Below, one piece after another: positions 1 to 64,000 of a DNA stretch of 64,000 bases. Both the position numbers and the translations under genes were made by a program. The notes below the pieces were generated by a model. It worked only from the letters and a program-made list of their open reading frames with translations, was not told the origin of the DNA and searched no databases. Source of the DNA: SAR116 cluster bacterium AG-447-C21 (GTDB lineage Bacteria > Pseudomonadota > Alphaproteobacteria > Thalassobaculales > Thalassobaculaceae). The stretch lies in the NCBI GenBank assembly GCA_003212315.1, contig QCQB01000007.1:1-64000 (forward strand). Direction: 5' to 3'. Each line of letters opens with the position of its first letter. The first letter of the stretch is position 1.

Positions 1-1
1 A

Positions 2-1237
2 CTTAACCGCCTAAAAGAATTGGGAAATACAGTTATAGTGGTGGAGCACGACGAGGATGCAATCCGAAGCGCCGATTTTGTTGTGGATATGGGGCCTGGT
101 GCCGGAACGCATGGGGGACAAATTGTTGCCTCCGGGTCCCCACAAAATATAATGCAGTCAACCACGAGCCTAACAGGTAAATACTTAAATGGTTCTTTAA
201 AAATCCCTATTCCAGATTCAAGACGAAAATTCAAAAAAAACAAAAAGCTTGTAGTTGAAGGTGCTACAGCCAATAACCTTCAGGCGGTAAAAGCTTGTAT
301 TCCCCTAAGCACCTTTACTTGTGTGACGGGGGTCTCAGGAGGTGGCAAATCCTCTCTTATTATAGAAACTATTTGGAAGCTTGCTGCAAAAATACTACAT
401 GGAGCCAGAGAGCAGCCTGGGTACTATAAAACCGTTTCCGGATTAGAGTATCTTGATAAAGTTGTAGATATCAATCAATCACCGATTGGCCGGACTCCAC
501 GCTCAAACCCAGCCACCTATACCGGCGCCTTTACTCCAATCCGCGAATGGTTTGCTGGATTACCTGAGGCCAAAATCAGAGGATATTCCCCAGGACGTTT
601 CTCCTTTAATGTTAAGGGTGGACGTTGTGAAACCTGTCAGGGCGACGGTGTTTTGAAAATTGAAATGCACTTCCTCCCCGATGTTTATGTTCAGTGTGAT
701 TTGTGTAAGGGACAACGGTATAATAGAGAAACATTAGAGGTAAAATACAAAAACCATTCAATAGCCGACATTTTAGATATGACCGTTGATGATGGGGCTG
801 ATTTTTTTAAAGCGATTCCAAATGTTCGAGATAAACTCCTTACATTACAACAAGTTGGTCTTGGCTATATAAAGATAGGACAATCGGCCACCACACTTTC
901 TGGTGGAGAAGCACAAAGGGTAAAATTAGCAAAGGAACTCTCAAGAAAAGCTACCGGAAAAACGTTATACATCCTAGATGAACCCACAACTGGACTTCAT
1001 TTTGATGACATCAGAAAACTATTGGAGGTTCTTCATAAATTAGTATCACACGGGAATACGGTTGTTGTCATCGAACACAATCTAGAGGTTATAAAAACTG
1101 CCGATTGGATAATTGATTTGGGTCCCGATGGTGGAACCGGTGGAGGCAAAGTAGTGGCAGAAGGAACTCCAGAAGAAATTGCGGCTCACAAAACCAGTTA
1201 TACTGGGCATTATCTTAAGTCACTGCTTAATAAGTGA
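2..1237 (+). CDS. uvrA: UvrABC excinuclease subunit A, 3' part (cut by window edge)
   Basis: This is the C-terminal part of UvrA, the DNA-damage-sensing ATPase of nucleotide excision repair, which loads UvrB onto lesions. The reading frame is open from base 2, so the start lies outside the window; 411 codons are seen against roughly 940-950 for the whole protein. Visible in order: the end of the first ABC module (VVEHDEDAI), the second Walker A (GVSGGGKS), a CxxC-x20-CxxC zinc-finger pair (CETC and CDLC), the ABC signature [12 protein letters not shown] and the Walker B stretch [12 protein letters not shown]. These are hallmarks of UvrA and not of transport ABC proteins. It ends 87 bases before trmFO on the same strand, with no convincing terminator between them. 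Confidence 0.97.
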
Positions 1238-1324
1238 GATAAAAATATATTATTGATTAGGTTTTCGACATAAGTTAATGAGCTCTAGGGCGTTAGGAAC
1301 ATAACCGTTGTAAAGAGAATAAAA

Positions 1325-2707
1325 ATGGCTTCAAAGACACCTATTCGAATTGTGGGAGGAGGGTTGGCAGGATCTGAGGCTGCTTGGCAACTGGCACAGT
1401 GCGGGGTACCTTGCGTTCTCCATGAAATGCGTCCCATAGTTTCGACCGAAGCTCATCAAACAGAGGGCTTTGCCGAGTTAGTTTGCTCGAACTCCTTTCG
1501 ATCTGATGATAAAGAGACAAATGCCGTTGGGGTCTTGCACGAAGAGATGCGAATATGTCAATCGATTATAATGCAACAAGCTGATTTGACGAGGGTCCCG
1601 GCTGGCAGCGCATTGGCAGTTGATAGGGAAACTTTCTCTAAAGGGGTTAGCACTCAACTAGAAAATCATCCTCTCATCCAACTGGAAAGAGGAGAAGTGA
1701 AACCCGATGATATTTCCAACTGGGAAAATATTATAATTGCAACAGGACCTCTCACTTCCTCGGCTATAGCGGAAGAGGTTCAAAAGATAACTGATGCAGA
1801 TGCGTTGGCATTTTTTGATGCAATTGCACCTGTTGTGTATAAAGAATCTATCGATTTTGAAAAAGCTTGGTTTCAATCTCGTTATAATCGAGGCAGCGAT
1901 AGCAACGGTGACTATATTAATTGCCCTCTCAACAAAATCCAATACGAGAATTTCATACAAGAGCTATTAAATAGTGATGTGGTTGAATTTAAAGAATGGG
2001 AGAAGAATACACCATACTTTGAGGGATGTATGCCTATTGAAGAAATCGCTAAACGGGGCACTGATACGCTGAGGTTTGGACCAATGAAGCCAGTTGGATT
2101 AACTAACCCACACTGCAACCAACAGCCATATGCTGTAGTTCAGCTGCGACAAGATAATAAATCTGCAACGCTTTTTAATATGGTAGGCTTTCAAACTAAA
2201 GCTAAACACGGAAATCAAACAAAACTTTTTAAATCAATCCCTGGATTAGAAAACGCCCAATTTGCTCGACTAGGCGGGCTTCACAGGAACACATTTATTA
2301 ACTCACCGCTTCTTTTAACCCAAACACTTAAATTAAAAAATGATATGCGTATTCGATTTGCAGGACAAATAACTGGGGTTGAGGGTTATATTGAAAGTGC
2401 AGCAATTGGTTTACTATCAGCGTATTTTGCCGCATCAGAATACAAGGAAGTAGACTTGCAGTATCCACCTAGAACAACTGCCTTGGGATCTCTTATATCC
2501 TACATCACTCAAGATTCCACGGTTGATGTATTTCAGCCGATGAACATTAATTTTGGACTATTCCCTGAATTGGAAAAAACTAAAACGTCTAATGGAAAAA
2601 CGAGACGTCTAAAAGGGCGTGAGCGCAAAATGGCGCTGTCAAAACGAGCATTAACTGATATCAAAGTTTGGAGTTGCAACAATTTAAAGGAGTTATGTGT
2701 TTCCTAA
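1325..2707 (+). CDS. trmFO: TrmFO, folate/FAD-dependent tRNA U54 methyltransferase
   Basis: TrmFO makes 5-methyluridine at position 54 in the T-loop of tRNAs, using methylene-tetrahydrofolate as carbon donor and FADH2 as reductant. The N terminus has the dinucleotide-binding motif [10 protein letters not shown] (residues about 11-20). The family's CSNSFRSD segment follows near residue 55, and a second conserved cysteine lies in [12 protein letters not shown], with [10 protein letters not shown] just after. The length of 460 residues is typical. The ATG start gives the usual short lead-in to the FAD motif; only a weak purine-rich ribosome site (AAAGAGAA) precedes it. The gene converges with the squalene/phytoene synthase homologue, leaving 27 bases between the stops. 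Confidence 0.95.
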
Positions 2708-2734
2708 CAATTTATCTGTGACATTTTATGTATT

Positions 2735-3694
2735 TCAATTTTTTATCCCTAATAGGTGTCCACGTATCTCTTTTTCAATTTTAGGACCATTGACGATAAA
2801 ATCAGAAGACTTCTCTCTGGCGACAACAAACAGTTTGTCATAAACTCCAATTAACCCCTTTAAAGCTAAAGCTTCTCTATTGCCTATTTCGGGATATAAT
2901 TCTTCTATTGCTTCGTGCCCTTTCTCTTTATAATGATCAGCCTTTTCTGATAATATTTGAGTTAACTCGAGAATCTTTTCTGACTTGTTGACTATAGCAC
3001 TTTTGATGGTTTTTCTGGTTAAGTTTGCTTCCTTTAAAACTTCATCTGGAATAGTTATTAGCCTAGTTGAACCCTCGGCATCTTTAGCAAGATCGCGAAG
3101 AATATGGACTATATAACAATAAATAGCTAAATTTTTTGCGAAATATCTGGGACGTTTTTTCAAGTTATAAGTATAGCCCTCAGATTGGTTATAGGACGAA
3201 GCTGATATATAAATATATATAGAAGCTGGAGAAACGGTGGCACCCTCACAGTAGTTAATGAACTCATTCCATGTTCTCATAGAACTTTCTAAAATATCCA
3301 TTTTTAAAGCGCCAGCAAGTTCTTGCCAATGAGTGGTACCCATATCGCTTTTACCGACGGTATTCTGCAATGCAGTAATAACGCGGATGTCTAACGGACC
3401 TTTTGTTTTATCATCTAAATGACATACCTGTTTCAACCAACTCTTCAATATATTACGATACTTTCCACGAATTGCTCGCCTTTCATTTCGGCTAAGGACC
3501 ATGAACTCATCATCTACAATGTCATCAATAATTCTCATCGCAGCATAAGATGCGTAGAAAAATTCTCTTTTTCTAACTGGTAACAAAGTAGCCGCATAGC
3601 TGAAATTTGCATTAGCCCTTCTGGCTACGCCCCGACAAAAAGCAATGCTTTTTTTAATAGAAATTGTTTCGTTCAATACTTTTACATTCCCCAC
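2735..3694 (-). CDS. Squalene/phytoene synthase family protein
   Basis: This belongs to the trans-isoprenyl diphosphate head-to-head synthase family (squalene, presqualene and phytoene synthases). Both aspartate-rich metal-binding motifs are present: RIIDDIVDD near residue 55 and HILRDLAKD near residue 200, so catalysis is possible. A conserved central stretch reads YCEGATVSPAS. The length is 319 residues from a GTG start with no clear ribosome site; no better in-frame start lies close by. It sits 89 bases downstream of secF and is the last gene of the long minus-strand run. No hopanoid or carotenoid gene accompanies it. The homologous mitochondrial family includes the complex I assembly factor NDUFAF6, so a non-lipid role is also possible. 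Family membership is secure; the product is not. Confidence 0.82.
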   Translation of the reverse strand: MGNVKVLNETISIKKSIAFCRGVARRANANFSYAATLLPVRKREFFYASYAAMRIIDDIVDDEFMVLSRNERRAIRGKYRNILKSWLKQVCHLDDKTKGPLDIRVITALQNTVGKSDMGTTHWQELAGALKMDILESSMRTWNEFINYCEGATVSPASIYIYISASSYNQSEGYTYNLKKRPRYFAKNLAIYCYIVHILRDLAKDAEGSTRLITIPDEVLKEANLTRKTIKSAIVNKSEKILELTQILSEKADHYKEKGHEAIEELYPEIGNREALALKGLIGVYDKLFVVAREKSSDFIVNGPKIEKEIRGHLLGIKN

Positions 3695-3783
3695 GTTATG
3701 CGAAGGCGGCCAAACACATCTCTTAAATATTTAAATGAAGCTCTTAAATTTCTAGTTTTTTATTTATTTTTATCTTTGAGCTC

Positions 3784-4728
3784 TTACTTAGGCATTTCAT
3801 CTTGAGGAGCTTGAAGTCCACTTTCATCTTCTTCACCCCGCTTTAAATTCACATACAGTAAAAGTGGAACCGCTATAAACACCGATGAATATGTTCCTAT
3901 GCAGACGCCCCAAATCATAGCAAGAGCAAAGTCGGCAAGTACAGCGCCACCAAAGAAGAAAATTGAAAACAACGCTAACAAAGTCGTAAGTGATGTCATT
4001 GTCGTTCTAGATAATGTTTCATTTATCGACATGTTAAACAATGACACTAGATCTAATTTTTTATACTTTCTGAGGTTTTCTCTCACACGGTCATAAACTA
4101 CAACGGTGTCGTTAATCGAATAACCCGCTATTGTTAATATAGCGGCAACAGTTGCTAAATTAAATTCGTAATGAAGTATCGCAAACAATCCGATGGTGGT
4201 GACAATATCGTGAGTCAATGCTATTAGCGCGCCCACACCAAATTGCCATTCAAAACGCATCCAAATATAGATAAGAATGGATAATAGGGCTAATCCAACA
4301 GCCAAAAGTCCCGCTTCTTTTAATTCTTCTCCAACAGTAGGCCCCACAAACTCTGTCCTGCGATAATCAATAGCCGAACCTAAAGTTTCTTTCACTAGTT
4401 CAATAGCAGCTATTTGTTCCTTTTCTGCACCATCCTGTCTTTGAATTCTTATTAAAATATCCGTGTCTTTTCCAAATCTCTGGATATTAACCTCACCCAA
4501 TTTCAATTTCTCTAATTCGGCACGGATTTCTGAGATACCTACATTTTTTTCAGAACGGACTTCCATAAGAATACCGCCTCTAAAATCAATACCAAAATTT
4601 AGTCCATAAACCAACAAACTGAATATTGAACCCATAATTAACAAAAACGAAAAAGTAAACGCCGTTAGCCGAAATTCTGCAAAAGGAATTTTTGTATTGG
4701 GCCGGATTAAACGAAGAGGTTTAAACAT
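3784..4728 (-). CDS. secF: Protein translocase subunit SecF
   Basis: SecF partners SecD in the inner membrane and uses the proton motive force to help complete export of proteins by SecYEG. The sequence has a first membrane segment (about residues 20-40), then the conserved FGIDFRGGILMEV motif opening the periplasmic domain. A cluster of five further membrane helices follows, with GYSINDTVVVYDRVREN in the conserved cytoplasmic-edge segment. The length of 314 residues is normal. The start follows the secD stop by 15 bases, so the two are co-transcribed. Nothing unusual is seen. Confidence 0.97.
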   Translation of the reverse strand: MFKPLRLIRPNTKIPFAEFRLTAFTFSFLLIMGSIFSLLVYGLNFGIDFRGGILMEVRSEKNVGISEIRAELEKLKLGEVNIQRFGKDTDILIRIQRQDGAEKEQIAAIELVKETLGSAIDYRRTEFVGPTVGEELKEAGLLAVGLALLSILIYIWMRFEWQFGVGALIALTHDIVTTIGLFAILHYEFNLATVAAILTIAGYSINDTVVVYDRVRENLRKYKKLDLVSLFNMSINETLSRTTMTSLTTLLALFSIFFFGGAVLADFALAMIWGVCIGTYSSVFIAVPLLLYVNLKRGEEDESGLQAPQDEMPK

Positions 4729-4743
4729 ACGAAACCTATCTGA

Positions 4744-6315
4744 TTAAATTGGAATTAGGTCTGGCTTACGTCGGCGCAACCAAACAACTATTAGCAGACG
4801 AGTTAACATAATTGCCGTGAACATCGAAGTTAATATTCCGATAGCTAATGTTACAGAAAAGCCCTTGATAGGTCCCGATCCAAATGAATAGAGACACAGT
4901 GCAGCAAACAATGTAGTGAGATTAGAGTCAATAATCGTTGTTAGAGCTCGCTTGTAGCCAGCATCAATCGCAGAAATAGGCGTTCGACCCAAGGCCACCT
5001 CTTCTCTTATTCGCTCAAAAATTAAAACATTCGCATCTACTGCCATTCCGATGGTCAGGACTATACCAGCGATACCTGGGAGGGTTAATGTCGCTTGAAG
5101 CACGGATAATGCGCCCACTATCAAAACAATATTAAAAAATAATGCTATATTAGCAAAGATCCCAAACAGGCCGTAACAAATGATCATGAAGACAACGACT
5201 AAACATATCCCTATCACACTTGCCATTTTTCCGGCTTCTATTGAATCAACGCCTAAACCCGGTCCGACGGTTCTTTCTTCTAGAACAGTCAAGGGGGCTG
5301 GAAGAGCCCCAGCTCTAAGTAAAAGAGCTAAATCATTAGCTGATCTAACGGTAAAATTCCCCGATATAATGCCTGTACCGCCAAGAATGGGTTCTCGAAT
5401 TACAGGAGCACTTATAACCTTATTGTCCAAAACAATTGCGAAGGGACGATTTACATTATTAGTTGTAACTTTACCGAATTTTTTGGCTCCGGAAGTATCA
5501 AACCTAAAACTAACAACCGGTTGTCCGTCCTGAAACGTTGCCTGGGCATCTATTAGATGTTCACCACTTAGCATCACTCGCTTTTTTATAAGATATGCCT
5601 GAGGCTCGCCATCTTCCGCCATCGCAGCTCTGAGAACTTCGGAACCGGGGGGCGTTCGGCCAGCCATTGCTTCGCTCGCGCTTGTTGTCACATCCACTAG
5701 GCGAAAGACCATCTTAGCCGTTTGCCCTAGCAAAGCTTTAACTCTCTCTGGGTCATCTACACCGGGAAGTTGAACTAGTATCCTAGACTCTCCCTGGCGT
5801 TGAATTGTTGGCTCTCTAACCCCTGTTTCGTCTATTCTTCTGCGTACTATTTCGATGGATTGCTGTAACGCTGCAATCTTTCGACTCTTGATACTTTCGT
5901 CCTTTGGTGTAATCTGGATATTACCAGCCCCATCCATGATCACGTTATTAGCTTTATCAATTGCAAATAGAAGCTCTTTAGCGCGTTCAAATTCTTGCTC
6001 ATTTCTAATTGTTAGTATGACAGACGATCGCGTTGTCCCAAGACCTCTATAGCCAATTTTCTCCTTCCTCAATTGTTGACGTACCGATGAAGTGATACTC
6101 TCGAGGTACTCTTTGATTACAACAGTTAAATCAACCTCTAGCAAAAGATAAGATCCGCCCTGTAGATCTAAACCCAGATTCACTTTTTTACCAGGAGCAA
6201 AACTCGGCAAATCTAAAGGAATATCGTCGCGAAGAAGATTTGGTGAAGCATAAATGATACCAATCAAACAAACGAGGATGACGACTATTTTTTTAAAAGC
6301 AGAAAACTGCAACAT
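4744..6315 (-). CDS. secD: Protein translocase subunit SecD
   Basis: SecD is the larger half of the SecDF proton-driven export accessory. The protein shows one N-terminal membrane segment, the family motif VNLGLDLQGGSYLLLEVD near residue 50, a long periplasmic region including the P1 head, and a C-terminal block of five helices containing IGMAVDANVLIFERIREE. I place the start at the ATG giving MLQFSAFKK (523 residues), because known SecD proteins begin close to this point. An in-frame TTG five codons upstream is possible but less likely. The gene lies 31 bases after yajC and 15 before secF, giving the standard yajC-secD-secF operon. Confidence 0.95.
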   Translation of the reverse strand: MLQFSAFKKIVVILVCLIGIIYASPNLLRDDIPLDLPSFAPGKKVNLGLDLQGGSYLLLEVDLTVVIKEYLESITSSVRQQLRKEKIGYRGLGTTRSSVILTIRNEQEFERAKELLFAIDKANNVIMDGAGNIQITPKDESIKSRKIAALQQSIEIVRRRIDETGVREPTIQRQGESRILVQLPGVDDPERVKALLGQTAKMVFRLVDVTTSASEAMAGRTPPGSEVLRAAMAEDGEPQAYLIKKRVMLSGEHLIDAQATFQDGQPVVSFRFDTSGAKKFGKVTTNNVNRPFAIVLDNKVISAPVIREPILGGTGIISGNFTVRSANDLALLLRAGALPAPLTVLEERTVGPGLGVDSIEAGKMASVIGICLVVVFMIICYGLFGIFANIALFFNIVLIVGALSVLQATLTLPGIAGIVLTIGMAVDANVLIFERIREEVALGRTPISAIDAGYKRALTTIIDSNLTTLFAALCLYSFGSGPIKGFSVTLAIGILTSMFTAIMLTRLLIVVWLRRRKPDLIPI

Positions 6316-6346
6316 TATAATATTTACCAAATAGTTCTAAATAACT

Positions 6347-6667
6347 TCATTCATCGCCTTTAGATACAACTTCCGCAACCATTCCTCGACGAACTTTAAC
6401 TCGAACATTATCTGCTAAATCTACCTCGAGCTCGTCTCTATCATCGATCACCTTGGCAACTTTACCGATCAAACCCCCATTGGTCACAATTCGATCATTT
6501 CTCCTAATTTTAGTTAACATTTCCTTATGTTCTTTTGCTCGCTTTTGCTGAGGACGAATAAGTAAAAAATAAAAAACGACAAAAATCAGCACCAACGGTG
6601 CCAAAGCCATCAAATCGAAGCCGCCCGGGGCGCCAGCCGCTTGGGCAAAAGCTGGTGATATCAACAT
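6347..6667 (-). CDS. yajC: Preprotein translocase subunit YajC
   Basis: YajC is a small single-span membrane protein that joins the SecDF complex. The 106-residue product has an alanine-rich N terminus, one membrane helix (about residues 22-42: MALAPLVLIFVVFYFLLI) directly followed by RPQQKRAKEH, the family signature, and a short cytoplasmic domain with NGGLIGKVAKV. A good ribosome site (GGAGAA, spaced about seven bases) supports the ATG. It opens the yajC-secD-secF unit. Confidence 0.96.
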   Translation of the reverse strand: MLISPAFAQAAGAPGGFDLMALAPLVLIFVVFYFLLIRPQQKRAKEHKEMLTKIRRNDRIVTNGGLIGKVAKVIDDRDELEVDLADNVRVKVRRGMVAEVVSKGDE

Positions 6668-6820
6668 TAATTTTCTCCAAATTCTCCAATAAGTTATATG
6701 ACCGCTTATTCACGAAGAGTAACTAAACAGACATATTTTGGGGACTATACTTGTTACCTGATAAAATGCAAAGATTACAATCAATTAAAAATAACTGATA
6801 ATCAAATTACTAGGCATATT

Positions 6821-7780
6821 TCAACTGGATAATTCTTTTCTAGGATCCACTGCTCTTGAACCCTTTCTAACTTCAAAATGAAGTTGAGGTTTTTTAACGC
6901 CCCCAGTGTTCCCGACAGTGGCAATCTTTTGTCCCCGTTTAACTTGGGTTCCTCGTCTAACGAAAATTTTTTCAGTATGGGCATAAGCGGTAACCCAACC
7001 GCCTGAGTGCTTTATTAATATTAAGTTACCAAATCCCTTTAATCCATTTCCTGCATAAGCAACAACACCATGATCGGCAGCGAGAATCGGAGTGCCTTTT
7101 GGAGCAGCAATGTTAATTCCATCATTATGTAAGCCTCCTAGCCTTGGACCAAAATTGGATATTATACGTCCTTGCGCAGGCCACAAAAAGTTTTTTTCGG
7201 ATCTAGATACTGGAACTCGCAGTTTAACTATTGTTTTAATATTCTCGTCTTTGTTTTCGTTTTGATTGGAACTCAAAACAAGCCCTCTAGAGGTCGGTTT
7301 TGGCTTGGGGAAAGGAAGTATTTTGTTATAATTTTTCATTACTTTTTTTAAATTAGTTAATTGTTTCCCGTTTGTTTCTGTACGCCCTGGTATCATGACT
7401 TTATCGCCTGGATATATTTGAAACGGCGGTTCTAATCTATTAAATGAAACCAGTGTACGGACCTCGACGCCGTACCTATGTGCTAGAGAAAAGATTGTTT
7501 CACCCGGCACAACAATATGAATGCTTGGCTGCCGAAATTTTAATAGTTGATCAGGGAATATTTTAAACGGAGCAGACAAGTCATTCTCAATGATCAAGTC
7601 CCGCATTGTTACATTATACCGTTTTGATAAACTATAGATTGTGTCGCCGGCTTTAACTCTTATTGTTGTATTAGTCATGTTTGTTTTTAAATCACCAGCT
7701 TTACGCTTGGTGTCGATAGAGCAACTAGTTAAAGGCAGAATACTGATGATTATCGGTAAAAAAATTAGATACCACTTCAT
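6821..7780 (-). CDS. NlpD-like LysM/LytM-domain lipoprotein (degenerate M23 domain)
   Basis: This is a predicted outer-membrane lipoprotein that probably activates cell-wall amidases at division. Starting at the ATG preceded by AAGG gives a lipoprotein signal with lipobox LTSC (Cys at residue 20). Two LysM repeats follow (about residues 38-85 and 88-132), then a Lys-rich linker and a C-terminal LytM (peptidase M23) domain. In that domain the zinc-ligand pattern HxGxD reads NDGIN, and the HxH pattern reads QLH, so at least three ligands are missing. This matches non-catalytic NlpD/EnvC-type activators and argues against an active endopeptidase. A longer reading from 7849 lacks a signal sequence. 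It lies between surE and yajC, where alphaproteobacterial nlpD homologues are usual. Confidence 0.88.
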   Translation of the reverse strand: MKWYLIFLPIIISILPLTSCSIDTKRKAGDLKTNMTNTTIRVKAGDTIYSLSKRYNVTMRDLIIENDLSAPFKIFPDQLLKFRQPSIHIVVPGETIFSLAHRYGVEVRTLVSFNRLEPPFQIYPGDKVMIPGRTETNGKQLTNLKKVMKNYNKILPFPKPKPTSRGLVLSSNQNENKDENIKTIVKLRVPVSRSEKNFLWPAQGRIISNFGPRLGGLHNDGINIAAPKGTPILAADHGVVAYAGNGLKGFGNLILIKHSGGWVTAYAHTEKIFVRRGTQVKRGQKIATVGNTGGVKKPQLHFEVRKGSRAVDPRKELSS

Positions 7781-7956
7781 AAACGCCAACCTTATTTCTT
7801 CAGCCAAGTTCACTAAAACTACTAATCCAGAAAAATATAACACAATCAAAAAGATCTATTATAAAGCGTAGGGACTACGGTCCTACTAGGCGTTCATTAA
7901 TGCTATCGAATCGATAAGATTAATTTCTGAGCACCAGACCAAATAAACCAGGAACT

Positions 7957-8769
7957 TTAACTCTCGAACAATGTTTTTAAATTATCGAGTTCTTTATGGT
8001 TTGTGAGATCGATTGTTAACGGAGTTATAGAGACGTCTCCAGATCTGATTGCTGCAATATCAGTTTTCGAATCAAACATACCTGACTGATGCATTTTTCC
8101 TATCTTATAAACAAACTTATTCTTGGTTTGGTTCTGTAGAATTATATCGTCTCCAAGCTTCATTGTTCCTTGCTTAGTTATTTGTATATTGAAGTTAGGA
8201 TTATATCGATATGGGAAATTGACATTAAAAAGTGTGGCTTCCGGCCATTTAAAATTAATCAGCTTATTAATGATTTTTTTAATAAGCTCTTCAGACAATT
8301 CACAATCAATTTCCCCCTCCTCGCTCGTTTCCTGGCTGAATGCGATCGCTGGGATGTCCGCTATCGTTGCTTCGATAGCGGCTCCTATTGTACCCGAATA
8401 TGTTGTATCCTCGCAAAGATTATAACCGTTATTTACTCCTGACAGTACTAAATCAGGAGGGGAGTTTTTCATTATTTCATTCAATGCTAAAATCATACAA
8501 TCCGTTGGAGTACCTGCAACCGAATATATTTTTTTACTTGTGTTGAGCACTTCTAAACCACTCTCTAGCGTAAGCGAGTGTCCCTTCCCACTTTGCTCTG
8601 ACGCTGGAGCTACGATCCATACGTCACCAAAAAGTGAGCACGCTACCTCATAAAGCAACCTAATTCCCGGGGAAGAAATGCCATCATCGTTTGTCACCAA
8701 TACTCTAGTGTTGATGATATCATCGCCTATATTAGCCTGTCTCGGCATGCTTTTGACAGTCCTGTTCAT
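7957..8769 (-). CDS. surE: 5'/3'-nucleotidase SurE
   Basis: SurE is a metal-dependent nucleoside monophosphate phosphatase linked to stationary-phase survival. The metal-binding TNDDGISSPG motif lies near residue 26, followed by VAPASEQSGKGHSLT and the conserved SGVNNGYNLCEDTTYSGT segment (about residues 105-125). The length is 270 residues, slightly long because of an extra 20 residues before the usual MRILVTNDDG start. I keep the upstream ATG because it overlaps the serS stop by four bases (ATGA), a translational coupling. In related genomes pcm (isoaspartyl methyltransferase) usually follows surE; here there are only 176 non-coding bases before the nlpD-like gene. Confidence 0.95.
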   Translation of the reverse strand: MNRTVKSMPRQANIGDDIINTRVLVTNDDGISSPGIRLLYEVACSLFGDVWIVAPASEQSGKGHSLTLESGLEVLNTSKKIYSVAGTPTDCMILALNEIMKNSPPDLVLSGVNNGYNLCEDTTYSGTIGAAIEATIADIPAIAFSQETSEEGEIDCELSEELIKKIINKLINFKWPEATLFNVNFPYRYNPNFNIQITKQGTMKLGDDIILQNQTKNKFVYKIGKMHQSGMFDSKTDIAAIRSGDVSITPLTIDLTNHKELDNLKTLFES

Positions 8770-10055
8770 ACATCTGCCTTAATAATATCAAGTCCATCCA
8801 TATAAGGCTTTAATGCATCTGGGATTTCAATATCCCCATTGCTCTTTTGATAGTTTTCTAAAATGGCTATTATAGTTCTTCCGACCGCTAAACCCGATCC
8901 ATTTAGTGTATGTAAAAATTCTATATTTTTTGTCGCCCGTTCCCTAAATCGTGCCATCATTCTTCGTGCTTGAAATGTATTACATAAGGAACAACTTGAG
9001 ATTTCTCTATATTTTCCAGTTCCATTATCCTGTCCTGGGAGCCAAACCTCAATATCATATGTTTTCGTTGCGCTAAATCCGGTGTCTCCAGCACATAGTA
9101 GAACTGTTCGAAAGGGTATATTTAAAATTGATAGGATATCTTCGGCACATTCTGTCATTCGTTCATGTTCTTTAATTGATTGCGCAGGGTGAGCGATTGA
9201 AACCATTTCCACTTTTCCAAACTGATGAACCCTAATCATGCCTTTTGTGTCACGCCCAGCTGCTCCAGCTTCGGAACGAAAACAAGGAGTATAAGCAGTA
9301 TAACGAAGCGGTAGCGCGTCTTCATCTACTATACTATCTGCTACTAGATTAGTTAAAGGAACTTCTGAGGTTGGGATCAACCAGTAATCATCTGTTGTTT
9401 TAAACTGCTGATCACTAAACTTCGGAAGCTGCCCGGTGCCAAACAGGGCTTTTTCATTAACCATAAGTGGTGGAGAAATCTCGGTATATCCAAATTTTTG
9501 CACCTGATGGTCTAGCATGAAATTTGTCAATGCTCGCTCTAACCTTGCTAAATTAGATTTTAAAAATACAAACCGTGAACCGGATATTTTTGCTGCAGAA
9601 TTAAAATCCAAGCCATTTAACGCCTCACCTAACTCAACATGGTCCTTGGCTCTAAACTCGAAAATAGGTAGGGTTCCGTGCCTACGTATTTCTAGATTTT
9701 CTTTCTCTGTTAGACCATCCGGTACTTCATCTGACAGTATATTGGGCAACTCACTTAATAACGAATTAAGTTCTGATACCAAGTTTCGTTCTTGTTCTTC
9801 CAGGTTTTGAATTTCCGATTTGATGGCAGCAACTTGTTGGATCAAATCTATGGAATCTGTTCCTTCCCTCTTTCTTACCCCAATATCTTTTGAAACTTTA
9901 TTACGCTCTCCTTGTTTTTCCTGTAATTTCGTTACAATGCTTCTCTTTTTATCGTCTAACGCAAGAATTGTTTCTGAACAGGCATCAGTCCCACGCCTTT
10001 GCATCTCTAGGTCAAAACGCTCAGCATTATGGCGAATGATAGCTATATCGTGCAT
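8766..10055 (-). CDS. serS: Seryl-tRNA synthetase
   Basis: This class II aminoacyl-tRNA synthetase charges tRNA-Ser and tRNA-Sec. The first ~110 residues form the predicted antiparallel coiled-coil arm that grips the long variable arm of tRNA-Ser. The catalytic core shows TSEVPLTNL, motif 2 (FRSEAGAAGRDTKGM, about residues 255-270) and motif 3 (GSGLAVGRTIIAILENYQ, about residues 385-402). The length of 429 residues is standard. It is followed by surE with a four-base overlap and preceded by tatC at 98 bases. Confidence 0.98.
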   Translation of the reverse strand: MHDIAIIRHNAERFDLEMQRRGTDACSETILALDDKKRSIVTKLQEKQGERNKVSKDIGVRKREGTDSIDLIQQVAAIKSEIQNLEEQERNLVSELNSLLSELPNILSDEVPDGLTEKENLEIRRHGTLPIFEFRAKDHVELGEALNGLDFNSAAKISGSRFVFLKSNLARLERALTNFMLDHQVQKFGYTEISPPLMVNEKALFGTGQLPKFSDQQFKTTDDYWLIPTSEVPLTNLVADSIVDEDALPLRYTAYTPCFRSEAGAAGRDTKGMIRVHQFGKVEMVSIAHPAQSIKEHERMTECAEDILSILNIPFRTVLLCAGDTGFSATKTYDIEVWLPGQDNGTGKYREISSCSLCNTFQARRMMARFRERATKNIEFLHTLNGSGLAVGRTIIAILENYQKSNGDIEIPDALKPYMDGLDIIKADV

Positions 10056-10153
10056 GTTAGATTCCTAGAAAAAGATTTTTTTATCGCTGGTGCAAATTTG
10101 CATCATGATTTACATTAGTTTTCGAAAAAGCAAAAGTTATTGCCGAGTATTTC

Positions 10154-10924
10154 CTATTTTTTTTCCATAATTCCTGCACATATAATAGACACCTCATATA
10201 AAAGAATTATCGGTATAGCTAGCAAAACCTGACTTATTACGTCTGGGGGCGTTACTATCGCAGCAATGACGAATGCCACCAATATAGCATACTTGCGCTT
10301 TTGTTTTAAACCTCTTGAATTGGTGATGCCGATTTTTGTTAATAAAATGAGCAAAATTGGTAACTCGAAGCATATGCCAAATGCTAAAATCAATCGCATA
10401 ATTAAAGATAAATATTCATCAACTTTTGGCTCTAATTGAACAGGCAAAATCCCCTTACCCGCCGATTGCTCAAAGCCAAGAAAGAATTCCCAAGCGATAG
10501 GAACAACAATATAATAAACAAAAGACGCACCAAGAATGAAAAGTACCGGCGTCGCGGTTACAAAGAAAATAAATATTTTTTTTTCATTTTTGTATAAGCC
10601 AGGAGCTATAAAACGCCACCCCTGTATAGCTATTATTGGAAAAGCAACGGAAAAAGCGGAGAAGAATGCGACCCTCACCTGCGTTAAAAATGCTTCATGT
10701 AATCCCGTGAATATCATTCTTCTATCTAGCTGACCTTCGGTAGCTTGGACTAATGGTAGCACCAAGAAATTATAAATATCATCAGCAATAAAATAGAAAG
10801 CAAAGAATGCTATAATCAGTCCAGAAAAGCAGAAAATTAATCGCCTGCGAAGTTCTGCCAAATGATCAATTAATGGCACTCTGCTATTATTTGGATCATC
10901 ATCTAACATCCAGTATCGTTCCAT
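10154..10924 (-). CDS. tatC: Twin-arginine translocase subunit TatC
   Basis: TatC is the six-span membrane receptor for twin-arginine signal peptides. The protein has the N-terminal family motif LIDHLAELRRRLIF (about residues 19-32), a conserved FIAPGLYKNEKK cytoplasmic loop and a GICFELPILLILL helix. The length of 256 residues is typical. A second ATG five codons in (MLDDDPNN) has a better-placed GGAA and is an equal candidate start. Distances to tatB (112) and serS (98) are larger than in compact tat operons, but strand and order are canonical. Confidence 0.97.
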   Translation of the reverse strand: MERYWMLDDDPNNSRVPLIDHLAELRRRLIFCFSGLIIAFFAFYFIADDIYNFLVLPLVQATEGQLDRRMIFTGLHEAFLTQVRVAFFSAFSVAFPIIAIQGWRFIAPGLYKNEKKIFIFFVTATPVLFILGASFVYYIVVPIAWEFFLGFEQSAGKGILPVQLEPKVDEYLSLIMRLILAFGICFELPILLILLTKIGITNSRGLKQKRKYAILVAFVIAAIVTPPDVISQVLLAIPIILLYEVSIICAGIMEKK

Positions 10925-11036
10925 TTAAAAACATTTTATTAAAATCAATACTCAGTCAGATTTCTAAAATACAGGTAAAGTAATATTTTTATTAATTTTT
11001 TGTAATCAGAACAATTCCTCGTTTTATATTATAATT

Positions 11037-11321
11037 TTAATTATCTGGTAAAATGTTTCTATTCGCAGGGTCGGCTTTTTTATTAACCAATACTTGGCCG
11101 TCTGATTTCTCGATAAAATATTTGGGTTCGTCCCTAAATTTTTGTAATTCAGTTTCTCTTGCAATTTCTTCCAATGAGTCTTGAAACGTCCAAACTATAC
11201 TTTTTATCGTTTTGAACCATTTCGTTATTGAACGAATTAATGCTGGCAAATCTTTAGGACTGACAACGATAATAGCCACAAGTGAAATTAGAAATAATTC
11301 CTGCCATCCCAGATCTAACAT
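11037..11321 (-). CDS. tatB: Twin-arginine translocase subunit TatB
   Basis: TatB joins TatC to form the signal-peptide receptor of the Tat pathway. The 94-residue product starts MLDLGWQELFLISLVAIIVV, one membrane helix, followed by the conserved SPKDLPALIRSI hinge (the glutamate-proline type hinge seen as S-P here) and a charged amphipathic helix. It is shorter than enteric TatB but similar to other alphaproteobacterial versions. It lies 46 bases after tatA and 112 before tatC. Confidence 0.94.
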   Translation of the reverse strand: MLDLGWQELFLISLVAIIVVSPKDLPALIRSITKWFKTIKSIVWTFQDSLEEIARETELQKFRDEPKYFIEKSDGQVLVNKKADPANRNILPDN

Positions 11322-11367
11322 TCTTACCTTCTACGTTTTGTATTTTATCTTGTTTAACAATATTTTT

Positions 11368-11613
11368 TTAATTTTTCGTTACTTTATTGTTATTTTTAAC
11401 AGGTTCTTCAGCCGGTGGATCAATACCAACTTCTAGCTGTTTGGATTGTGCCTCATTTACCTCTTGATCGTCGTCTTTGTTCATACCTCTTTTAAAGTTT
11501 CTCAGTCCGGTCCCTAAGTCGCCCATAAGTGAAGATAATTTGCCGCGACCACCAAACAAAATAACAATAATTATTAGAACGATCACCCAATGCCAAATAC
11601 TAGTGAAGCCCAT
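11368..11613 (-). CDS. tatA: Twin-arginine translocase subunit TatA
   Basis: TatA oligomerises to form the Tat translocation element. The 81-residue protein has a single N-terminal helix (SIWHWVIVLIIIVILFGG), the F-G-x-G-K-L hinge (FGGRGKLSSLMGDLG), an amphipathic helix and an acidic, disordered tail. The GDLGTGLRNFKRGM stretch is diagnostic. It is the first gene of tatABC and follows the orphan ABC ATPase gene by 49 bases. Confidence 0.96.
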   Translation of the reverse strand: MGFTSIWHWVIVLIIIVILFGGRGKLSSLMGDLGTGLRNFKRGMNKDDDQEVNEAQSKQLEVGIDPPAEEPVKNNNKVTKN

Positions 11614-11662
11614 TATTAACCCCCAATATAATCACTTTTTCTAATCATCTCTCAACAATATA

Positions 11663-12730
11663 TCATTTCTTGAAAACGAAAACTTGAGATAGATCAAGCT
11701 CTAGACCCACTATTGACCCTGGTCTAGGCAGAACCACTCCCGGAACCCTCGCGTGCAAGTGTTTACTTTTATTTTTACCTGTTGAATGTATTGGTAAAGA
11801 AAGGTGAATTAAACTGGAGCGTCCAAGCAATCTAGACTCAACAACAACAGCTTTTTTCTCCTCATTAATGCAAGTTTCCTCTCTAATAGATAGCGCTTCA
11901 GGGCGAGCAACAACTTCTACTTTATCCCCTATTTTGAAATCTCTAGAAGGGAGCAATCCTAGATCGCTATTTACTCCTTTTTCTACGACAACTCCATCAA
12001 CAAAATTTAATTCACCAAAAAATCCAGCTACAAATGCGTTTATCGGGTTACAGTAAAGTTCCTCTGGTTTGCCGGTTTGAATAATCTGTCCTTCTTGCAT
12101 CACGACAATTCTATCCGCCATAAACATTGCTTCTTCGGAGTCATGAGTAACCATCAACGTGGCACATTCATTTGCCTTTAGGAGATGTAGGACCTCATCC
12201 CGTATATTGTCCCGCAATCGCGCATCAAGTCCCGAATAGGGTTCATCTAACAACATAACTTTAGGTTTGGGCGCCATTGCTCTGGCGAGGGCCACACGTT
12301 GTTGTTCTCCTCCTGATAAAGTGTGAGGATAATTCTGGGAATGACTATCCATATTAACCATTTTTAATGCATCTAATGCTCGCCTTTCGGCGATCGTTTG
12401 CGAAAGTTTCTTTAAGCCAAATTTCGTATTTTCAATTACAGAGAGATGCGGAAAGAGAGCATAGTCTTGAAAAACTAGTCCAACATCTCTCTGCTCGGGT
12501 GGCACCTGGGAGTTGGCGCTGGAAACCAAATTACCACTCAAAAAAATTTCACCTGATTGAACCTTTTCTAATCCAGCCGCTAACCTCAGTGTTGTCGACT
12601 TTCCGCACCCTGAGGGCCCAAGAAGACATACAACTTCTCCTTGCTCAATAGATATCGATACATCATTTACGGCGATAGATGTTTCAAATTCGTGGTATAT
12701 ATTTTTTAATTCTAAAGCATACTTTTCCAA
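11663..12730 (-). CDS. ABC transporter ATP-binding protein, Fe3+/spermidine-type (orphan)
   Basis: This is a nucleotide-binding subunit of the family that powers import of ferric iron, spermidine, sulfate or sugars. It has Walker A (GPSGCGKST, about residues 38-46), Q-loop VFQDYALFPHLSV, signature LSGGEQQRVALARA, Walker B VMLLDEPYSGLD and the H-loop VTHDSEEA. A C-terminal TOBE-like region of about 110 residues follows. The Q-loop wording is closest to FbpC/AfuC ferric-iron ATPases, but the substrate cannot be fixed. The start is a TTG; no ATG fits. No permease or binding-protein gene is adjacent. It sits between scpB and tatA, a junction normally without such a gene, so the partner subunits must lie elsewhere or be shared. 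Confidence 0.88.
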   Translation of the reverse strand: MEKYALELKNIYHEFETSIAVNDVSISIEQGEVVCLLGPSGCGKSTTLRLAAGLEKVQSGEIFLSGNLVSSANSQVPPEQRDVGLVFQDYALFPHLSVIENTKFGLKKLSQTIAERRALDALKMVNMDSHSQNYPHTLSGGEQQRVALARAMAPKPKVMLLDEPYSGLDARLRDNIRDEVLHLLKANECATLMVTHDSEEAMFMADRIVVMQEGQIIQTGKPEELYCNPINAFVAGFFGELNFVDGVVVEKGVNSDLGLLPSRDFKIGDKVEVVARPEALSIREETCINEEKKAVVVESRLLGRSSLIHLSLPIHSTGKNKSKHLHARVPGVVLPRPGSIVGLELDLSQVFVFKK

Positions 12731-12785
12731 ATTTATTCTCGTATCTAACCAAATTTATTATAATTTTTGGTATATAATTTTAACT

Positions 12786-13472
12786 TTAAAGTTCGTCGTC
12801 ATCTGGTCCAAAAAGTTCGTTTTGACCCTCATCTAAATCCTCTTCGTTGTCATCTAATAAATCATCGGGTAAAATAAGCGATGTCAAACTCTGACGTTTT
12901 TCCAGTAAACCAGCTGCTTTTAGCTCTTCAAGACCCGGCAAATCCTGCAAGTTCTCTATCCCAAAGTGGTCTAGAAATCCATTAGTGGTTCCCCATTGCA
13001 ATGGGCGCCCCGGGATTTTTCGACGTCCCCTTGGCCGAATCCATCCGGCCTCGAGTAAAGTATCAAGGGTCCCCTTGCTTACGGTTACCCCTCTTATAGC
13101 TTCGATATCACCTCTAGTAACTGGTTGATGATAGGCTATTATTGCCATTGTTTCTACAGCAGCGGATGATAACTTTCTTTTTACCGCAACTGTCATTCGA
13201 AGGCTATCAGCCAAGTCTATAGCAGTACGAAATGCCACTGAATTCCCTATATCACATAGATTTACCCCCCTAGTAGAGTAAACTTTTTCAATATTTTCTA
13301 GCACAAGATCAATATCTATATTCTCGGGTATACGAGATTGAAGAGATGCCCGGTCTAGGGGTTTAGCGCTAGCAAACAATAATGCTTCCACCAAACGAAC
13401 GCTTTCAAAGAAATGAAAATCCTCCTCAGAACTTTTTTTAGTCGTTGCTCCATTGTCGTTTTCAAAATTCAT
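12786..13472 (-). CDS. scpB: Segregation and condensation protein ScpB
   Basis: ScpB dimers bind ScpA and complete the SMC condensin that organises and segregates the chromosome. Two winged-helix domains are visible: the first around VEALLFASAKPLDRASL, the second around MAIIAYHQPVTRGDIEAIRG, with GRPLQWGTT near residue 170. The C-terminal tail is very acidic. I choose the ATG at 13472, which follows the scpA stop by one base. An in-frame TTG 11 codons upstream, inside scpA, is less likely. The resulting 228 residues fit the family. Confidence 0.93.
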   Translation of the reverse strand: MNFENDNGATTKKSSEEDFHFFESVRLVEALLFASAKPLDRASLQSRIPENIDIDLVLENIEKVYSTRGVNLCDIGNSVAFRTAIDLADSLRMTVAVKRKLSSAAVETMAIIAYHQPVTRGDIEAIRGVTVSKGTLDTLLEAGWIRPRGRRKIPGRPLQWGTTNGFLDHFGIENLQDLPGLEELKAAGLLEKRQSLTSLILPDDLLDDNEEDLDEGQNELFGPDDDEL

Positions 13473-13473
13473 A

Positions 13474-14265
13474 TTATTTTCTACCACGCAGGAAAATCGG
13501 ACCAAAATGTTTATCTTGTCTTAAATCAATAAGACCCTCTTTTACCAACTCAAGGCTAGCGACAAATGTTGAAGCAACAGCCGACCGAGCTAATACAGCG
13601 TTATGCAGCCCCTTTGGAAGATAATCAATCATGGACTGCCAATCTGGTATTTTGCCTATCATTAACCTTAAACGCTCAAGAGCCTCATCTACCGCAAATA
13701 ACTTTGTAGATACAATATTTAATGTCGATTCTGTCGAACGTTGTTTTATATCCCCGTAAGTCTTAAGTAATTCAAAAAGAGTTAAATCATAGACCGAAAA
13801 GATTTGATTACTCACTTTTTCTTCCATACCCCTAGCATGCCTGTCAGTTCCCAACTGTGGTAACTTCAGAAGTTCAGAACCCACTTTCCTCATCGCTTCT
13901 AACCTTTGTAATTGGAAACGAAGAGCTTCCGCCATTTGTTCAGGCGAATACTCATCTTCCGCTTCGTTTTTGGGTAATAACAAACGCGATTTCAGATAAG
14001 CCAACCAAGCAGCCATGACCAAGTAATCCGCCGCTATTTCTAAGTTTAGTGATTGAGCTTGCTGAACAAATAATAAATATTGTTCGGCAAGCTCAAGGAT
14101 AGATATATGAATTAAATCTACTTTTTGCTCCCTAGCAAGGGACAACAACACATCGATGGGCCCCTCAAAACCTTCGAGTGTTAAAAACAGTGATAATTGA
14201 ACCGGATCCTCATTAGAAGAGTAATTTTTTCTATCTTCCTCGAATAGTTTTTGTTCAATACTCAT
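13474..14265 (-). CDS. scpA: Segregation and condensation protein ScpA
   Basis: ScpA is the kleisin that bridges the SMC heads and binds ScpB. The N-terminal family motif EGFEGPIDVLLSLAREQKVD (about residues 32-51) is followed by ADYLVMAAWLAYLKSRLLLP, both diagnostic. The C-terminal winged-helix end reads LVKEGLIDLRQDKHFGPIFL. The length of 263 residues is normal. It is coupled to scpB (one base between stop and start). A 371-base gap upstream separates it from nagZ. Confidence 0.95.
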   Translation of the reverse strand: MSIEQKLFEEDRKNYSSNEDPVQLSLFLTLEGFEGPIDVLLSLAREQKVDLIHISILELAEQYLLFVQQAQSLNLEIAADYLVMAAWLAYLKSRLLLPKNEAEDEYSPEQMAEALRFQLQRLEAMRKVGSELLKLPQLGTDRHARGMEEKVSNQIFSVYDLTLFELLKTYGDIKQRSTESTLNIVSTKLFAVDEALERLRLMIGKIPDWQSMIDYLPKGLHNAVLARSAVASTFVASLELVKEGLIDLRQDKHFGPIFLRGRK

Positions 14266-14636
14266 TAAACGCGCGGCCCCAAATAAATAACTTGTTTGTT
14301 CCCATCAAAATAAACATTTGCATTAATATTAGCTGTTTGAAATATGAAACTGAAAAAAATAAGTCTTAAAACCAATGCTTAATAAGAAAAAACAATCTTC
14401 ATATGCCAAATCTAATATCACCTTTATTTTTGCTAGGTAAGCGAACGTTAAATCTTATATACGGCAAATATGATTACTTTTAAAAATTTTAATTAAATTA
14501 AAAGACGTAAAACACAGTTCTTCTCTTTTATTGTGTTTTGATAATTTGATGTCGAAAAACTGTTATTAAAAATCCTCTATTGCATAGATTAAGAAACATC
14601 ATAATCTGAGGTTGAAGAAAAATTGTTTCCGTTAAT
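14266..14636. other. Intergenic stretch between nagZ and scpA
   Basis: These 371 bases hold no supportable gene. The stretch is strongly AT-rich with long A and T runs. A weak inverted repeat is present: AAAACACA at 14509-14516 against TGTGTTTT at 14532-14539, with a 15-base loop and no following T run on the nagZ strand. It probably contains the promoter of scpA on the minus strand. In many related genomes nagZ and scpA are nearly adjacent, so the gap itself is unusual. Confidence 0.6.
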
Positions 14637-15659
14637 TCATAGGCTGTTACCAAAAGACTGATTAAATGAAGCTAACATTGTCATGTAATCAATAGCTTTT
14701 CGTTGTTTTTTCAACTCGGTTAATTTTATTAAAAATTTATTTGCTCGTTTTTTACTTAGCACTCCAAATCCTTTGTTTTTATCGACTATTTTTTTCATTT
14801 CATCCAACTTACCATTGCAATGAAGAACTACATCGCAACCAGCTAAAAATACATTTTTAGTTATCGATGACAAGTCTCCCGTTAAAGCCGCCATAGATAT
14901 ATCATCGCTAATAAGAAGCCCCTCAAAACCTATATATTCTCTAATAACAGTGTTTATAACATCAGGTGAAATTGTTACCGGTTTTCTGCTGTCTATTTTT
15001 TCTAACAGTAAATGCCCTGTCATCGCCGCTGGAGAATCATTTAGAGCAACAAAGGGTATAAAGTCACGTTTTTCTAACTCTGTTAACTCAGTATCTATTT
15101 TTGGTAACGACAGATGACTATCCACTTTGGCTCTTCCATGCCCTGGTATATGTTTTACGACTGGAGCAACGCCACCATTTTCAAGCCCTTTAACAAATGA
15201 CCTTCCTAAAACGCTTGTTGTATGCGGGTTCGTTGAGAAAGCCCTATCTCCGATTATGTCGCTGGCATTGCTTTCTATGAGATCTAGAACCGGCGCGCAA
15301 TTTACGTCTATATCTAATACTTGTAATTCTTCAGCTATTAAGCGAGCATTTTGAAACACTAATTGCGTTGCTAGTTCTTCATTAATCTCAAAAATTTTTC
15401 CGAAAGACGCAGAAGTTGGTGCTTTTCGCCAAACCGGTTCTTTTAAACGTTGGACACGCCCCCCCTCTTGGTCGATAAAAATGGGAGTAAAATGATTTAC
15501 CGAATCCCTCAGATTATAAATCAGTTCTTGCACCTGAGTTTTGCTAACACAGTTTCTCTGGAACAGTATAAACCCAAAAGGCTGGTTATCATTAAAAAAT
15601 AATCTCTCATCTTTAGTTAATTCCGGCCGGCTACACCCGAGAATATATGGCAAGCTCAT
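14637..15659 (-). CDS. nagZ: Beta-N-acetylhexosaminidase NagZ
   Basis: NagZ is a cytoplasmic glycoside hydrolase of family 3 that removes N-acetylglucosamine from anhydromuropeptides during wall recycling. The diagnostic loop KHIPGHGRAKVDSHLSLP carries the catalytic histidine and aspartate motif; FIDQEGGRVQRLKEP and LLISDDISMAAL, which carries the catalytic aspartate nucleophile, are also present. I place the start at the ATG giving MSLPYILG, which overlaps the SPOR-gene stop by one base (TGATG); this gives 340 residues. A reading 12 codons longer is possible but unnatural for the family. Confidence 0.95.
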   Translation of the reverse strand: MSLPYILGCSRPELTKDERLFFNDNQPFGFILFQRNCVSKTQVQELIYNLRDSVNHFTPIFIDQEGGRVQRLKEPVWRKAPTSASFGKIFEINEELATQLVFQNARLIAEELQVLDIDVNCAPVLDLIESNASDIIGDRAFSTNPHTTSVLGRSFVKGLENGGVAPVVKHIPGHGRAKVDSHLSLPKIDTELTELEKRDFIPFVALNDSPAAMTGHLLLEKIDSRKPVTISPDVINTVIREYIGFEGLLISDDISMAALTGDLSSITKNVFLAGCDVVLHCNGKLDEMKKIVDKNKGFGVLSKKRANKFLIKLTELKKQRKAIDYMTMLASFNQSFGNSL

Positions 15660-16531
15660 CAACCACCGCCCGATTTTATACGAGTTATGATGCAAGGTTG
15701 CTTTTCATTTATTAAAACTGAGCAAATATTCTGTGCTTTAATTTTATTTAAAACACCAGCCTGAACTCTATGAAATGTTCCTTTTTCAGGGATTAACACT
15801 TTTTCAATGTATGGTTCTAAATCTCCTAGGATTTTGGTAAATTTTTGCCGATATTTTTTCCATGCTACTTGCGCCAACTTATCACTTTTTACCGAAGCAA
15901 GCTGAATTCTGTATTTAGAAACTGATGTCCCCATTGGTGATTTTTTTCTGTTACCAGTGCCTGTTTTTTCTTTTTTTAATTCAGCTTGAATACTTGTTTT
16001 TTTCTTTAATTCATTATTACCTTTTTGTTTTTTTTCAGAATTAACCGGCTCATTAATTTTTTCCGACACCCCCCTCTTTGTGGAAGGCGTACTTTTTTCC
16101 AATGACCGAACGGTATTGCTTTTTATGACGGTTTTATTATTTTCCATCGAGTTTTTACTAAAACTCAGTGGAACTTCAGGTTTCGGTAAAAGAAGTTCTA
16201 TACTTGATTGTTTTTCGCCATCTACAAGTTCTTTTAAGATTAATTTATCTTGATGAGGAACCTTCATCCCTCCGGGTTCGGTGGGTCTAACTCGAATCGG
16301 TTTATCATTGGCCGCCACAACAGGCAACTGATCAGAATTGTTTATAATATTATCTTTATAAATACCGAACCACGCAATTAAACAAAATGCTACAACAGCA
16401 AATAATCCAATAAAAATTGAAAAACCTGGCCCCGAACGTAATTGTTTTTCTGACAATAACGGAGGTGGTCTTGGTCTTTCATTTCCTTTCAAGATCGGAG
16501 GACTCGAAGGCGCGTTCAATGGGGTTCTCAC
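15659..16531 (-). CDS. SPOR-domain inner-membrane protein
   Basis: This is a predicted type II membrane protein of the peptidoglycan-binding SPOR class, which recognises denuded glycan at division sites. A short proline-rich cytoplasmic N terminus is followed by one membrane helix (about residues 35-57, GFSIFIGLFAVVAFCLIAWF). A long Lys/Glu/Ser-rich periplasmic linker follows, and then a C-terminal SPOR domain (about residues 205-285) starting YRIQLASVKS. The start is GTG, overlapping the argS stop by four bases (GTGA), and the stop overlaps nagZ. The argS-SPOR-nagZ order is conserved in alphaproteobacteria. Confidence 0.88.
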   Translation of the reverse strand: MRTPLNAPSSPPILKGNERPRPPPLLSEKQLRSGPGFSIFIGLFAVVAFCLIAWFGIYKDNIINNSDQLPVVAANDKPIRVRPTEPGGMKVPHQDKLILKELVDGEKQSSIELLLPKPEVPLSFSKNSMENNKTVIKSNTVRSLEKSTPSTKRGVSEKINEPVNSEKKQKGNNELKKKTSIQAELKKEKTGTGNRKKSPMGTSVSKYRIQLASVKSDKLAQVAWKKYRQKFTKILGDLEPYIEKVLIPEKGTFHRVQAGVLNKIKAQNICSVLINEKQPCIITRIKSGGG

Positions 16532-18282
16532 GACCTTAATTCCTCTGCAGCCTCAATACCTATTACCTCCAACCCTGAAGCAATAACTAACGCGATCGCT
16601 TTGATTAATGAAAGTCGGGCAAAAGAGAGCTCTTTGTCATCCTCAACTATAAATCGTAATTTTTCATCTTCCTTTCCCTTGTTCCAAAGAGAGTGAAAAG
16701 CTGCCGCTAAATCAGATAAATAAAAGGCTATTCGGTGTGGCTCATGGGCTTTCGCTGCTCCTTGAATTATCCTTGGCCAATTTGTCAATATTTTTATCAT
16801 ATTAAGCTCATTTTCATCCGTGAGGAGAGATAAATTATTGCTACAGAAATTACTTTTCTCGAAAGTGCCACGAGTATTCCCAACATCGGCATTTCTTAAT
16901 ACTGAACAGCAACGAGCGTGAGCATATTGTACGTAAAAAACTGGGTTATCTCGACTCTGTTCCACAACTTTATCAAAATCGAACTCTAAAACCTGATCAT
17001 TTTTTCTTGTGAGCATAATAAACCGGATAACATCTTTTCCAACGGCCGTGACAACATCTTCAATCGTTACAAAATCCCCAGATCTTTTTGACATCCTTAC
17101 TGGTTTTCCATCTCTAAGCATGTGAACTATTTGACAGATTTTTACATCCAGTTTTGCTTCATCAAAGGTCACGGCATTAACTGCTGACTGCATCCGCTTA
17201 ACGTACCCCCCATGATCTGCGCCCCATATATCTATCATTTCGGTAAAACCACGCTTATATTTATCGTAATGATATGCAATGTCCGATGCAAAATAAGTCC
17301 AACTACCATCTGTCTTTTGTATGGCTCTGTCTACATCGTCACCAAATAAAGTCGATTTAAATAATCTTTGCGGTCTTGATACCCAGTTTTCGGATTGTTT
17401 CCCTTTCGGTGGATCTAAGACACCTTCATAAAGTAGTTCTCTTTCCTCGAGAATGTTTAACACGCTATCAACACCTCCAGACTGAATTAATGACTGTTCA
17501 GAGGAAAAGATATCCATTTCAATCCCTAGGCTATTTAAGTCAGCTTTCACTTTCTCCATCATCATTTGAACTGAATATTGTCTAAAGGCATCTAATCTTT
17601 CTTCGACACTCTTTGATAACCATTTATTTCCATCTTTTTTTACTATTTCCGCGGCTATGTCTTTTAAATAGGCCCCCGGGTAATGCCCTTCAGGTATTAC
17701 AATAGAATCGTCTCCTAAGATCTCTTGATACCGCAAAAAAGTGGATTGACCCAAAATATCAACCTGACTTCCCGCATCGTTAATATAGTACTCTTTACAC
17801 ACTTCGTAGCCGGTTTTCATAAGTAATCGTGCAAGAGCGTCGCCTACGACTGCTCCGCGGGCATGGGCAGCGTGTAATGGGCCTGTAGGGTTGGCAGATA
17901 CATATTCTATATTTATTTTTTTCCCAGCACCCAATACTGAGGAGCCGTAATCTTTCCCAGATTTTAAAATAAAATGTAACGATTTAAACCAAACTTCATC
18001 AACCAATTTGATGTTGATAAAACCAGGCCCAGCAACTTTTACCACAGAAACATCATCATTGCGATCAAGTTCGTTACAAATTTTGATCGCTAAATCTCTG
18101 GGTTTAATAGACAAGGTTTTCGCAAAAACCATTGCAACATTTGTTGCAACATCGCCATGCTCTTTATCTCTAGGTGGTTCTACATTTATCAAATTTTGAT
18201 CTATTTTACGGATGTCCTTCGGACCGAGTACCTTATTAAAGGCCTCCATCAACATATGTTCAACATCTTGATATATATTCAT
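16528..18282 (-). CDS. argS: Arginyl-tRNA synthetase
   Basis: This class I aminoacyl-tRNA synthetase charges tRNA-Arg. Visible parts are the N-terminal additional domain, the HIGH-type motif SANPTGPLHAAHARGAVVGD (about residues 127-146), the KMSKS-type motif VRMSKRSGDFVTIEDVV (about residues 395-411) and a C-terminal DALR anticodon-binding domain. The length of 584 residues is typical. The ATG directly abuts the dgt stop (TAAATG), and the stop overlaps the SPOR gene, so dgt-argS-SPOR-nagZ reads as one tight operon. Confidence 0.97.
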   Translation of the reverse strand: MNIYQDVEHMLMEAFNKVLGPKDIRKIDQNLINVEPPRDKEHGDVATNVAMVFAKTLSIKPRDLAIKICNELDRNDDVSVVKVAGPGFINIKLVDEVWFKSLHFILKSGKDYGSSVLGAGKKINIEYVSANPTGPLHAAHARGAVVGDALARLLMKTGYEVCKEYYINDAGSQVDILGQSTFLRYQEILGDDSIVIPEGHYPGAYLKDIAAEIVKKDGNKWLSKSVEERLDAFRQYSVQMMMEKVKADLNSLGIEMDIFSSEQSLIQSGGVDSVLNILEERELLYEGVLDPPKGKQSENWVSRPQRLFKSTLFGDDVDRAIQKTDGSWTYFASDIAYHYDKYKRGFTEMIDIWGADHGGYVKRMQSAVNAVTFDEAKLDVKICQIVHMLRDGKPVRMSKRSGDFVTIEDVVTAVGKDVIRFIMLTRKNDQVLEFDFDKVVEQSRDNPVFYVQYAHARCCSVLRNADVGNTRGTFEKSNFCSNNLSLLTDENELNMIKILTNWPRIIQGAAKAHEPHRIAFYLSDLAAAFHSLWNKGKEDEKLRFIVEDDKELSFARLSLIKAIALVIASGLEVIGIEAAEELRS

Positions 18283-19464
18283 TTATACTTTTGCCTTTAA
18301 ATCAAATAATCGTTCATATTCTAACAATGCATAGCGATCGGTCATACCAGCTATATAATCCGCAACGGTGCGTGCTTGTGAGGCATTCTGAATATGACTA
18401 TTGTCGTCTTGCCATTCTGACGGTAGACAACTTGGCTCCGAGATGAATAGTTCAAATAAACTGGTAATTACGCGTTTAGCTTTATTTGCCATTCGATTTA
18501 CTTTGTAATGCCTATACATGCGTTGGAAAAGAAAAGCCCGTAATTGATCCACTTGTGTTCTTAAAACAGAACTGAAAGCAGCCATAGGCTGTTTTACCTC
18601 TCGCACATCCTGACTAGACTTGGGGTTTTCGTCGCGTAAACGAGACCGAGTTTCTTTTAAAATGTCATCTACCATCACATTTACAGTGCGCCTCGACAGC
18701 TCATGTATCAGCCTGCCGATACTAATACTAGGATATTTTTCGAACAGAAATTTTATATTGGCTGATACTAGGGGAATGTCTAGTAAATCATCTATTGAAA
18801 AGAAACCTGCTCGAAGTCCATCATTGAGATCATGAGCATTATATGCCACGTCATCAGCCAATGAAGCAATCTGAGATTCTAAGCTACCATTTAGGCCCAA
18901 TTGTAAATCAAAAAACGTATCTAACTCCTGAATCGTAGATGAATAATCTCGAAAAATTGGGCCATTATGCTTAGCTATCCCCTCTAAGGTTTCCCATGTT
19001 AGGTTCAGGCCATCGAATTCAGCATAACGTCGCTCCAAAAGCGTAATAATACGCAATGTCTGATCATTATGATCAAATCCCCCATGAGGTTGCATCATAA
19101 TATCTAAAGCATCCTCCCCAGCATGGCCAAAAGGAGTATGCCCAAAATCATGCGCCAACGCCAACGCCTCAGCCAAATCCTCGTTTAAACCGAGGGATCT
19201 ACTTAACGAACGTGCTATTTGGGCAACCTCTAAACTATGCGTCAATCGAGTTCGATAGTAGTCGCCTTCATGATAAACAAACACTTGTGTCTTGTATTTC
19301 AATTTACGAAATGCCCCCGAATGAAGTATTCTATCGCGATCTCTCTGATAAACAGATCGTTCCATAGCCTCATCTTCTGGATGAACTCGTCCCCTACTTT
19401 GCTCTGGGAGGCAGGCAAATGGTGCAAAACCATTAGGAACAGACCATTTATCAAATTCCAACAT
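18283..19464 (-). CDS. dgt: Deoxyguanosinetriphosphate triphosphohydrolase-like protein
   Basis: This is an HD-superfamily dNTP triphosphohydrolase, which splits dNTPs into nucleoside and tripolyphosphate and helps control dNTP pools. The metal-binding residues are seen in RTRLTHSLEV (first His, about residue 74), LALAHDFGHTPFGHAGE (the HD pair, near residue 107) and SLADDVAYNAHDLND. The 393-residue length is the type common in alphaproteobacteria and shorter than E. coli Dgt. It heads the dgt-argS-SPOR-nagZ operon and is divergent from erpA across 162 bases. Confidence 0.94.
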   Translation of the reverse strand: MLEFDKWSVPNGFAPFACLPEQSRGRVHPEDEAMERSVYQRDRDRILHSGAFRKLKYKTQVFVYHEGDYYRTRLTHSLEVAQIARSLSRSLGLNEDLAEALALAHDFGHTPFGHAGEDALDIMMQPHGGFDHNDQTLRIITLLERRYAEFDGLNLTWETLEGIAKHNGPIFRDYSSTIQELDTFFDLQLGLNGSLESQIASLADDVAYNAHDLNDGLRAGFFSIDDLLDIPLVSANIKFLFEKYPSISIGRLIHELSRRTVNVMVDDILKETRSRLRDENPKSSQDVREVKQPMAAFSSVLRTQVDQLRAFLFQRMYRHYKVNRMANKAKRVITSLFELFISEPSCLPSEWQDDNSHIQNASQARTVADYIAGMTDRYALLEYERLFDLKAKV

Positions 19465-19525
19465 TTACCAACCCTTTCACGATTCAGATATGACCGAATT
19501 TTCTTTTCAACGACGGTAAAGAATA

Positions 19526-19542
19526 TTTAGAATCATTTCTAA
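19526..19542. promoter_or_regulatory. Irr-box-like palindrome between dgt and erpA
   Basis: The sequence TTTAGAATCATTTCTAA contains perfect inverted arms TTAGAA and TTCTAA around TCAT. It lies about 62 bases upstream of the dgt ATG and 84 upstream of the erpA ATG. It resembles the iron-control element of Irr in alphaproteobacteria, which I recall as TTTAGAA-N3-TTCTAAA; the spacer here is four bases, one more than that consensus. Control of the iron-sulfur gene erpA by iron would make sense, but this is inference. Confidence 0.45.
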
Positions 19543-19626
19543 TCAACATACATAAAAATAATTATATTCAACAAATTATAAGGTATATGCTATAGATAAG
19601 ACAAAATATATAATCGGGAGTATTCT

Positions 19627-19995
19627 ATGCTGGAAAGCTCGCTTGAAGGTAAAAATATAGAGATTGCACCTTTTGGTCTTACCGAAACAGCCGCAACCAA
19701 GATAAGCAAATTATTAATTGACGAGGGCGAGCCCCAAAATACTTTTATGCGTGTAGCTGTAGAAGGCGGCGGATGTTCTGGATTTCAATATACATTTAAA
19801 TTTGACACTCAAAAAAACGATGATGACCTTGTCTTTGAGAAAAATGGTATTGAGGTGGTGGTAGACGAGGTTTCTCTAGAATTAGTTCATGGAGGCACAC
19901 TAGACTACGTTGAGGAGCTCATTGGGTCTTACTTTCAAGTGACAAATCCCAATGCATCTTCTTCCTGCGGCTGTGGCACTTCTTTTTCTATTTGA
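19627..19995 (+). CDS. erpA: Iron-sulfur cluster insertion protein ErpA
   Basis: This A-type carrier passes iron-sulfur clusters to target enzymes, in E. coli notably IspG/IspH and respiratory proteins. The 122-residue product has the HesB/IscA fold with the three cluster-binding cysteines: one in EGGGCSGFQY (about residue 53) and two in the C-terminal SSSCGCGTSF. The conserved segment LDYVEELIGSYFQVTNPNA is of the ErpA type. The start has an excellent ribosome site (GGGAG, seven bases away). The exonuclease III gene follows after 19 bases and is probably co-transcribed. Confidence 0.93.
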   Translation: MLESSLEGKNIEIAPFGLTETAATKISKLLIDEGEPQNTFMRVAVEGGGCSGFQYTFKFDTQKNDDDLVFEKNGIEVVVDEVSLELVHGGTLDYVEELIGSYFQVTNPNASSSCGCGTSFSI

Positions 19996-20014
19996 TCAAC
20001 TTCAGGAAAAAAAA

Positions 20015-20782
20015 ATGAAAGTGGCAACTTGGAACGTAAATTCAGTCCGAGCTAGGCTTCCAAATATTTTAAATTGGCTAAATGATAATCCTGTTGATAT
20101 CCTTTTATTGCAGGAAATAAAGTGTGTTGATCACGAATTTCCCAAAGAGGATTTTAATGGTTTGGGATATAAAATAATAGTAAACGGGCAAAAGTCCTAT
20201 AATGGTGTTGCCATATTATCTTATTCTGAACCACAGAATGTTGTATATAATCTTCCTGGATATGATGAAGATCTCCAACGAAGATATCTCCAGGCCGAAA
20301 TAAATGGTGTAGTTTTTGGCAACATCTATTTACCAAACGGAAACCCAATAAATACTGAAAAATTTATTTATAAATTAGACTGGATGAAGAAATTAAATAC
20401 TCATGCAAAGACCCTACTTAACCAAGAAAAAGCAGTCATTCTTGCAGGTGATTTCAATATTATACCAACTGATAGCGATGTACATGATCCAACTCCGTGG
20501 ATTCATGATGCTTTATGTCAGCCCGAATCCAGAAAACAGTTTAGAGAGCTTTTAAATCTCGGTTATACCGACGCACTCCGAATTTTTCATCCAGAATCAA
20601 ATCAGTTTACATTTTGGGATTATCAAGGGGGGGCTTGGCAAAATGATTATGGTATCCGAATAGATCATTTCTTACTATCACCCCAGGCGGCAGACATATG
20701 TATCGATTGCAGAGTTGATCCCAAACCTCGCGGCAGACCAAAGGCTTCTGATCATACCCCTGTTTTAATAGAAATAAATTAA
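20015..20782 (+). CDS. xthA: Exodeoxyribonuclease III (AP endonuclease)
   Basis: This is a base-excision-repair enzyme of the exonuclease III/endonuclease-phosphatase family that cuts at abasic sites and trims 3' ends. Motifs in order: WNVNSVRARLPN at the N terminus, LLLQEIK (metal-binding Glu near residue 34), YNGVAILS, LAGDFNIIPTD (catalytic Asp and Asn, about residue 147), RIDHFLLSP and the terminal SDHTPVLIEI (catalytic His). I use the ATG preceded by CAGGAAAA, giving 255 residues. An upstream in-frame ATG lies inside erpA in another frame. The dgt/erpA/xth neighbourhood is common in alphaproteobacteria. Confidence 0.94.
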   Translation: MKVATWNVNSVRARLPNILNWLNDNPVDILLLQEIKCVDHEFPKEDFNGLGYKIIVNGQKSYNGVAILSYSEPQNVVYNLPGYDEDLQRRYLQAEINGVVFGNIYLPNGNPINTEKFIYKLDWMKKLNTHAKTLLNQEKAVILAGDFNIIPTDSDVHDPTPWIHDALCQPESRKQFRELLNLGYTDALRIFHPESNQFTFWDYQGGAWQNDYGIRIDHFLLSPQAADICIDCRVDPKPRGRPKASDHTPVLIEIN

Positions 20783-20840
20783 GTTACTTCTTTCTTAACA
20801 AGTTTAACCAGTAAGTAGCAGTCTCCGAATACAAAGATCG

Positions 20841-21035
20841 TTAACCCTCTCCGCCAAGAATAATTGAACATACCGTTGTCCAAATACCGTTGAACAACAC
20901 CGCATCATAAAAAAAGGGTAACACTAATAATCCAATAATGAATATGATTGTAAAACCTAAGGCTTCAAAACGAAAGCTACTCAAGTTACGGTTACTTTTT
21001 TTTTCTAAAGGTTTTGTTGAATTAGTATTTATCAC
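20841..21035 (-). CDS. Possible small membrane protein (64 residues)
   Basis: From a GTG this reads a 64-residue protein with a polar N terminus, one hydrophobic segment of about 23 residues (GFTIIFIIGLLVLPFFYDAVL) and a short tail ending GGEG. It lies in the 281-base gap between the exonuclease III and secreted-nuclease genes, antisense to the latter's leader, in an otherwise unexplained space. There is no convincing ribosome site and I recognise no family. It may be a real small membrane protein or chance; I lean slightly to chance. Confidence 0.3.
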   Translation of the reverse strand: MINTNSTKPLEKKSNRNLSSFRFEALGFTIIFIIGLLVLPFFYDAVLFNGIWTTVCSIILGGEG

Positions 21036-21063
21036 TTTTTTTAAAACTCTAAAAATTCGAAAA

Positions 21064-21516
21064 ATGTTACCTTCATCTCTAAAAAAACCTATAATAACTC
21101 TTTTTATTCTAATATTGACATCAATTTTTTTTACGAATTTATCGACTGCAAATTCAAAAGAAATTGAAGGAATATTTAATGTAATTAGTGGAGACACTAT
21201 TTCACTCAATGGCGTTGTTTATAAATTGGAAGGTATTAAAGCACCTAACTCCCGCCAGAAATGCAAGAAAGGATCGTTACCCTGGCTTTGTGGCGCAGCA
21301 GCAAAACGATTCCTATCCCAGACTACCCACGGCATCATACTCACATGTAAAACAAAGAGAGCAGGATCAGTTAAATGTAATATCCGGGGTCGAGATCTGG
21401 CTAAAATTATCGTAAAAGCAGGCTGGGCTGTTCCCATCTCCAAGGGATTGTTTTTAAAAGAAGCGGAGCTTTACGCTAAGGAAAATGGTCTTGGGCTATG
21501 GACTGGAAAAAAATAA
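21064..21516 (+). CDS. Secreted thermonuclease-like (SNase fold) protein
   Basis: This is a staphylococcal-nuclease-like domain protein. Starting at the ATG giving MLPSSLKKP, the 150-residue product has a signal peptide (about residues 10-30) and then an OB-fold core. That core starts IEGIFNVISGDTISLNG, followed by KLEGIKAPNSRQ, and ends with the family's typical AKENGLGLWTGK. The catalytic Arg-Asp-Arg set is only partly evident: GDTISL lines up with the usual D-G-D-T-I, and KLEGIKAP replaces RLxGIDAP, so the metal site and catalytic arginine may be altered. It is convergent with valS (18 bases between stops). Fold assignment is good; nuclease activity is uncertain. Confidence 0.75.
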   Translation: MLPSSLKKPIITLFILILTSIFFTNLSTANSKEIEGIFNVISGDTISLNGVVYKLEGIKAPNSRQKCKKGSLPWLCGAAAKRFLSQTTHGIILTCKTKRAGSVKCNIRGRDLAKIIVKAGWAVPISKGLFLKEAELYAKENGLGLWTGKK

Positions 21517-21534
21517 CCTAATCACAAAACATTG

Positions 21535-24186
21535 TTAACTATCAGTGGCATTTAATCTAGACATAGCCATTTCTAACTTGGATTTTTTATCCTCTGCATT
21601 CAATAACCGCTTTCTGTTTTCTAAAATAACCTTTTCGGGCGCTCTTTGGACAAATTTTTCGTTAGTAAGTTTTTTATTAACTTTTTCAATGTCTTCTGAT
21701 ACTTTCTTCAACTCTCGATCTAACCGAACACGTTCCTTTTCCACATCAATTTTGCTCACAATAGATAAGCCGAAGCTAACACCCTCAATCACCCCTTGGA
21801 TTGTTTCCTTCGGCAAAGAACCCGTTATTACATCGATCTCGTCAAGATTGGCTAATTTACAAATTATATTATTATTGTTGGTTAAATAGTTTTGATGATT
21901 ATTTTCGGCGTCTTTTAAAATCAAATTAGTTTTTGATTTACTTGGAACACTGGCCTCTGAACGAAGCGATCTAATTTCACTTATAAGACTAACAACCCAT
22001 TCTATTTCTTTAGCAGCAAGGATATCCGGCTCAACATCATTAAAGGGCGTCCAAGCCTCTTTTATTAATAATGTTCCAAAACCTAGTCGGAACCACAATT
22101 CCTCCGTTATATATGGCATAATTGGATTAAGTGAATTCAAAATACCCTTTAAAATAAACATTGTGGTCGCTTTGGTTTCGTTAACCGCGTCAGTATCTTC
22201 ACCAGCGAGAATTGGTTTTGTGAACTCAATATACCAGTCACAAAAGGTTGCCCATGAAAAATTATATATCGCGTTGGCGGCATCATTAAATCGATAATTT
22301 TGAATGTTGCTGTCAACTTTGCTGACAGCGTTTTTAAGCTCAAAAATAATCCAATTATTTATTGCTAACCTGCAATTGTTTGGATCAAATTCAGGATCAT
22401 ACCTGCAATTATTTAATTCCGTGTATCTCGACGCATTCCATAGTTTTGTTGCAAAATTTCTATATCCCTCAATTCTTGATTCGGATAATTTTAAGTCCCG
22501 TCCTTGTGCAGCCATAGCAGTTAGTGTAAACCTCAAGGCATCGGTTCCATATCGTTCGATGAGCTCTAACGGGTCTAAAACATTACCCTTCGATTTGGAC
22601 ATTTTTTGACCTTTTTCATCCCGCACTAATGCATGAATGTACACGGTCTGAAATGGGACATCTTTCATAAAATGAAGTCCCATCATCATCATTCTAGCTA
22701 CCCAGAAAAAAATTATATCAAAACCAGTAACTAGAACATCACCCGGATAATACCGTTTTAATTCCCCCGTCTTCTCTGGCCAACCGATTGTCGAGAAGGG
22801 CCACAAAGCACTTGAAAACCAGGTATCGAGAACATCTTCGTCTCTTTTCAGAGAGACCTCTTTACCATAATGTGATAACGCTTGCTGATACGCTTCGTTT
22901 TCTGTTTCAGTAACAAATATTTCTCCGTCTGGTCCAAACCATGCTGGAATTTGATGCCCCCACCATAGTTGCCTTGAGATACACCACGGTTGAATATTGT
23001 TCATCCACTCAAAGTATGTATTTTCCCAATTTCGAGGAACAAATTGTGTCTTACCATCTTTTACTGCCTTGATGGCGGGCTTAGCTAAAGTTTTCGCATC
23101 ACAATACCATTGATCCGTCAACCATGGTTCTAATGGAACGTTAGATCGATCACCGTGAGGAACAAAATGAACATTAGTTTCAACTTTCGACAGTAGCCCT
23201 AAATTATCCATTGTTAGGATAATTTTTTCCCGAGCTTCGTAACGGCCTAGTCCCCGATACTCATTTGGTACATTTTCATTTAACTTCGCATGCTCATCAA
23301 ATATGTTTATGGCCTCTAAATTATGCCTTTGGCCAACATCAAAATCGTTGAAATCATGAGCGGGTGTGATTTTCACTGCCCCGCTACCTTTTTCCATATC
23401 GCTATAATCGTCAGCAATTATAGGGATTTCTCTACCTATAATCGGTAAAACCACTAAACTTCCGATTAAATTTTTATATCTAATATCATTGGGATTTACA
23501 GCAACCGCAGTATCGCCCAACATCGTCTCAGGTCTCGTCGTTGCAACCGTGATTGAGCGATTTTCTTGCCCTTTTATTGGGTAATCAAAATGCCACAGTT
23601 TTCCGTTGACCTCTACTTGCTGGACTTCAAGATCTGAAATTGCTGTTAACAACTTTGGATCCCAATTAACAAGACGCTTATCCCTATAAATCAAACCATC
23701 GTTATATAACCGCACAAAAACCCTTGTGACGGCCTGTGATAAACCTTCGTCCATAGTAAAGCGTTCGCGTTCCCAATCCGCGGATGCACCAAGTGCACGC
23801 AATTGCTTCATGATGATTCCACCGGATTCGGTTTTCCAATTCCAAACCTTCTTGAGAAATTCCTCTCTTCCTAATTCTCTACGATCTAGATTGTTTTCGG
23901 CTAACTGCCTTTCAACTACCATTTGTGTAGCTATACCGGCATGGTCCATACCAGGTTGCCAAAGGCAATCACGACCCTTTTTTCTAAAGAACCGGATAAG
24001 TAGATCCTGAAGTGTGAAAGTCAAACCGTGTCCCATATGGAGGCTTCCGGTAACATTTGGCGGAGGCATCATTATGGTATAAGGCTCAGAATCCGAATTC
24101 AAATTGGCTGAAAATGCTCCAGAGTCTTCCCAATTCTTATAATATTTTTCTTCAAGTATCTTAGGGTTGTAAAATTTATCAAGCAT
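21535..24186 (-). CDS. valS: Valyl-tRNA synthetase
   Basis: This class I synthetase charges tRNA-Val and edits misactivated threonine. The HIGH-type motif is PPPNVTGSLHMGHGLTFTL (about residues 38-56) and the KMSKS motif is GQKMSKSKGNVLDPLEL (about residues 525-541). The CP1 editing domain with ATTRPETMLGDTAVAV lies between them, and the C-terminal end is a charged coiled coil. The start is the ATG giving MLDKFYNP with GGAA just upstream (883 residues); a TTG four codons earlier is less likely. It follows popZ by 118 bases. That gap contains a weak GC hairpin (GCGG/CCGC at 24254-24269) followed by T residues on this strand, which may attenuate read-through. Confidence 0.97.
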   Translation of the reverse strand: MLDKFYNPKILEEKYYKNWEDSGAFSANLNSDSEPYTIMMPPPNVTGSLHMGHGLTFTLQDLLIRFFRKKGRDCLWQPGMDHAGIATQMVVERQLAENNLDRRELGREEFLKKVWNWKTESGGIIMKQLRALGASADWERERFTMDEGLSQAVTRVFVRLYNDGLIYRDKRLVNWDPKLLTAISDLEVQQVEVNGKLWHFDYPIKGQENRSITVATTRPETMLGDTAVAVNPNDIRYKNLIGSLVVLPIIGREIPIIADDYSDMEKGSGAVKITPAHDFNDFDVGQRHNLEAINIFDEHAKLNENVPNEYRGLGRYEAREKIILTMDNLGLLSKVETNVHFVPHGDRSNVPLEPWLTDQWYCDAKTLAKPAIKAVKDGKTQFVPRNWENTYFEWMNNIQPWCISRQLWWGHQIPAWFGPDGEIFVTETENEAYQQALSHYGKEVSLKRDEDVLDTWFSSALWPFSTIGWPEKTGELKRYYPGDVLVTGFDIIFFWVARMMMMGLHFMKDVPFQTVYIHALVRDEKGQKMSKSKGNVLDPLELIERYGTDALRFTLTAMAAQGRDLKLSESRIEGYRNFATKLWNASRYTELNNCRYDPEFDPNNCRLAINNWIIFELKNAVSKVDSNIQNYRFNDAANAIYNFSWATFCDWYIEFTKPILAGEDTDAVNETKATTMFILKGILNSLNPIMPYITEELWFRLGFGTLLIKEAWTPFNDVEPDILAAKEIEWVVSLISEIRSLRSEASVPSKSKTNLILKDAENNHQNYLTNNNNIICKLANLDEIDVITGSLPKETIQGVIEGVSFGLSIVSKIDVEKERVRLDRELKKVSEDIEKVNKKLTNEKFVQRAPEKVILENRKRLLNAEDKKSKLEMAMSRLNATDS

Positions 24187-24304
24187 ATTTAGTTCCAAGA
24201 AGATACATACGATCTTTTATAATCCAAGGGATTTAAGTTATTTATGTTAAAAAGCGGATAGTTTGCCGCCCTGATACTATGTAATGGCGGGTCACTTTAT
24301 TTGA

Positions 24305-24940
24305 TTACCAAGGGTCTTTCCGTTGAGACTGCATTACCAACCGCTCAATTTCCTCGCGAACTAATCGCTCGACGGTGATTGGCAAATGTTGGTCTAGCCA
24401 TTCTTTGAGCATTGGCCGGACCAATTCACGAACGAGACCTTCCAGAGTTACTGCACCGTTACCAATAGGTAATTCTTGGACGTCCTCATAAAGTTTGCTT
24501 CCAAGCCTTGAGAATTCATCCATCGTTTCCACAGCCTGTGGAGTTGATACTAAACTCTCTTTTTCTTCAACGGTAGCAGGTGTGGGGGGGGGAACCGGTT
24601 CTGGAGCTGGGGCCGGAGACGGGGTAACTGGAGCTTGATAGGCTTGTTCTTCAAATAAAGGCTCTGGGTCTGCCGCGTCCATATCAGTTAGATCTAATAC
24701 CTCATCGTCATCGTCATCGTCATCAACCTCAGGTGTTGGAGCCGGCGACTCTTCAACCGGCAAAGGCTCTTCCAAAGCCTTAACTGACTCTTCTTCAGGA
24801 ACTACCTCTTCTTCCGCCACTACCTCTTCAACAGCCGGCTGCATTTCATTCGTTTCACCTTGTTCATTATCATCAGAAATGATACGGCGAATTGACGCCA
24901 GTATTTCTTCCATTGATGGTTCTTGCTCTGCATCACTCAT
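24305..24940 (-). CDS. popZ: Polar organizing protein PopZ
   Basis: PopZ (DUF2497) forms polar condensates that anchor the ParB-bound chromosome origin and cell-cycle factors in alphaproteobacteria. The N-terminal client-binding helix is MEEILASIRRIISDD (about residues 9-23). The middle is a Glu/Pro-rich disordered spacer with a run of seven aspartates. The C-terminal oligomerisation region has VRELVRPMLKEWLDQHLP and VERLVREEIERLV. The length is 211 residues. A GAGG site supports the ATG. The tolC-popZ-valS order is typical of the class and is one of the best taxonomic clues in this window. Confidence 0.95.
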   Translation of the reverse strand: MSDAEQEPSMEEILASIRRIISDDNEQGETNEMQPAVEEVVAEEEVVPEEESVKALEEPLPVEESPAPTPEVDDDDDDDEVLDLTDMDAADPEPLFEEQAYQAPVTPSPAPAPEPVPPPTPATVEEKESLVSTPQAVETMDEFSRLGSKLYEDVQELPIGNGAVTLEGLVRELVRPMLKEWLDQHLPITVERLVREEIERLVMQSQRKDPW

Positions 24941-25023
24941 TATTTAGACCTCAACCAGAATCCCAACTCTTCAATAGATTATCTCACAACGGACAAGAAT
25001 GCCAGTAGTCTTAACGTTGAATT

Positions 25024-26424
25024 CTACGGTCTTTCTCTTAGCAAGAATTCCCCGTAATATCTATCTTTAACGGATAAGAAGTGCCGATCGTAGTCATAAA
25101 GATCTACCGGTAGTTCGATCGCCTTAGCAGTTAATTTACCTAACGCGGATAACAAAGAATATGAAGCAACAAATGCATCTCTATTTGCCCTTACTAAACT
25201 CACTTGAGCACTCAGTCTCTCTTGTTCTGCGTCAAGAACATCTAACACAGTTCTAGCGCCTACTAACGCTTCCTGCTCTACACCTTCCAAAGCTACTTCT
25301 GCGGAAGATACTTCGGCAAGGAGAGCTTGAGCTTGCGCCTTAGCTGTTTCCCAGGAAATAAATGCCCTTGAAGAACTGTCGATCACTACTCGCCTCGACG
25401 CTTCTACCAAAATACGTTTTCTATTCGCCTCTTCTTTAGCAGAACGTATCGACGAGTATGTTGCGCCGCCAGAATAAAGGGGAATATTAACGCTAGCCGT
25501 CAGACTTATACTTGTTGACTCAGTATCTGTGTCTCCAGAAGTTTTGGATAAATTAGCGCTACCAGACAGATCTACCGTAGGTAATAAGCCCCCTTTGGAA
25601 ATCACAACATCATCGAGCGCACTCATCTCTTCAAATTTGGCCGTTACAAGATTGAAGTTTGACGCTAATGCTATTTTAACCGCTTCTTCAATATCATTAG
25701 GTAACCCATTCGGTTCAGAGGGGTTGAAAAGTTTACCTGGTATTTCTCCAAAGACTTTTTCATATATTGCAGTGGATGAATTAAGGTCTCCTTCAGCCTT
25801 AATCTTATCTGCTTTTGCTCTGTCCGCCCGGGCTTCTGATTGAGCAACATCGGTTCTTGTGACTTCGCCTACTCTGAACCTTTCTTTTGTTGCCTCTAGT
25901 TGTTTTTCAATTCGTTTGAGATTATTTGTCTGAAGTTCAACAACCGATCGCGCGCTGATAACATCTACATATGCTGTAGCACCGTCTAACATCAACTTTT
26001 GTTCCGCTGAAAACAAACGGGATCGCTCAGCCTGGACAGCACTTTCCGCTTTTCGAATCGATGCTTCGGTAGTTCCTCCGGTATAGATTGGTTGTCTAAT
26101 AGAAACGCTTAAATTTCCTGGGACGGTAGTGCTATCAGTTGTAACTCCACTGGTCTCGGTCTCTGAATATGAAGACCCGAGACTCAGGCTCGATCTTACT
26201 GTAGGGCGCCAACCGGCTTTGGCCCTCGGAACCCCTTCATTTATTTTTCTTAGGTTTAAACGAGCTGCCGAAAGTTCTGGGTTATCAACATATGCTTGAG
26301 ACAATGCTTGCTCAAGGGTCTGAGCTTGGAGTGGAAATGGGGAACCAAGTATAAAACAGAAACCGCCTAAAACTAACGTTTTCCGAATACTTCTCTCAAG
26401 AGTTACTGCACAATTTTTACCCAT
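25024..26424 (-). CDS. tolC: TolC-family outer membrane efflux channel
   Basis: This is an outer-membrane factor that forms the exit duct for type I secretion and RND efflux systems. After a signal peptide ending near PLQAQ (about residue 34), the two internally repeated OEP domains are visible. The first begins TLEQALSQAYVDNPELSAAR and contains QPIYTGG; the second contains NIPLYSGGATYSSIR and ALVGARTVLDVLDAEQE. I use the ATG after AGGATTGGG; a GTG two codons upstream is possible. The length of 466 residues is normal. The order tolC-popZ-valS is conserved, although pcm, which sits beside tolC in some relatives, is not seen. Confidence 0.93.
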   Translation of the reverse strand: MGKNCAVTLERSIRKTLVLGGFCFILGSPFPLQAQTLEQALSQAYVDNPELSAARLNLRKINEGVPRAKAGWRPTVRSSLSLGSSYSETETSGVTTDSTTVPGNLSVSIRQPIYTGGTTEASIRKAESAVQAERSRLFSAEQKLMLDGATAYVDVISARSVVELQTNNLKRIEKQLEATKERFRVGEVTRTDVAQSEARADRAKADKIKAEGDLNSSTAIYEKVFGEIPGKLFNPSEPNGLPNDIEEAVKIALASNFNLVTAKFEEMSALDDVVISKGGLLPTVDLSGSANLSKTSGDTDTESTSISLTASVNIPLYSGGATYSSIRSAKEEANRKRILVEASRRVVIDSSSRAFISWETAKAQAQALLAEVSSAEVALEGVEQEALVGARTVLDVLDAEQERLSAQVSLVRANRDAFVASYSLLSALGKLTAKAIELPVDLYDYDRHFLSVKDRYYGEFLLRERP

Positions 26425-26876
26425 GGACACCCAATCCTCATTTGCTCAAACTTCTAATCAATGCTTGCTTTTACAATAATTAGCAACGACATAAACTAAC
26501 ATGACTTTAAACCAGTACTTCAATGGTCCCAAACTTTTTTTTATGAAGCCAATTTTATCATCAAGTTTTTTATACGTTTAAAATTAAATTGATGAAACTT
26601 TATTGAACTGGTCTCCAAACAATAACATCAAATTAGAAGAGTTATAGTATTTACCAAGCAAACAATCTAATAAACTGGCGGAACTTACGAAAAAATAAGG
26701 TACGTTACCATTGGTTCACACAATAGCATAGGTTCTATCGGCCTATAATCTATCAATTTTTTTTCAACCCCCTTGGTTGAAGCTAAATGAAAATGACTTG
26801 TTATTTAAATCACCGTTATTACACCTTAAAACTTGCATAGTAGCAAAGTTATCGCTAGGAAATAAACTTTATGAAA
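26425..26876. other. Intergenic region between tolC and tRNA-Cys
   Basis: These 452 bases contain no supportable gene. They should hold the tolC promoter on the minus strand and the tRNA-Cys promoter on the plus strand (TTGCAT at 26833-26838, 17 bases, then TAGGAA at 26856-26861, a weak match). A 7-base-pair hairpin, TTCAACC/GGTTGAA at 26763-26781, is preceded rather than followed by T residues on the plus strand, so it is not a normal terminator. Confidence 0.55.
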
Positions 26877-26950
26877 GGCCCGGTAGCAGAGTGGTTATGC
26901 AGAGGATTGCAAATCCTTGTACGTCGGTTCGATTCCGGCCCGGGCCTCCA
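26877..26950 (+). tRNA. tRNA-Cys (anticodon GCA)
   Basis: This 74-base cloverleaf has a perfect 7-base-pair acceptor stem (GGCCCGG with CCGGGCC), a D arm GCAGAGTGGTTATGC, an anticodon loop TTGCAAA with anticodon GCA, a T arm containing GGTTCGATTCC and an encoded CCA end. It closely matches bacterial cysteine tRNAs by eye. It is the first of two plus-strand tRNA genes that mark the left boundary of the accessory metabolic block. Confidence 0.95.
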
Positions 26951-27159
26951 TACGTTTCCGCAATCTTTACGTGACTGAAACCTTTTCAATAGTTATTCAC
27001 AGGAAACCTGCTCCAGTTACTTACGTATGTTGGCAACTACTTTAATCACGTATATAAGTCTAACCGTCCAAATAAATTTAAATTCAAAAACTTCAGTGGG
27101 TAGAAACCGGTGAATTGGAATGAAATATTTTAAATAACTAAAATAGTAGACAAAATTTA

Positions 27160-27188
27160 TTGTATCCTTATCGACTCATTGCTATACA
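27160..27188 (+). promoter_or_regulatory. Probable promoter of tRNA-Asn
   Basis: TTGTAT (27160-27165) and TATACA (27183-27188) are separated by exactly 17 bases and end 21 bases before the mature tRNA-Asn. This is a good sigma-70-type spacing and position for a stable-RNA promoter. Confidence 0.5.
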
Positions 27189-27209
27189 GCAGTCTCGCTA
27201 GTAAACTGG

Positions 27210-27284
27210 TCCCCGGTAGCTCAGCGGTAGAGCAAGCGGCTGTTAACCGCTTGGCCGGCGGTTCGAATCCGTCCCGGGGAGCCA
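27210..27284 (+). tRNA. tRNA-Asn (anticodon GTT)
   Basis: This is a 75-base cloverleaf. The acceptor stem is TCCCCGG with CCGGGGA. The D arm is GCTCAGCGGTAGAGC. The anticodon stem AGCGG/CCGCT closes the loop CTGTTAA with anticodon GTT. The T arm contains GGTTCGAATCC, and CCA is encoded. It lies 259 bases after tRNA-Cys; the space between them has no gene. Confidence 0.96.
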
Positions 27285-27622
27285 AACAATTATTTTTCAC
27301 CCTGTAAACCTCTGAAAATAAATAATTATAGCTAGAATGTATTTTTGTCGCGTACTTGGTTTCCCAAATGTTCCCAACTAATTAAAGAACCTGCGGGATT
27401 CAAAACCGTTGATTCTACGTCTGCTCTACCTTCATACCCAAAGTCTTGTATCTTGTGACGACTAAAAACTCCTCCTGACTGATTAAATTTTACGATTAAT
27501 CTTAGTGCGATAGAATTCTCCACATATAATTTAAGACTCACGCAATTTAGCTCATGGCTGATTGTTTACTAATAATTTTATAGATAGATTAAAAATAGGT
27601 GTAATAACTATTGGAGCCAAAC
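27285..27622. other. Intergenic region after tRNA-Asn
   Basis: These 338 bases hold no gene I can support. A minus-strand frame of 69 codons from a GTG (27332-27541) is open, but it has no ribosome site and no recognisable family. The last 80 bases should carry the promoter of the PhyH-type gene. No copy of the tRNA 3' end that could mark an attachment site was noticed here. Confidence 0.5.
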
Positions 27623-28780
27623 ATGACTGCTTCATTAAAGAATAACAATCAATATGAAAACGAGGATTGTAGTATACAAACTTACCTAGAAGAGGGTGAG
27701 AGACGAGCAATGAATTTAGGTAACAGAGGACCTATTCGATTTGACAACGATGGACATTTATCCGCTGAAATACGAAACGCATATTCTGACATTGGTTTTT
27801 ATGTTTTCGAAAACGTAATCGAAAAAGAGGAATTAAACGATCTTGAAAACGACCTCCATGACATTTTGGATAACTTGCCGGAAAAAAAAGGGGCTGAATT
27901 AAATAAAGTGGGAAAACCAGCAATTGGAGTTGATTGCAAAGCACCCACCCTTTTTTGGTCAAAGCCATTAGGCGACCCTTTCGGAGGAACTAAGCTGGCA
28001 AATGGACGTCATCCTGTTAAAATGACAGAACCTGTTCCAGCGAAAGGCAGCCCTGAGGAAACGGTGTATTTAATCTTAGGCTCTTTACAATTCTCAGAGG
28101 CACTTGTTCGAGCTTATGGACACCCAGAATTACTTCGAGTAGCCGCAGCTATCAACGGTGATGATTTTGTTCCTTTTACAGAAGCATTATTTATAAAGGA
28201 ACCTGGTATAGGCGCCTCTGTAGCTTGGCATAGAGACGGAACAACACATTGGGATAATCCCATGTTTGACGAAGGAATTCATGGGTTTAACTTTATGATA
28301 CAACTATATGGCTGTACCTCTGCTAACGGTGTTTGGGTTGTACCTGGAACCCATAAATACCGAACTGTCGATATTAAAGAAATGGTCACGCGTTCTGGAA
28401 GTGAGCGAATAAAGGAAGCTGTACCAATGATTTGTAAGCCGGGCGACGTTGTAATGAGTAACCGCCAAGTTGTACACGGCTCCTTTGCCAATACTAGTCC
28501 CGATTGGCGCGTTACAATCAACCAAGGGTTTCATAGACGAAAATCTGTTCTTAATGTAAAAGGTGGCGGTCTACACGGTGCCCCTGCAGTTTACGATGAG
28601 GCCCGGGTTCAAAAAAGATCGTCGATAATTTGCAAAGCTATTGCAGCAAGACAACAAAAGTTCCCAAACGAGAAGCCATATCTATACAAACCTTTCGAAG
28701 GTAAACCTGAAATATTCAAGTGGGATAAAAATTCGAAGGCCGATATGCATGACTATAATCTTTTAGATTTTAGTATTTAA
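27623..28780 (+). CDS. Phytanoyl-CoA dioxygenase (PhyH) family oxygenase
   Basis: This is an iron(II)/2-oxoglutarate-dependent dioxygenase of the PhyH type, which hydroxylates or otherwise oxidises small organic substrates. The facial triad is visible: the HxD pair in VAWHRDGTTHWD (about residue 205) and the distal His in QVVHGSFAN (about residue 290). A 2-oxoglutarate-binding Arg follows in DWRVTINQGFHRR. The ATG is preceded by GGAG at seven bases, giving 385 residues; the GGAG itself is part of an in-frame TTG reading that I reject. The substrate is unknown; PhyH proteins act on acyl-CoAs, osmolytes and secondary metabolites. A GST gene follows after 41 bases on the same strand. Confidence 0.85.
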   Translation: MTASLKNNNQYENEDCSIQTYLEEGERRAMNLGNRGPIRFDNDGHLSAEIRNAYSDIGFYVFENVIEKEELNDLENDLHDILDNLPEKKGAELNKVGKPAIGVDCKAPTLFWSKPLGDPFGGTKLANGRHPVKMTEPVPAKGSPEETVYLILGSLQFSEALVRAYGHPELLRVAAAINGDDFVPFTEALFIKEPGIGASVAWHRDGTTHWDNPMFDEGIHGFNFMIQLYGCTSANGVWVVPGTHKYRTVDIKEMVTRSGSERIKEAVPMICKPGDVVMSNRQVVHGSFANTSPDWRVTINQGFHRRKSVLNVKGGGLHGAPAVYDEARVQKRSSIICKAIAARQQKFPNEKPYLYKPFEGKPEIFKWDKNSKADMHDYNLLDFSI

Positions 28781-28821
28781 ACCCTAATCATAAACAAAAC
28801 CCAGTATATTGAAGGAATAAA

Positions 28822-29430
28822 ATGAAAATTCATCATGCGCCTAACAGCAGATCAGTCCGAGCCTTGTGGTTGTTCAATGAACTTGATCTACCTTATGAAC
28901 TAGAGATCTATCCATTAGGGGACAAAAGTATGCGGACGCCAGAGTATTTAAAAGTGCATCCTCTGGGTCGCGTTCCGGCGCTTGAAGACGGCGACCTTAC
29001 CATTTTTGAGTCGGGGGCAATTGTTCAATACGTGTTAGACAAGTATGGAGACGGAACGATGGTGCCAGCTGCTAAGTCACCTGACTACCCGACCTATCTA
29101 CAATGGCTGCATTACGCGGAAGGTATGATAATGCCACAAGTAAATATTATTGTGGTAGAAACCATTTTCCTTCCAGAAGAACGACGGAATCAGACTAACG
29201 TGGAACGGGCCACAAAATTATTAACCCGTATGCTGACCGCCGTAGATGTGCATCTGCAAGATCGCGAATTTCTGGCGGGTGGATTCTCCGGCGCTGATAT
29301 TATGACTGGGCATGCATGTATAGTTTCAGGAAGATTGGGGGCCGATATTAGTGATAAACCTAATGTTGCTGCATATATCGACCGATTAGAAGCTCGCCCA
29401 GCCTTGCAAAAGGCATGGGCAACAAAATAA
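28822..29430 (+). CDS. Glutathione S-transferase family protein
   Basis: This is a soluble thioredoxin-fold transferase, 202 residues. The N-terminal domain starts MKIHHAPNSRSVRALWLFNE, with the serine-type active-site region in NSRSVR. It contains the glutathione-binding turn GRVPALEDGDLTIFESGAI, with the conserved Pro and the Glu-Ser pair. The all-helical C-terminal domain follows, with FSGADIMTGH at the N-capping box. A strong ribosome site (GAAGGA) precedes the ATG. The gene lies just after the PhyH gene, which suggests a shared pathway or detoxification of its product. The substrate is not predictable. Confidence 0.85.
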   Translation: MKIHHAPNSRSVRALWLFNELDLPYELEIYPLGDKSMRTPEYLKVHPLGRVPALEDGDLTIFESGAIVQYVLDKYGDGTMVPAAKSPDYPTYLQWLHYAEGMIMPQVNIIVVETIFLPEERRNQTNVERATKLLTRMLTAVDVHLQDREFLAGGFSGADIMTGHACIVSGRLGADISDKPNVAAYIDRLEARPALQKAWATK

Positions 29431-29442
29431 ACTATTTGCTAC

Positions 29443-30378
29443 TTATAATTCCGGGTCTTTAACTAAAGCAGCCTTTAAGCGTTCAGGATCGACCGCAACC
29501 TCGACACCAGCTCTTTCAATCTGCAATTTTAGCGAAGACCGGGAGTCAGAGTTCCCCCACCCTCTATTTAACGCTTCGGTCATCTCTTCCAATGCTAAAT
29601 TTGATAGGCGCATTGGAACTCCTTTTTCTCGCCCCAATGCTGTGGCTAAAGCCACGTCCTTATGTGCAAGCCTTAATGCAAACGCAGGAGGATCATAAAT
29701 ACCAGGTAAGAATTGATTAATTAAACCATCAAATGTTCGACGTCGGCCCAGTACGCCCTGTCGCACGGCCTCCCATAAAGCTAAGGGCTCTACCCCTGCT
29801 TTAACACCCATTGTAAAAACCTCACCAAGCGCCGCCTGAATAGTGTAACCTGCGCAGTTATGAACTAACTTGGCCACCGAGCCGGCCCCTATAGGGCCGA
29901 TATAAGCCACCTGATCTCCCATATTATCTAAAACGGTTCTATATTTATTGAAAATTTGTTCATCACCACCAACCCAAAGAGCTAACTTACCGGAATGTGC
30001 GCCGGCGGGCCCTCCACTAACTGGTGCATCCAGTATATGACAGCCTTTTTTGGCGAACTCCGAATGCAAATTCCTCACTACTGTTGGAGAATTGGTAGAT
30101 AAATCAAACACGACTGACCCTGGGTTCATTCCCTCAACTAATCCTTCCTGACCTTCCGCAACTCCTTTAACTTCGGAAGGCCCTGGCAGTGAAAGAAACG
30201 TAACATCTACTAATTTAGCTAATTCTTTTGGAGATTCTGCCCACACGGCTCTATTATTCAAGAATGATTCCGCTGCCTCTTTTCGTGCATCATGTACAAC
30301 TAGTTCGTACCCTGCTTTTGCCAGATTTGAAGCCATTCCGGCTCCCATAGTACCTAAACCTATGAAACCCACACGCAT
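29443..30378 (-). CDS. NAD(P)-dependent beta-hydroxyacid dehydrogenase (3-hydroxyisobutyrate dehydrogenase family)
   Basis: This enzyme oxidises a beta-hydroxy acid (3-hydroxyisobutyrate, tartronate semialdehyde or similar) with NAD(P). Family motifs: the Rossmann start VGFIGLGTMGAGMASNLAKA (residues 3-22), the substrate-binding DAPVSGGPAGAHSG (about residues 118-131) and the catalytic-lysine helix GAGSVAKLVHNCAGY (about residues 165-180). The length is 311 residues. The start has a near-perfect ribosome site, AGGAGGG. It is 73 bases downstream of the MaoC-like gene on the same strand and tail-to-tail with the GST gene (12 bases). Context suggests CoA-ester catabolism. Confidence 0.87.
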   Translation of the reverse strand: MRVGFIGLGTMGAGMASNLAKAGYELVVHDARKEAAESFLNNRAVWAESPKELAKLVDVTFLSLPGPSEVKGVAEGQEGLVEGMNPGSVVFDLSTNSPTVVRNLHSEFAKKGCHILDAPVSGGPAGAHSGKLALWVGGDEQIFNKYRTVLDNMGDQVAYIGPIGAGSVAKLVHNCAGYTIQAALGEVFTMGVKAGVEPLALWEAVRQGVLGRRRTFDGLINQFLPGIYDPPAFALRLAHKDVALATALGREKGVPMRLSNLALEEMTEALNRGWGNSDSRSSLKLQIERAGVEVAVDPERLKAALVKDPEL

Positions 30379-30451
30379 TCGTCCCTCCTAATTGCAACAC
30401 TGAATTATTTTGATTTGATAGATACTATATTGAGTTATAAGGACTTCAAAT

Positions 30452-30940
30452 TTACTTTTGAACCTTTCGACGTTTTTTAACAACGTATGATTGAAATCCT
30501 TCCATTACCAACTCTCCTTTTTGATTATGCACTGTAGATTTAACACGCACCAGTCCAGTACTGTTCTGAGAAATCAGCTCAACAATTTCTAGTTCAGGAT
30601 AAACGGTATCACCTGAAAAAACAGGTGCTAGAAACTGAGATGATTGATCGACAAATGCGACCAAAGCATCCCCCATTATGTGTGCAAAGTTTCCAGCCCC
30701 CGCGGCCGTTTGGATAAGCACTTGAAAACCATGCGCTAGTAAATTTGGAAAACCTCTTTTGCGGCAATATTCAACATCATAATGGATTGGATGATTATCA
30801 CCCGATGCCAATTGAAATGCCGCAAAATTCGCATCCGCCAAAGTCCTAGAAGGAATATAATATTTTTCCCCAAGTTTTAGATCTTCAAAATACGCAACGA
30901 TGGGAAATTTATGGTCCTTAGGTGTAAATGTTTTTTTCAT
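30452..30940 (-). CDS. MaoC-family (R)-specific enoyl-CoA hydratase-like protein
   Basis: This is a hot-dog-fold dehydratase that adds water to, or removes it from, acyl-CoA thioesters. The hydratase-2 motif is clear: ASGDNHPIHYD with the catalytic Asp and His, followed by FPNLLAHGFQ. The start is the ATG one base after the stop of the upstream CoA-transferase gene, giving 162 residues; an in-frame TTG eight codons earlier, inside that gene, is less likely. The tight coupling shows both proteins act on the same CoA substrate, probably a branched or dicarboxylic acyl-CoA. Confidence 0.86.
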   Translation of the reverse strand: MKKTFTPKDHKFPIVAYFEDLKLGEKYYIPSRTLADANFAAFQLASGDNHPIHYDVEYCRKRGFPNLLAHGFQVLIQTAAGAGNFAHIMGDALVAFVDQSSQFLAPVFSGDTVYPELEIVELISQNSTGLVRVKSTVHNQKGELVMEGFQSYVVKKRRKVQK

Positions 30941-30941
30941 T

Positions 30942-32105
30942 TTATTCTGATAACTCCGGAACAAAAACTACTTTTTCTCTATTGAATTGCTTAATTTCGT
31001 CAAGTGAATAACCATAATCAAGCATGATATCCTTTGTATCACTTCCAATGTTGGGTGCGGTACCTACCATTTTGTGTCCACCTGGTAACTGTGTGATCGG
31101 AACGTTACCCACCTCAGGTTGTTCAATCACATTATAACCCTCTATTTCTTTCACATGTTCATCATTCAACCAATCTCCAAAATCATTTACGGAATTAGCT
31201 AATAATCCCGCCTCCTTGAAAGCCCTATCCCAATATTCTGTGGTTTTATTCTTGAGCCGATCTTGAATGATGTCGGTGATTATAGTAATATTATCAGCGC
31301 GCTGTTCCGAAGTTTTAAATCTCTCATCTGATATGGCTTCCTCAATACCAATTACTCTGCAAAGATCAGCAAAATTTTGTTCTTTTACTATAGATATTGC
31401 AAACCACCCATCTTTGGTTTTATAAGTTCCCGCCGGCGGGTTTAACGCCATAGCTGGTCCTTGACTTAAATAAAAATCTGCAATATTCGGCATAAGCAAT
31501 ACTCCCGCCGATTGTAACAGACTAATGTCCAAAAACTGAGCCTTTGTTACCCCTCCAAATAAAGCCATCGATGTCGCCTGAAATGTACAAAGGCCAGTCA
31601 ATGAGTCAATGACGGTTGTTCCAACCCGATGTGGAAAGCCGTCCTTATCTTTATTAATAGAGACTAAACCCGAAAACGCCTGCAGAACGCCGTCTGAGCC
31701 TGGTCGGTCATTATATGGTCCAGTTTGACCAAAACCACTAACGGAGACATAAAGAACCTTATTATTCAAGGCTTTTATACTATTGAATCCGATACCTAAT
31801 CTATCTACAACCCCTGGCCTAAAGTTTTCTAAAACTACATCACATGTCCCAGCGATTTTTAAAATTAGGTTGATCCCTTTTTCCTTTTTTAAATCTACAG
31901 CTATTCCCTTTTTTCCTAAATTGTAAGATATGGAGTATGCGGTCTGTCCGTTCCAATTTTTTCCAAGCCCACGCATCCAATCACCATTCAGCGGCTCCAC
32001 CTTGATAACTTCGGCCCCATACTGCGCCATTAACAGGCCACAATAAGGCGCCGCGACACCTTGCCCCAAATCTAAAACCCTAATTCCTTCCAGCGGCTTC
32101 TTCAT
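30942..32105 (-). CDS. Class III CoA-transferase (CaiB/BaiF family)
   Basis: This enzyme moves CoA between carboxylic acids without the ping-pong chemistry of class I and II enzymes. The 387-residue protein starts with the family pattern LEGIRVLDLGQGVAAPYCG (residues 4-22), followed by AEVIKVEP. Typical segments are ENFRPGVVDRLGIG and SGFGQTGPYNDRPGSDGVLQ, in which the catalytic aspartate is expected in the PGSDG part. It is a single-domain enzyme, so it is not the fused DMSP lyase DddD. It heads the three-gene CaiB-MaoC-dehydrogenase group; 215 bases upstream separate it from a divergent GNAT gene. Confidence 0.9.
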   Translation of the reverse strand: MKKPLEGIRVLDLGQGVAAPYCGLLMAQYGAEVIKVEPLNGDWMRGLGKNWNGQTAYSISYNLGKKGIAVDLKKEKGINLILKIAGTCDVVLENFRPGVVDRLGIGFNSIKALNNKVLYVSVSGFGQTGPYNDRPGSDGVLQAFSGLVSINKDKDGFPHRVGTTVIDSLTGLCTFQATSMALFGGVTKAQFLDISLLQSAGVLLMPNIADFYLSQGPAMALNPPAGTYKTKDGWFAISIVKEQNFADLCRVIGIEEAISDERFKTSEQRADNITIITDIIQDRLKNKTTEYWDRAFKEAGLLANSVNDFGDWLNDEHVKEIEGYNVIEQPEVGNVPITQLPGGHKMVGTAPNIGSDTKDIMLDYGYSLDEIKQFNREKVVFVPELSE

Positions 32106-32320
32106 CAGATGCTTCCCTTTACAATGATCAATTCTCTTTTATTTATTGAAATCAACAACATAAAATAGGCCTTTGCTTCCCGTTGGTCGCTGTTAAACGC
32201 TGGCCCTGCAGACTTTAAGCAATGATAAATTTATCTTTGCTATTCTGATATCGTAGATATTAAATATAAATATAACGCTCTAAAATGATTAATTAAACTA
32301 GATTATCGGATATTAATTGA

Positions 32321-32869
32321 ATGTCAGATATAACAGATGAACAGAGAAACTCTGCTGAGAAGCCAACAGAAAGCATTGAATCCGACCTAGAAATACGAAT
32401 AGCAACAGAATCAGATGCCGAGGAACTGGCCTGGCTTAACCAGGAACTTCTTACTTTTTACGGTCTTCCGGCCCGAAATCAGCGATCATTCGTCTCACAT
32501 GCGATTGCCAAAGGTGTATTCCAAGAAAATTCTGGTTTAAAAATATTACTGGCCATTGAAAAAGATAATGCTATCGGTTTTCTCGCTTTTTCAGAAGTTT
32601 TCGCACTGGCAAGCTGTCAAAAGAGTATATTTATTCAGGATTTATTCGTGGCGCGAAAAGTGCGTAAATCCGGAGCTGGTCGAGCATTAATGGAAACATT
32701 ATTTAAGTTTGCTATCGATAATGAAATAACGCAAATTGACTGGACTACCGATGCGTGGAATAGCAAAGCTATAGCATTCTACGAACATATCGTGCCAAGC
32801 CTTAAAACAGAAAAAATTCTCTATCGTTTAAATGAAGAACGTTTAAATCAGATAATTAAGAAATCTTAG
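32321..32869 (+). CDS. GNAT family N-acetyltransferase
   Basis: This 182-residue protein has the GNAT fold. A 25-residue polar leader precedes the domain, which starts LEIRIATESDAEEL. The acetyl-CoA-binding motif A reads VARKVRKSGAGRALMETLFKF (near residue 110), with the R-x-x-G-x-G/A pattern as RKSGAGR. The IDWTTDAWNSKAIAFYE stretch forms the usual motif B. The substrate is unknown. It stands alone, 95 bases before the cysteine synthase gene on the same strand. Confidence 0.83.
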   Translation: MSDITDEQRNSAEKPTESIESDLEIRIATESDAEELAWLNQELLTFYGLPARNQRSFVSHAIAKGVFQENSGLKILLAIEKDNAIGFLAFSEVFALASCQKSIFIQDLFVARKVRKSGAGRALMETLFKFAIDNEITQIDWTTDAWNSKAIAFYEHIVPSLKTEKILYRLNEERLNQIIKKS

Positions 32870-32964
32870 TAAAAACCTGCTTTTATTACATTTTATGATT
32901 ATCTCTATTTATTATTCAATAGATTTTTGATTTAATCCTGAATTTTTGATTTCAGGATAAATAA

Positions 32965-33966
32965 ATGAAAATTCATGAAGGCTTCATTGAAGCGATAGGT
33001 GATACACCGCTTATAAAACTAAAAGCCGCATCAGACTTAACTGGCTGCACGATATTTGGGAAAGCGGAATTTCTTAACCCAGGTGGGTCTGTTAAAGATA
33101 GAGCTGCATTGGGTATAATTCGAGCTGCAGAACAAGCTAGTGAGCTTAAACCTGGGGGTACAATTGTAGAGGGAACAGCTGGAAACACGGGGATTGGAAT
33201 AACCCTCGTTGCCAATGTGCTTGGTTATAAGTCGGTGATAGTCATGCCGGATACTCAGAGCCAGGAGAAAAAAGATATGCTAAGACTTTGTGGCGCCCAA
33301 CTAAATTTAGTGCCAGCAGCACCCTACAAGGATCCCAATAACTATATCCGTTATTCAGAACGCTTAAGCCAAGAGTTATCAGATAAAAATGGCGGAAATG
33401 TAATATGGGCCAACCAATTTGATAATATCGCCAATTATAAAGCTCACGAAACATCAACTGGCCCTGAGATTTGGGAACAAACTAATGGACAAGTGGATGC
33501 ATTCATATGCGCTGTTGGTTCTGGAGGAACGTTAACAGGTGTTGGGAACGCTCTCAAAAAAAGGAACTCAAATATAAGAATAGGCTTAGCAGACCCAATG
33601 GGGTCGGCTTTATTCAATTATTTCACAAGTGGAAAACTTAAATCTGAAGGAAATTCAATTTCAGAAGGTATAGGTCAAGGACGTATAACAAAAAATCTTG
33701 AAGAAGTTAAAATTGACGAATGCTTCCAAATCACCGACCAGGAAGCCCTACCAATAATATACAATTTGTTACAGGATGAAGGATTATGCATGGGTGGATC
33801 CACGGGAATAAATATTGCTGGGGCGATCAAAATGGCCCAGAAATTGGGCCCTGGACATACAATAGTTACAATATTATGTGATTGGGGGCACCGTTATCAA
33901 AGCAAAATTTTTAACCCTAGTTTTTTAAGAGAAAAAGCTTTACCTATACCGCATTGGTTAGACTAA
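32965..33966 (+). CDS. cysK: Cysteine synthase A-type enzyme
   Basis: This PLP enzyme replaces the acetyl group of O-acetylserine with sulfide to make cysteine. The PLP lysine is in NPGGSVKDRAALGI (about residue 44), the substrate loop is EGTAGNTGIG (about residues 70-79), and the phosphate-binding loop is VGSGGTLTGVG (about residues 180-190). The length is 333 residues. The ribosome site is AGGA with a somewhat long spacing. It is 18 bases ahead of the mercaptopyruvate sulfurtransferase gene, so the two probably form a cysteine-sulfur unit. Some family members make other beta-substituted alanines; the O-acetylserine assignment is by similarity. Confidence 0.9.
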   Translation: MKIHEGFIEAIGDTPLIKLKAASDLTGCTIFGKAEFLNPGGSVKDRAALGIIRAAEQASELKPGGTIVEGTAGNTGIGITLVANVLGYKSVIVMPDTQSQEKKDMLRLCGAQLNLVPAAPYKDPNNYIRYSERLSQELSDKNGGNVIWANQFDNIANYKAHETSTGPEIWEQTNGQVDAFICAVGSGGTLTGVGNALKKRNSNIRIGLADPMGSALFNYFTSGKLKSEGNSISEGIGQGRITKNLEEVKIDECFQITDQEALPIIYNLLQDEGLCMGGSTGINIAGAIKMAQKLGPGHTIVTILCDWGHRYQSKIFNPSFLREKALPIPHWLD

Positions 33967-33984
33967 CTCTGCAGGTTAAATCTT

Positions 33985-34836
33985 ATGTCTTATTTAAACC
34001 CCCAAGCAATCGTCAGTACCGAATGGCTCGCCAGAAATATTAATGATCCTAATTTGGTAGTTTTAGATGGTACTTATCACCTACCCACTGCAAATCGAAA
34101 TGCGTCTGAGGAATTCCCCCAAAAGCATATCGAGGGCGCTGTCTTTTTCGATATAGATGACATTGCGGATGCCGATAATAGTCTGCCACACATGCTACCT
34201 TCCGATAAGGTTTTTTCGGAAAAGGTAGGAGCGCTTGGCATCAATAATGAAATGCGTATCGTTGTATACGATGTTTACGGGATGCAGAGCGCTGCTCGAA
34301 CATGGTGGATGTTTCGTTTTTTTGGGCATGAAAATGTCGCTGTTTTAGACGGTGGGCTTCCTAAATGGATTAAGGAAGGCAATCAAATTTCCTCGAACCC
34401 TGTCACCCCGTTACCAACAACATTCGTTTGTAATAGGCAACCACAACTAGCGAAAAATCTAAATGAAATTAAAGAAATTGTTGAGGGCGGAAAAGGGCAG
34501 ATTATAGACGCACGCTCTCTAGGCCGTTTCAATGGTACAGAGCCAGAGCCAAGAGCGGGCATGCGTTCTGGGCATATGCCCGGCGCTATAAGTCTTCCTT
34601 TCACGGAATTTTTGGACCCTGAGAGTAAAACTTATATTAGTAGTGAAAAAATTAATCATGTTATAGAAAAGCTAAATATCGACCTTAATCAACCAATCAC
34701 TACAACATGCGGATCGGGTGTTACAGCATGTGCTTTATCTCTAGGTTTGTTCCTTATCGGTAAGACGGACGTGGCTGTTTATGATGGTTCTTGGAGTGAA
34801 TGGGGCGCCCTGTCTGATACTTCTATAGTTCAGTAA
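33985..34836 (+). CDS. sseA: 3-mercaptopyruvate/thiosulfate sulfurtransferase
   Basis: This is a two-domain rhodanese that transfers sulfur from 3-mercaptopyruvate or thiosulfate to a thiol acceptor. The N-terminal domain is the inactive rhodanese copy (VVLDGTYHLP, then HIEGAVFFDIDDIAD). The C-terminal domain carries the active-site loop CGSGVTACAL (about residue 235), whose CGSGVTA wording is typical of mercaptopyruvate sulfurtransferases. The length is 283 residues. It follows cysK by 18 bases and precedes a GNAT gene by 36. Confidence 0.93.
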   Translation: MSYLNPQAIVSTEWLARNINDPNLVVLDGTYHLPTANRNASEEFPQKHIEGAVFFDIDDIADADNSLPHMLPSDKVFSEKVGALGINNEMRIVVYDVYGMQSAARTWWMFRFFGHENVAVLDGGLPKWIKEGNQISSNPVTPLPTTFVCNRQPQLAKNLNEIKEIVEGGKGQIIDARSLGRFNGTEPEPRAGMRSGHMPGAISLPFTEFLDPESKTYISSEKINHVIEKLNIDLNQPITTTCGSGVTACALSLGLFLIGKTDVAVYDGSWSEWGALSDTSIVQ

Positions 34837-34872
34837 TTTTCGTTAGTGTAGCTTACTTTTAGGAACTATTTT

Positions 34873-35451
34873 ATGGATCTGATAACGACTGTAACCTATC
34901 TGGAAATGGTTTCTTACCCAAAACATTTAATACTGACCAAACCAGAAAAGTTAAATGCCGAAATAAAGTTGGTTGTAGAGCCAACTGTCGACTTTTATCG
35001 GTATTTATACAATACCGTTGGCGAGAAATGGACCTGGATAGAGCGACGGTTATTAGATGATAGCAATTTACAAAAATTAATCCGATCCTCAAATGTGGAA
35101 ATCTATATCCTTTACGTCGATGATAATGTTGCTGGGTTTGGAGAAATTGGATGGGATACAGCAAGCAATGGCTCAGAAATTAAATATTTTGGACTGATGC
35201 CGGAGTATATAGGTAAAAGGCTAGGCCCTTATTTTCTTAATAACATCATTAATATAGCTTGGAAAAGAAACCCTGTTCGATTGCGCGTGAACACCTGTGA
35301 TTTAGACCATCCGCGCGCACTGCGAGTTTATCAAAAATCCGGATTTAACATCTTGGAGGAAATCATTGAAAAATTACCTGACCCCGCAACAGTAGGTTTA
35401 CCGCATCCCCCATCACATCAAGAGAGACAGAGACGACTGAACAGCAGATAA
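34873..35451 (+). CDS. GNAT family N-acetyltransferase
   Basis: This is a 192-residue acetyltransferase. The GNAT core is seen as VAGFGEIGWDTAS, the strand KYFGLMPEYIGKRLGPYFLN (motif A, with the Y-I-G-K-R-L-G acetyl-CoA loop) and LDHPRALRVYQKSGF (motif B, near residue 155). The long N-terminal part containing EKWTWIERR is typical of a subgroup found after sulfur genes in marine alphaproteobacteria, but I cannot name its substrate. A good AGGAAC ribosome site precedes the ATG. It is probably the third gene of the cysK-sseA unit and is convergent with aapP (six bases). Confidence 0.82.
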   Translation: MDLITTVTYLEMVSYPKHLILTKPEKLNAEIKLVVEPTVDFYRYLYNTVGEKWTWIERRLLDDSNLQKLIRSSNVEIYILYVDDNVAGFGEIGWDTASNGSEIKYFGLMPEYIGKRLGPYFLNNIINIAWKRNPVRLRVNTCDLDHPRALRVYQKSGFNILEEIIEKLPDPATVGLPHPPSHQERQRRLNSR

Positions 35452-35457
35452 ATTAAG

Positions 35458-36246
35458 TTAATGAGATAGAATTTGACTTAAAAATAATTTAGTTCTGTCT
35501 AATTTAGGGTTTTCAAAAAATTCTTCAGGAGTATTTTGTTCGACAATTTCTCCAAAATCCATAAAAATAACCCTATCTGCTACGCGTTTAGCAAATCCCA
35601 TTTCGTGCGTAACACAAAGCATGGTCATGCCCGTTTCTGCCAGCTCAAACATTACATCGAGCACCTCAGAAATCATCTCAGGATCTAATGCCGATGTTGG
35701 TTCATCAAACAGCATCACTTGAGGATTCATGCAAAGAGACCGAGCGATCGCGACACGCTGTTGCTGACCGCCGGATAATTGACCTGGATATTTGGCTGCC
35801 TGCTCTGGAATTTTCACTCGTTCTAAATATTCCATTGCTGTTACCTCGGCTTCACTTTTTGTAAAGTTTTTAACCCAAATTGGCGCTAAGGTGCAGTTCT
35901 CTAAAACTGTTAAGTGAGGAAATAGGTTAAAAGACTGAAAAACCATTCCAACATCACTGCGGATAGCATGTATATTTTTTAAATTACTATCGAGTGTCGT
36001 CCCATTAACTATAATATCCCCGTTTTGATGCTCTTCAAGACGATTTATGCAACGGATAAGCGTTGATTTTCCGGATCCAGAGGGGCCGCAGATTACGATA
36101 CGCTCTCCCTTAAAAACAGTGAGATCAATATCCTTTAAAACATGAAAGTCTCCAAACCATTTGTTGACTTTTGACATAGCTATTGCCACCTCGTCGGAAG
36201 CAGCGGACTTTAGTTGTTCTGTATTTTTTTCAGCTTCGAGGCTCAT
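35458..36246 (-). CDS. aapP: General L-amino acid ABC transporter, ATP-binding protein AapP
   Basis: This is the ATPase of the AapJQMP broad-specificity L-amino acid importer. Walker A is GPSGSGKST (about residue 54), followed by the Q-loop [16 protein letters not shown], signature [15 protein letters not shown], Walker [15 protein letters not shown] and H-loop VTHEMGFA, all of the polar-amino-acid subclass. I choose the ATG at 36246, which has GAGGG at eight bases; a GTG five codons upstream is possible. The product is 262 residues. It is the last gene of the operon, 39 bases after aapM. Confidence 0.94.
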
Positions 36247-36285
36247 TTTAAACACCCTCACTCCATAAAAACTTGTTCTCTTTAA

Positions 36286-37641
36286 TTACCGATTATTTCC
36301 GGCACCTAAGCTTCTTTCTAGATGTTGGCTATATTTCGACATGGCGAAACATCCTATAAAAAATAACACTGCTGCTGTAAATAATGGTTCATGATGCAGA
36401 CCTATCCACTTCGGATCATGGCTGACAGCATTGATCATCCCCAATAAGTCATACAAACCTATTATGCTGACGAGCGTCGTATCTTTCAGTAAGCCCATAA
36501 AATTTCCAACTATATTTGGAATCATGAATTTTAAAGCTTGTGGCATAACTATGAGTACCGTGGCTTGCCAATACGTTAAACCCACAGCTTCTGCTGCTTC
36601 GTATTGTCCTTTTGGGATCGCCTGTAAACCGCCACGCACAACCTCAGCCATGTATGCAGCCGCGAACAAACACACCGCAACTATTGCGCTTGCTAGCTTA
36701 TTAATTACCATTCCACCCGGAAGAAACAACGGGAACATAGTCGTTGCCATAAATAGTATGGTGATCAAAGGGACAGACCGAAATAATTCTATAAATGCTA
36801 CACACAGCACCCTAATAACAGCCATCTTAGATCTACGACCTAACGCTAGAATAATACCTGCCGGCAAGGCAGATGCTATAGCAATTCCGGATATCACCAG
36901 TGTAAGGAACAACCCTCCCCATAAATTATTCGACATATATTTGAAAGTTATATCATTAATAAGGAATGCAACAACCGCAACAGTCAGCAAAGTGAACCCT
37001 ATCACTGGATATTTATGCTGATGCTCATTTTTCTTGGAAAAACCCGAAACCTTAATAATCCACCCGTAAAGACCTAATCCGGTCGTTAAACAAAGCAGTG
37101 AGTGTATTAATACAAAAAGGAAACAGGTCAGTGAAAGGGCAACCATTACCTCCATAAACCAGCCTCGTTCTCCTCCTAAAAACATATAGCCCGCTAGAAA
37201 GGGGTAGATAAGAACCGCACTAAGCCCAATAAATATTTTTGATGTTATTTTTGGTAACCAAAGCGGCACCATCCAAATAATGAATATAATAAAGGCTAAG
37301 TTAATCCGCCATATTTCGGCATCAGCGTATCTTCCATAGATAAATCGGGTAAACCAAACATTAACGCCTGCCCAACAAGTCCCTATCTTTGTCGAACTTA
37401 TACGACATTCATCACGGCTGGAAGCCTCCCAAATTGCATTCACGAATGCCCATTCGTAAAACGCTTTCACCATGAAGAAGATGGCAATTATGCTGAGGGC
37501 AGTTAAAATGGAATTAAAAACACCATTAAATAAGTTATATCTTAACCACCCTGACACGCCTGTAGTATTTGGTGGTGGAGGCAAATCTGGTTTCGGTGTG
37601 AACTTTGATCGGTTGCCTATATCTGGAGCTAGGTCTGTCAT
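36286..37641 (-). CDS. aapM: General L-amino acid ABC transporter permease AapM
   Basis: This is one of two inner-membrane channel subunits of the Aap importer. The 451-residue protein has a long N-terminal half with about four helices, peculiar to Aap permeases, and a C-terminal permease domain. The latter starts LVISGIAIASALPAGIILAL and carries the conserved cytoplasmic EAA loop EAAEAVGLTYWQATVLIVMPQ (about residues 345-365). It starts three bases after the aapQ stop, with the ribosome site AGGAG inside aapQ, so translation is coupled. Confidence 0.94.
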   Translation of the reverse strand: MTDLAPDIGNRSKFTPKPDLPPPPNTTGVSGWLRYNLFNGVFNSILTALSIIAIFFMVKAFYEWAFVNAIWEASSRDECRISSTKIGTCWAGVNVWFTRFIYGRYADAEIWRINLAFIIFIIWMVPLWLPKITSKIFIGLSAVLIYPFLAGYMFLGGERGWFMEVMVALSLTCFLFVLIHSLLCLTTGLGLYGWIIKVSGFSKKNEHQHKYPVIGFTLLTVAVVAFLINDITFKYMSNNLWGGLFLTLVISGIAIASALPAGIILALGRRSKMAVIRVLCVAFIELFRSVPLITILFMATTMFPLFLPGGMVINKLASAIVAVCLFAAAYMAEVVRGGLQAIPKGQYEAAEAVGLTYWQATVLIVMPQALKFMIPNIVGNFMGLLKDTTLVSIIGLYDLLGMINAVSHDPKWIGLHHEPLFTAAVLFFIGCFAMSKYSQHLERSLGAGNNR

Positions 37642-37644
37642 TTT

Positions 37645-38853
37645 CTACCGCTCCTGAATTTGAATTTTTTTGTTATAAACATTTAAACATGCGGATATTG
37701 TAAGACTGACTGTCATATAAAAAGCCATGACCATTGCGACAATCTCAACAGCGTGTCCGGACTGATTTAATGATGTCTGCATGAACACGGAAACTAAATC
37801 GGGAAACCCAATAGCAATTGCTAAAGAGGAGTTCTTTACCACGTTCATCCATAAACTGATCATCGGTGGAACGATCGCTCTCATAGCCTGAGGTATAATT
37901 ACCAATCGCATTATAAAATTCTGTTTTAAACCAAGTGATGCTGCTGCTTCGGTTTGCCCTTTATTAACGGACATTATACCAGCTCGTACCATTTCCGCCG
38001 CGTATGCTGAGTGATAAACGACCAATGCAACCATAACTGCCAGCATTGCTGGTAAAACAAAGCCACCACCACGGTAATTAAAGCCTTTCAGCTCCGGCAA
38101 ACTCCAGTCAAGGGGCATACCCGTTATAACAAAGACAAGTGCGGGTAAGCCAAACACTGCAGCAAATGTTGGTAAAATTGTAGATACGTATTGGCCAGTT
38201 TCCTGTTGCTTCGTGGTGGCCCTCCTATTCAGCCATAAGGCCAAAATAATTCCAATAACAAAAGCTGCTCCTGTTAACCAAAACAATTCCAATACTTCCG
38301 GTTTTGGAACATATAACCCTCTGTTGTTAAGTACCAACCAGTCAATCCCAAAAATCTCTAAAGATTGCTTAGGTCTAGGAAGATTGGCAAATGCACCCAA
38401 ATACCAAAATATTATCTGCAGAAGTAATGGAGTGTTTCTTAAGACTTCCACGTACCAAGACGCAATTTGAGCAACTAGCCAATTCTGAGCCAGTCGCATT
38501 ATGCCAACAAGAAAACCGACAAGAGTTGCTAGAATAATGGATACCCCAGCTAATAATAGAGTATTTACAACGCCGACCCAATACACAAAGAAATAGGAAT
38601 CCTGAGGTTTATAATCAAGTGGTGTCCAAGCGATTGCGAATCCAGCTGAGTTTTTTAAAAAATCGAAACCAACAGCCATTTTTCGAGCTGCCATATTGGT
38701 TTGAGTGTTATCAATAAGCGAAAAAACCGCCCATATAAACAAACCAAAAACCACTATTTGATAAAAAACAGATCGATAACGTTCATCATTTATAAAGCCA
38801 TCAATACCTTTGGCGCTTGGCGGTCTAGATTCCGACATCGGAAACGCTTTCAT
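37645..38853 (-). CDS. aapQ: General L-amino acid ABC transporter permease AapQ
   Basis: This is the second channel subunit of the Aap importer, 402 residues. The family-specific N-terminal region is followed by VGVVNTLLLAGVSIILATLV and the EAA loop TEAAASLGLKQNFIMRLVIIPQAM (its core is E-A-A-A-S-L-G, about residues 310-330). An alternative ATG five codons in (MSESRPPS) is possible. It lies 98 bases after aapJ, and the strong hairpin terminator in that gap should reduce its expression relative to the binding protein. Confidence 0.94.
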   Translation of the reverse strand: MKAFPMSESRPPSAKGIDGFINDERYRSVFYQIVVFGLFIWAVFSLIDNTQTNMAARKMAVGFDFLKNSAGFAIAWTPLDYKPQDSYFFVYWVGVVNTLLLAGVSIILATLVGFLVGIMRLAQNWLVAQIASWYVEVLRNTPLLLQIIFWYLGAFANLPRPKQSLEIFGIDWLVLNNRGLYVPKPEVLELFWLTGAAFVIGIILALWLNRRATTKQQETGQYVSTILPTFAAVFGLPALVFVITGMPLDWSLPELKGFNYRGGGFVLPAMLAVMVALVVYHSAYAAEMVRAGIMSVNKGQTEAAASLGLKQNFIMRLVIIPQAMRAIVPPMISLWMNVVKNSSLAIAIGFPDLVSVFMQTSLNQSGHAVEIVAMVMAFYMTVSLTISACLNVYNKKIQIQER

Positions 38854-38899
38854 ACATGAAGTTAAATCGTGTGCGACTTAGGAAATTTTACTGCGTATT

Positions 38900-38943
38900 G
38901 AAGAAAAACAAAAGGAGTCTAGCCCGCTTTCAGGCTAGACTCC
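38900..38943 (-). terminator. Rho-independent terminator or attenuator between aapJ and aapQ
   Basis: A perfect 11-base-pair stem, GGAGTCTAGCC (38914-38924) with GGCTAGACTCC (38933-38943), encloses an 8-base loop. Read on the minus strand it is followed by TTTTGTTTTTCTTC. It starts eight bases after the aapJ stop. Partial read-through would give the usual excess of binding protein over permease. Confidence 0.88.
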
Positions 38944-38951
38944 AATCATTC

Positions 38952-40004
38952 TTAACGAAATGGTGGGGAGTACATTAGGCCACCACGGGTCCAAAGATCA
39001 TTAGGAGATCCTTTTCTAGCAATCCCAATACCTTCAGGACCGCTACCCATATATTTTTCATATATTTCGCCGTAGTTTCCTACACTCTTTATTATCCAAT
39101 GAGCCCATTTTTTATCAAGCCCAAGTCCCTTATTCATTTCTTTTTCTACACCCAAGAAACGAGCAACTTCTGGATTTGGTGGATTTTTTGCCATTGAGTC
39201 TACGTTAGCTTGCGTAATACCTAACTCTTCAGCTGAAATGAGTGCGAACACTGTCCATTTCACAATATCATGCCACTGGTCGTCACCTTTTCGAACTGCA
39301 GGAGCAAGTGGCTCTTTGGAGATAGTTTCCGGAAGAATTACGTGAGCACTCTTATCCGGAAATCCTGCCATGCTGGAAGCAAGACCTGACTTATCATTGG
39401 TCATCGCATCACAGTTTCCTTTGAGATAACTTTCGTTACGAACGTTATTATCCGAGAACACAACTGGCTGGATGTCCAAGTTATTCATACGACTGAAGTC
39501 TGTAAGGTTAAGCTCGGTAGTTGTTCCAGTAGCGACACATACCGTTGCACCCTTTAATTCCATAGCACTTTTGATACCAGAGTCCTTGCGAACAATAAAA
39601 CCCTGTCCATCGTAGAAGTTTGTTGCTGTGAAATTTAGACCTAGTTGAGTATCACGGAAGATTGTCCAAGTAGCTGTCCTAGACAACATATCTGACTCAC
39701 CATTTGCTAATGCGGTGAAGCGAACTGTTGAAGTAACTGATTGGAATTCAACTTTGTTAGGGTCGCCGAAAATCGCAGCAGCAACTGCGCGACAAACCGA
39801 AACATCACTTCCAACCCAAGTACCATCTTTTTTCAAATTATAGAAACCTGGTGATGGTTGACCTACTTGACACCGCAAGTGGCCGCGTTTTTTTACTGTT
39901 TCAAGTGTGCTCATCTTGTGCCCGTCAGCGATCGCTAACTCGGGCGTAAAAGATAGAGCAGCAATTAGGCCTGCACCCAGACCAAAAAGGCTCAATTTTT
40001 TCAT
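38952..40004 (-). CDS. aapJ: General L-amino acid ABC transporter, substrate-binding protein AapJ
   Basis: This is the periplasmic binding protein of the Aap importer. A Sec signal peptide (about residues 1-27, ending LAIADG) precedes a family 3 solute-binding domain with KKRGHLRCQVGQPSPGF and DVSVCRAVAAAIFGD; amino-acid-contact regions such as FTALANGESDMLSRTATWT are present. The start at 40004 (MKKLSLFG) gives a clean signal peptide and 350 residues. An ATG four codons upstream has its AGGA directly abutting it, so I prefer the inner one. It is the first gene of the operon, upstream of the terminator. Confidence 0.95.
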   Translation of the reverse strand: MKKLSLFGLGAGLIAALSFTPELAIADGHKMSTLETVKKRGHLRCQVGQPSPGFYNLKKDGTWVGSDVSVCRAVAAAIFGDPNKVEFQSVTSTVRFTALANGESDMLSRTATWTIFRDTQLGLNFTATNFYDGQGFIVRKDSGIKSAMELKGATVCVATGTTTELNLTDFSRMNNLDIQPVVFSDNNVRNESYLKGNCDAMTNDKSGLASSMAGFPDKSAHVILPETISKEPLAPAVRKGDDQWHDIVKWTVFALISAEELGITQANVDSMAKNPPNPEVARFLGVEKEMNKGLGLDKKWAHWIIKSVGNYGEIYEKYMGSGPEGIGIARKGSPNDLWTRGGLMYSPPFR

Positions 40005-40486
40005 TTTGCAACCCATTCCTTTTAAGTTTTCAGAAAACCGAGAGTAGTTCGGCGCTATTTATCTAACTCAACTCTTTTACCTTACAACCCCCGTACCCCA
40101 AGTTAGGAAGATCTTTAACTCAACTCAAACCACACAAGTAGTTTTTTAAACTAGTTAAAAATCATCTCCCCTGTGATTGACTGCATTCAAACATCCTCCA
40201 ACACCTTTTGGCAAGTGCACAATGGCATTTAAAAGCAAACTTATTTGTCTGGTTGCAAAAATATATCCTTTCTTTAAACATCTAATATTTTTTTTCTAAA
40301 TATTAAATAATTTTCTTTATATTTTTCAATGATTTAAAAAACTTTTCTTTTATCTTCGAGAGTTTTTTCAAACTTATATTTTTTTTGGTAAAAAGTGATT
40401 AAAATTGTCTTTTACGTTAAGTTTGAATTAAATTATTTGAAATCATCAAATTCAGACAAATATTTTGCAGAAATGAGACCTTTCCG
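40005..40486. other. Long intergenic region between aapJ and metC
   Basis: This 482-base divergent region carries no supportable gene. The half near aapJ contains two copies of TAACTCAACTC (listed separately) and an imperfect palindrome around ACTAGT. The half near metC is extremely AT-rich with repeated T runs. It must hold the promoters of both transcription units. I looked for a SAM-type riboswitch ahead of metC and did not find one. Confidence 0.6.
40064..40126. repeat. Paired 11-base direct repeat upstream of aapJ
   Basis: TAACTCAACTC occurs at 40064-40074 and again at 40116-40126, with starts 52 bases apart, close to five helical turns. Both copies lie 60-122 bases upstream of the aapJ ATG, so a regulator could bind both on one DNA face. 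No binding protein is known for it; chance is possible in this AT-rich DNA. Confidence 0.55.
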
Positions 40487-41680
40487 ATGCCCAATAATTC
40501 ATCAAAAAGAGCGAGAACAAACTTTGTGCATGCTGGCCGTTCCCCTCACGATAACCATGGCGTAGTAAATCCCCCAGTATACCACGCCTCAACCATTCTG
40601 CAGCCATCATTAGATGCATTTGAGAAGGCTAGAACACCCGATTGGAAAGGTTATAGATATGGACGCAGAGGAACTCCAACTACTCGCGCATTCGAGGAGG
40701 CCGTAGCAAATATATATTCCGCTCAAGGCGCTGTTGCTGTTTCATCAGGTTTGGCAGCTGTTACGAACAGCATACTTGCATGTGTTAAGCCGGGGGATCA
40801 TATCCTCATGACAGATAATGTCTATGGGCCTGCAAGAAATTTTTCAACAGGTTTCTTAACTAGATTTGGTATAGAAACAACATTCTTCGACCCTCTGATA
40901 GCTGGAAATATCAAAAATTTATTTAAGAAAAATACAGTTGCAGTTTACACGGAAAGTCCCGGATCGCAGACCTTTGAGGTTTCAGATATACCGGCGATTG
41001 CGGCAGCAACCCATGAAATTGGAGCAACCGTTTTAATGGATAACACCTGGGCAAGCGCACTTTACTTTGATGCCTTCTCAAAAGGTGTCGATATCGTTAT
41101 TGAGGCCGTTACCAAATATATTTGTGGGCATTCCGATGTTATGATGGGAATTATTGTAGCCAACAATGATTGGGCCATGGCAACTCGCGAAATGGCACAA
41201 GTGCATGGAAATGTTTCTGGTCCTGATGACCTTTACTTAGCGCAACGCGGGCTAAGGACTATGGCTGTTAGAATGGAACAGAATCAGAAAAACGGCATAG
41301 AATTAGCAGCTTGGTTGGAAGGACGGCCAGAGGTCAAACAGGTTTTGCACCCCGCATTGCCATCAAATCCAGGACACGAAATATGGAAAAGAGATTTTTC
41401 AGGCGCAAGCGGCTTATTTTCATTTATCCTAAAGGAAAATTATCAGCGAGCGGCACTTGCTGCGATGTTGGATGGACTCGAACTATACGGCATGGGTGCA
41501 AGTTGGGGTGGCTTTGAAAGTTTGATAATACCCGCCTCGCCCAAAGATTATCGCACGGCAACTGATTGGGATGAGAGAGGACAAGTTCTTCGGGTACATG
41601 CTGGCCTAGAAGATATTGATGACTTGATTGATGATCTAGGCGCCGGGCTCGATCGTCTAACCGATCTATCCAGCGTCTAG
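40487..41680 (+). CDS. metC: Cystathionine beta-lyase (Cys/Met metabolism PLP enzyme)
   Basis: This PLP-dependent lyase splits cystathionine to homocysteine, pyruvate and ammonia in methionine synthesis. The fold-type I core shows YRYGRRGTPTTRAFEEAVA (about residues 64-82), AVSSGLAAVT, LMDNTWASALYFD and the PLP lysine in IEAVTKYICGHSDVMMG (about residue 212). The ASWGGFESLI stretch near residue 340 is typical of MetC rather than cystathionine gamma-synthase. The length is 397 residues. modE begins only 14 bases after its stop, which is an unusual partner. Confidence 0.9.
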   Translation: MPNNSSKRARTNFVHAGRSPHDNHGVVNPPVYHASTILQPSLDAFEKARTPDWKGYRYGRRGTPTTRAFEEAVANIYSAQGAVAVSSGLAAVTNSILACVKPGDHILMTDNVYGPARNFSTGFLTRFGIETTFFDPLIAGNIKNLFKKNTVAVYTESPGSQTFEVSDIPAIAAATHEIGATVLMDNTWASALYFDAFSKGVDIVIEAVTKYICGHSDVMMGIIVANNDWAMATREMAQVHGNVSGPDDLYLAQRGLRTMAVRMEQNQKNGIELAAWLEGRPEVKQVLHPALPSNPGHEIWKRDFSGASGLFSFILKENYQRAALAAMLDGLELYGMGASWGGFESLIIPASPKDYRTATDWDERGQVLRVHAGLEDIDDLIDDLGAGLDRLTDLSSV

Positions 41681-41694
41681 TAGGGTTTGACGTA

Positions 41695-42048
41695 ATGACG
41701 ATGCCGACACCTCGAATACGATTATTGATAGGAGACACTATTGCTATAGGGCCGGGAAAAGCATCTTTGTTAGAACGAATTGATAATACAGGATCAATTT
41801 CTGCCGCCGCCCGAGAAATGGGTATGTCCTACCGAAAGGCCTGGCGCTTGATAGATAGCATCAACGATGATTTTAATGCCGAAATAGTTTCTAAATTAAC
41901 CGGCGGCAAGGGTGGCGGAGGAGCTTATCTTAGCCCTTTAGGGAAAGAAATGCTTCACCGGTATTTATTGATAGAAAAAAAAGCTGCAGAGAGCATTAAG
42001 AATGACTTATTCTGGTTTGAGACCCAACTTCGATCAAAAAATGACTAG
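41695..42048 (+). CDS. modE: ModE-type molybdenum-responsive winged-helix regulator (DNA-binding domain only)
   Basis: This 117-residue protein matches the N-terminal DNA-binding domain of ModE. The helix-turn-helix is GSISAAAREMGMSYRKAWRLID (about residues 33-54), followed by a wing with GGKGGGGAYLSPLG. The molybdate-binding Mop/TOBE domains are missing, as in many alphaproteobacterial ModE-like proteins, so direct metal sensing is doubtful. It is probably co-transcribed with metC (14-base gap), and its last four bases overlap the end of the oppositely oriented flavoprotein gene. The most likely target is the nearby modABC operon. Confidence 0.87.
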   Translation: MTMPTPRIRLLIGDTIAIGPGKASLLERIDNTGSISAAAREMGMSYRKAWRLIDSINDDFNAEIVSKLTGGKGGGGAYLSPLGKEMLHRYLLIEKKAAESIKNDLFWFETQLRSKND

Positions 42049-42650
42049 TTATCTTCATTAAAAAGTCTTTTCTTTTCCGATCGAGGTAGGTACGGCCTTG
42101 CATAATCTCTAAATTTCCACTCTGCTTCTGGCGGGACATGCCCTGGCCTAGGTACATGATCAGAAATTTCTATATTCTCAAGTCGAGGTATATATCTTGG
42201 ACAATTAGGAAATATGTTAACGGCAGTTATATCCACAATCAATTTAGCGCCATCAAATTCTTTTAATCTCTCTACATCATAATCGAGTTTGGCCGTGCCG
42301 TTAATCCTCATTCTCTCTTTACCGCCATCAAAATTTAAAAATAATAATCCAACATTTTCATTTTTCAGGATATTACCCAAGCTTCGATACATTGAGTTTC
42401 CATCGTAGTCAGGGAAGGATAAACTATTATTCCCAGTTACCTTTACGAAGCCGGGCAAACCACCTTTGAACGAACAGTCAACTGTTTTGCCAGAGGTTGT
42501 GGCTAAAAAAAAGAAAGAAGCATTTTCTATGAATTCACAATCTTCAACAGAAAAATTACTATGCCTACGATTTTTTTCCAGACTATCGGCTAACCGCCTG
42601 CCGTCAAAACGATCTTGTAGATTTCTACTTCCATTATGGTAAAAGCTCAT
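42045..42650 (-). CDS. Pyridoxamine 5'-phosphate oxidase-like flavoprotein
   Basis: This is a split-barrel FMN-binding-type protein of about 201 residues. The barrel is seen in ASFFFLATTSGKTVDCSFKGG and in NSLSFPDYDGNSMYRSLGNI, followed by NVGLLFLNFDG and RMRINGTAKL, which is the usual order for the putative PPOX family. Its true substrate is unknown; it is not the vitamin B6 enzyme PdxH. The ATG at 42650 is preferred over the TTG just before it. It is transcribed against modE and modABC, divergent from modA and overlapping the modE 3' end. Confidence 0.78.
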   Translation of the reverse strand: MSFYHNGSRNLQDRFDGRRLADSLEKNRRHSNFSVEDCEFIENASFFFLATTSGKTVDCSFKGGLPGFVKVTGNNSLSFPDYDGNSMYRSLGNILKNENVGLLFLNFDGGKERMRINGTAKLDYDVERLKEFDGAKLIVDITAVNIFPNCPRYIPRLENIEISDHVPRPGHVPPEAEWKFRDYARPYLPRSEKKRLFNEDN

Positions 42651-42726
42651 CAAGTCTGCCCTTTCATAAGTCGGTTTTAATCCTTATTATCGCTTCTTAA
42701 TACATCACTTTTTAACTCAACCCGAG

Positions 42727-42739
42727 GTACAATTTGTAC
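42727..42739. promoter_or_regulatory. Palindrome over the modA start codon
   Basis: GTACAATTTGTAC has perfect 6-base arms (GTACAA and TTGTAC) around one T. It covers the last base of the GAGG ribosome site and the TTG start codon of modA. A protein bound here, such as the neighbouring ModE-type regulator, or an RNA fold, would block translation initiation. This is a suggestion based only on position. Confidence 0.4.
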
Positions 42740-43507
42740 ATTTTTGTAAAATTTTTATTTCTTCTTTTACTACTGCATGGGGTAATTCAACCCAAATCCG
42801 CTTCTAGTAGCAGCAAAACGAAGATATATGTTTATGCCGCGGCAAGCACCAGAAATGCGGTGGATGAGTTAATAATGCAGTTTCCGAAACAAGATAATGT
42901 TCAAGTCTCTGCCGTCTATGGGGCAACATCGGCATTAGCCCGTCAAATTATCGATGGTGCACCAGCAGCACTTTTTTTATCAGCCAATAAGGCTTGGATG
43001 AAGGAAGTCATCGACGCAGAGTTAATAATAAAACATAAAAACGCTTTTTCGAATCGACTAGTAATTATTTCATCAAAAAAATATGGCACGGGGATCAATA
43101 TAACCTCGGCTATCGACATAGCTAAAAGCATCGAAAATGATAGAATAGCTGTAGCAGAAATTTCTGCTGTTCCAGCGGGAATTTATTCAAAACAAGCTAT
43201 GAGAAACCTGAACATATGGAACCAATTGAAAAATAAACTAGCTCAATCTGCAAATGTTCGGGCCGCATTAGCATTAGTAGAGCGAGGAGAAACACCGTTG
43301 GGAATTGTTTATCAAACAGATGCAAAAGCCTCACCTTATGTTAAACTAAAATGGAAGATCCCCAACAATACGCATGAAAAAATAATATATCCTTTGGGAA
43401 TTCATAAGAATGCAGAGAACATTGAGGCTGCTTTTAACCTTTATAATTATTTCACATCTTCAAAGGGGTTGGAGATTTTTTCAAATTTTGGATTCGAACC
43501 GGATTAG
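42734..43507 (+). CDS. modA: Molybdate ABC transporter, substrate-binding protein ModA
   Basis: This periplasmic protein binds molybdate or tungstate. A signal peptide (about residues 1-22, rich in Leu) precedes the family start KIYVYAAASTRNAVDELI. AVYGATSALARQIIDGAPAALF and AEISAVPAGIYSKQAM, which line the oxyanion site, follow. The length is 257 residues. The start is TTG with GAGG six bases away; no ATG or GTG fits a signal peptide. It is divergent from the flavoprotein gene and directly precedes modB (two bases). Confidence 0.92.
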   Translation: MYIFVKFLFLLLLLHGVIQPKSASSSSKTKIYVYAAASTRNAVDELIMQFPKQDNVQVSAVYGATSALARQIIDGAPAALFLSANKAWMKEVIDAELIIKHKNAFSNRLVIISSKKYGTGINITSAIDIAKSIENDRIAVAEISAVPAGIYSKQAMRNLNIWNQLKNKLAQSANVRAALALVERGETPLGIVYQTDAKASPYVKLKWKIPNNTHEKIIYPLGIHKNAENIEAAFNLYNYFTSSKGLEIFSNFGFEPD

Positions 43508-43509
43508 AA

Positions 43510-44220
43510 GTGTTTAATTTAACTCAAATCGAAATAGACGCATTTTATCTTACCATCAAAGTGGCTCTTTTTAGTATCGCCATCTGCCTGCCAACTGGGG
43601 TCACTGTGGCCTTCATTCTGTCGAGAGCTACTTTTCCGGGGAAATGGTTATTAGACGGATTAATACACCTTCCGCTGGTAATGCCCCCAGTCGTCGTCGG
43701 TTACATCCTTCTTATTTTACTGGGCAAACGAGGGGTAGTAGGAGAATGGCTTTTTCAAACTTTCGATATAACGGTAGCATTTTCATGGAAGGGCGCCGCG
43801 ATAGCATCCGCCGTTATGGCTTTCCCGCTGATGGTAAGAGCGGTACGACTTTCGTTAGATTCCATTGATAGAGGATTGGAGGCGGCGGCGCGAACTTTAG
43901 GCTCGAATAAAATCAAGGTCTTTTTCACTATTACACTCCCACTGTCTCTACCAGGCGTGATTGCAGGTACTATTTTAGCTTTTGCTAGAAGTCTTGGCGA
44001 GTTCGGCGCAACAATAACATTTGTGTCTAATATCCCTGGAGAAACCCAAACGCTTCCCCTCGCCCTATATAACTTCACCCAAATCCCGGGCGATCAAACT
44101 CCAGCTATTCGTTTACTAATAATTTCCTTAATATTGGCATTTGGAGCGCTTATCGCCTCAGATGTGTTGGCAAGACGGGTCAATAAACGCCTCGGTCTAA
44201 ACGCAGGAGAGCGCGATTGA
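43510..44220 (+). CDS. modB: Molybdate ABC transporter permease ModB
   Basis: This is the inner-membrane permease of the molybdate importer, 236 residues with about five helices. Family features: LIHLPLVMPPVVVGYILLILLG, and the EAA loop GLEAAARTLGSNKIKVFFTI (about residues 122-141), followed by LARSLGEFGATITFVSNIPG, which is diagnostic of ModB. The start is GTG, two bases after the modA stop. The stop overlaps the modC start by three bases. Confidence 0.95.
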   Translation: MFNLTQIEIDAFYLTIKVALFSIAICLPTGVTVAFILSRATFPGKWLLDGLIHLPLVMPPVVVGYILLILLGKRGVVGEWLFQTFDITVAFSWKGAAIASAVMAFPLMVRAVRLSLDSIDRGLEAAARTLGSNKIKVFFTITLPLSLPGVIAGTILAFARSLGEFGATITFVSNIPGETQTLPLALYNFTQIPGDQTPAIRLLIISLILAFGALIASDVLARRVNKRLGLNAGERD

Positions 44221-45293
44221 TTGAGGCAAGATTTAATGTAAATCGTAAAGACTTCACCTTGCAGGTAGATCTAGTCCTCCCTGGAACTGGAGTAACGGCT
44301 TTATTTGGTCAATCTGGTTCCGGAAAAACAACTACTATTAATGTTTTATCTGGCCTTGTTAAACCTAATTCTGGATTTATTTCCATTGATGGAAATATAC
44401 TATTCGATTCTGATAAGGGCATCAATGTCGCAACAGAAAAACGCGGGTTCGGATACGTTTTTCAAGAAGGTCGGCTTTTTCCTCATATGACGGTTGAAGA
44501 AAATCTTCTCTACGGCATGAAATCAAATGTTGCTCCTATCCCCTCCCAAAAAGAAACAGTAAAATTACTCGGTTTAACTAAATTTCTTCATAGAAAACCG
44601 GTTTCACTGTCTGGGGGAGAACGACAAAGAGTTGCCATTGGGCGCGCGCTACTCTGCACGCCAAAACTCCTTCTAATGGACGAACCACTAGCGGCCTTAG
44701 ACGCTGCGCGCAAGCAAGAATTGTTGCCATACATATCAAAATTAAAGGATATTTTAAATATCCCAATTATTTATGTATCTCATCAAACTCAGGAAATTAT
44801 GAACTTGGCCGATACAATTGTTTTGTTAGAAAATGGGAGGGTTCTACAGCAAGGCCCTGTGGATGAAATTATAAACAATTCTAAAATCACACCCTATTTT
44901 GGAGAGAACCTTAAAAGCTCATTCATTAAATGTATAATTGACAATAACGACCATGATACAAGTGTTACTAATTTAAAGTTTGATGGTGGATCAATAACAA
45001 CCACTATTTTGAAAACACCAGTAGGATCCTCAGTACGAGTTAGGATACGTGCACAGGACATAGCTATATCAATTGAGCAACCCCAAGATATAAGTATCGC
45101 CAACATCATTGAGGTAATGATCCAAACCATTGAACCAAGCGGCGAAGGCTTCGTTGATTTAAGTTTGATTGCAAAAAATACTGTTTTTTGGGCCCGTTTG
45201 ACTAAAACCAGTGTGACAAATCTTAAATTAACCCCTGGTAGAGTCGTTTATGCATTATTTAAGTCGACAGCTATAGAGGTCTTAGGGCATTGA
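44217..45293 (+). CDS. modC: Molybdate ABC transporter, ATP-binding protein ModC
   Basis: This ATPase powers molybdate import. Walker A is GQSGSGKTT (about residue 33), then VFQEGRLFPHMTVEEN, signature LSGGERQRVAIGRAL, Walker B LLLMDEPLAALD and H-loop VSHQTQEI. The last ~70 residues form a Mop/TOBE molybdate-binding domain containing VRIRAQDIAISIEQPQD. The length of 358 residues is normal. The start is TTG overlapping the modB stop (TTGA), with GGAG upstream. modA, modB and modC thus all use non-ATG starts. Confidence 0.95.
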   Translation: MIEARFNVNRKDFTLQVDLVLPGTGVTALFGQSGSGKTTTINVLSGLVKPNSGFISIDGNILFDSDKGINVATEKRGFGYVFQEGRLFPHMTVEENLLYGMKSNVAPIPSQKETVKLLGLTKFLHRKPVSLSGGERQRVAIGRALLCTPKLLLMDEPLAALDAARKQELLPYISKLKDILNIPIIYVSHQTQEIMNLADTIVLLENGRVLQQGPVDEIINNSKITPYFGENLKSSFIKCIIDNNDHDTSVTNLKFDGGSITTTILKTPVGSSVRVRIRAQDIAISIEQPQDISIANIIEVMIQTIEPSGEGFVDLSLIAKNTVFWARLTKTSVTNLKLTPGRVVYALFKSTAIEVLGH

Positions 45294-45323
45294 GATTTAG
45301 CAAAATACCTATAGATCCATCAC

Positions 45324-46919
45324 TTAATTAGGAAACATCTCAAATTTCATACCTCCCGGTCGCGCGATTTGCTCTACTAGACCTAACTCCCAATTTAAAT
45401 AATCATTCATTGCTTTTTCGACCTCAACCGGGTCCTCGCGATCGTAAGCTCTCAGGTAAACGTCATTGGGGACGGATAATACATTATTTAACCCGCCTTC
45501 TAAAGTTAATCCGGCGGCCTCCCATGCATTGATACCGCCTTCTACGACTGATACACCAGCGGGAAAATCTTTCATATCAAGGGCTGCCATGACCGAAATT
45601 TTGATATCGGTGGAAATGAAAATTAGAGGGGTATTAATCTTATTCCTCTCTATATCCATGGTTAACTTACTTCTAATGCTGAACCAGGCGCCTTTTGGAT
45701 GCTTCTCTCTGCAACTGAGACTCTTATCGAGGCATACAATTGTAGCTCCAGTTTCTTGAGCGATCAGTGCTTCGTTCGGAGTCACAAAATTGATCTTTTG
45801 CTTTTCCAACCCAAAACAGGGGGCAATTCTCTGACCAGACGACATTGCCTGCCCCTCAAAACCAGTTTCTAGAACGTAGACCTCACACCAACCTAACTGC
45901 ATTAACCAACTTGCTGTCATTAAAGCGCGAACCATCAGATTATCCACTAGAACAACGCGAGCTTTTTGTGTTGCCACATATACATCCGTCGCTTGAACTA
46001 GTTGCCCTCCTGGAGCATGTCGAGAATCCGAGATATGACTTGTTTCAAACTCTTCTTCTGTTCGGACGTCTAAAATACAGAGTGTACGTTCTTCCTGCTC
46101 ATTTCTCCATTGATCCAATGTATCTTGTTTTATTTTAATTACCCCAAACCTCTGAGCTGCCGCTTCAGCTCCAGTTAAAGCCTTTTGATGCCCCGCGGAC
46201 GACACCGCAGGCGAAGGTCTATCCATTCCATGCTCTAGTTTGAAACCAGCCAAATGCCACCCCATAGTTCCATTTCTTAGAGCGACCACTTTATTTGAAA
46301 TACCTGCATTAATTAATGATTGTGCACCAATAATGCTCCGTGTCCGTCCAGCACAATTCACAACAATTGTGGTGTCTGAAGAAATACCAGTGTCCTGTAC
46401 TCGATGAACCAGTTCCGCACCAGGCATATCTATACCGGTAGGGATATTCATTACATTAAATTCTGACATCGGACGTGAATCCAAAACGATAATGTCTTCT
46501 TTATTATCCATCATGGCCTTGAGTTCTTCTGCAGAGACGGAAGGAGTGCCGTATGCATGCTCGATAAACTCTCCAAACGCTTTACTCGGAACATTAAGAC
46601 CGCTAAATATTTCGAAACCAGCTTTCCCCCACTCTTTAATTCCACCTTCGAGAACACCCAAATCTGTGTAACCGAAAAGTTTAAGTCTTTGCGCGGCTAT
46701 TCGAGCGTCTATCTCATCTTCGTCGCATATAACGATTGGTGTTGCTTTCCTGGGGACTAAGTCTGGCATTCTAATTTCCAGATGACTTAACGGGATATTC
46801 GCACATAGGAGGATATGGGCCATGCCAAAGTCGCCTTCTTCCCTGACATCAATTAAGGCTAATTCCTTGGGCCCCTCTATCATTTCATATAATTGTTTTG
46901 CAGATATATTTTTTAACAT
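45324..46919 (-). CDS. Four-domain rhodanese-like protein
   Basis: This 531-residue protein is built of four rhodanese-homology domains (about residues 1-105, 120-235, 255-365 and 375-480). The second has the full active-site loop NCAGRTRS (Cys 189). The first keeps a cysteine (Cys 65) but in an acidic loop, CDEDEID. In the third an aspartate (VLVDNL) and in the fourth a serine (IFISTD) take the cysteine position. So probably one domain transfers sulfur and the others act as scaffold or binding modules. It is convergent with modC (30 bases between stops). The acceptor is unknown. Confidence 0.87.
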   Translation of the reverse strand: MLKNISAKQLYEMIEGPKELALIDVREEGDFGMAHILLCANIPLSHLEIRMPDLVPRKATPIVICDEDEIDARIAAQRLKLFGYTDLGVLEGGIKEWGKAGFEIFSGLNVPSKAFGEFIEHAYGTPSVSAEELKAMMDNKEDIIVLDSRPMSEFNVMNIPTGIDMPGAELVHRVQDTGISSDTTIVVNCAGRTRSIIGAQSLINAGISNKVVALRNGTMGWHLAGFKLEHGMDRPSPAVSSAGHQKALTGAEAAAQRFGVIKIKQDTLDQWRNEQEERTLCILDVRTEEEFETSHISDSRHAPGGQLVQATDVYVATQKARVVLVDNLMVRALMTASWLMQLGWCEVYVLETGFEGQAMSSGQRIAPCFGLEKQKINFVTPNEALIAQETGATIVCLDKSLSCREKHPKGAWFSIRSKLTMDIERNKINTPLIFISTDIKISVMAALDMKDFPAGVSVVEGGINAWEAAGLTLEGGLNNVLSVPNDVYLRAYDREDPVEVEKAMNDYLNWELGLVEQIARPGGMKFEMFPN

Positions 46920-46986
46920 TATTTGCCAATCTTTAAGAAACTATCCTTTATTAAAGTAATCTTTATCTTAAATATCTTCTAGGTTT

Positions 46987-48897
46987 TTATGTTGCGAGTT
47001 CTAGAGTCTCCGATGCTTCTAACCATTCTTTTTCAACGACTTTTAATTCTCGATCAATGTGCTCTTTTTTTATAATGATTTGTTCTAAGTCACTTGTACT
47101 CTTTTCGTAGGTTTCAGCGTCTCCTAGGGTACCCAATACTTCATCTCTCTTGTTAGAAAGAATCGTTATCTGTTTTTCTAATTCTAATATTTTTTTTCTT
47201 AAATCAGAAGTAGCTTTTCTTTTATCCGCTGCGGCTTTTCGTTGCTCTTTTTTACTAGTCTTATGGTGCATTTGGCTTTGGTCATCTTTAACCTTCTTAA
47301 CTGAATTCCCTGCGCTCTCCTTCACTTTATCTTTAAGCCAAGAAGCGTAATCATCTAAATCACCATTAAAGGGGTTAACAGTGCCATCTGCAATCAACCA
47401 TAATCTATCAACTGTTAATTCCAGCAGCCGCCGATCATGACTTATAAGGATAACTGCGCCCTTATACGTGTTTAGAGCAACTACCAAAGCATCTCGAGCG
47501 TCGATATCTAAATGATTAGTCGGTTCATCTAAAATTAGAACATGTGGATTATCATGGGTGATAAGAGCAATGGTCAATCGCGCCTTCTCCCCACCTGATA
47601 AGAATTTAACTTTAGTAGTTTGTTTGTCCTGTAATAAGCCAACCCCACCAAGTCTAGCACGAACTTTATCAATAGCCGCTGAGGGCATTAATCTAGCCAT
47701 ATGTTCTGTTGCTGTGTCTTCTAACTCTAGGTCCTCCACTTGATGCTGGGCAAAGAATCCTACTTTTAATTTAGCCGCCCTATGGCTCTCGCCACTCATT
47801 TTTTCCAGTCGATTTGCTATCAATTTTGCTAACGTAGACTTCCCATTTCCATTTTGACCAAGAAACCCAATTCTATCGTCCGCATCTAACCGGAGATTAA
47901 TATTACTCAAAACTGGCAAATTATTTACATATCCCACCGAGGCTTTTTCTAATGTCACCAATGGAGGAGGAAGCAGTTCCGGCTCTGGAAATTTGAAAAC
48001 AGTGTTTCCTTCAATTAATTTGATTGTGCTGGAACCCATTTTTTCAAGCGCTTTTAATCTGCTTTGAGCCTGCCTCGCTTTACTAGCGGTATATCGAAAT
48101 CGCTCTACAAATTTTTCCATATGTTTTCTTTGAGCATCTTGTTTTCTAGACATTGCTTCTTGGAGTGCCAATTTTTCTTCGCGTACTTTTTCAAACCTAT
48201 CATAGTCACCGCTGTAATATGTTATCTTGTTCGCTTCCACATGCAGTATACCATTAACAGATCTATTCAATAATCCACGGTCGTGGCTAACGATGATTAA
48301 AGTCTTAGGGTATGCTTTTAGATGAGATTCGAGCCAAATGGTCGCCTCTAAATCTAGATGGTTAGTTGGTTCGTCAAGCAACAAAACATCTGGTTCTGCC
48401 AATAAGAGAGCCGCAATAGCTACCCGCATCCTCCAGCCCCCAGAGAAATTTGATAATGGCTCATTTTGAGCCTTATTATCAAAACCCAGCCCAGCCAGAA
48501 TAATTGCAGCCTTCGCTGGTGCCGAATATGCGCCGATATCTGCCAGCCGTATCTGTATTTCGGCAATACTATTTGGATCATCTTCAACTTCAGCCCGTTC
48601 TATAAGATCAGCTCGCTCTTTATCAGCCGATAGAACAAAGTCTAGGGGAGTTTGGTCACCTCCGGGCGCCTCCTGACTCACCGTCCCTATTCCATTTATA
48701 GCGTCTTTTATACCGTTTATAGTTATACTGCCCGCATCGGGGTGCAAATCGCCTGTCAAAAGCTTCAGTAATGTCGATTTTCCGCAACCATTCCGTCCTA
48801 TCAACCCAATTTTATGCCCTTTCGGGACTGTTGCCGATGCGTTTTCGAACAGGCTTCGACCTGCGACCCTATATGTCATGTCAGTTATTTGAATCAT
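46987..48897 (-). CDS. ABC-F family ATPase (Uup/YheS-like)
   Basis: This soluble protein has two ABC domains and no membrane part, as in ABC-F factors that act on the ribosome. Two Walker A motifs (GRNGCGKST near residue 36 and GQNGNGKST near residue 343), two signatures (FSGGWRMRVAIA and LSGGEKARLTIA) and two Walker B (LLLDEPTNHLD, LILDEPTNHLD) are visible. The ABC-F linker lies between the domains, and a Lys/Glu-rich coiled-coil tail ends the protein. The start giving MIQITDM (636 residues) fits the family; an ATG five codons earlier also exists. Which ABC-F subtype it is cannot be settled by eye. Confidence 0.93.
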   Translation of the reverse strand: MIQITDMTYRVAGRSLFENASATVPKGHKIGLIGRNGCGKSTLLKLLTGDLHPDAGSITINGIKDAINGIGTVSQEAPGGDQTPLDFVLSADKERADLIERAEVEDDPNSIAEIQIRLADIGAYSAPAKAAIILAGLGFDNKAQNEPLSNFSGGWRMRVAIAALLLAEPDVLLLDEPTNHLDLEATIWLESHLKAYPKTLIIVSHDRGLLNRSVNGILHVEANKITYYSGDYDRFEKVREEKLALQEAMSRKQDAQRKHMEKFVERFRYTASKARQAQSRLKALEKMGSSTIKLIEGNTVFKFPEPELLPPPLVTLEKASVGYVNNLPVLSNINLRLDADDRIGFLGQNGNGKSTLAKLIANRLEKMSGESHRAAKLKVGFFAQHQVEDLELEDTATEHMARLMPSAAIDKVRARLGGVGLLQDKQTTKVKFLSGGEKARLTIALITHDNPHVLILDEPTNHLDIDARDALVVALNTYKGAVILISHDRRLLELTVDRLWLIADGTVNPFNGDLDDYASWLKDKVKESAGNSVKKVKDDQSQMHHKTSKKEQRKAAADKRKATSDLRKKILELEKQITILSNKRDEVLGTLGDAETYEKSTSDLEQIIIKKEHIDRELKVVEKEWLEASETLELAT

Positions 48898-49004
48898 AAG
48901 CCCTGATAACATCCCACACTAACATTGCCAATATCCAACCAGAGTAACGAATTAATCATGTTTAATTCTTTAGATTAAGAAACCTTCATGCTAATTGTCT
49001 CCTG

Positions 49005-49895
49005 ATGCGCCCATTTTTCAAAAATAGAATTCAAGTTTCATCCATAAAAGGCATTCTTTGCATGATAGGCGGTGCTTTAGCATTAACAATAAATGATGGC
49101 ATGGCTAAATATTTAACAGAGTCCTATCCTGTTGGCCAAGTTATGGCCTTGAGAGGTACCTGTATCCTAGCCATACTTATAATATTTTTAATTTTAGCAA
49201 AAAAACGATTTAGCCTTAAAGTTTATTCTTGGCCAAATAATTTTTATCGCGCGGCGGCAATGACTGGTTCGACATTTTGCTTTATAACCGGCTTAAGCTA
49301 TCTACCAATTGCTGATGCGATAGCTATAGCGTTTGCCGCTCCATTATTAACCACTTTACTGGCTATTGTCTGGATAAAGGAGCGGGTAGGATTCCACAGG
49401 TGGATAGCCATTTTATGTGGTTTCTTAGGAGTAGTTATAATTGTGCAACCAACTGGAGACGCCTTTAAAATTGCAGTTCTCGCCCCCCTTGGTGCAGCAT
49501 TTTTTGGGGCCATCAGAGATGTCATTACAAGAAAAATTACGGGCACTGAAAGCTCTTTTGCCATCCTACTTACCAGTATGTTTCTTATAACCCTTACGGG
49601 ATTCCTTACCTACCCTTTTGGTTGGTCTGAGTTCCAATTCAAACACCTTTGGCTATTTTTATGCTCAAGTATTCTGGTTGGTTTGGCTCAATATCTAATG
49701 ATTGAAGCTTTTCGCCTTGGTGAGGTGGGTTTAATATCACCGTTTAAATATAGTAGTTTACTTTGGGCTGTTATAATTGGCTTTATAGTATGGGGCGATG
49801 TTCCCGGAAATTTAGTATTAGCTGGAGCAGCGATTTTAATTGTCAGCGGTATATATCTTTTACACGCTGAAAAACGTCTAAGAAAGGATAGTTAG
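49005..49895 (+). CDS. EamA (DMT superfamily) transporter
   Basis: This is a ten-helix drug/metabolite transporter with two EamA repeats, 296 residues. The repeat starts are ILCMIGGALALTINDGMAKY (about residues 19-38) and LAPLGAAFFGAIRDVITRKI (about residues 158-177). Members export amino acids, purines, riboflavin or other metabolites. No strong ribosome site is visible. The PLP decarboxylase gene begins seven bases after its stop, so the transporter may export that enzyme's amine product or import its substrate. Confidence 0.88.
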   Translation: MRPFFKNRIQVSSIKGILCMIGGALALTINDGMAKYLTESYPVGQVMALRGTCILAILIIFLILAKKRFSLKVYSWPNNFYRAAAMTGSTFCFITGLSYLPIADAIAIAFAAPLLTTLLAIVWIKERVGFHRWIAILCGFLGVVIIVQPTGDAFKIAVLAPLGAAFFGAIRDVITRKITGTESSFAILLTSMFLITLTGFLTYPFGWSEFQFKHLWLFLCSSILVGLAQYLMIEAFRLGEVGLISPFKYSSLLWAVIIGFIVWGDVPGNLVLAGAAILIVSGIYLLHAEKRLRKDS

Positions 49896-49902
49896 CCATC
49901 TA

Positions 49903-51126
49903 ATGGACGATGAAAGCTTTCAACCCACGCACCGTGATCTCATGGCTGGCATTCAACCACTTGTTGAAAAGTCTACAAATTCGACAGATGAGTGGTGTTT
50001 TGAAAATTTACCCGAGTTCGGTATTGGGGAAAGAAGAACAATAGAGACGTTAGCACCTATAGTTTTTAATGGCGCGGCTCATCTTGGGGCCGCCCATGCC
50101 TTTGCGCATATGGACCCTCCTACTCCCTGGATCACCTGGATCACAACGCTTTGGAACGCATCATTAAATCAGAACCTACTGCACCCTGATGTTTCTCCAA
50201 AAGCGGCAATGTTTGAAAGACACGTTATAAAATGGCTTGCTCCATTTTATAATATGTCAGGTGGCCATATGACCCCGGGGTCAACTATATCAAATTTAAC
50301 AGCATTGTGGGTAGCTCGAGATACTGCACGCATTGATAGAATAGTTACCTCAATGGATTCTCATTTATCAATTCAGAAAGCTGCAAATATTTTAGGCCTC
50401 AAATTATTGAAGCTAAAAACAAATCTAAAAGGCGAGATCGATATAAATGAAATTCCCCGGGATCTATCAAAATCTGCTTTAGTACTAACAGCCGGAACAA
50501 CCGCATCAGGAGCGATAGATGACCTGAAAATAAAAAAAGAAGCCGCATGGTTACACATCGATGCAGCTTGGGCTGGGCCGCTGCGGCTATCTGACAATTT
50601 CACTAATATTTTGGATGGTATAGAGAACGCTGACTCAGTGTCAATATCTGGACATAAATGGTTTTTTCAACCAAAGGAGTCTGGACTTATACTTTTTAAA
50701 GACGTGCTTACTGCGAATAAAACGATCAGCGCGACTAGCGGTTATTTAACAACCGAAAATGTTGGTGTTTTAGGTTCTCATGGGGCGATTGCGCTCCCAT
50801 TAATGGCTACGCTGATAGCTTGGGGAAAAACCGGATTAATTGAACGCTTGGAAAGATCCATGAAGCTGTCCGTTCAATTATGGCAAAGGCTTAATGAACA
50901 CTCGGAATTAATAGTTTTTAACAAGCCAACTACCGGTGTTATTTTATGGCGTCTGAATACGCATAATCAAACGAAGGAACTATTTTCACTCTTACCAACC
51001 GGTTCAGCATCATTTATCGAGTACAAGAATCAATTTTGGATCAGAAACGTAGCGGCTAACCCTTCGATGGATATTGAATTTCTTTGGAAAAATATTGATC
51101 TGGCTTTAATTAGGTTTAAAAAATAG
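49903..51126 (+). CDS. PLP-dependent group II decarboxylase
   Basis: This is a fold-type I decarboxylase of the aromatic-amino-acid/glutamate/diaminobutyrate group. The cofactor residues are visible: TPGSTISNLTALWVARD (phosphate pocket, about residues 125-141), the aspartate in HIDAAWAGPLRL (about residue 224) and the PLP lysine in SISGHKWFFQP (about residue 252). The length of 407 residues is shorter than most group II members (450-500). The substrate cannot be predicted: candidates include diaminobutyrate, glutamate, aspartate and aromatic acids. It is coupled to the EamA transporter upstream and convergent with the enolase-family gene (12 bases). Confidence 0.82.
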   Translation: MDDESFQPTHRDLMAGIQPLVEKSTNSTDEWCFENLPEFGIGERRTIETLAPIVFNGAAHLGAAHAFAHMDPPTPWITWITTLWNASLNQNLLHPDVSPKAAMFERHVIKWLAPFYNMSGGHMTPGSTISNLTALWVARDTARIDRIVTSMDSHLSIQKAANILGLKLLKLKTNLKGEIDINEIPRDLSKSALVLTAGTTASGAIDDLKIKKEAAWLHIDAAWAGPLRLSDNFTNILDGIENADSVSISGHKWFFQPKESGLILFKDVLTANKTISATSGYLTTENVGVLGSHGAIALPLMATLIAWGKTGLIERLERSMKLSVQLWQRLNEHSELIVFNKPTTGVILWRLNTHNQTKELFSLLPTGSASFIEYKNQFWIRNVAANPSMDIEFLWKNIDLALIRFKK

Positions 51127-51138
51127 AGAGTTGAATTA

Positions 51139-52302
51139 TTAAACAGTATATTCTTTAACGAAATCATCATTAATCGTTACACCCAGCCCAGGTCTATCAG
51201 GAATCTCTACCATACCGTCCTTCAACACAGGTCCCTGTTCCGCTAACTCAAATAATATGGGGTTAGCTCCAAGTGAATACTCTATTATATGAGCTGCGGG
51301 TGATGCAGCGCATACTTGCAAACCTGCAGCAAACATTAGGGCTCCTCCCCATAAATGCGGCGCTAGAAGAATTTGGTTCGCGCTAGCTATAGCCGCAATC
51401 CTCATAGCTTCCGTGATCCCCCCACAAATTGCTAAATCGGGTTGAAATATATCAGCAGCTCTGAGGTCCGCTAGATCACGAAATGCAAAACGGGTTGCCT
51501 CGTTTTCTCCCGTTGCTATCGGGATATCGGTATTAGCACGTATTTCTTTTAAGCCTTTCTTATCATCAGCTGTCACTGGCTCTTCAAACCAGGCAATATT
51601 TAATTCTTCCACCATCCGGCAAAATCTTTTAGCTTCAGACACGGTGTAAGTTCCGTGGGCATCACACATTAAATCAACATCCTCACCTAATGCTTCCCGC
51701 GCAGCCTTCACTCTTTCAACGGAATGCCTTAATTCGCCATCAGCTACACCGATCCTCATTTTAACCGCTTTGAATCCGCCTCTATCAATATAAGATTTTA
51801 GCTGCTGTCCTATATTATTGACATCAGCCCAACCTCCAGATGCATAAGCAGGCATAGTCTCGTGACGGCGGCCTCCTAATAATTGCCAAACTGGAGCGTT
51901 CAAAGATTGTCCAAGTAGATCCCATAGTGCCATATCTATTCCGCTAATGGCAGAAATGGTTATACCTCTGCGGCCTAAAATTGGAAAAACATGACCGCGG
52001 TCGAGTGCGTAATGTCCGCGCACCCCACTGTACAAATTTTCCCAATGCTTCGAAATCTGGCGACAGTCTTGACCTATAAGTGCTGGGCCTAATTCTTGCT
52101 CAATCATCACGCTTAAAGCTCGGTTATCACCTGCGCTAGCAACTGTAGCTTTTGCTTCTCCATGACCAATCAAACCACACTCAGTTTCTATTCTTATTAA
52201 CGTCATATCAAACGATGCTACAACACCAAAGTCTGATCGATGCTGCTGATTATCTGGGATTGGGACATGTATCCAATTAGCTTGTACTGTTTTAATTTTC
52301 AT
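51139..52302 (-). CDS. Mandelate racemase/muconate-lactonizing (enolase superfamily) enzyme
   Basis: This 387-residue enolase-superfamily enzyme abstracts a proton next to a carboxylate, typically in racemases or sugar-acid dehydratases. The N-terminal capping domain is followed by a barrel. It has AVKMRIG (the K-x-R catalytic pair), metal ligands in LMCDAHGTY (Asp), WFEEPV (Glu) and ATGENE (Glu), and LAPHLWG, whose His is the second catalytic base of the mandelate-racemase subgroup. The substrate is unknown. The ATG at 52302 is preferred over a reading eight codons longer. A 26-base inverted repeat 105 bases upstream may be its operator. Confidence 0.88.
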   Translation of the reverse strand: MKIKTVQANWIHVPIPDNQQHRSDFGVVASFDMTLIRIETECGLIGHGEAKATVASAGDNRALSVMIEQELGPALIGQDCRQISKHWENLYSGVRGHYALDRGHVFPILGRRGITISAISGIDMALWDLLGQSLNAPVWQLLGGRRHETMPAYASGGWADVNNIGQQLKSYIDRGGFKAVKMRIGVADGELRHSVERVKAAREALGEDVDLMCDAHGTYTVSEAKRFCRMVEELNIAWFEEPVTADDKKGLKEIRANTDIPIATGENEATRFAFRDLADLRAADIFQPDLAICGGITEAMRIAAIASANQILLAPHLWGGALMFAAGLQVCAASPAAHIIEYSLGANPILFELAEQGPVLKDGMVEIPDRPGLGVTINDDFVKEYTV

Positions 52303-52406
52303 AAGAAATCCAACAACCAACAACAATTGGGCTTATATTATACACCATTTTCGGAGATAATTGAACCACAGCCTGTTCGAATAATTCTACAATCCAACCC
52401 TAAATT

Positions 52407-52432
52407 CTTTAATTGAAACCTGTCAATTAAAG
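52407..52432. promoter_or_regulatory. Perfect inverted repeat upstream of the enolase-family gene
   Basis: CTTTAATTGA and TCAATTAAAG form perfect 10-base arms around AACCTG. The element lies between the 79-residue unknown gene and the enolase-superfamily gene. No T run follows on the minus strand, so it is better explained as a dimeric-regulator site than as a terminator. No regulator gene is adjacent. Confidence 0.55.
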
Positions 52433-52501
52433 TTCACTGCAATTGCTGTGTCATATGAACCAAAAGTTAAAGCTAATATTTTACTCTTTGTCTTAAGAAT
52501 A

Positions 52502-52741
52502 TCAAACAGCTTTTTGTTTCCTGTTATGGATAATTTTTTGCTCTAAGTGACCTATTAAGACTTCTCTCGCACTAACCGCTCTCTGTCTATTCGTAAAACT
52601 ATATTCTCTAATATCATCAGCTTCTAGTCGAATGCTAAATACATAAAAAGCGCCTTTTTTAACGACGTTCGATGCCGCCCCTAATGCTACCCTTCGCGTA
52701 TCAACCAACGTTCCAAAACGCGACTCGATAATTTTAGACAT
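52502..52741 (-). CDS. Small conserved-looking protein of unknown function (79 residues)
   Basis: I do not recognise the family. The product is a short basic protein without membrane segments. It starts MSKIIESRFGTLVD and contains FYVFSIRLEADDIREYSF, which looks like two beta strands, then a helix rich in Arg/Glu/Leu. The ATG has a very strong ribosome site (GAGGGAG, six bases away), the main reason to call it real. A reading 16 codons longer without such a site is rejected. It lies alone before tRNA-Glu, 199 bases upstream of the enolase-family gene on the same strand. Confidence 0.6.
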   Translation of the reverse strand: MSKIIESRFGTLVDTRRVALGAASNVVKKGAFYVFSIRLEADDIREYSFTNRQRAVSAREVLIGHLEQKIIHNRKQKAV

Positions 52742-53037
52742 AGAGTACTCCCTCGACGGAATTATGCTTACATTTAAAAAAAATACCATTAAATAAGTTT
52801 AATATCAACTAATCAACATACAATAACTATAGGTTTTTATATCATTTCATAACTAATTAATTTTGCTGCATGATTATTAAAGCATGCTCCATTCATAGTC
52901 TTGACCCACTACTTGCCTCTTAGGAATACAATACCCTAGTGAAAAAGTACTATAAAGTGGCACACCATAATTGACAGTAATACACGGCAAACTAATTTTT
53001 ACTGCTCTTGAGGAAATGCTATAATTTTTTGAGTAAA

Positions 53038-53113
53038 TGGCGACCCCTACGGGATTCGAACCCGTGTTGCCGCCGTGAAAGGGCAGTGTCCTAGGCCTCT
53101 AGACGAAGGGGTC
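53038..53113 (-). tRNA. tRNA-Glu (anticodon TTC)
   Basis: On the minus strand a 76-base cloverleaf reads GACCCCT ... AGGGGTC, then G and an encoded CCA. The anticodon loop is CTTTCAC, with anticodon TTC, in a GC-rich stem, and the T arm contains GGGTTCGAATCCC. A plausible promoter lies upstream on this strand: TTGATT (53150-53155), 17 bases, TAAAAG (53127-53132). It closes the accessory block on its right side, just downstream of recJ. Confidence 0.95.
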
Positions 53114-53274
53114 GCATACAAACGATCTTTTACTAGATGCGTTCCCCAAAATCAATAGAAACACAATATTTTTGAGGAAAGAAGTTTAATTTGAATAAGC
53201 GCACCAATTTCTCGCATTATATTTTCGGAGTCTTAAATAGCAAAACAAGAACCCTGCGCAACTAAAATGTTAAG

Positions 53275-55053
53275 CTAGTTTGCTAACGCGATGTCCTCTA
53301 TAATTATTTGACTACTATTCCGACCCTGCCATTTGTTCTCTCTTATTTTTCCGGCCACATTTAAACTTGCATTGTTATGATTTAGCAATACTTCACCTAT
53401 TTCAGTATCAAGGGCTCGAAATGCAATCCCCTTAAGTGTTGCACCATCAGATGATTTTAAATTGCAACGTATGTGCTTGTCTCCTACTACCGAAGAATAA
53501 GTAACCCTGACAGATGGTAATCCAAAAATCGGTTCAGGGTTGTTAGAGCCAAATGGTTCGAGGACACCTAATGCCCTGATAATGTCTTCTTTTACTCCCT
53601 CAACAGATAAAACGCCATCCAATTTAAGTTCCGGAAGTTTACCAGTTAATTCGACACTTTCGGAAAAACGATTACACAAAAAATCGCGGAGAAGATTTAT
53701 TTTTTGTTTTTCAATAGAAAAACCTGCCGCCATCGCATGCCCGCCTCCTGCGGTTAATAAACCCGATTGTAGCGCTGACATGATATTAGCGCCAAGGTCC
53801 CATAAAGGCACCGACCTAGCCGAGCCTTTTCCTGAATTACCAATTAAACTTATAACGCAGGCCGGTCTATTATATTTTTCCTTTAAACGGGCTGCAATAA
53901 TTCCAATTACACCTGGGTGCCAATTTTTCCCGCTAACAACCAATACGTTGTCTTCTAAATTATTTTTCTCTACTTGCAGAATTGCTTCTGCTAAAACTAA
54001 CGCTTCGATTTCTTTCCGCGTTGAGTTATTGGCATCCAGTATTTCAGCTAATTCTACAGATTCCACTGGGTCGTTTGATGACAATAACCTAGCCCCAGCA
54101 TCGGGTAGCCCTACTCTTCCACCAGCATTTATTCTTGGTCCCAGCACAAACCCTAATTGATAAGCATCTGTTTTTTTTTCTATTTTTGCTATATCGGATA
54201 AAATCCGAAGTCCTAAATTCGATCTATTTCCGATAACTTTCAAACCCTGAGATACAAATGCTCTGTTCAATCCTCTCAAAGGAACCACATCACAGACGGT
54301 CCCTAGCGCCACTAGATCCAGTAACTTTAATAAATTTGGCTCTTCTAACCCCTTTTTGTACCAGCCAATCTCTCGTAACCGTCTATTAAGGGCTACCAAA
54401 AATAAGAAGCAGACACCAACAGCAGCAAGTTCACCCAATTCCGAATCATCATCGAGCCTATTTGGGTTTATTATTGACTTGGCTGCAGGGAGATCGGCCT
54501 CAGCCATATGATGATCAATTACAATAACTTCACAACCGTCATTTGAAGCTTTTTCTAAAACGTCAAATGCTAAAATCCCGCAGTCTAGAGTGAAAATTAA
54601 CTTGGCGCCAGCTGCTTTTAATTTGCTAAATCCAACATTATTAGGACCATATCCCTCTTCTACTCTATCTGGAATATATAATATTGTCTCAACCTTAAGC
54701 ATTTTAAAAAAACGCATGAGTAAAGCAGCGGAACTGGCTCCATCAACATCGTAATCGGCAAATAACCCTATATTACCTCCCTCAATAATCTTTTGAACTG
54801 AAGTATCAACGGCTTCCTGCATGCCTTTTAAACAATGTGGTTCCGGCATACTATCTTTCATTTTTGGCGTCAAAAATAAATCAATATCATCGAGATCGAC
54901 ATCTCTCCCCACTAAACAACGAGCGATTACTTCTGGGAGTCGATGGCGTTGAATTATAGCCGATATAATTCTTTCAGGGTTCTGAACTTTTCCAGTTCTT
55001 TGAACCCATTTTTTTTTCGAAACAGAACATGCTACATTAAGTACACATTCCAT
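53275..55053 (-). CDS. recJ: Single-stranded-DNA exonuclease RecJ
   Basis: This 5'-3' exonuclease of the DHH superfamily works in recombination and mismatch repair. The metal-binding motifs are ADYDVDGASSAALLMRFF (about residues 96-113), LDCGI, VIDHHMAE (the DHH motif, about residue 178), LAAVGVCF and GGRVGLPDAGA (about residue 310). DHHA1 follows with GGGHAMAAGFS, and then an OB domain. The length of 592 residues is typical. It starts eight bases after the glpX stop, so hom-glpX-recJ is one operon. Confidence 0.96.
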   Translation of the reverse strand: MECVLNVACSVSKKKWVQRTGKVQNPERIISAIIQRHRLPEVIARCLVGRDVDLDDIDLFLTPKMKDSMPEPHCLKGMQEAVDTSVQKIIEGGNIGLFADYDVDGASSAALLMRFFKMLKVETILYIPDRVEEGYGPNNVGFSKLKAAGAKLIFTLDCGILAFDVLEKASNDGCEVIVIDHHMAEADLPAAKSIINPNRLDDDSELGELAAVGVCFLFLVALNRRLREIGWYKKGLEEPNLLKLLDLVALGTVCDVVPLRGLNRAFVSQGLKVIGNRSNLGLRILSDIAKIEKKTDAYQLGFVLGPRINAGGRVGLPDAGARLLSSNDPVESVELAEILDANNSTRKEIEALVLAEAILQVEKNNLEDNVLVVSGKNWHPGVIGIIAARLKEKYNRPACVISLIGNSGKGSARSVPLWDLGANIMSALQSGLLTAGGGHAMAAGFSIEKQKINLLRDFLCNRFSESVELTGKLPELKLDGVLSVEGVKEDIIRALGVLEPFGSNNPEPIFGLPSVRVTYSSVVGDKHIRCNLKSSDGATLKGIAFRALDTEIGEVLLNHNNASLNVAGKIRENKWQGRNSSQIIIEDIALAN

Positions 55054-55061
55054 AATAAATA

Positions 55062-56063
55062 TCAGACTTTCAAGTCAGCCGAAATTGGTTTTCTTCCCCA
55101 ATCATGATGCGCTTCTATTGTTCGAACCGTTCCAGTGCTTGATCTCATAATTATCGAGTGTGTATCCGCTCCACCAGAGAACCGCCGAACGCCCTTTAAC
55201 ATTGTTCCACTAGTAACTCCCGTAGCAGCAAACATAACATCACCTTTAGCTAGCTCCGATAATAAATACTTTCTATTTAAATCCTGTATTCCCCATTTTC
55301 GAGCCCTCGATATTTCATCATCATTTCGAAACAGCAAACGTCCTTGCATTTGCCCTCCAATGCATCTTAAAGCCGCTGCGGCCAACACCCCTTCGGGAGC
55401 ACCACCGGATCCGAGGTAAAGATCAACACCAGCCTCCTCCTGAGCTGTTGCTATTACTCCAGATACATCTCCATCAGAAATTAACATAATTCTGGCTCCT
55501 GCTTCGCGAACAGCACCTATTACCTCTGAATGGCGCGGACGGTCCAAAATACATACAACTATATCCGAAGCATCTACATTCTTTGCTTGCGCTAAATTAT
55601 TGATATTATCTGCTACAGTATTATCGAGATCGACAATTCCATCTGGTAGCCCGCCACCCACTGCGATTTTATCCATATACACGTCGGGAGCATTCAAAAA
55701 ACCACCGCGTGATGCCATTGCAATAACCGCCAACGCATTTTGACCACCTTTTGCAGTGATGGTTGTCCCTTCCAAGGGGTCAAGGGCGATGTCAATCTTG
55801 GGCCCCCCTCTCCCAACTTCTTCTCCTATATAAAGCATTGGAGCTTCATCGCGCTCGCCCTCGCCGATCACTACCGTACCATCGATATCAAGCGCATTTA
55901 AGGCCCTCCTCATAGCGTCAACTGCTGCCTGATCCGCTGCTTTTTCATCACCTCGCCCCATTAATTTAGAGGCTGCAAGAGCGGCTGCCTCAGTAACCCT
56001 TACTGCTTCGAGAGCTAAATTTCTATCCAATGTTAGAGACTCATCACCGTTTTCTTCAACCAT
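55062..56063 (-). CDS. glpX: Class II fructose-1,6-bisphosphatase
   Basis: This gluconeogenic phosphatase removes the C1 phosphate of fructose 1,6-bisphosphate, and some homologues also act on sedoheptulose bisphosphate. GlpX features: VVIGEGERDEAPMLYIGEEVG with the metal-binding Glu/Asp residues (about residues 61-81), DPLEGTTITAKGGQNALAV (about residues 93-111) and YLGSGGAPEGVLAAAALRC (about residues 216-234). The length is 333 residues. The ribosome site GAGGA at six bases is strong. It lies between hom and recJ, a conserved order in alphaproteobacteria. Confidence 0.96.
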   Translation of the reverse strand: MVEENGDESLTLDRNLALEAVRVTEAAALAASKLMGRGDEKAADQAAVDAMRRALNALDIDGTVVIGEGERDEAPMLYIGEEVGRGGPKIDIALDPLEGTTITAKGGQNALAVIAMASRGGFLNAPDVYMDKIAVGGGLPDGIVDLDNTVADNINNLAQAKNVDASDIVVCILDRPRHSEVIGAVREAGARIMLISDGDVSGVIATAQEEAGVDLYLGSGGAPEGVLAAAALRCIGGQMQGRLLFRNDDEISRARKWGIQDLNRKYLLSELAKGDVMFAATGVTSGTMLKGVRRFSGGADTHSIIMRSSTGTVRTIEAHHDWGRKPISADLKV

Positions 56064-56093
56064 TTCTGCTCCTCTTTAATCTAGGAATTAAAT

Positions 56094-57395
56094 TTAATCC
56101 GCGGTAAAGTTCTCAATGGGCAATATTTTTGGGCTTTCCGCTACACTGTCCAACTTTTGAAACTCTTTTATAGAACTCAAAATAGACGACTCACTTGTCT
56201 CATGTGTTGTTAAAACAACGGGAACCAATTCTTCAGGGTCCCTGCCTCTCTGTAACATCGCCTCGACTGAGACATTTTTATCTCTGAAAATTGCTGTCAA
56301 ATCAGCTAAAACGCCAGGTCTATCTACAACTTTTAGTCTCAAATAATAAGATCCCTCCAGATAATCAACTTGAATTGGCTTTCCGTCTACCAAGTCATGG
56401 TCATTGACACCAAAATTGGGTGTTGTCCTATTCGATGCCAAATCCAGAATATCCGCTATTACAGACGAGGCAGTTGGACCAGCACCAGCGCCACGGCCAA
56501 ACGATAGAGACAGACCAACGCCGTCACCTTCTGCGGCCACTGCGTTAAAAACACCTTCTACTTGTGCTATTGGGGAGTTTATTGGTACCAAGCACGGCCG
56601 GACCCTTTGTTGAATTCCTTCGAGTTTTTTTTCTGCTATTCCTAACAATTTTATACGAAAACCCAGTTCTGCTGATAATTCAAGATCTATTGGTGCAATA
56701 AATCTGATCCCTTCAGTATGAACACTGTCAAAATTAATTCGCGTCTGAAATGCTATTGAAGTTAAAATTGCCAGTTTATGGGCTGCGTCGATGCCATCAA
56801 TATCAAAAGATGGATCTGCTTCCGCATACCCTAATTTTTGCGCATCCTCTAGAACGTCATTAAAGTCACGCCCCGTTTCTCGCATTGTTGTTAAAATATA
56901 ATTACAGGTTCCATTTAGGATACCATAAAGTCGCGTAAACTTATTACTCGCCAACCCTTCTCTAAGAGTTTTTATTATTGGTACTCCACCGGCAACAGCT
57001 GCCTCATACCCCAGCTTCAAATTCATTTCTTCCGCTTTTTTGCCGATCGCATCCCCGTGATGAGCAATCAAGGCTTTATTAGCCGTGATAAGCGACTTAC
57101 CATTTTGTAGCGCAAGTTCGGCAATTTCCTTAGCTATACCCTCCGATCCCCCTATTACCTCAACGATTACATCTACATCTGAGCGATGGCATAAATCTCG
57201 TGCGTTATCAATCCAATGAACTTTAGACAGATCTATGCCTCTTTCCGCTGTTCTATTTTTTGCGGAAACTGCTGTCACCTCAATTTTTTTTCCAGATCTA
57301 TGAGATAAAAAGTCACTGCGTTCAGTTAAAATTCTAAATGTTTCCGAACCTACTGTCCCCAGTCCTGCTATACCTACTTTCAACACTTCAGGCAT
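56094..57395 (-). CDS. hom: Homoserine dehydrogenase
   Basis: This enzyme reduces aspartate semialdehyde to homoserine, the branch step to threonine and methionine. The Rossmann motif VGIAGLGTVGSETFRIL opens the protein, followed by LITANKALIAHHG (cofactor and active site, about residues 103-115), AVAGGVPIIKTLREGL and LGYAEADPSFDIDGIDAAHK (about residues 190-209, with the catalytic Asp/Lys region). A C-terminal ACT domain (VVDRPGVLADLTAIF, about residues 352-366) indicates feedback control by an amino acid, usually threonine. The length is 433 residues. It is the first gene of hom-glpX-recJ. Confidence 0.96.
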   Translation of the reverse strand: MPEVLKVGIAGLGTVGSETFRILTERSDFLSHRSGKKIEVTAVSAKNRTAERGIDLSKVHWIDNARDLCHRSDVDVIVEVIGGSEGIAKEIAELALQNGKSLITANKALIAHHGDAIGKKAEEMNLKLGYEAAVAGGVPIIKTLREGLASNKFTRLYGILNGTCNYILTTMRETGRDFNDVLEDAQKLGYAEADPSFDIDGIDAAHKLAILTSIAFQTRINFDSVHTEGIRFIAPIDLELSAELGFRIKLLGIAEKKLEGIQQRVRPCLVPINSPIAQVEGVFNAVAAEGDGVGLSLSFGRGAGAGPTASSVIADILDLASNRTTPNFGVNDHDLVDGKPIQVDYLEGSYYLRLKVVDRPGVLADLTAIFRDKNVSVEAMLQRGRDPEELVPVVLTTHETSESSILSSIKEFQKLDSVAESPKILPIENFTAD

Positions 57396-57479
57396 TAACT
57401 TTAACCGAATTATTCATAAGATTTAAACTCAACACCAAGCACCCCCCATTAGTTTATTTTTAACTTATAACCGGTTTGT

Positions 57480-58508
57480 TTATGTTGCGGAAAGAGATAT
57501 TTCCGCTCGTCGGTTTGCTCTCTCTCCGGAGGGCATTGCCTCTGTACTCACTGGTTCACTTGCCCCAACAGCATCTATGATTAATCTACTTGCAGGAACT
57601 CCATGAGTTATAAGTGCTTTGGCAACAGCATTAGCCCTTTTTATAGAAATATTGAAATTCGCTAAAGCATGTTGAATGGGATCCATATTCCTAGTTCGCA
57701 TTGAAGCGTGCCCTTTAACGTGAACTACTGCATTTGTAGTAATCGCCTCGTTTGCAATATTTTTTATTATCTCAAGGTCTTTCTTCGAAAGGCTTGAAGA
57801 ACCATGGCCAAAAAAGATCGCCTGCGCACCAGTATTAGCTGCAACATTAACAAACTTAAACTTCAGTCTGCCCTCAGCGTTGTTGTCTTCATGATTGATG
57901 TCTTTTGGGATATTGAAGCGAAACTTTGGTAAAGCCTTTTTTCCAGCAAACTGACTGGAAATATTCTTTAATTTTGGCTTGGTTGTATTTTCCATCGGGA
58001 ACTTATTTTTTTGAGCAAGTCTTTCTTGTTTCAATTCTTTTTTTAGTTCGGAAAAAACAGGTTTAGCGATATTTGAGATGTTGGTTTTAGATTTGCCACT
58101 GTCCAACTTGACAGACTTATTAATTCTTTTCGTCTTCGGTAGTGACGCGTTGGGCCAAAGATTTGATTTTCCTTGGACATAATTAGCATTGTCTCTATCG
58201 GCTATGAGTTTGTTCCGAATAACCGCTCTTTCATCGTGAGAGGACATATTCTCTGGAAGTGTTGGCACAGAGGATAATTTTGGATAATCAGCACCACTAT
58301 TACCGACCCCTATATCTGTAATCTTGCCAATGGCATTCTCTATTTTTGAGGCACTAATTTTTAACCAATCCATTGATGGGGAATATTTAGAGAGTTGGGA
58401 ACATCCAACAATAACGAATGATAACCCAACACAAAAGACTAGTTTGAGAAGAATTTGCAAACTAGCAATCAAATATCTATTAGCTTTCCTTAAAGAATCG
58501 AAGATCAT
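57480..58508 (-). CDS. OmpA-domain lipoprotein
   Basis: This is a predicted lipoprotein with a C-terminal OmpA/Pal peptidoglycan-binding domain. The ATG at 58508 has GAGGA six bases away and gives a signal with lipobox VIVGC (Cys about residue 36). A long Lys/Asn/Ser-rich linker follows (about residues 60-220). The OmpA domain then contains GHGSSSLSKKDLEIIKNI, VVHVKGHASMRT and a final SGERANRRAEISL, where the Asp and Arg that hold diaminopimelate are expected. The 342 residues are longer than Pal. Its role is probably to tether the outer membrane to the wall. Reading from further upstream is not supported. Confidence 0.8.
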   Translation of the reverse strand: MIFDSLRKANRYLIASLQILLKLVFCVGLSFVIVGCSQLSKYSPSMDWLKISASKIENAIGKITDIGVGNSGADYPKLSSVPTLPENMSSHDERAVIRNKLIADRDNANYVQGKSNLWPNASLPKTKRINKSVKLDSGKSKTNISNIAKPVFSELKKELKQERLAQKNKFPMENTTKPKLKNISSQFAGKKALPKFRFNIPKDINHEDNNAEGRLKFKFVNVAANTGAQAIFFGHGSSSLSKKDLEIIKNIANEAITTNAVVHVKGHASMRTRNMDPIQHALANFNISIKRANAVAKALITHGVPASRLIIDAVGASEPVSTEAMPSGERANRRAEISLSAT

Positions 58509-58671
58509 AACCATTCCTCTATATTCATTAATCCCACAACAACTTACTAGCACAAATAATTCCATACAGATATAACTCGTTACTAAAGGGCAACGCTTTT
58601 TGCCAAACACCATATATATATGTTTTTAAATTGAACCATCTATATGAACTTCATTGAGCCCGAATTGATTT

Positions 58672-59697
58672 TCACAACGATACTGGCGGGAGACTTTTCA
58701 ATAAATTATCAAGGCCAGTATTGGCCTCCGCAGACAAAAACTCCAAACACTGCTGAGGGCTACCCCCTGCACTTGGGAACTGATATTCCCATTCTATCAT
58801 TTTAACCGCTAATCCACACAAACCTATTGCCAAGTTCGCTTGCTGCGATAAAATTTCCCGCTGAATCTTTTTAAATTCTGATGCCCCCAAATCCTGCCAA
58901 TCAATTTGAGTTATATTTCCTAACAACCGAAACCTGACTTCAAGGTTTTCTTTCAATTCTCTAAATTTCTGTTCCGTTTGTGTCAATTCACGCTGCGCAT
59001 TAGGATCGTTTCTCAAATTAGAATTTTTCACACCATCCTCTGCCCATAAAAGAAACTGATCAAGCTTGGGATTAAATTCCCGAAAAGTGCTCTCAAAGTA
59101 GGAGACAGATAAAAATAACTCACCAAATTCTTGAAGATAGTTCGGCAATTCGTTTAGGGAAATTTCTAGGTTTGAAGCGACCAAGTCCAAACGATCTTTT
59201 ACCTTAAGTGGTTCCGTGTTTTGGATTAAACTCAAAAGCCCGCTCGTGTCTTTAATTCGAAGATTATCATCAGTATAGAGATACTGGATCAATGGCCGAG
59301 TTATTCTGCTCATTAAATCAAATAAAGTCCCTACCCTTTCTTCAGACAATTTTAAAATTTTATCGTTTAATAACGATATCTTCATTGGCCCAATGCTGCG
59401 TTTTAACGTGTAACAGTCAAAACTCGGCAAAGTGGCTAAATTATTTATCATTTTGATTTCATCACGGCTGACGTCGACTTCGTCAAACTCGATTGCAAGT
59501 TGTTTCAGGGGCATAGGACCCGAAGATGCCAATTCACTCTCTGTAAATTCAATCACAGTCTCTAAAAATACATTTTTGACAAGCCGAGCTTCTCTTAGCG
59601 TTTGAAACTTTATGTCAAAAGCTTCTAAACACAGTGTGTGGAGATCATCCGTGCATGTATTGCTGTTATCACTCACTATCTGACTTTTTTCTTCCAT
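58672..59697 (-). CDS. Protein of unknown function (341 residues)
   Basis: I do not recognise this protein. It is soluble, mostly helical by composition and acidic at the N terminus, with no signal peptide or membrane segment. The C-terminal third has heptad-like stretches (QRELTQTEQKFRELKENLEV, about residues 240-260), then a conserved-looking hydrophobic end (LAIGLCGLAVKMIEWEYQFP). A good ribosome site (GGAG, seven bases away) and the uninterrupted length make it a real gene. It is 163 bases upstream of the OmpA-domain gene on the same strand, but co-transcription is uncertain. No function is proposed. Confidence 0.8.
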   Translation of the reverse strand: MEEKSQIVSDNSNTCTDDLHTLCLEAFDIKFQTLREARLVKNVFLETVIEFTESELASSGPMPLKQLAIEFDEVDVSRDEIKMINNLATLPSFDCYTLKRSIGPMKISLLNDKILKLSEERVGTLFDLMSRITRPLIQYLYTDDNLRIKDTSGLLSLIQNTEPLKVKDRLDLVASNLEISLNELPNYLQEFGELFLSVSYFESTFREFNPKLDQFLLWAEDGVKNSNLRNDPNAQRELTQTEQKFRELKENLEVRFRLLGNITQIDWQDLGASEFKKIQREILSQQANLAIGLCGLAVKMIEWEYQFPSAGGSPQQCLEFLSAEANTGLDNLLKSLPPVSL

Positions 59698-59921
59698 AAA
59701 TAAGCTCCAGTAGATAGCCTAAATCACCTCATAGAAAACGCAGTAAACACCCATTGTTATATCAAATAACTTAACTAATTCAGAGTATGAAAATAATACA
59801 ATAAAACTGATTTTTAACCTAATGATGCAGTTGACCTATTGCACAGCAACTATTGTGCCACTTGTTTTAAACGTATATTTTAATAGGACACGCCGAACAT
59901 TTTTTTAACCAATGAGGCTTT

Positions 59922-61508
59922 ATGAATTTTGATTTTATTATTGTGGGCGGAGGTTCAGCCGGCTGTGTTTTAGCTAATAGGCTTTCTGAGAACGGACTTT
60001 ATAAAATTTTACTTCTCGAAGCGGGTAAAAAAGGAAACATTTGGTCTTCAATACCAATAAGCTTTGCAACGCTGATGAATAACCCTAAAGCTAATTGGCT
60101 TTATAAATCCGAACCTGATAAAGGCTCCAATTTCCGAAGAATCGAAATACCACGGGGGAAATTAATTGGCGGATCCAGCTCAATAAACGGCATGGTATTT
60201 GTTAGAGGACAGTCCCACGACTACGACCACTGGTCGCAACTAGGGAATACTGGTTGGAGTTTTCAAGAAGTACTGCCTTTCTTTAAAAAAATGGAGGCAG
60301 CTACCTTTGGAAATGATAACTTTAGGGGCAGAAACGGCCCCCTTCATGTTATTCAACCTAAAGAAAAAGGCCCACTTTACGACGCTATGTTCGCTGCCGC
60401 GCGTGAAATAGGAATACAAAGAAACCATGATTACAACGGCGAATTTCAGGATGGTGTGGCTATGACACAAGCAACAATATCCAAAGGAAAACGACAGAGT
60501 ACAGCTGTGGCTTATTTAAATCCCGCAAGAATTAGAAAAAATTTAACAATATTAACCGATAGTTATGCGGCTAAGCTAATCATAAAAGACAAAAAATGCA
60601 TAGGCGTAGAATATTTAAAGAATAATACAACTTATAAAGTGCTCGTGAATAAAGAAGTAATTGTATGTTCTGGAACAATAAACTCTCCACAATTACTTGA
60701 GCTATCAGGCATAGGCGACGGAGAAATAATAAAAAACAAGGGCATTGCTGTTAAGCACAATCTCCCAGGCGTTGGACAGAACTTGAGAGATCATTATGCA
60801 CCTCGAATGAAATGGGCCATCCAAAAGAAAGGCTACACATACAATGACAAGGCACGAGGACTTGGTTTAATTTGGCAGGTTGCGCAATATATTGTCTTTA
60901 GAAAAGGATTTTTATCACTGCCCGCTGCCCCGATGAGAGCTTATGTTCGATCGCGGGAAGGTTTATTATCCCCAGATATAGGTATTTCGGTTAATCCTTT
61001 TTTAATTACCGATGGGGTTAAACTAGCGAAAGAGAGCGGTTTCACTATGGCCGTTCATGTATTGAGATCAGAAAGTACAGGGACTATACACATCAGGGAT
61101 TCTAATCCTTTAACTCCCCCAGAAATAAAATTTAATTTTCTATCTAATGAAGCAGATTGCACCACCTTACTGAAAGGAATGAGGGTGGTAAGGGACTGGA
61201 TACAGTCCGATGCCATGAAAGATATAGCAGGAGCAGAACTCGCTCCCGGGAAGAATATCAATTCGGATGAGGATTTTCTGGACTGGGTTCGAGATAATGC
61301 TGAAACGACCTACCATCCCGTTGGTACGTGCAAAATGGGGACCGACTCCAATTCTGTTGTTGATAGTCAGCTTAAAGTACACGGAATAGGAGGGCTACGA
61401 ATTGTTGACGCTTCAATAATGCCAACACTAACATCGGGCAACACAAACGCTCCAACAATAATGATAGCGGAAAAAGCCTCAAGTATGATTTTAGAGGCTA
61501 ATAGCTAG
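59922..61508 (+). CDS. GMC-family FAD oxidoreductase (choline/alcohol dehydrogenase-like)
   Basis: This glucose-methanol-choline family flavoenzyme oxidises an alcohol or sugar. The FAD motif DFIIVGGGSAGCVLANRLSE opens the protein (residues 4-23). PRGKLIGGSSSINGMVFVRG (about residues 75-95) and the second signature GTINSPQLLELSGIG (about residues 247-261) follow. The catalytic His lies in YHPVGTCKMG (about residue 467) and the C-terminal signature is SGNTNAPTIMIAEKAS. The length of 528 residues is close to BetA and AlkJ, but the substrate cannot be told. It is followed by SDR genes, which suggests alcohol or sugar oxidation. Confidence 0.91.
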   Translation: MNFDFIIVGGGSAGCVLANRLSENGLYKILLLEAGKKGNIWSSIPISFATLMNNPKANWLYKSEPDKGSNFRRIEIPRGKLIGGSSSINGMVFVRGQSHDYDHWSQLGNTGWSFQEVLPFFKKMEAATFGNDNFRGRNGPLHVIQPKEKGPLYDAMFAAAREIGIQRNHDYNGEFQDGVAMTQATISKGKRQSTAVAYLNPARIRKNLTILTDSYAAKLIIKDKKCIGVEYLKNNTTYKVLVNKEVIVCSGTINSPQLLELSGIGDGEIIKNKGIAVKHNLPGVGQNLRDHYAPRMKWAIQKKGYTYNDKARGLGLIWQVAQYIVFRKGFLSLPAAPMRAYVRSREGLLSPDIGISVNPFLITDGVKLAKESGFTMAVHVLRSESTGTIHIRDSNPLTPPEIKFNFLSNEADCTTLLKGMRVVRDWIQSDAMKDIAGAELAPGKNINSDEDFLDWVRDNAETTYHPVGTCKMGTDSNSVVDSQLKVHGIGGLRIVDASIMPTLTSGNTNAPTIMIAEKASSMILEANS

Positions 61509-61576
61509 CCGAACATCTTTTTACCCTTTTGTTTTTATTATTCCCATGATTAGGCAAGCTTTTAATATAAAAACAA

Positions 61577-62371
61577 TTAACCAATGCTAGATGAAAGCCC
61601 GCCATCAACAGGCATAATCAAACCCGTTATATATTGAGCTTCGTCAGAGGCCAAAAATACCGCTGCATTCGCAACATCCCACGCCGTTCCCATTTGCCGG
61701 AGAAGTGGCACCCTGTCGTGTCGCCCTTGTCGCACTTCATCGCGATGTACGTTTTGTTCTCTAGCGCGCCGTTCAATCGCCATCGGGGTATCCATCAATC
61801 CAGGTAAAATTGCATTTGCACGGATCCCAAATTCTGCATTTTCCATAGCAAGGTGATGCGTCATCGTATTAACAGCGCCCTTTCCAGTCTTGTAGGTAAT
61901 ACTATTGTGGGAACATATTGATGCAATTGAAGAAATATTAATTATTACTCCGTCTTTTTGTTTCCGCATAATAGGCAGAACATGTTTACATGTCATAAAC
62001 ATGCCCTTTAAGTTCATTGCCATAAGCTCATCCCAAATCTTCGGATCCATATCTATTGTCGTTGTATCCCCTTCTGAGCGCCCAACATTGTTATGGAGAA
62101 TATCAATCCTACCAAAGTGGCCAACACAAGCAGACGCGATATCTTTGCAATCACTCTCATCGGTGATATCTGCGGCCTGCACTTGAGCTACTCCACCTTT
62201 ATCCTGGATCATTTTCAAAGTATCAGCAGCCCAGTCAGGATTTTTATCAACCAGTAAAACCTTAGCGCCCTCCTCCGCAAATCGAATTGCCGTAGCCCTT
62301 CCGTTTCCAATCGTTTCTCCTGGTTGCTGCCCCGCGCCAACAACAATTGCAACTTTGTCTGATAATCTCAT
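61577..62371 (-). CDS. Short-chain dehydrogenase/reductase (SDR)
   Basis: This is a classical NAD(P)-dependent SDR, 264 residues. The cofactor motif is slightly expanded (VVGAGQQPGETIGNGRA, about residues 10-26), followed by ADITDESD, the NAG-like HNNVG (about residue 92) and catalytic Ser in NISSIAS. The Tyr-Lys pair lies in TYKTGKGAVNTM (about residue 158), and the protein ends MPVDGGLS. The expanded glycine motif with an acidic LVDKN following suggests NAD use. It converges with the GMC gene (68 bases) and diverges from the SDR-like gene. Confidence 0.88.
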   Translation of the reverse strand: MRLSDKVAIVVGAGQQPGETIGNGRATAIRFAEEGAKVLLVDKNPDWAADTLKMIQDKGGVAQVQAADITDESDCKDIASACVGHFGRIDILHNNVGRSEGDTTTIDMDPKIWDELMAMNLKGMFMTCKHVLPIMRKQKDGVIINISSIASICSHNSITYKTGKGAVNTMTHHLAMENAEFGIRANAILPGLMDTPMAIERRAREQNVHRDEVRQGRHDRVPLLRQMGTAWDVANAAVFLASDEAQYITGLIMPVDGGLSSSIG

Positions 62372-62687
62372 TATTGTTTATCCCGCTTTGTTAAAGGATT
62401 TCCCGTTGAAGTGTAATTAGTATTCGTGATCAAATTCTCATTCCTATGCCTTAGTTCGTGAATTCAATATATGACAATCAACATTAATTTTCTCAAAAAA
62501 CCATTACAAATTATAAAATATCTTCAGCCTAATACGACTGGTTAGTTATCTTCGTTCTTTTTTGCTGATATGATGACTTTTAGGATGTTAGCTATTGTTT
62601 TGTTTCAAACCTGTTTCTATTGTCATGGATTCTTATGCGTCAGCTTTCGCTGGTTGTGATCTTTTTAATCTAAGGAATCGTTTGAAC
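62372..62687. other. Divergent promoter region between two SDR genes
   Basis: These 316 bases contain no supportable gene. The last 93 bases are open in frame with the SDR-like gene downstream from an ATG at 62595, but that extension has no SDR character, so I treat it as leader. Promoters for both flanking genes must lie here. No clear operator-like repeat was noticed. Confidence 0.5.
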
Positions 62688-63392
62688 ATGGATATTAATG
62701 GAAAAAAAGCCGTAATCTTTGGTGGTACCTCGGGTATTGGCCTGGCAACAACAAAACAACTTAAAGAATTAGGCGCTGATGTTATCGCCATCAGCCGTAA
62801 TCCGGAAAAGGGCATGGATATTCCAGACAGTGTGACACTCAAAAAATGTGATGTGTTAAACCGCGATCATGTTCAAACAGTTCTAGAAGAGTGCGCTCCG
62901 TATGATATTCTTGTCAGCGCTGCGACAGGTGGAGCGCGGGCAGTGGGTCCATTTCTCGAAATGGACATGGACGGTTATCAGGGATCCTTTGATAAGCTTT
63001 GGGGATACGCCAATGTAATTCGATACGGCACACATTTTTTAAGCAACAATGGTGCGATTGTTTTGGTCAGCGGCACCCCAGCCCGTAAAACGAAACCCGG
63101 TCAAGTCGCTATTGGCTCTGTTGGAGGTGCAGTTGAAACATTGGTTAGAGCCGTAGCACCCGAAATTGCGCCAAAACGTATAAATATATTAGCTCCTGGG
63201 ACAATCGACACACCCATGGTCGCTTTTAAAGGCGCTGAGCGAGATAAATATTATACCAAGGCAACGGCGGATAATATAATTCCAAGGGCGGGCACCCCAG
63301 AGGAAGCAGCTCAAGGCATTCTTTTCCTAATTCAAAATGACTTTGTAACGGGCACGACGGTCGATGTAGACGGTGGCTGGTTATTGTCTTGA
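62688..63392 (+). CDS. SDR-like protein lacking the catalytic Tyr-Lys pair
   Basis: This is a Rossmann-fold SDR relative of 234 residues. The cofactor motif VIFGGTSGIGLATTKQL (about residues 9-25), the CDVLNRD acidic patch and the C-terminal VTGTTVDVDGGWLL are normal. The catalytic serine is present in IVLVSGTPA. Where the Tyr-x-x-x-Lys pair should be, the sequence reads QVAIGSVGGAVETL, with no Tyr and no Lys, so standard SDR catalysis is unlikely. The ATG at 62688 is the best start although the AAGGA site is distant. A 31-residue upstream extension is possible. Its role may be regulatory, or catalysis may use other residues. Confidence 0.82.
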   Translation: MDINGKKAVIFGGTSGIGLATTKQLKELGADVIAISRNPEKGMDIPDSVTLKKCDVLNRDHVQTVLEECAPYDILVSAATGGARAVGPFLEMDMDGYQGSFDKLWGYANVIRYGTHFLSNNGAIVLVSGTPARKTKPGQVAIGSVGGAVETLVRAVAPEIAPKRINILAPGTIDTPMVAFKGAERDKYYTKATADNIIPRAGTPEEAAQGILFLIQNDFVTGTTVDVDGGWLLS

Positions 63393-63712
63393 TTTATAAT
63401 TTAAAGGCCTTTCGACTATAATCTTAATCCTTCATTATTTTGTAAAGATCACGAAACAAAGAAAGAGAACGCAAACCTACACTATTTCCTTAGGGGGGGG
63501 TAAAGAGCCGATACAACAACGTGGATGCTAGCCGTTAATCAAATTGAGTTTAAAATTATTATGATGAAGGAATCGCACCATTATTAAATACATTTGATTT
63601 ATTTCAATCAGACTATAATTTTATTGAAATTTTTGAAAATTCTATGAGTAAACCAGTGACTGATGAAAGCTTATCTATAGAAATTGGATAATACAACGTT
63701 TTAGGGGAAGAT
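63393..63712. other. Intergenic region with an orphan coding-like frame
   Basis: These 320 bases lack a supportable complete gene. They include a run of eight G residues (about 63493-63500). A plus-strand frame is open from 63554 to a TAA at 63691 (45 codons) and reads like the acidic end of a protein (contains FIEIFENSMSKPVTDE), but it follows a stop and has no start of its own. It could be the remnant of a lost upstream gene, or chance. The final 20 bases carry the ribosome site of the next gene. Confidence 0.4.
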
Positions 63713-64000
63713 ATGTCAAAAAAATTTAATTCAAAACTAAGAAGTCAGCAATGGTTTGATAATCCAGAAAATCCGGGAATGACTGCTTTATACATTGAAA
63801 GATCTCTAAATTTTGGATTAACACCAGAAGAGTTACGTTCTGGAAAGCCTATTATAGGGATTGCTCAGACTGGTTCTGATATTTCTCCGTGTAATAGAGT
63901 CCACATAAAATTGGCAGAAAGAGTCAGAGAAGGAATTAGAAGTGCTGGGGGAATTGCCTTAGAGTTTCCAGTACATCCAATTCAAGAGACGTTAAAGAGA
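63713..64000 (+). CDS. IlvD/Edd-family dehydratase, 5' part (cut by window edge)
   Basis: This is the N-terminal 96 residues of a dihydroxy-acid or sugar-acid dehydratase. Diagnostic features are the family lead [20 protein letters not shown] (about residues 12-31), then [21 protein letters not shown], where the Cys (about residue 60) is a ligand of the iron-sulfur cluster, and [12 protein letters not shown]. The wording of the first segment (WFDNP-x-N-x-G-M-T-A-L-Y) is closer to arabonate/xylonate dehydratases than to biosynthetic IlvD, as far as I can judge. A strong ribosome site (GGGGA, five bases away) precedes the ATG. Upstream SDR and GMC genes fit sugar oxidation. Confidence 0.88.

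Follow-up and report, generated by a model that had tools for sequence, protein, structure and literature searches.

In the window, which here means the whole stretch of 64,000 nucleotides from the SAR116 cluster bacterium AG-447-C21, a short decarboxylase gene starts directly behind a transporter gene, and the question is whether these two genes form a functional pair or are merely neighbours. The first-pass annotation, made from the letters alone, had described a short group II PLP decarboxylase 7 nt after an EamA gene and had proposed that the pair could make and export an amine, or act as an antiport-like system for acid or osmolytes. The described arrangement was confirmed by the open reading frames and by the Pfam families PF00892 and PF00282, and the locus is composed as follows.

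46987..48912, minus strand: upstream gene, divergent from the EamA gene, whose product we take to be an ABC-F ATPase (open reading frame list)
49005..49895, plus strand: EamA (DMT superfamily) permease, 296 aa, ATG start (open reading frame list, Pfam)
49896..49902, plus strand: EamA/decarboxylase junction, 7 nt from stop to start (sequence reading)
49903..51126, plus strand: group II PLP-dependent decarboxylase, 407 aa, ATG start (open reading frame list, Pfam, model, residue alignment)
51139..52326, minus strand: downstream convergent gene of the enolase superfamily (MR/MLE), sugar-acid-dehydratase-like (Pfam, NCBIfam)

The EamA protein matched PF00892 with 80.1 bits against a cut-off of 28.2, in two stretches corresponding to the two EamA repeats that known EamA/DMT permeases also have, and no listed NCBIfam subfamily scored above its cut-off for this protein. 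The decarboxylase matched PF00282 (Pyridoxal_deC) with 107.7 bits against a cut-off of 27, and one further PF00282 match was found in the genome of the window (83% complete), on contig C8. The stop of the MR/MLE gene lies 12 nt past the decarboxylase. Because the spacing of 7 nt, or the overlap of 11-23 nt seen between the two frames in genus g8 (depending on the start chosen), fits one transcript, EamA and the decarboxylase are probably co-transcribed. The promoter scan (14 promoter-like sites versus 7.2 expected) and the terminator scan (one terminator-like site, inside EamA) were uninformative, and a riboswitch upstream of EamA was sought in vain, the only Rfam match with E up to 1 between 46500 and 53500 being a tRNA. 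Beside the ABC-F gene, at 45324-46919, lies a gene for a 531-aa protein that, judged by eye, resembles a tandem of several rhodanese domains.

The decarboxylase is indeed shorter than typical relatives, as had been noted, and yet it is complete. An AlphaFold monomer model based on a 37-row alignment had a mean pLDDT of 89.5, and its top Foldseek match was the Sphaerobacter decarboxylase 4rit (TM 0.88 on the query), in a listing where the absence of a family does not exclude that family. In VIA-align, 396-402 of the 407 residues were aligned with the five best PDB entries (Z 42.1-42.5), for which 461-476 residues are resolved. Since nearly the whole chain superposes on these solved relatives, we consider the gene complete, and the modelled enzyme is compact rather than truncated, with trimmed loops and no parts missing. 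A short chain by itself is not new among group II enzymes; the MfnA-type enzymes in the same structure table, with 381-394 residues, are equally short. Comparison with genome G004 gave dN 0.057 and dS 0.308, a ratio of about 0.19, so that the gene is under purifying selection. Truncation or a pseudogene is ruled out by the complete fold together with this ratio. Its base composition does not mark the gene as foreign (GC 0.412, GC3 0.353), which speaks against a horizontal gain.

No variation was seen among the 37 aligned homologues at the PLP lysine (K252), the stacking histidine (H154), D220, the loop tyrosine (Y281) or the C-terminal arginine (R381). This alignment left out L009 because of unreadable letters and dropped L033, L034, L035 and L038 as duplicates of L004, L005, L006 and L010, and L039, whose start codon is ambiguous, was trimmed to its matched part. 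The catalytic residues of the window enzyme aligned with those of 4rit, 8zpi and 4obu, and Y281 corresponds to Y333 of the Sphaerobacter enzyme, the residue replaced in the deposited mutants 4riz and 4rj0. According to a passage of the GADL1 structure paper (PMC5947694), the tyrosine in the flexible loop of such enzymes is likely important for catalysis. With roles assigned by homology, the enzyme would convert an L-amino acid to the amine and CO2 by alpha-decarboxylation through an aldimine at K252. In this predicted mechanism, H154 would stack on PLP and D220 would pair with the pyridine nitrogen, while Y281 would protonate the intermediate and R381 would hold the alpha-carboxylate.

We compared the enzyme with the curated profiles of known decarboxylases. 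Among the NCBIfam families, the window protein scored best with L-2,4-diaminobutyrate decarboxylase (NF052646; 113.4 bits, cut-off 900), still below the cut-off, and PanP (TIGR03799; 101.6 bits against 606.1), histidine decarboxylase (NF002748; 96.6 against 305) and the tyrosine decarboxylase MfnA (TIGR03812; 82.8 against 299.4) likewise stayed below their cut-offs. Each of these four profiles matched 37/37 subfamily members, the best E value for NF052646 being 4.9e-50. The glutamate decarboxylase profile TIGR01788 did not match the window protein at E 0.001, and it weakly matched 17 of the 37 members (best E 1.8e-06). No NCBIfam equivalog recognises this subfamily, and the family libraries used return only a generic PLP decarboxylase. 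The earlier statement that the substrate is unclear holds, and the enzyme is no clear fit to any of the curated decarboxylase families tested.

The substrate pocket and the phylogeny, both of which the first-pass annotation had suggested examining, set the enzyme apart in the same way. The pocket residues H69-M70-D71-P72, N89-Q90-N91, L93-H94 and K258 are invariant in 37/37 members. In a residue table that set 6 family rows beside 35 others, the combination of D71 and K258 was confined to the family, 4rit, 8zpi and L012. In a tree of 73 rows, the 38 family rows formed one group on a long stem (support 100/100), which grouped with PanP and with 4rit, 8zpi and L012 (96/92), the join with PanP being one between long branches that the tree program flagged. 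The diaminobutyrate/lysine clade with 2qma and 5o5c was separate (100/99), and the other group II rows also stood apart. That clade is labelled through 2qma and 5o5c only, as none of its references L093-L104 passes the NF052646 cut-off, and the PanP references L113-L120 pass the TIGR03799 cut-off. Judged from alignment and tree, these enzymes are a rare and compact subfamily of their own, with a predicted polar pocket signature of D71, N91, H94 and K258. The catalytic residues are intact, and the pocket differs from those of the diaminobutyrate, lysine, PanP and aromatic enzymes in the comparison. The D71/HMD motif was also considered as a diaminobutyrate marker and was dropped, since 2qma and L093-L104 have H or N at that position. 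No paper on this subfamily was recognised in our literature search.

Among known systems, the PLP decarboxylase of Sphaerobacter thermophilus (4rit, 4riz, 4rj0, 4rlg, 4rm1) ranks first both with the family profile (203 bits) and in the structure comparison. On the one hand, it shares with the window enzyme H69-M70-D71, the N-x-N-x-L motif, K258 and the loop tyrosine. On the other hand, its chain has 486 residues, the identity is only 22-25%, and it reads QKW and NNNMLS where the window enzyme reads HKW and NQNLLH. The entry 8zpi has the same fold and the D71/K258 pair at 24-26% identity. This entry was deposited as the diaminobutyrate transaminase EctB; most of its chain can be aligned with group II decarboxylases, and the deposited name conflicts with the fold. 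PanP lies on the same side of the tree and has the NQNL motif and the HK lysine in common with the window enzyme, but it has T71, K94 and M258 (HMTSA with NQNLVK) in place of D71, H94 and K258. The L-2,4-diaminobutyrate decarboxylase 2qma and the lysine decarboxylase DfoJ (5o5c) share the fold and most catalytic residues, whereas their pockets read HLHTP with NQSMDSWDQ and HLNCP with NSSVDTWDQ, respectively, compared with HMDP and NQNxLH in the window enzyme.

If the permease were a dedicated partner of this enzyme, the two genes would be expected together, and we compared their distribution among the genomes of the order, which were grouped as genera g1-g12. EamA orthologues (E <= 1e-60) occur in 27 of the 61 genomes searched. 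The 20 EamA loci fetched, among which 7 of these 27 genomes are not represented, comprise 7 with the decarboxylase and 13 without it. In all 13 loci without the decarboxylase, EamA adjoins the ABC-F gene, which neighbours it in every fetched EamA locus that reaches that far. The pair itself occurs in 7/7 genomes of g1 and g8 that have the decarboxylase, and the pairing in these genera is not a chance arrangement. Neither gene was found in three further g1/g8 genomes that are 59-71% complete (G002, G027 and G033), where gaps or a joint loss are possible. G013 carries the decarboxylase on contig C6, and its best EamA match was located on contig C9.

Genus g7 shows the empty site. There, the gap between the EamA and MR/MLE genes is 9 nt in L078 and 17 nt in L079, the only two clean empty sites, since L080 reads as a 90-nt overlap of these genes. 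In g1 and g8, exactly this gap is occupied by the decarboxylase: its start ranges from 7 nt downstream of the EamA stop to 23 nt upstream of it, and its end from 12 nt short of the MR/MLE stop to 4 nt beyond it. Genus g7 is the sister of g1 and g8 in the EamA tree (1.000) and in the concatenated tree (0.998); the ABC-F tree by itself, however, joins g1 and g7 (0.972) and would imply a loss in g7 instead of a gain in g1 and g8. The g1 and g8 decarboxylases are monophyletic (100/100); the g10 enzymes (L010, L011) branch at another place and are encoded in other surroundings, with no adjacent EamA gene. The g8 and g7 EamA proteins are about equally distant from that of the window (62-65% and 57-62% identity), and accordingly there is no jump in EamA evolution at the arrival of the decarboxylase. 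The best reading is that the EamA gene is an older resident and that its protein has an older role of its own.

The decarboxylase is sporadic. It was found in 9/36 genomes of the order, the genome of the window included. In the class sample, 2 of the 384 remaining genomes had it, and it was missing from all 397 remaining genomes in the phylum sample and from 189 further relatives of G131; these samples overlap, and many order genomes are incomplete, so that some absences there may be gaps. A scan of GTDB contigs by peptide patterns gave 31 loci, whose titles name Alphaproteobacteria, SAR324, Sulfurospirillum, Betaproteobacteria and Streptomyces. Overall, the gene stands in about 23 different contexts, with neighbours such as PhzF (L048), a SnoaL-like protein (L053), an M24 peptidase (L055) and NIPSNAP (L038). 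One family member (404 aa, 53% identical to that of the window) is the last gene on the IMG/VR phage-type contig L123 (4899-6113, equal to L124 10001-11215), with 293 bp of contig left. It lies 155 nt after an endolysin gene, which is preceded by tape-measure, tail-assembly, tail and tail-fibre-like genes. This was the sole relative among viral contigs (1 of 12 stretches matching a pattern). The plasmid collection gave 389 records, all below 60% identity and at most 32% among the 30 matches listed, and the phage collection gave 4 records with identities near 25%, whose annotation names diaminobutyrate or histidine decarboxylases.

Some individual neighbourhoods were recorded as well. In L036 (4913-9290), the decarboxylase lies between genes for a pterin-binding enzyme and a RACo-type corrinoid activator. 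In L039 (2215-8805), genes for an aldehyde dehydrogenase, a class I/II aminotransferase, a carbon-nitrogen hydrolase, the decarboxylase and an amino-acid permease follow each other on one strand; the decarboxylase, with its ambiguous start codon, is abutting or overlapping in this run, which may hint at the substrate. In L057 (894-2996), a tail-sheath gene of phage or contractile injection type lies about 0.5 kb upstream of a Glaciecola decarboxylase.

The first-pass annotation had made its proposal depend on EamA adjacency in other genomes, and here the two genes proved to be neither always nor never adjacent. We scanned 42 loci, grouped by hand on shared flanking families into 22 contexts (the phage-type contig, a 23rd, was outside the scan). 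EamA stands beside the decarboxylase in 3/22 contexts, namely g1/g8, L042 (a tandem pair of EamA genes on the upstream side) and L054 (a single one on the downstream side). The other 19 gave no EamA gene in the neighbourhood of the decarboxylase, with flanks limited to some 1.5 kb on either side in whole-genome loci and hardly any DNA upstream in L041. Wherever the scan detected an EamA gene, it adjoined the decarboxylase or formed a tandem with an EamA gene that did. With 13-20% identity to the EamA of the window, the permeases of L042 and L054 are non-orthologous, and the two decarboxylases are far apart in the tree. Since only about 0.3 contexts would be expected by chance, as estimated from a density of 16 EamA matches per 2.67 Mb, there is some EamA enrichment, found after the fact and with a profile whose 24 seed proteins included those of L042 and L054, which favours their detection; it hints at a link. 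A gene for a fused MOSC, NAD reductase and 2Fe-2S protein was observed beside or near the decarboxylase and EamA in L042 (2235-4085) and L054 (4196-5974). No paper joining a group II decarboxylase with EamA was found in the literature search.

Considering these results together, we regard it as fairly probable that the enzyme is a horizontally acquired amino-acid decarboxylase whose gene was inserted singly behind a resident permease gene, has been kept by purifying selection and is probably co-transcribed with it. A dedicated module, in which EamA would export the amine made by the enzyme for pH or osmotic balance or for signalling, seems rather unlikely to us. The same strand, the 7-nt spacing or overlap and the constant pairing in g1 and g8 would suit such a module, as would the unrelated EamA genes flanking the decarboxylase in L042 and L054, both with the MOSC-ferredoxin-reductase gene. 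However, EamA is widespread without the decarboxylase (13/20 fetched loci), so that constant pairing does not hold, and the equal distance of the g8 and g7 permeases, the 19 contexts without EamA and the g10 decarboxylases without an adjacent EamA gene all speak against it. The original make-and-export proposal agrees with the spacing, which fits one transcript, but is not supported in so far as it takes EamA for a dedicated partner, given that the permease keeps its ABC-F neighbour in all 13 fetched loci without the decarboxylase. It is unlikely, in our estimation, that a roaming, partly phage-carried subfamily with a novel group II substrate docks repeatedly beside unrelated EamA genes, in three lineages, and so creates amine-export pairs.

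Other readings concern the chemistry of the enzyme. It could stand in for PanD as an aspartate 1-decarboxylase making beta-alanine for coenzyme A, because PanD (PF02261) was found in none of the 36 order genomes (G000-G035, among them that of the window), against 5 of 25 genomes examined from elsewhere in the class, and because PanP, the nearest labelled clade, has the NQNL motif in common. This absence is not discriminating, since the whole order sample is without PanD, and the reading was rejected as the main one; 27 order genomes lack both PanD and the decarboxylase, so that the enzyme does not track the gap, and the low PanP profile score and the replacement of T71, K94 and M258 make such a role improbable. 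A decarboxylase-fold enzyme with another chemistry, such as an aldehyde synthase, an oxidative deaminase or a lyase, would agree with the unusual pocket, the short catalytic loop and the long tree stem. Aldehyde synthases, however, are marked by a change of the loop tyrosine, and this tyrosine and the other decarboxylase residues are kept in 37/37 members, which makes a different chemistry very unlikely. We give hardly any weight to a role as a diaminobutyrate decarboxylase in the synthesis of 1,3-diaminopropane or polyamines: although NF052646 is the top NCBIfam match and finds every member, its score is far below the cut-off, the NQSMDSWDQ pocket of 2qma is missing (the window enzyme reads NQNLLHPDV there), the family lies outside the clade holding 2qma and 5o5c, and the genome, at 83% completeness, gave no diaminobutyrate aminotransferase (TIGR00709) above the cut-off. 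A small polar or acidic substrate may be tentatively guessed, as PanP, an aspartate decarboxylase, is the labelled clade closest to the family.

In summary, under the favoured reading of a horizontal gain, a single decarboxylase gene would have been inserted in the ancestor of genera g1 and g8, without a visible scar, between the EamA gene and the convergent MR/MLE gene, and it would now probably be expressed from the EamA promoter. EamA and the decarboxylase may simply be neighbours, and the comparison with the empty site separates such a neighbourhood effect from a functional operon. Additionally, an uncharacterised decarboxylase subfamily has been defined, together with its invariant pocket signature. 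If its substrate is found, it would tell which amine scattered bacteria, and one phage-type contig, may have gained from one roaming gene.
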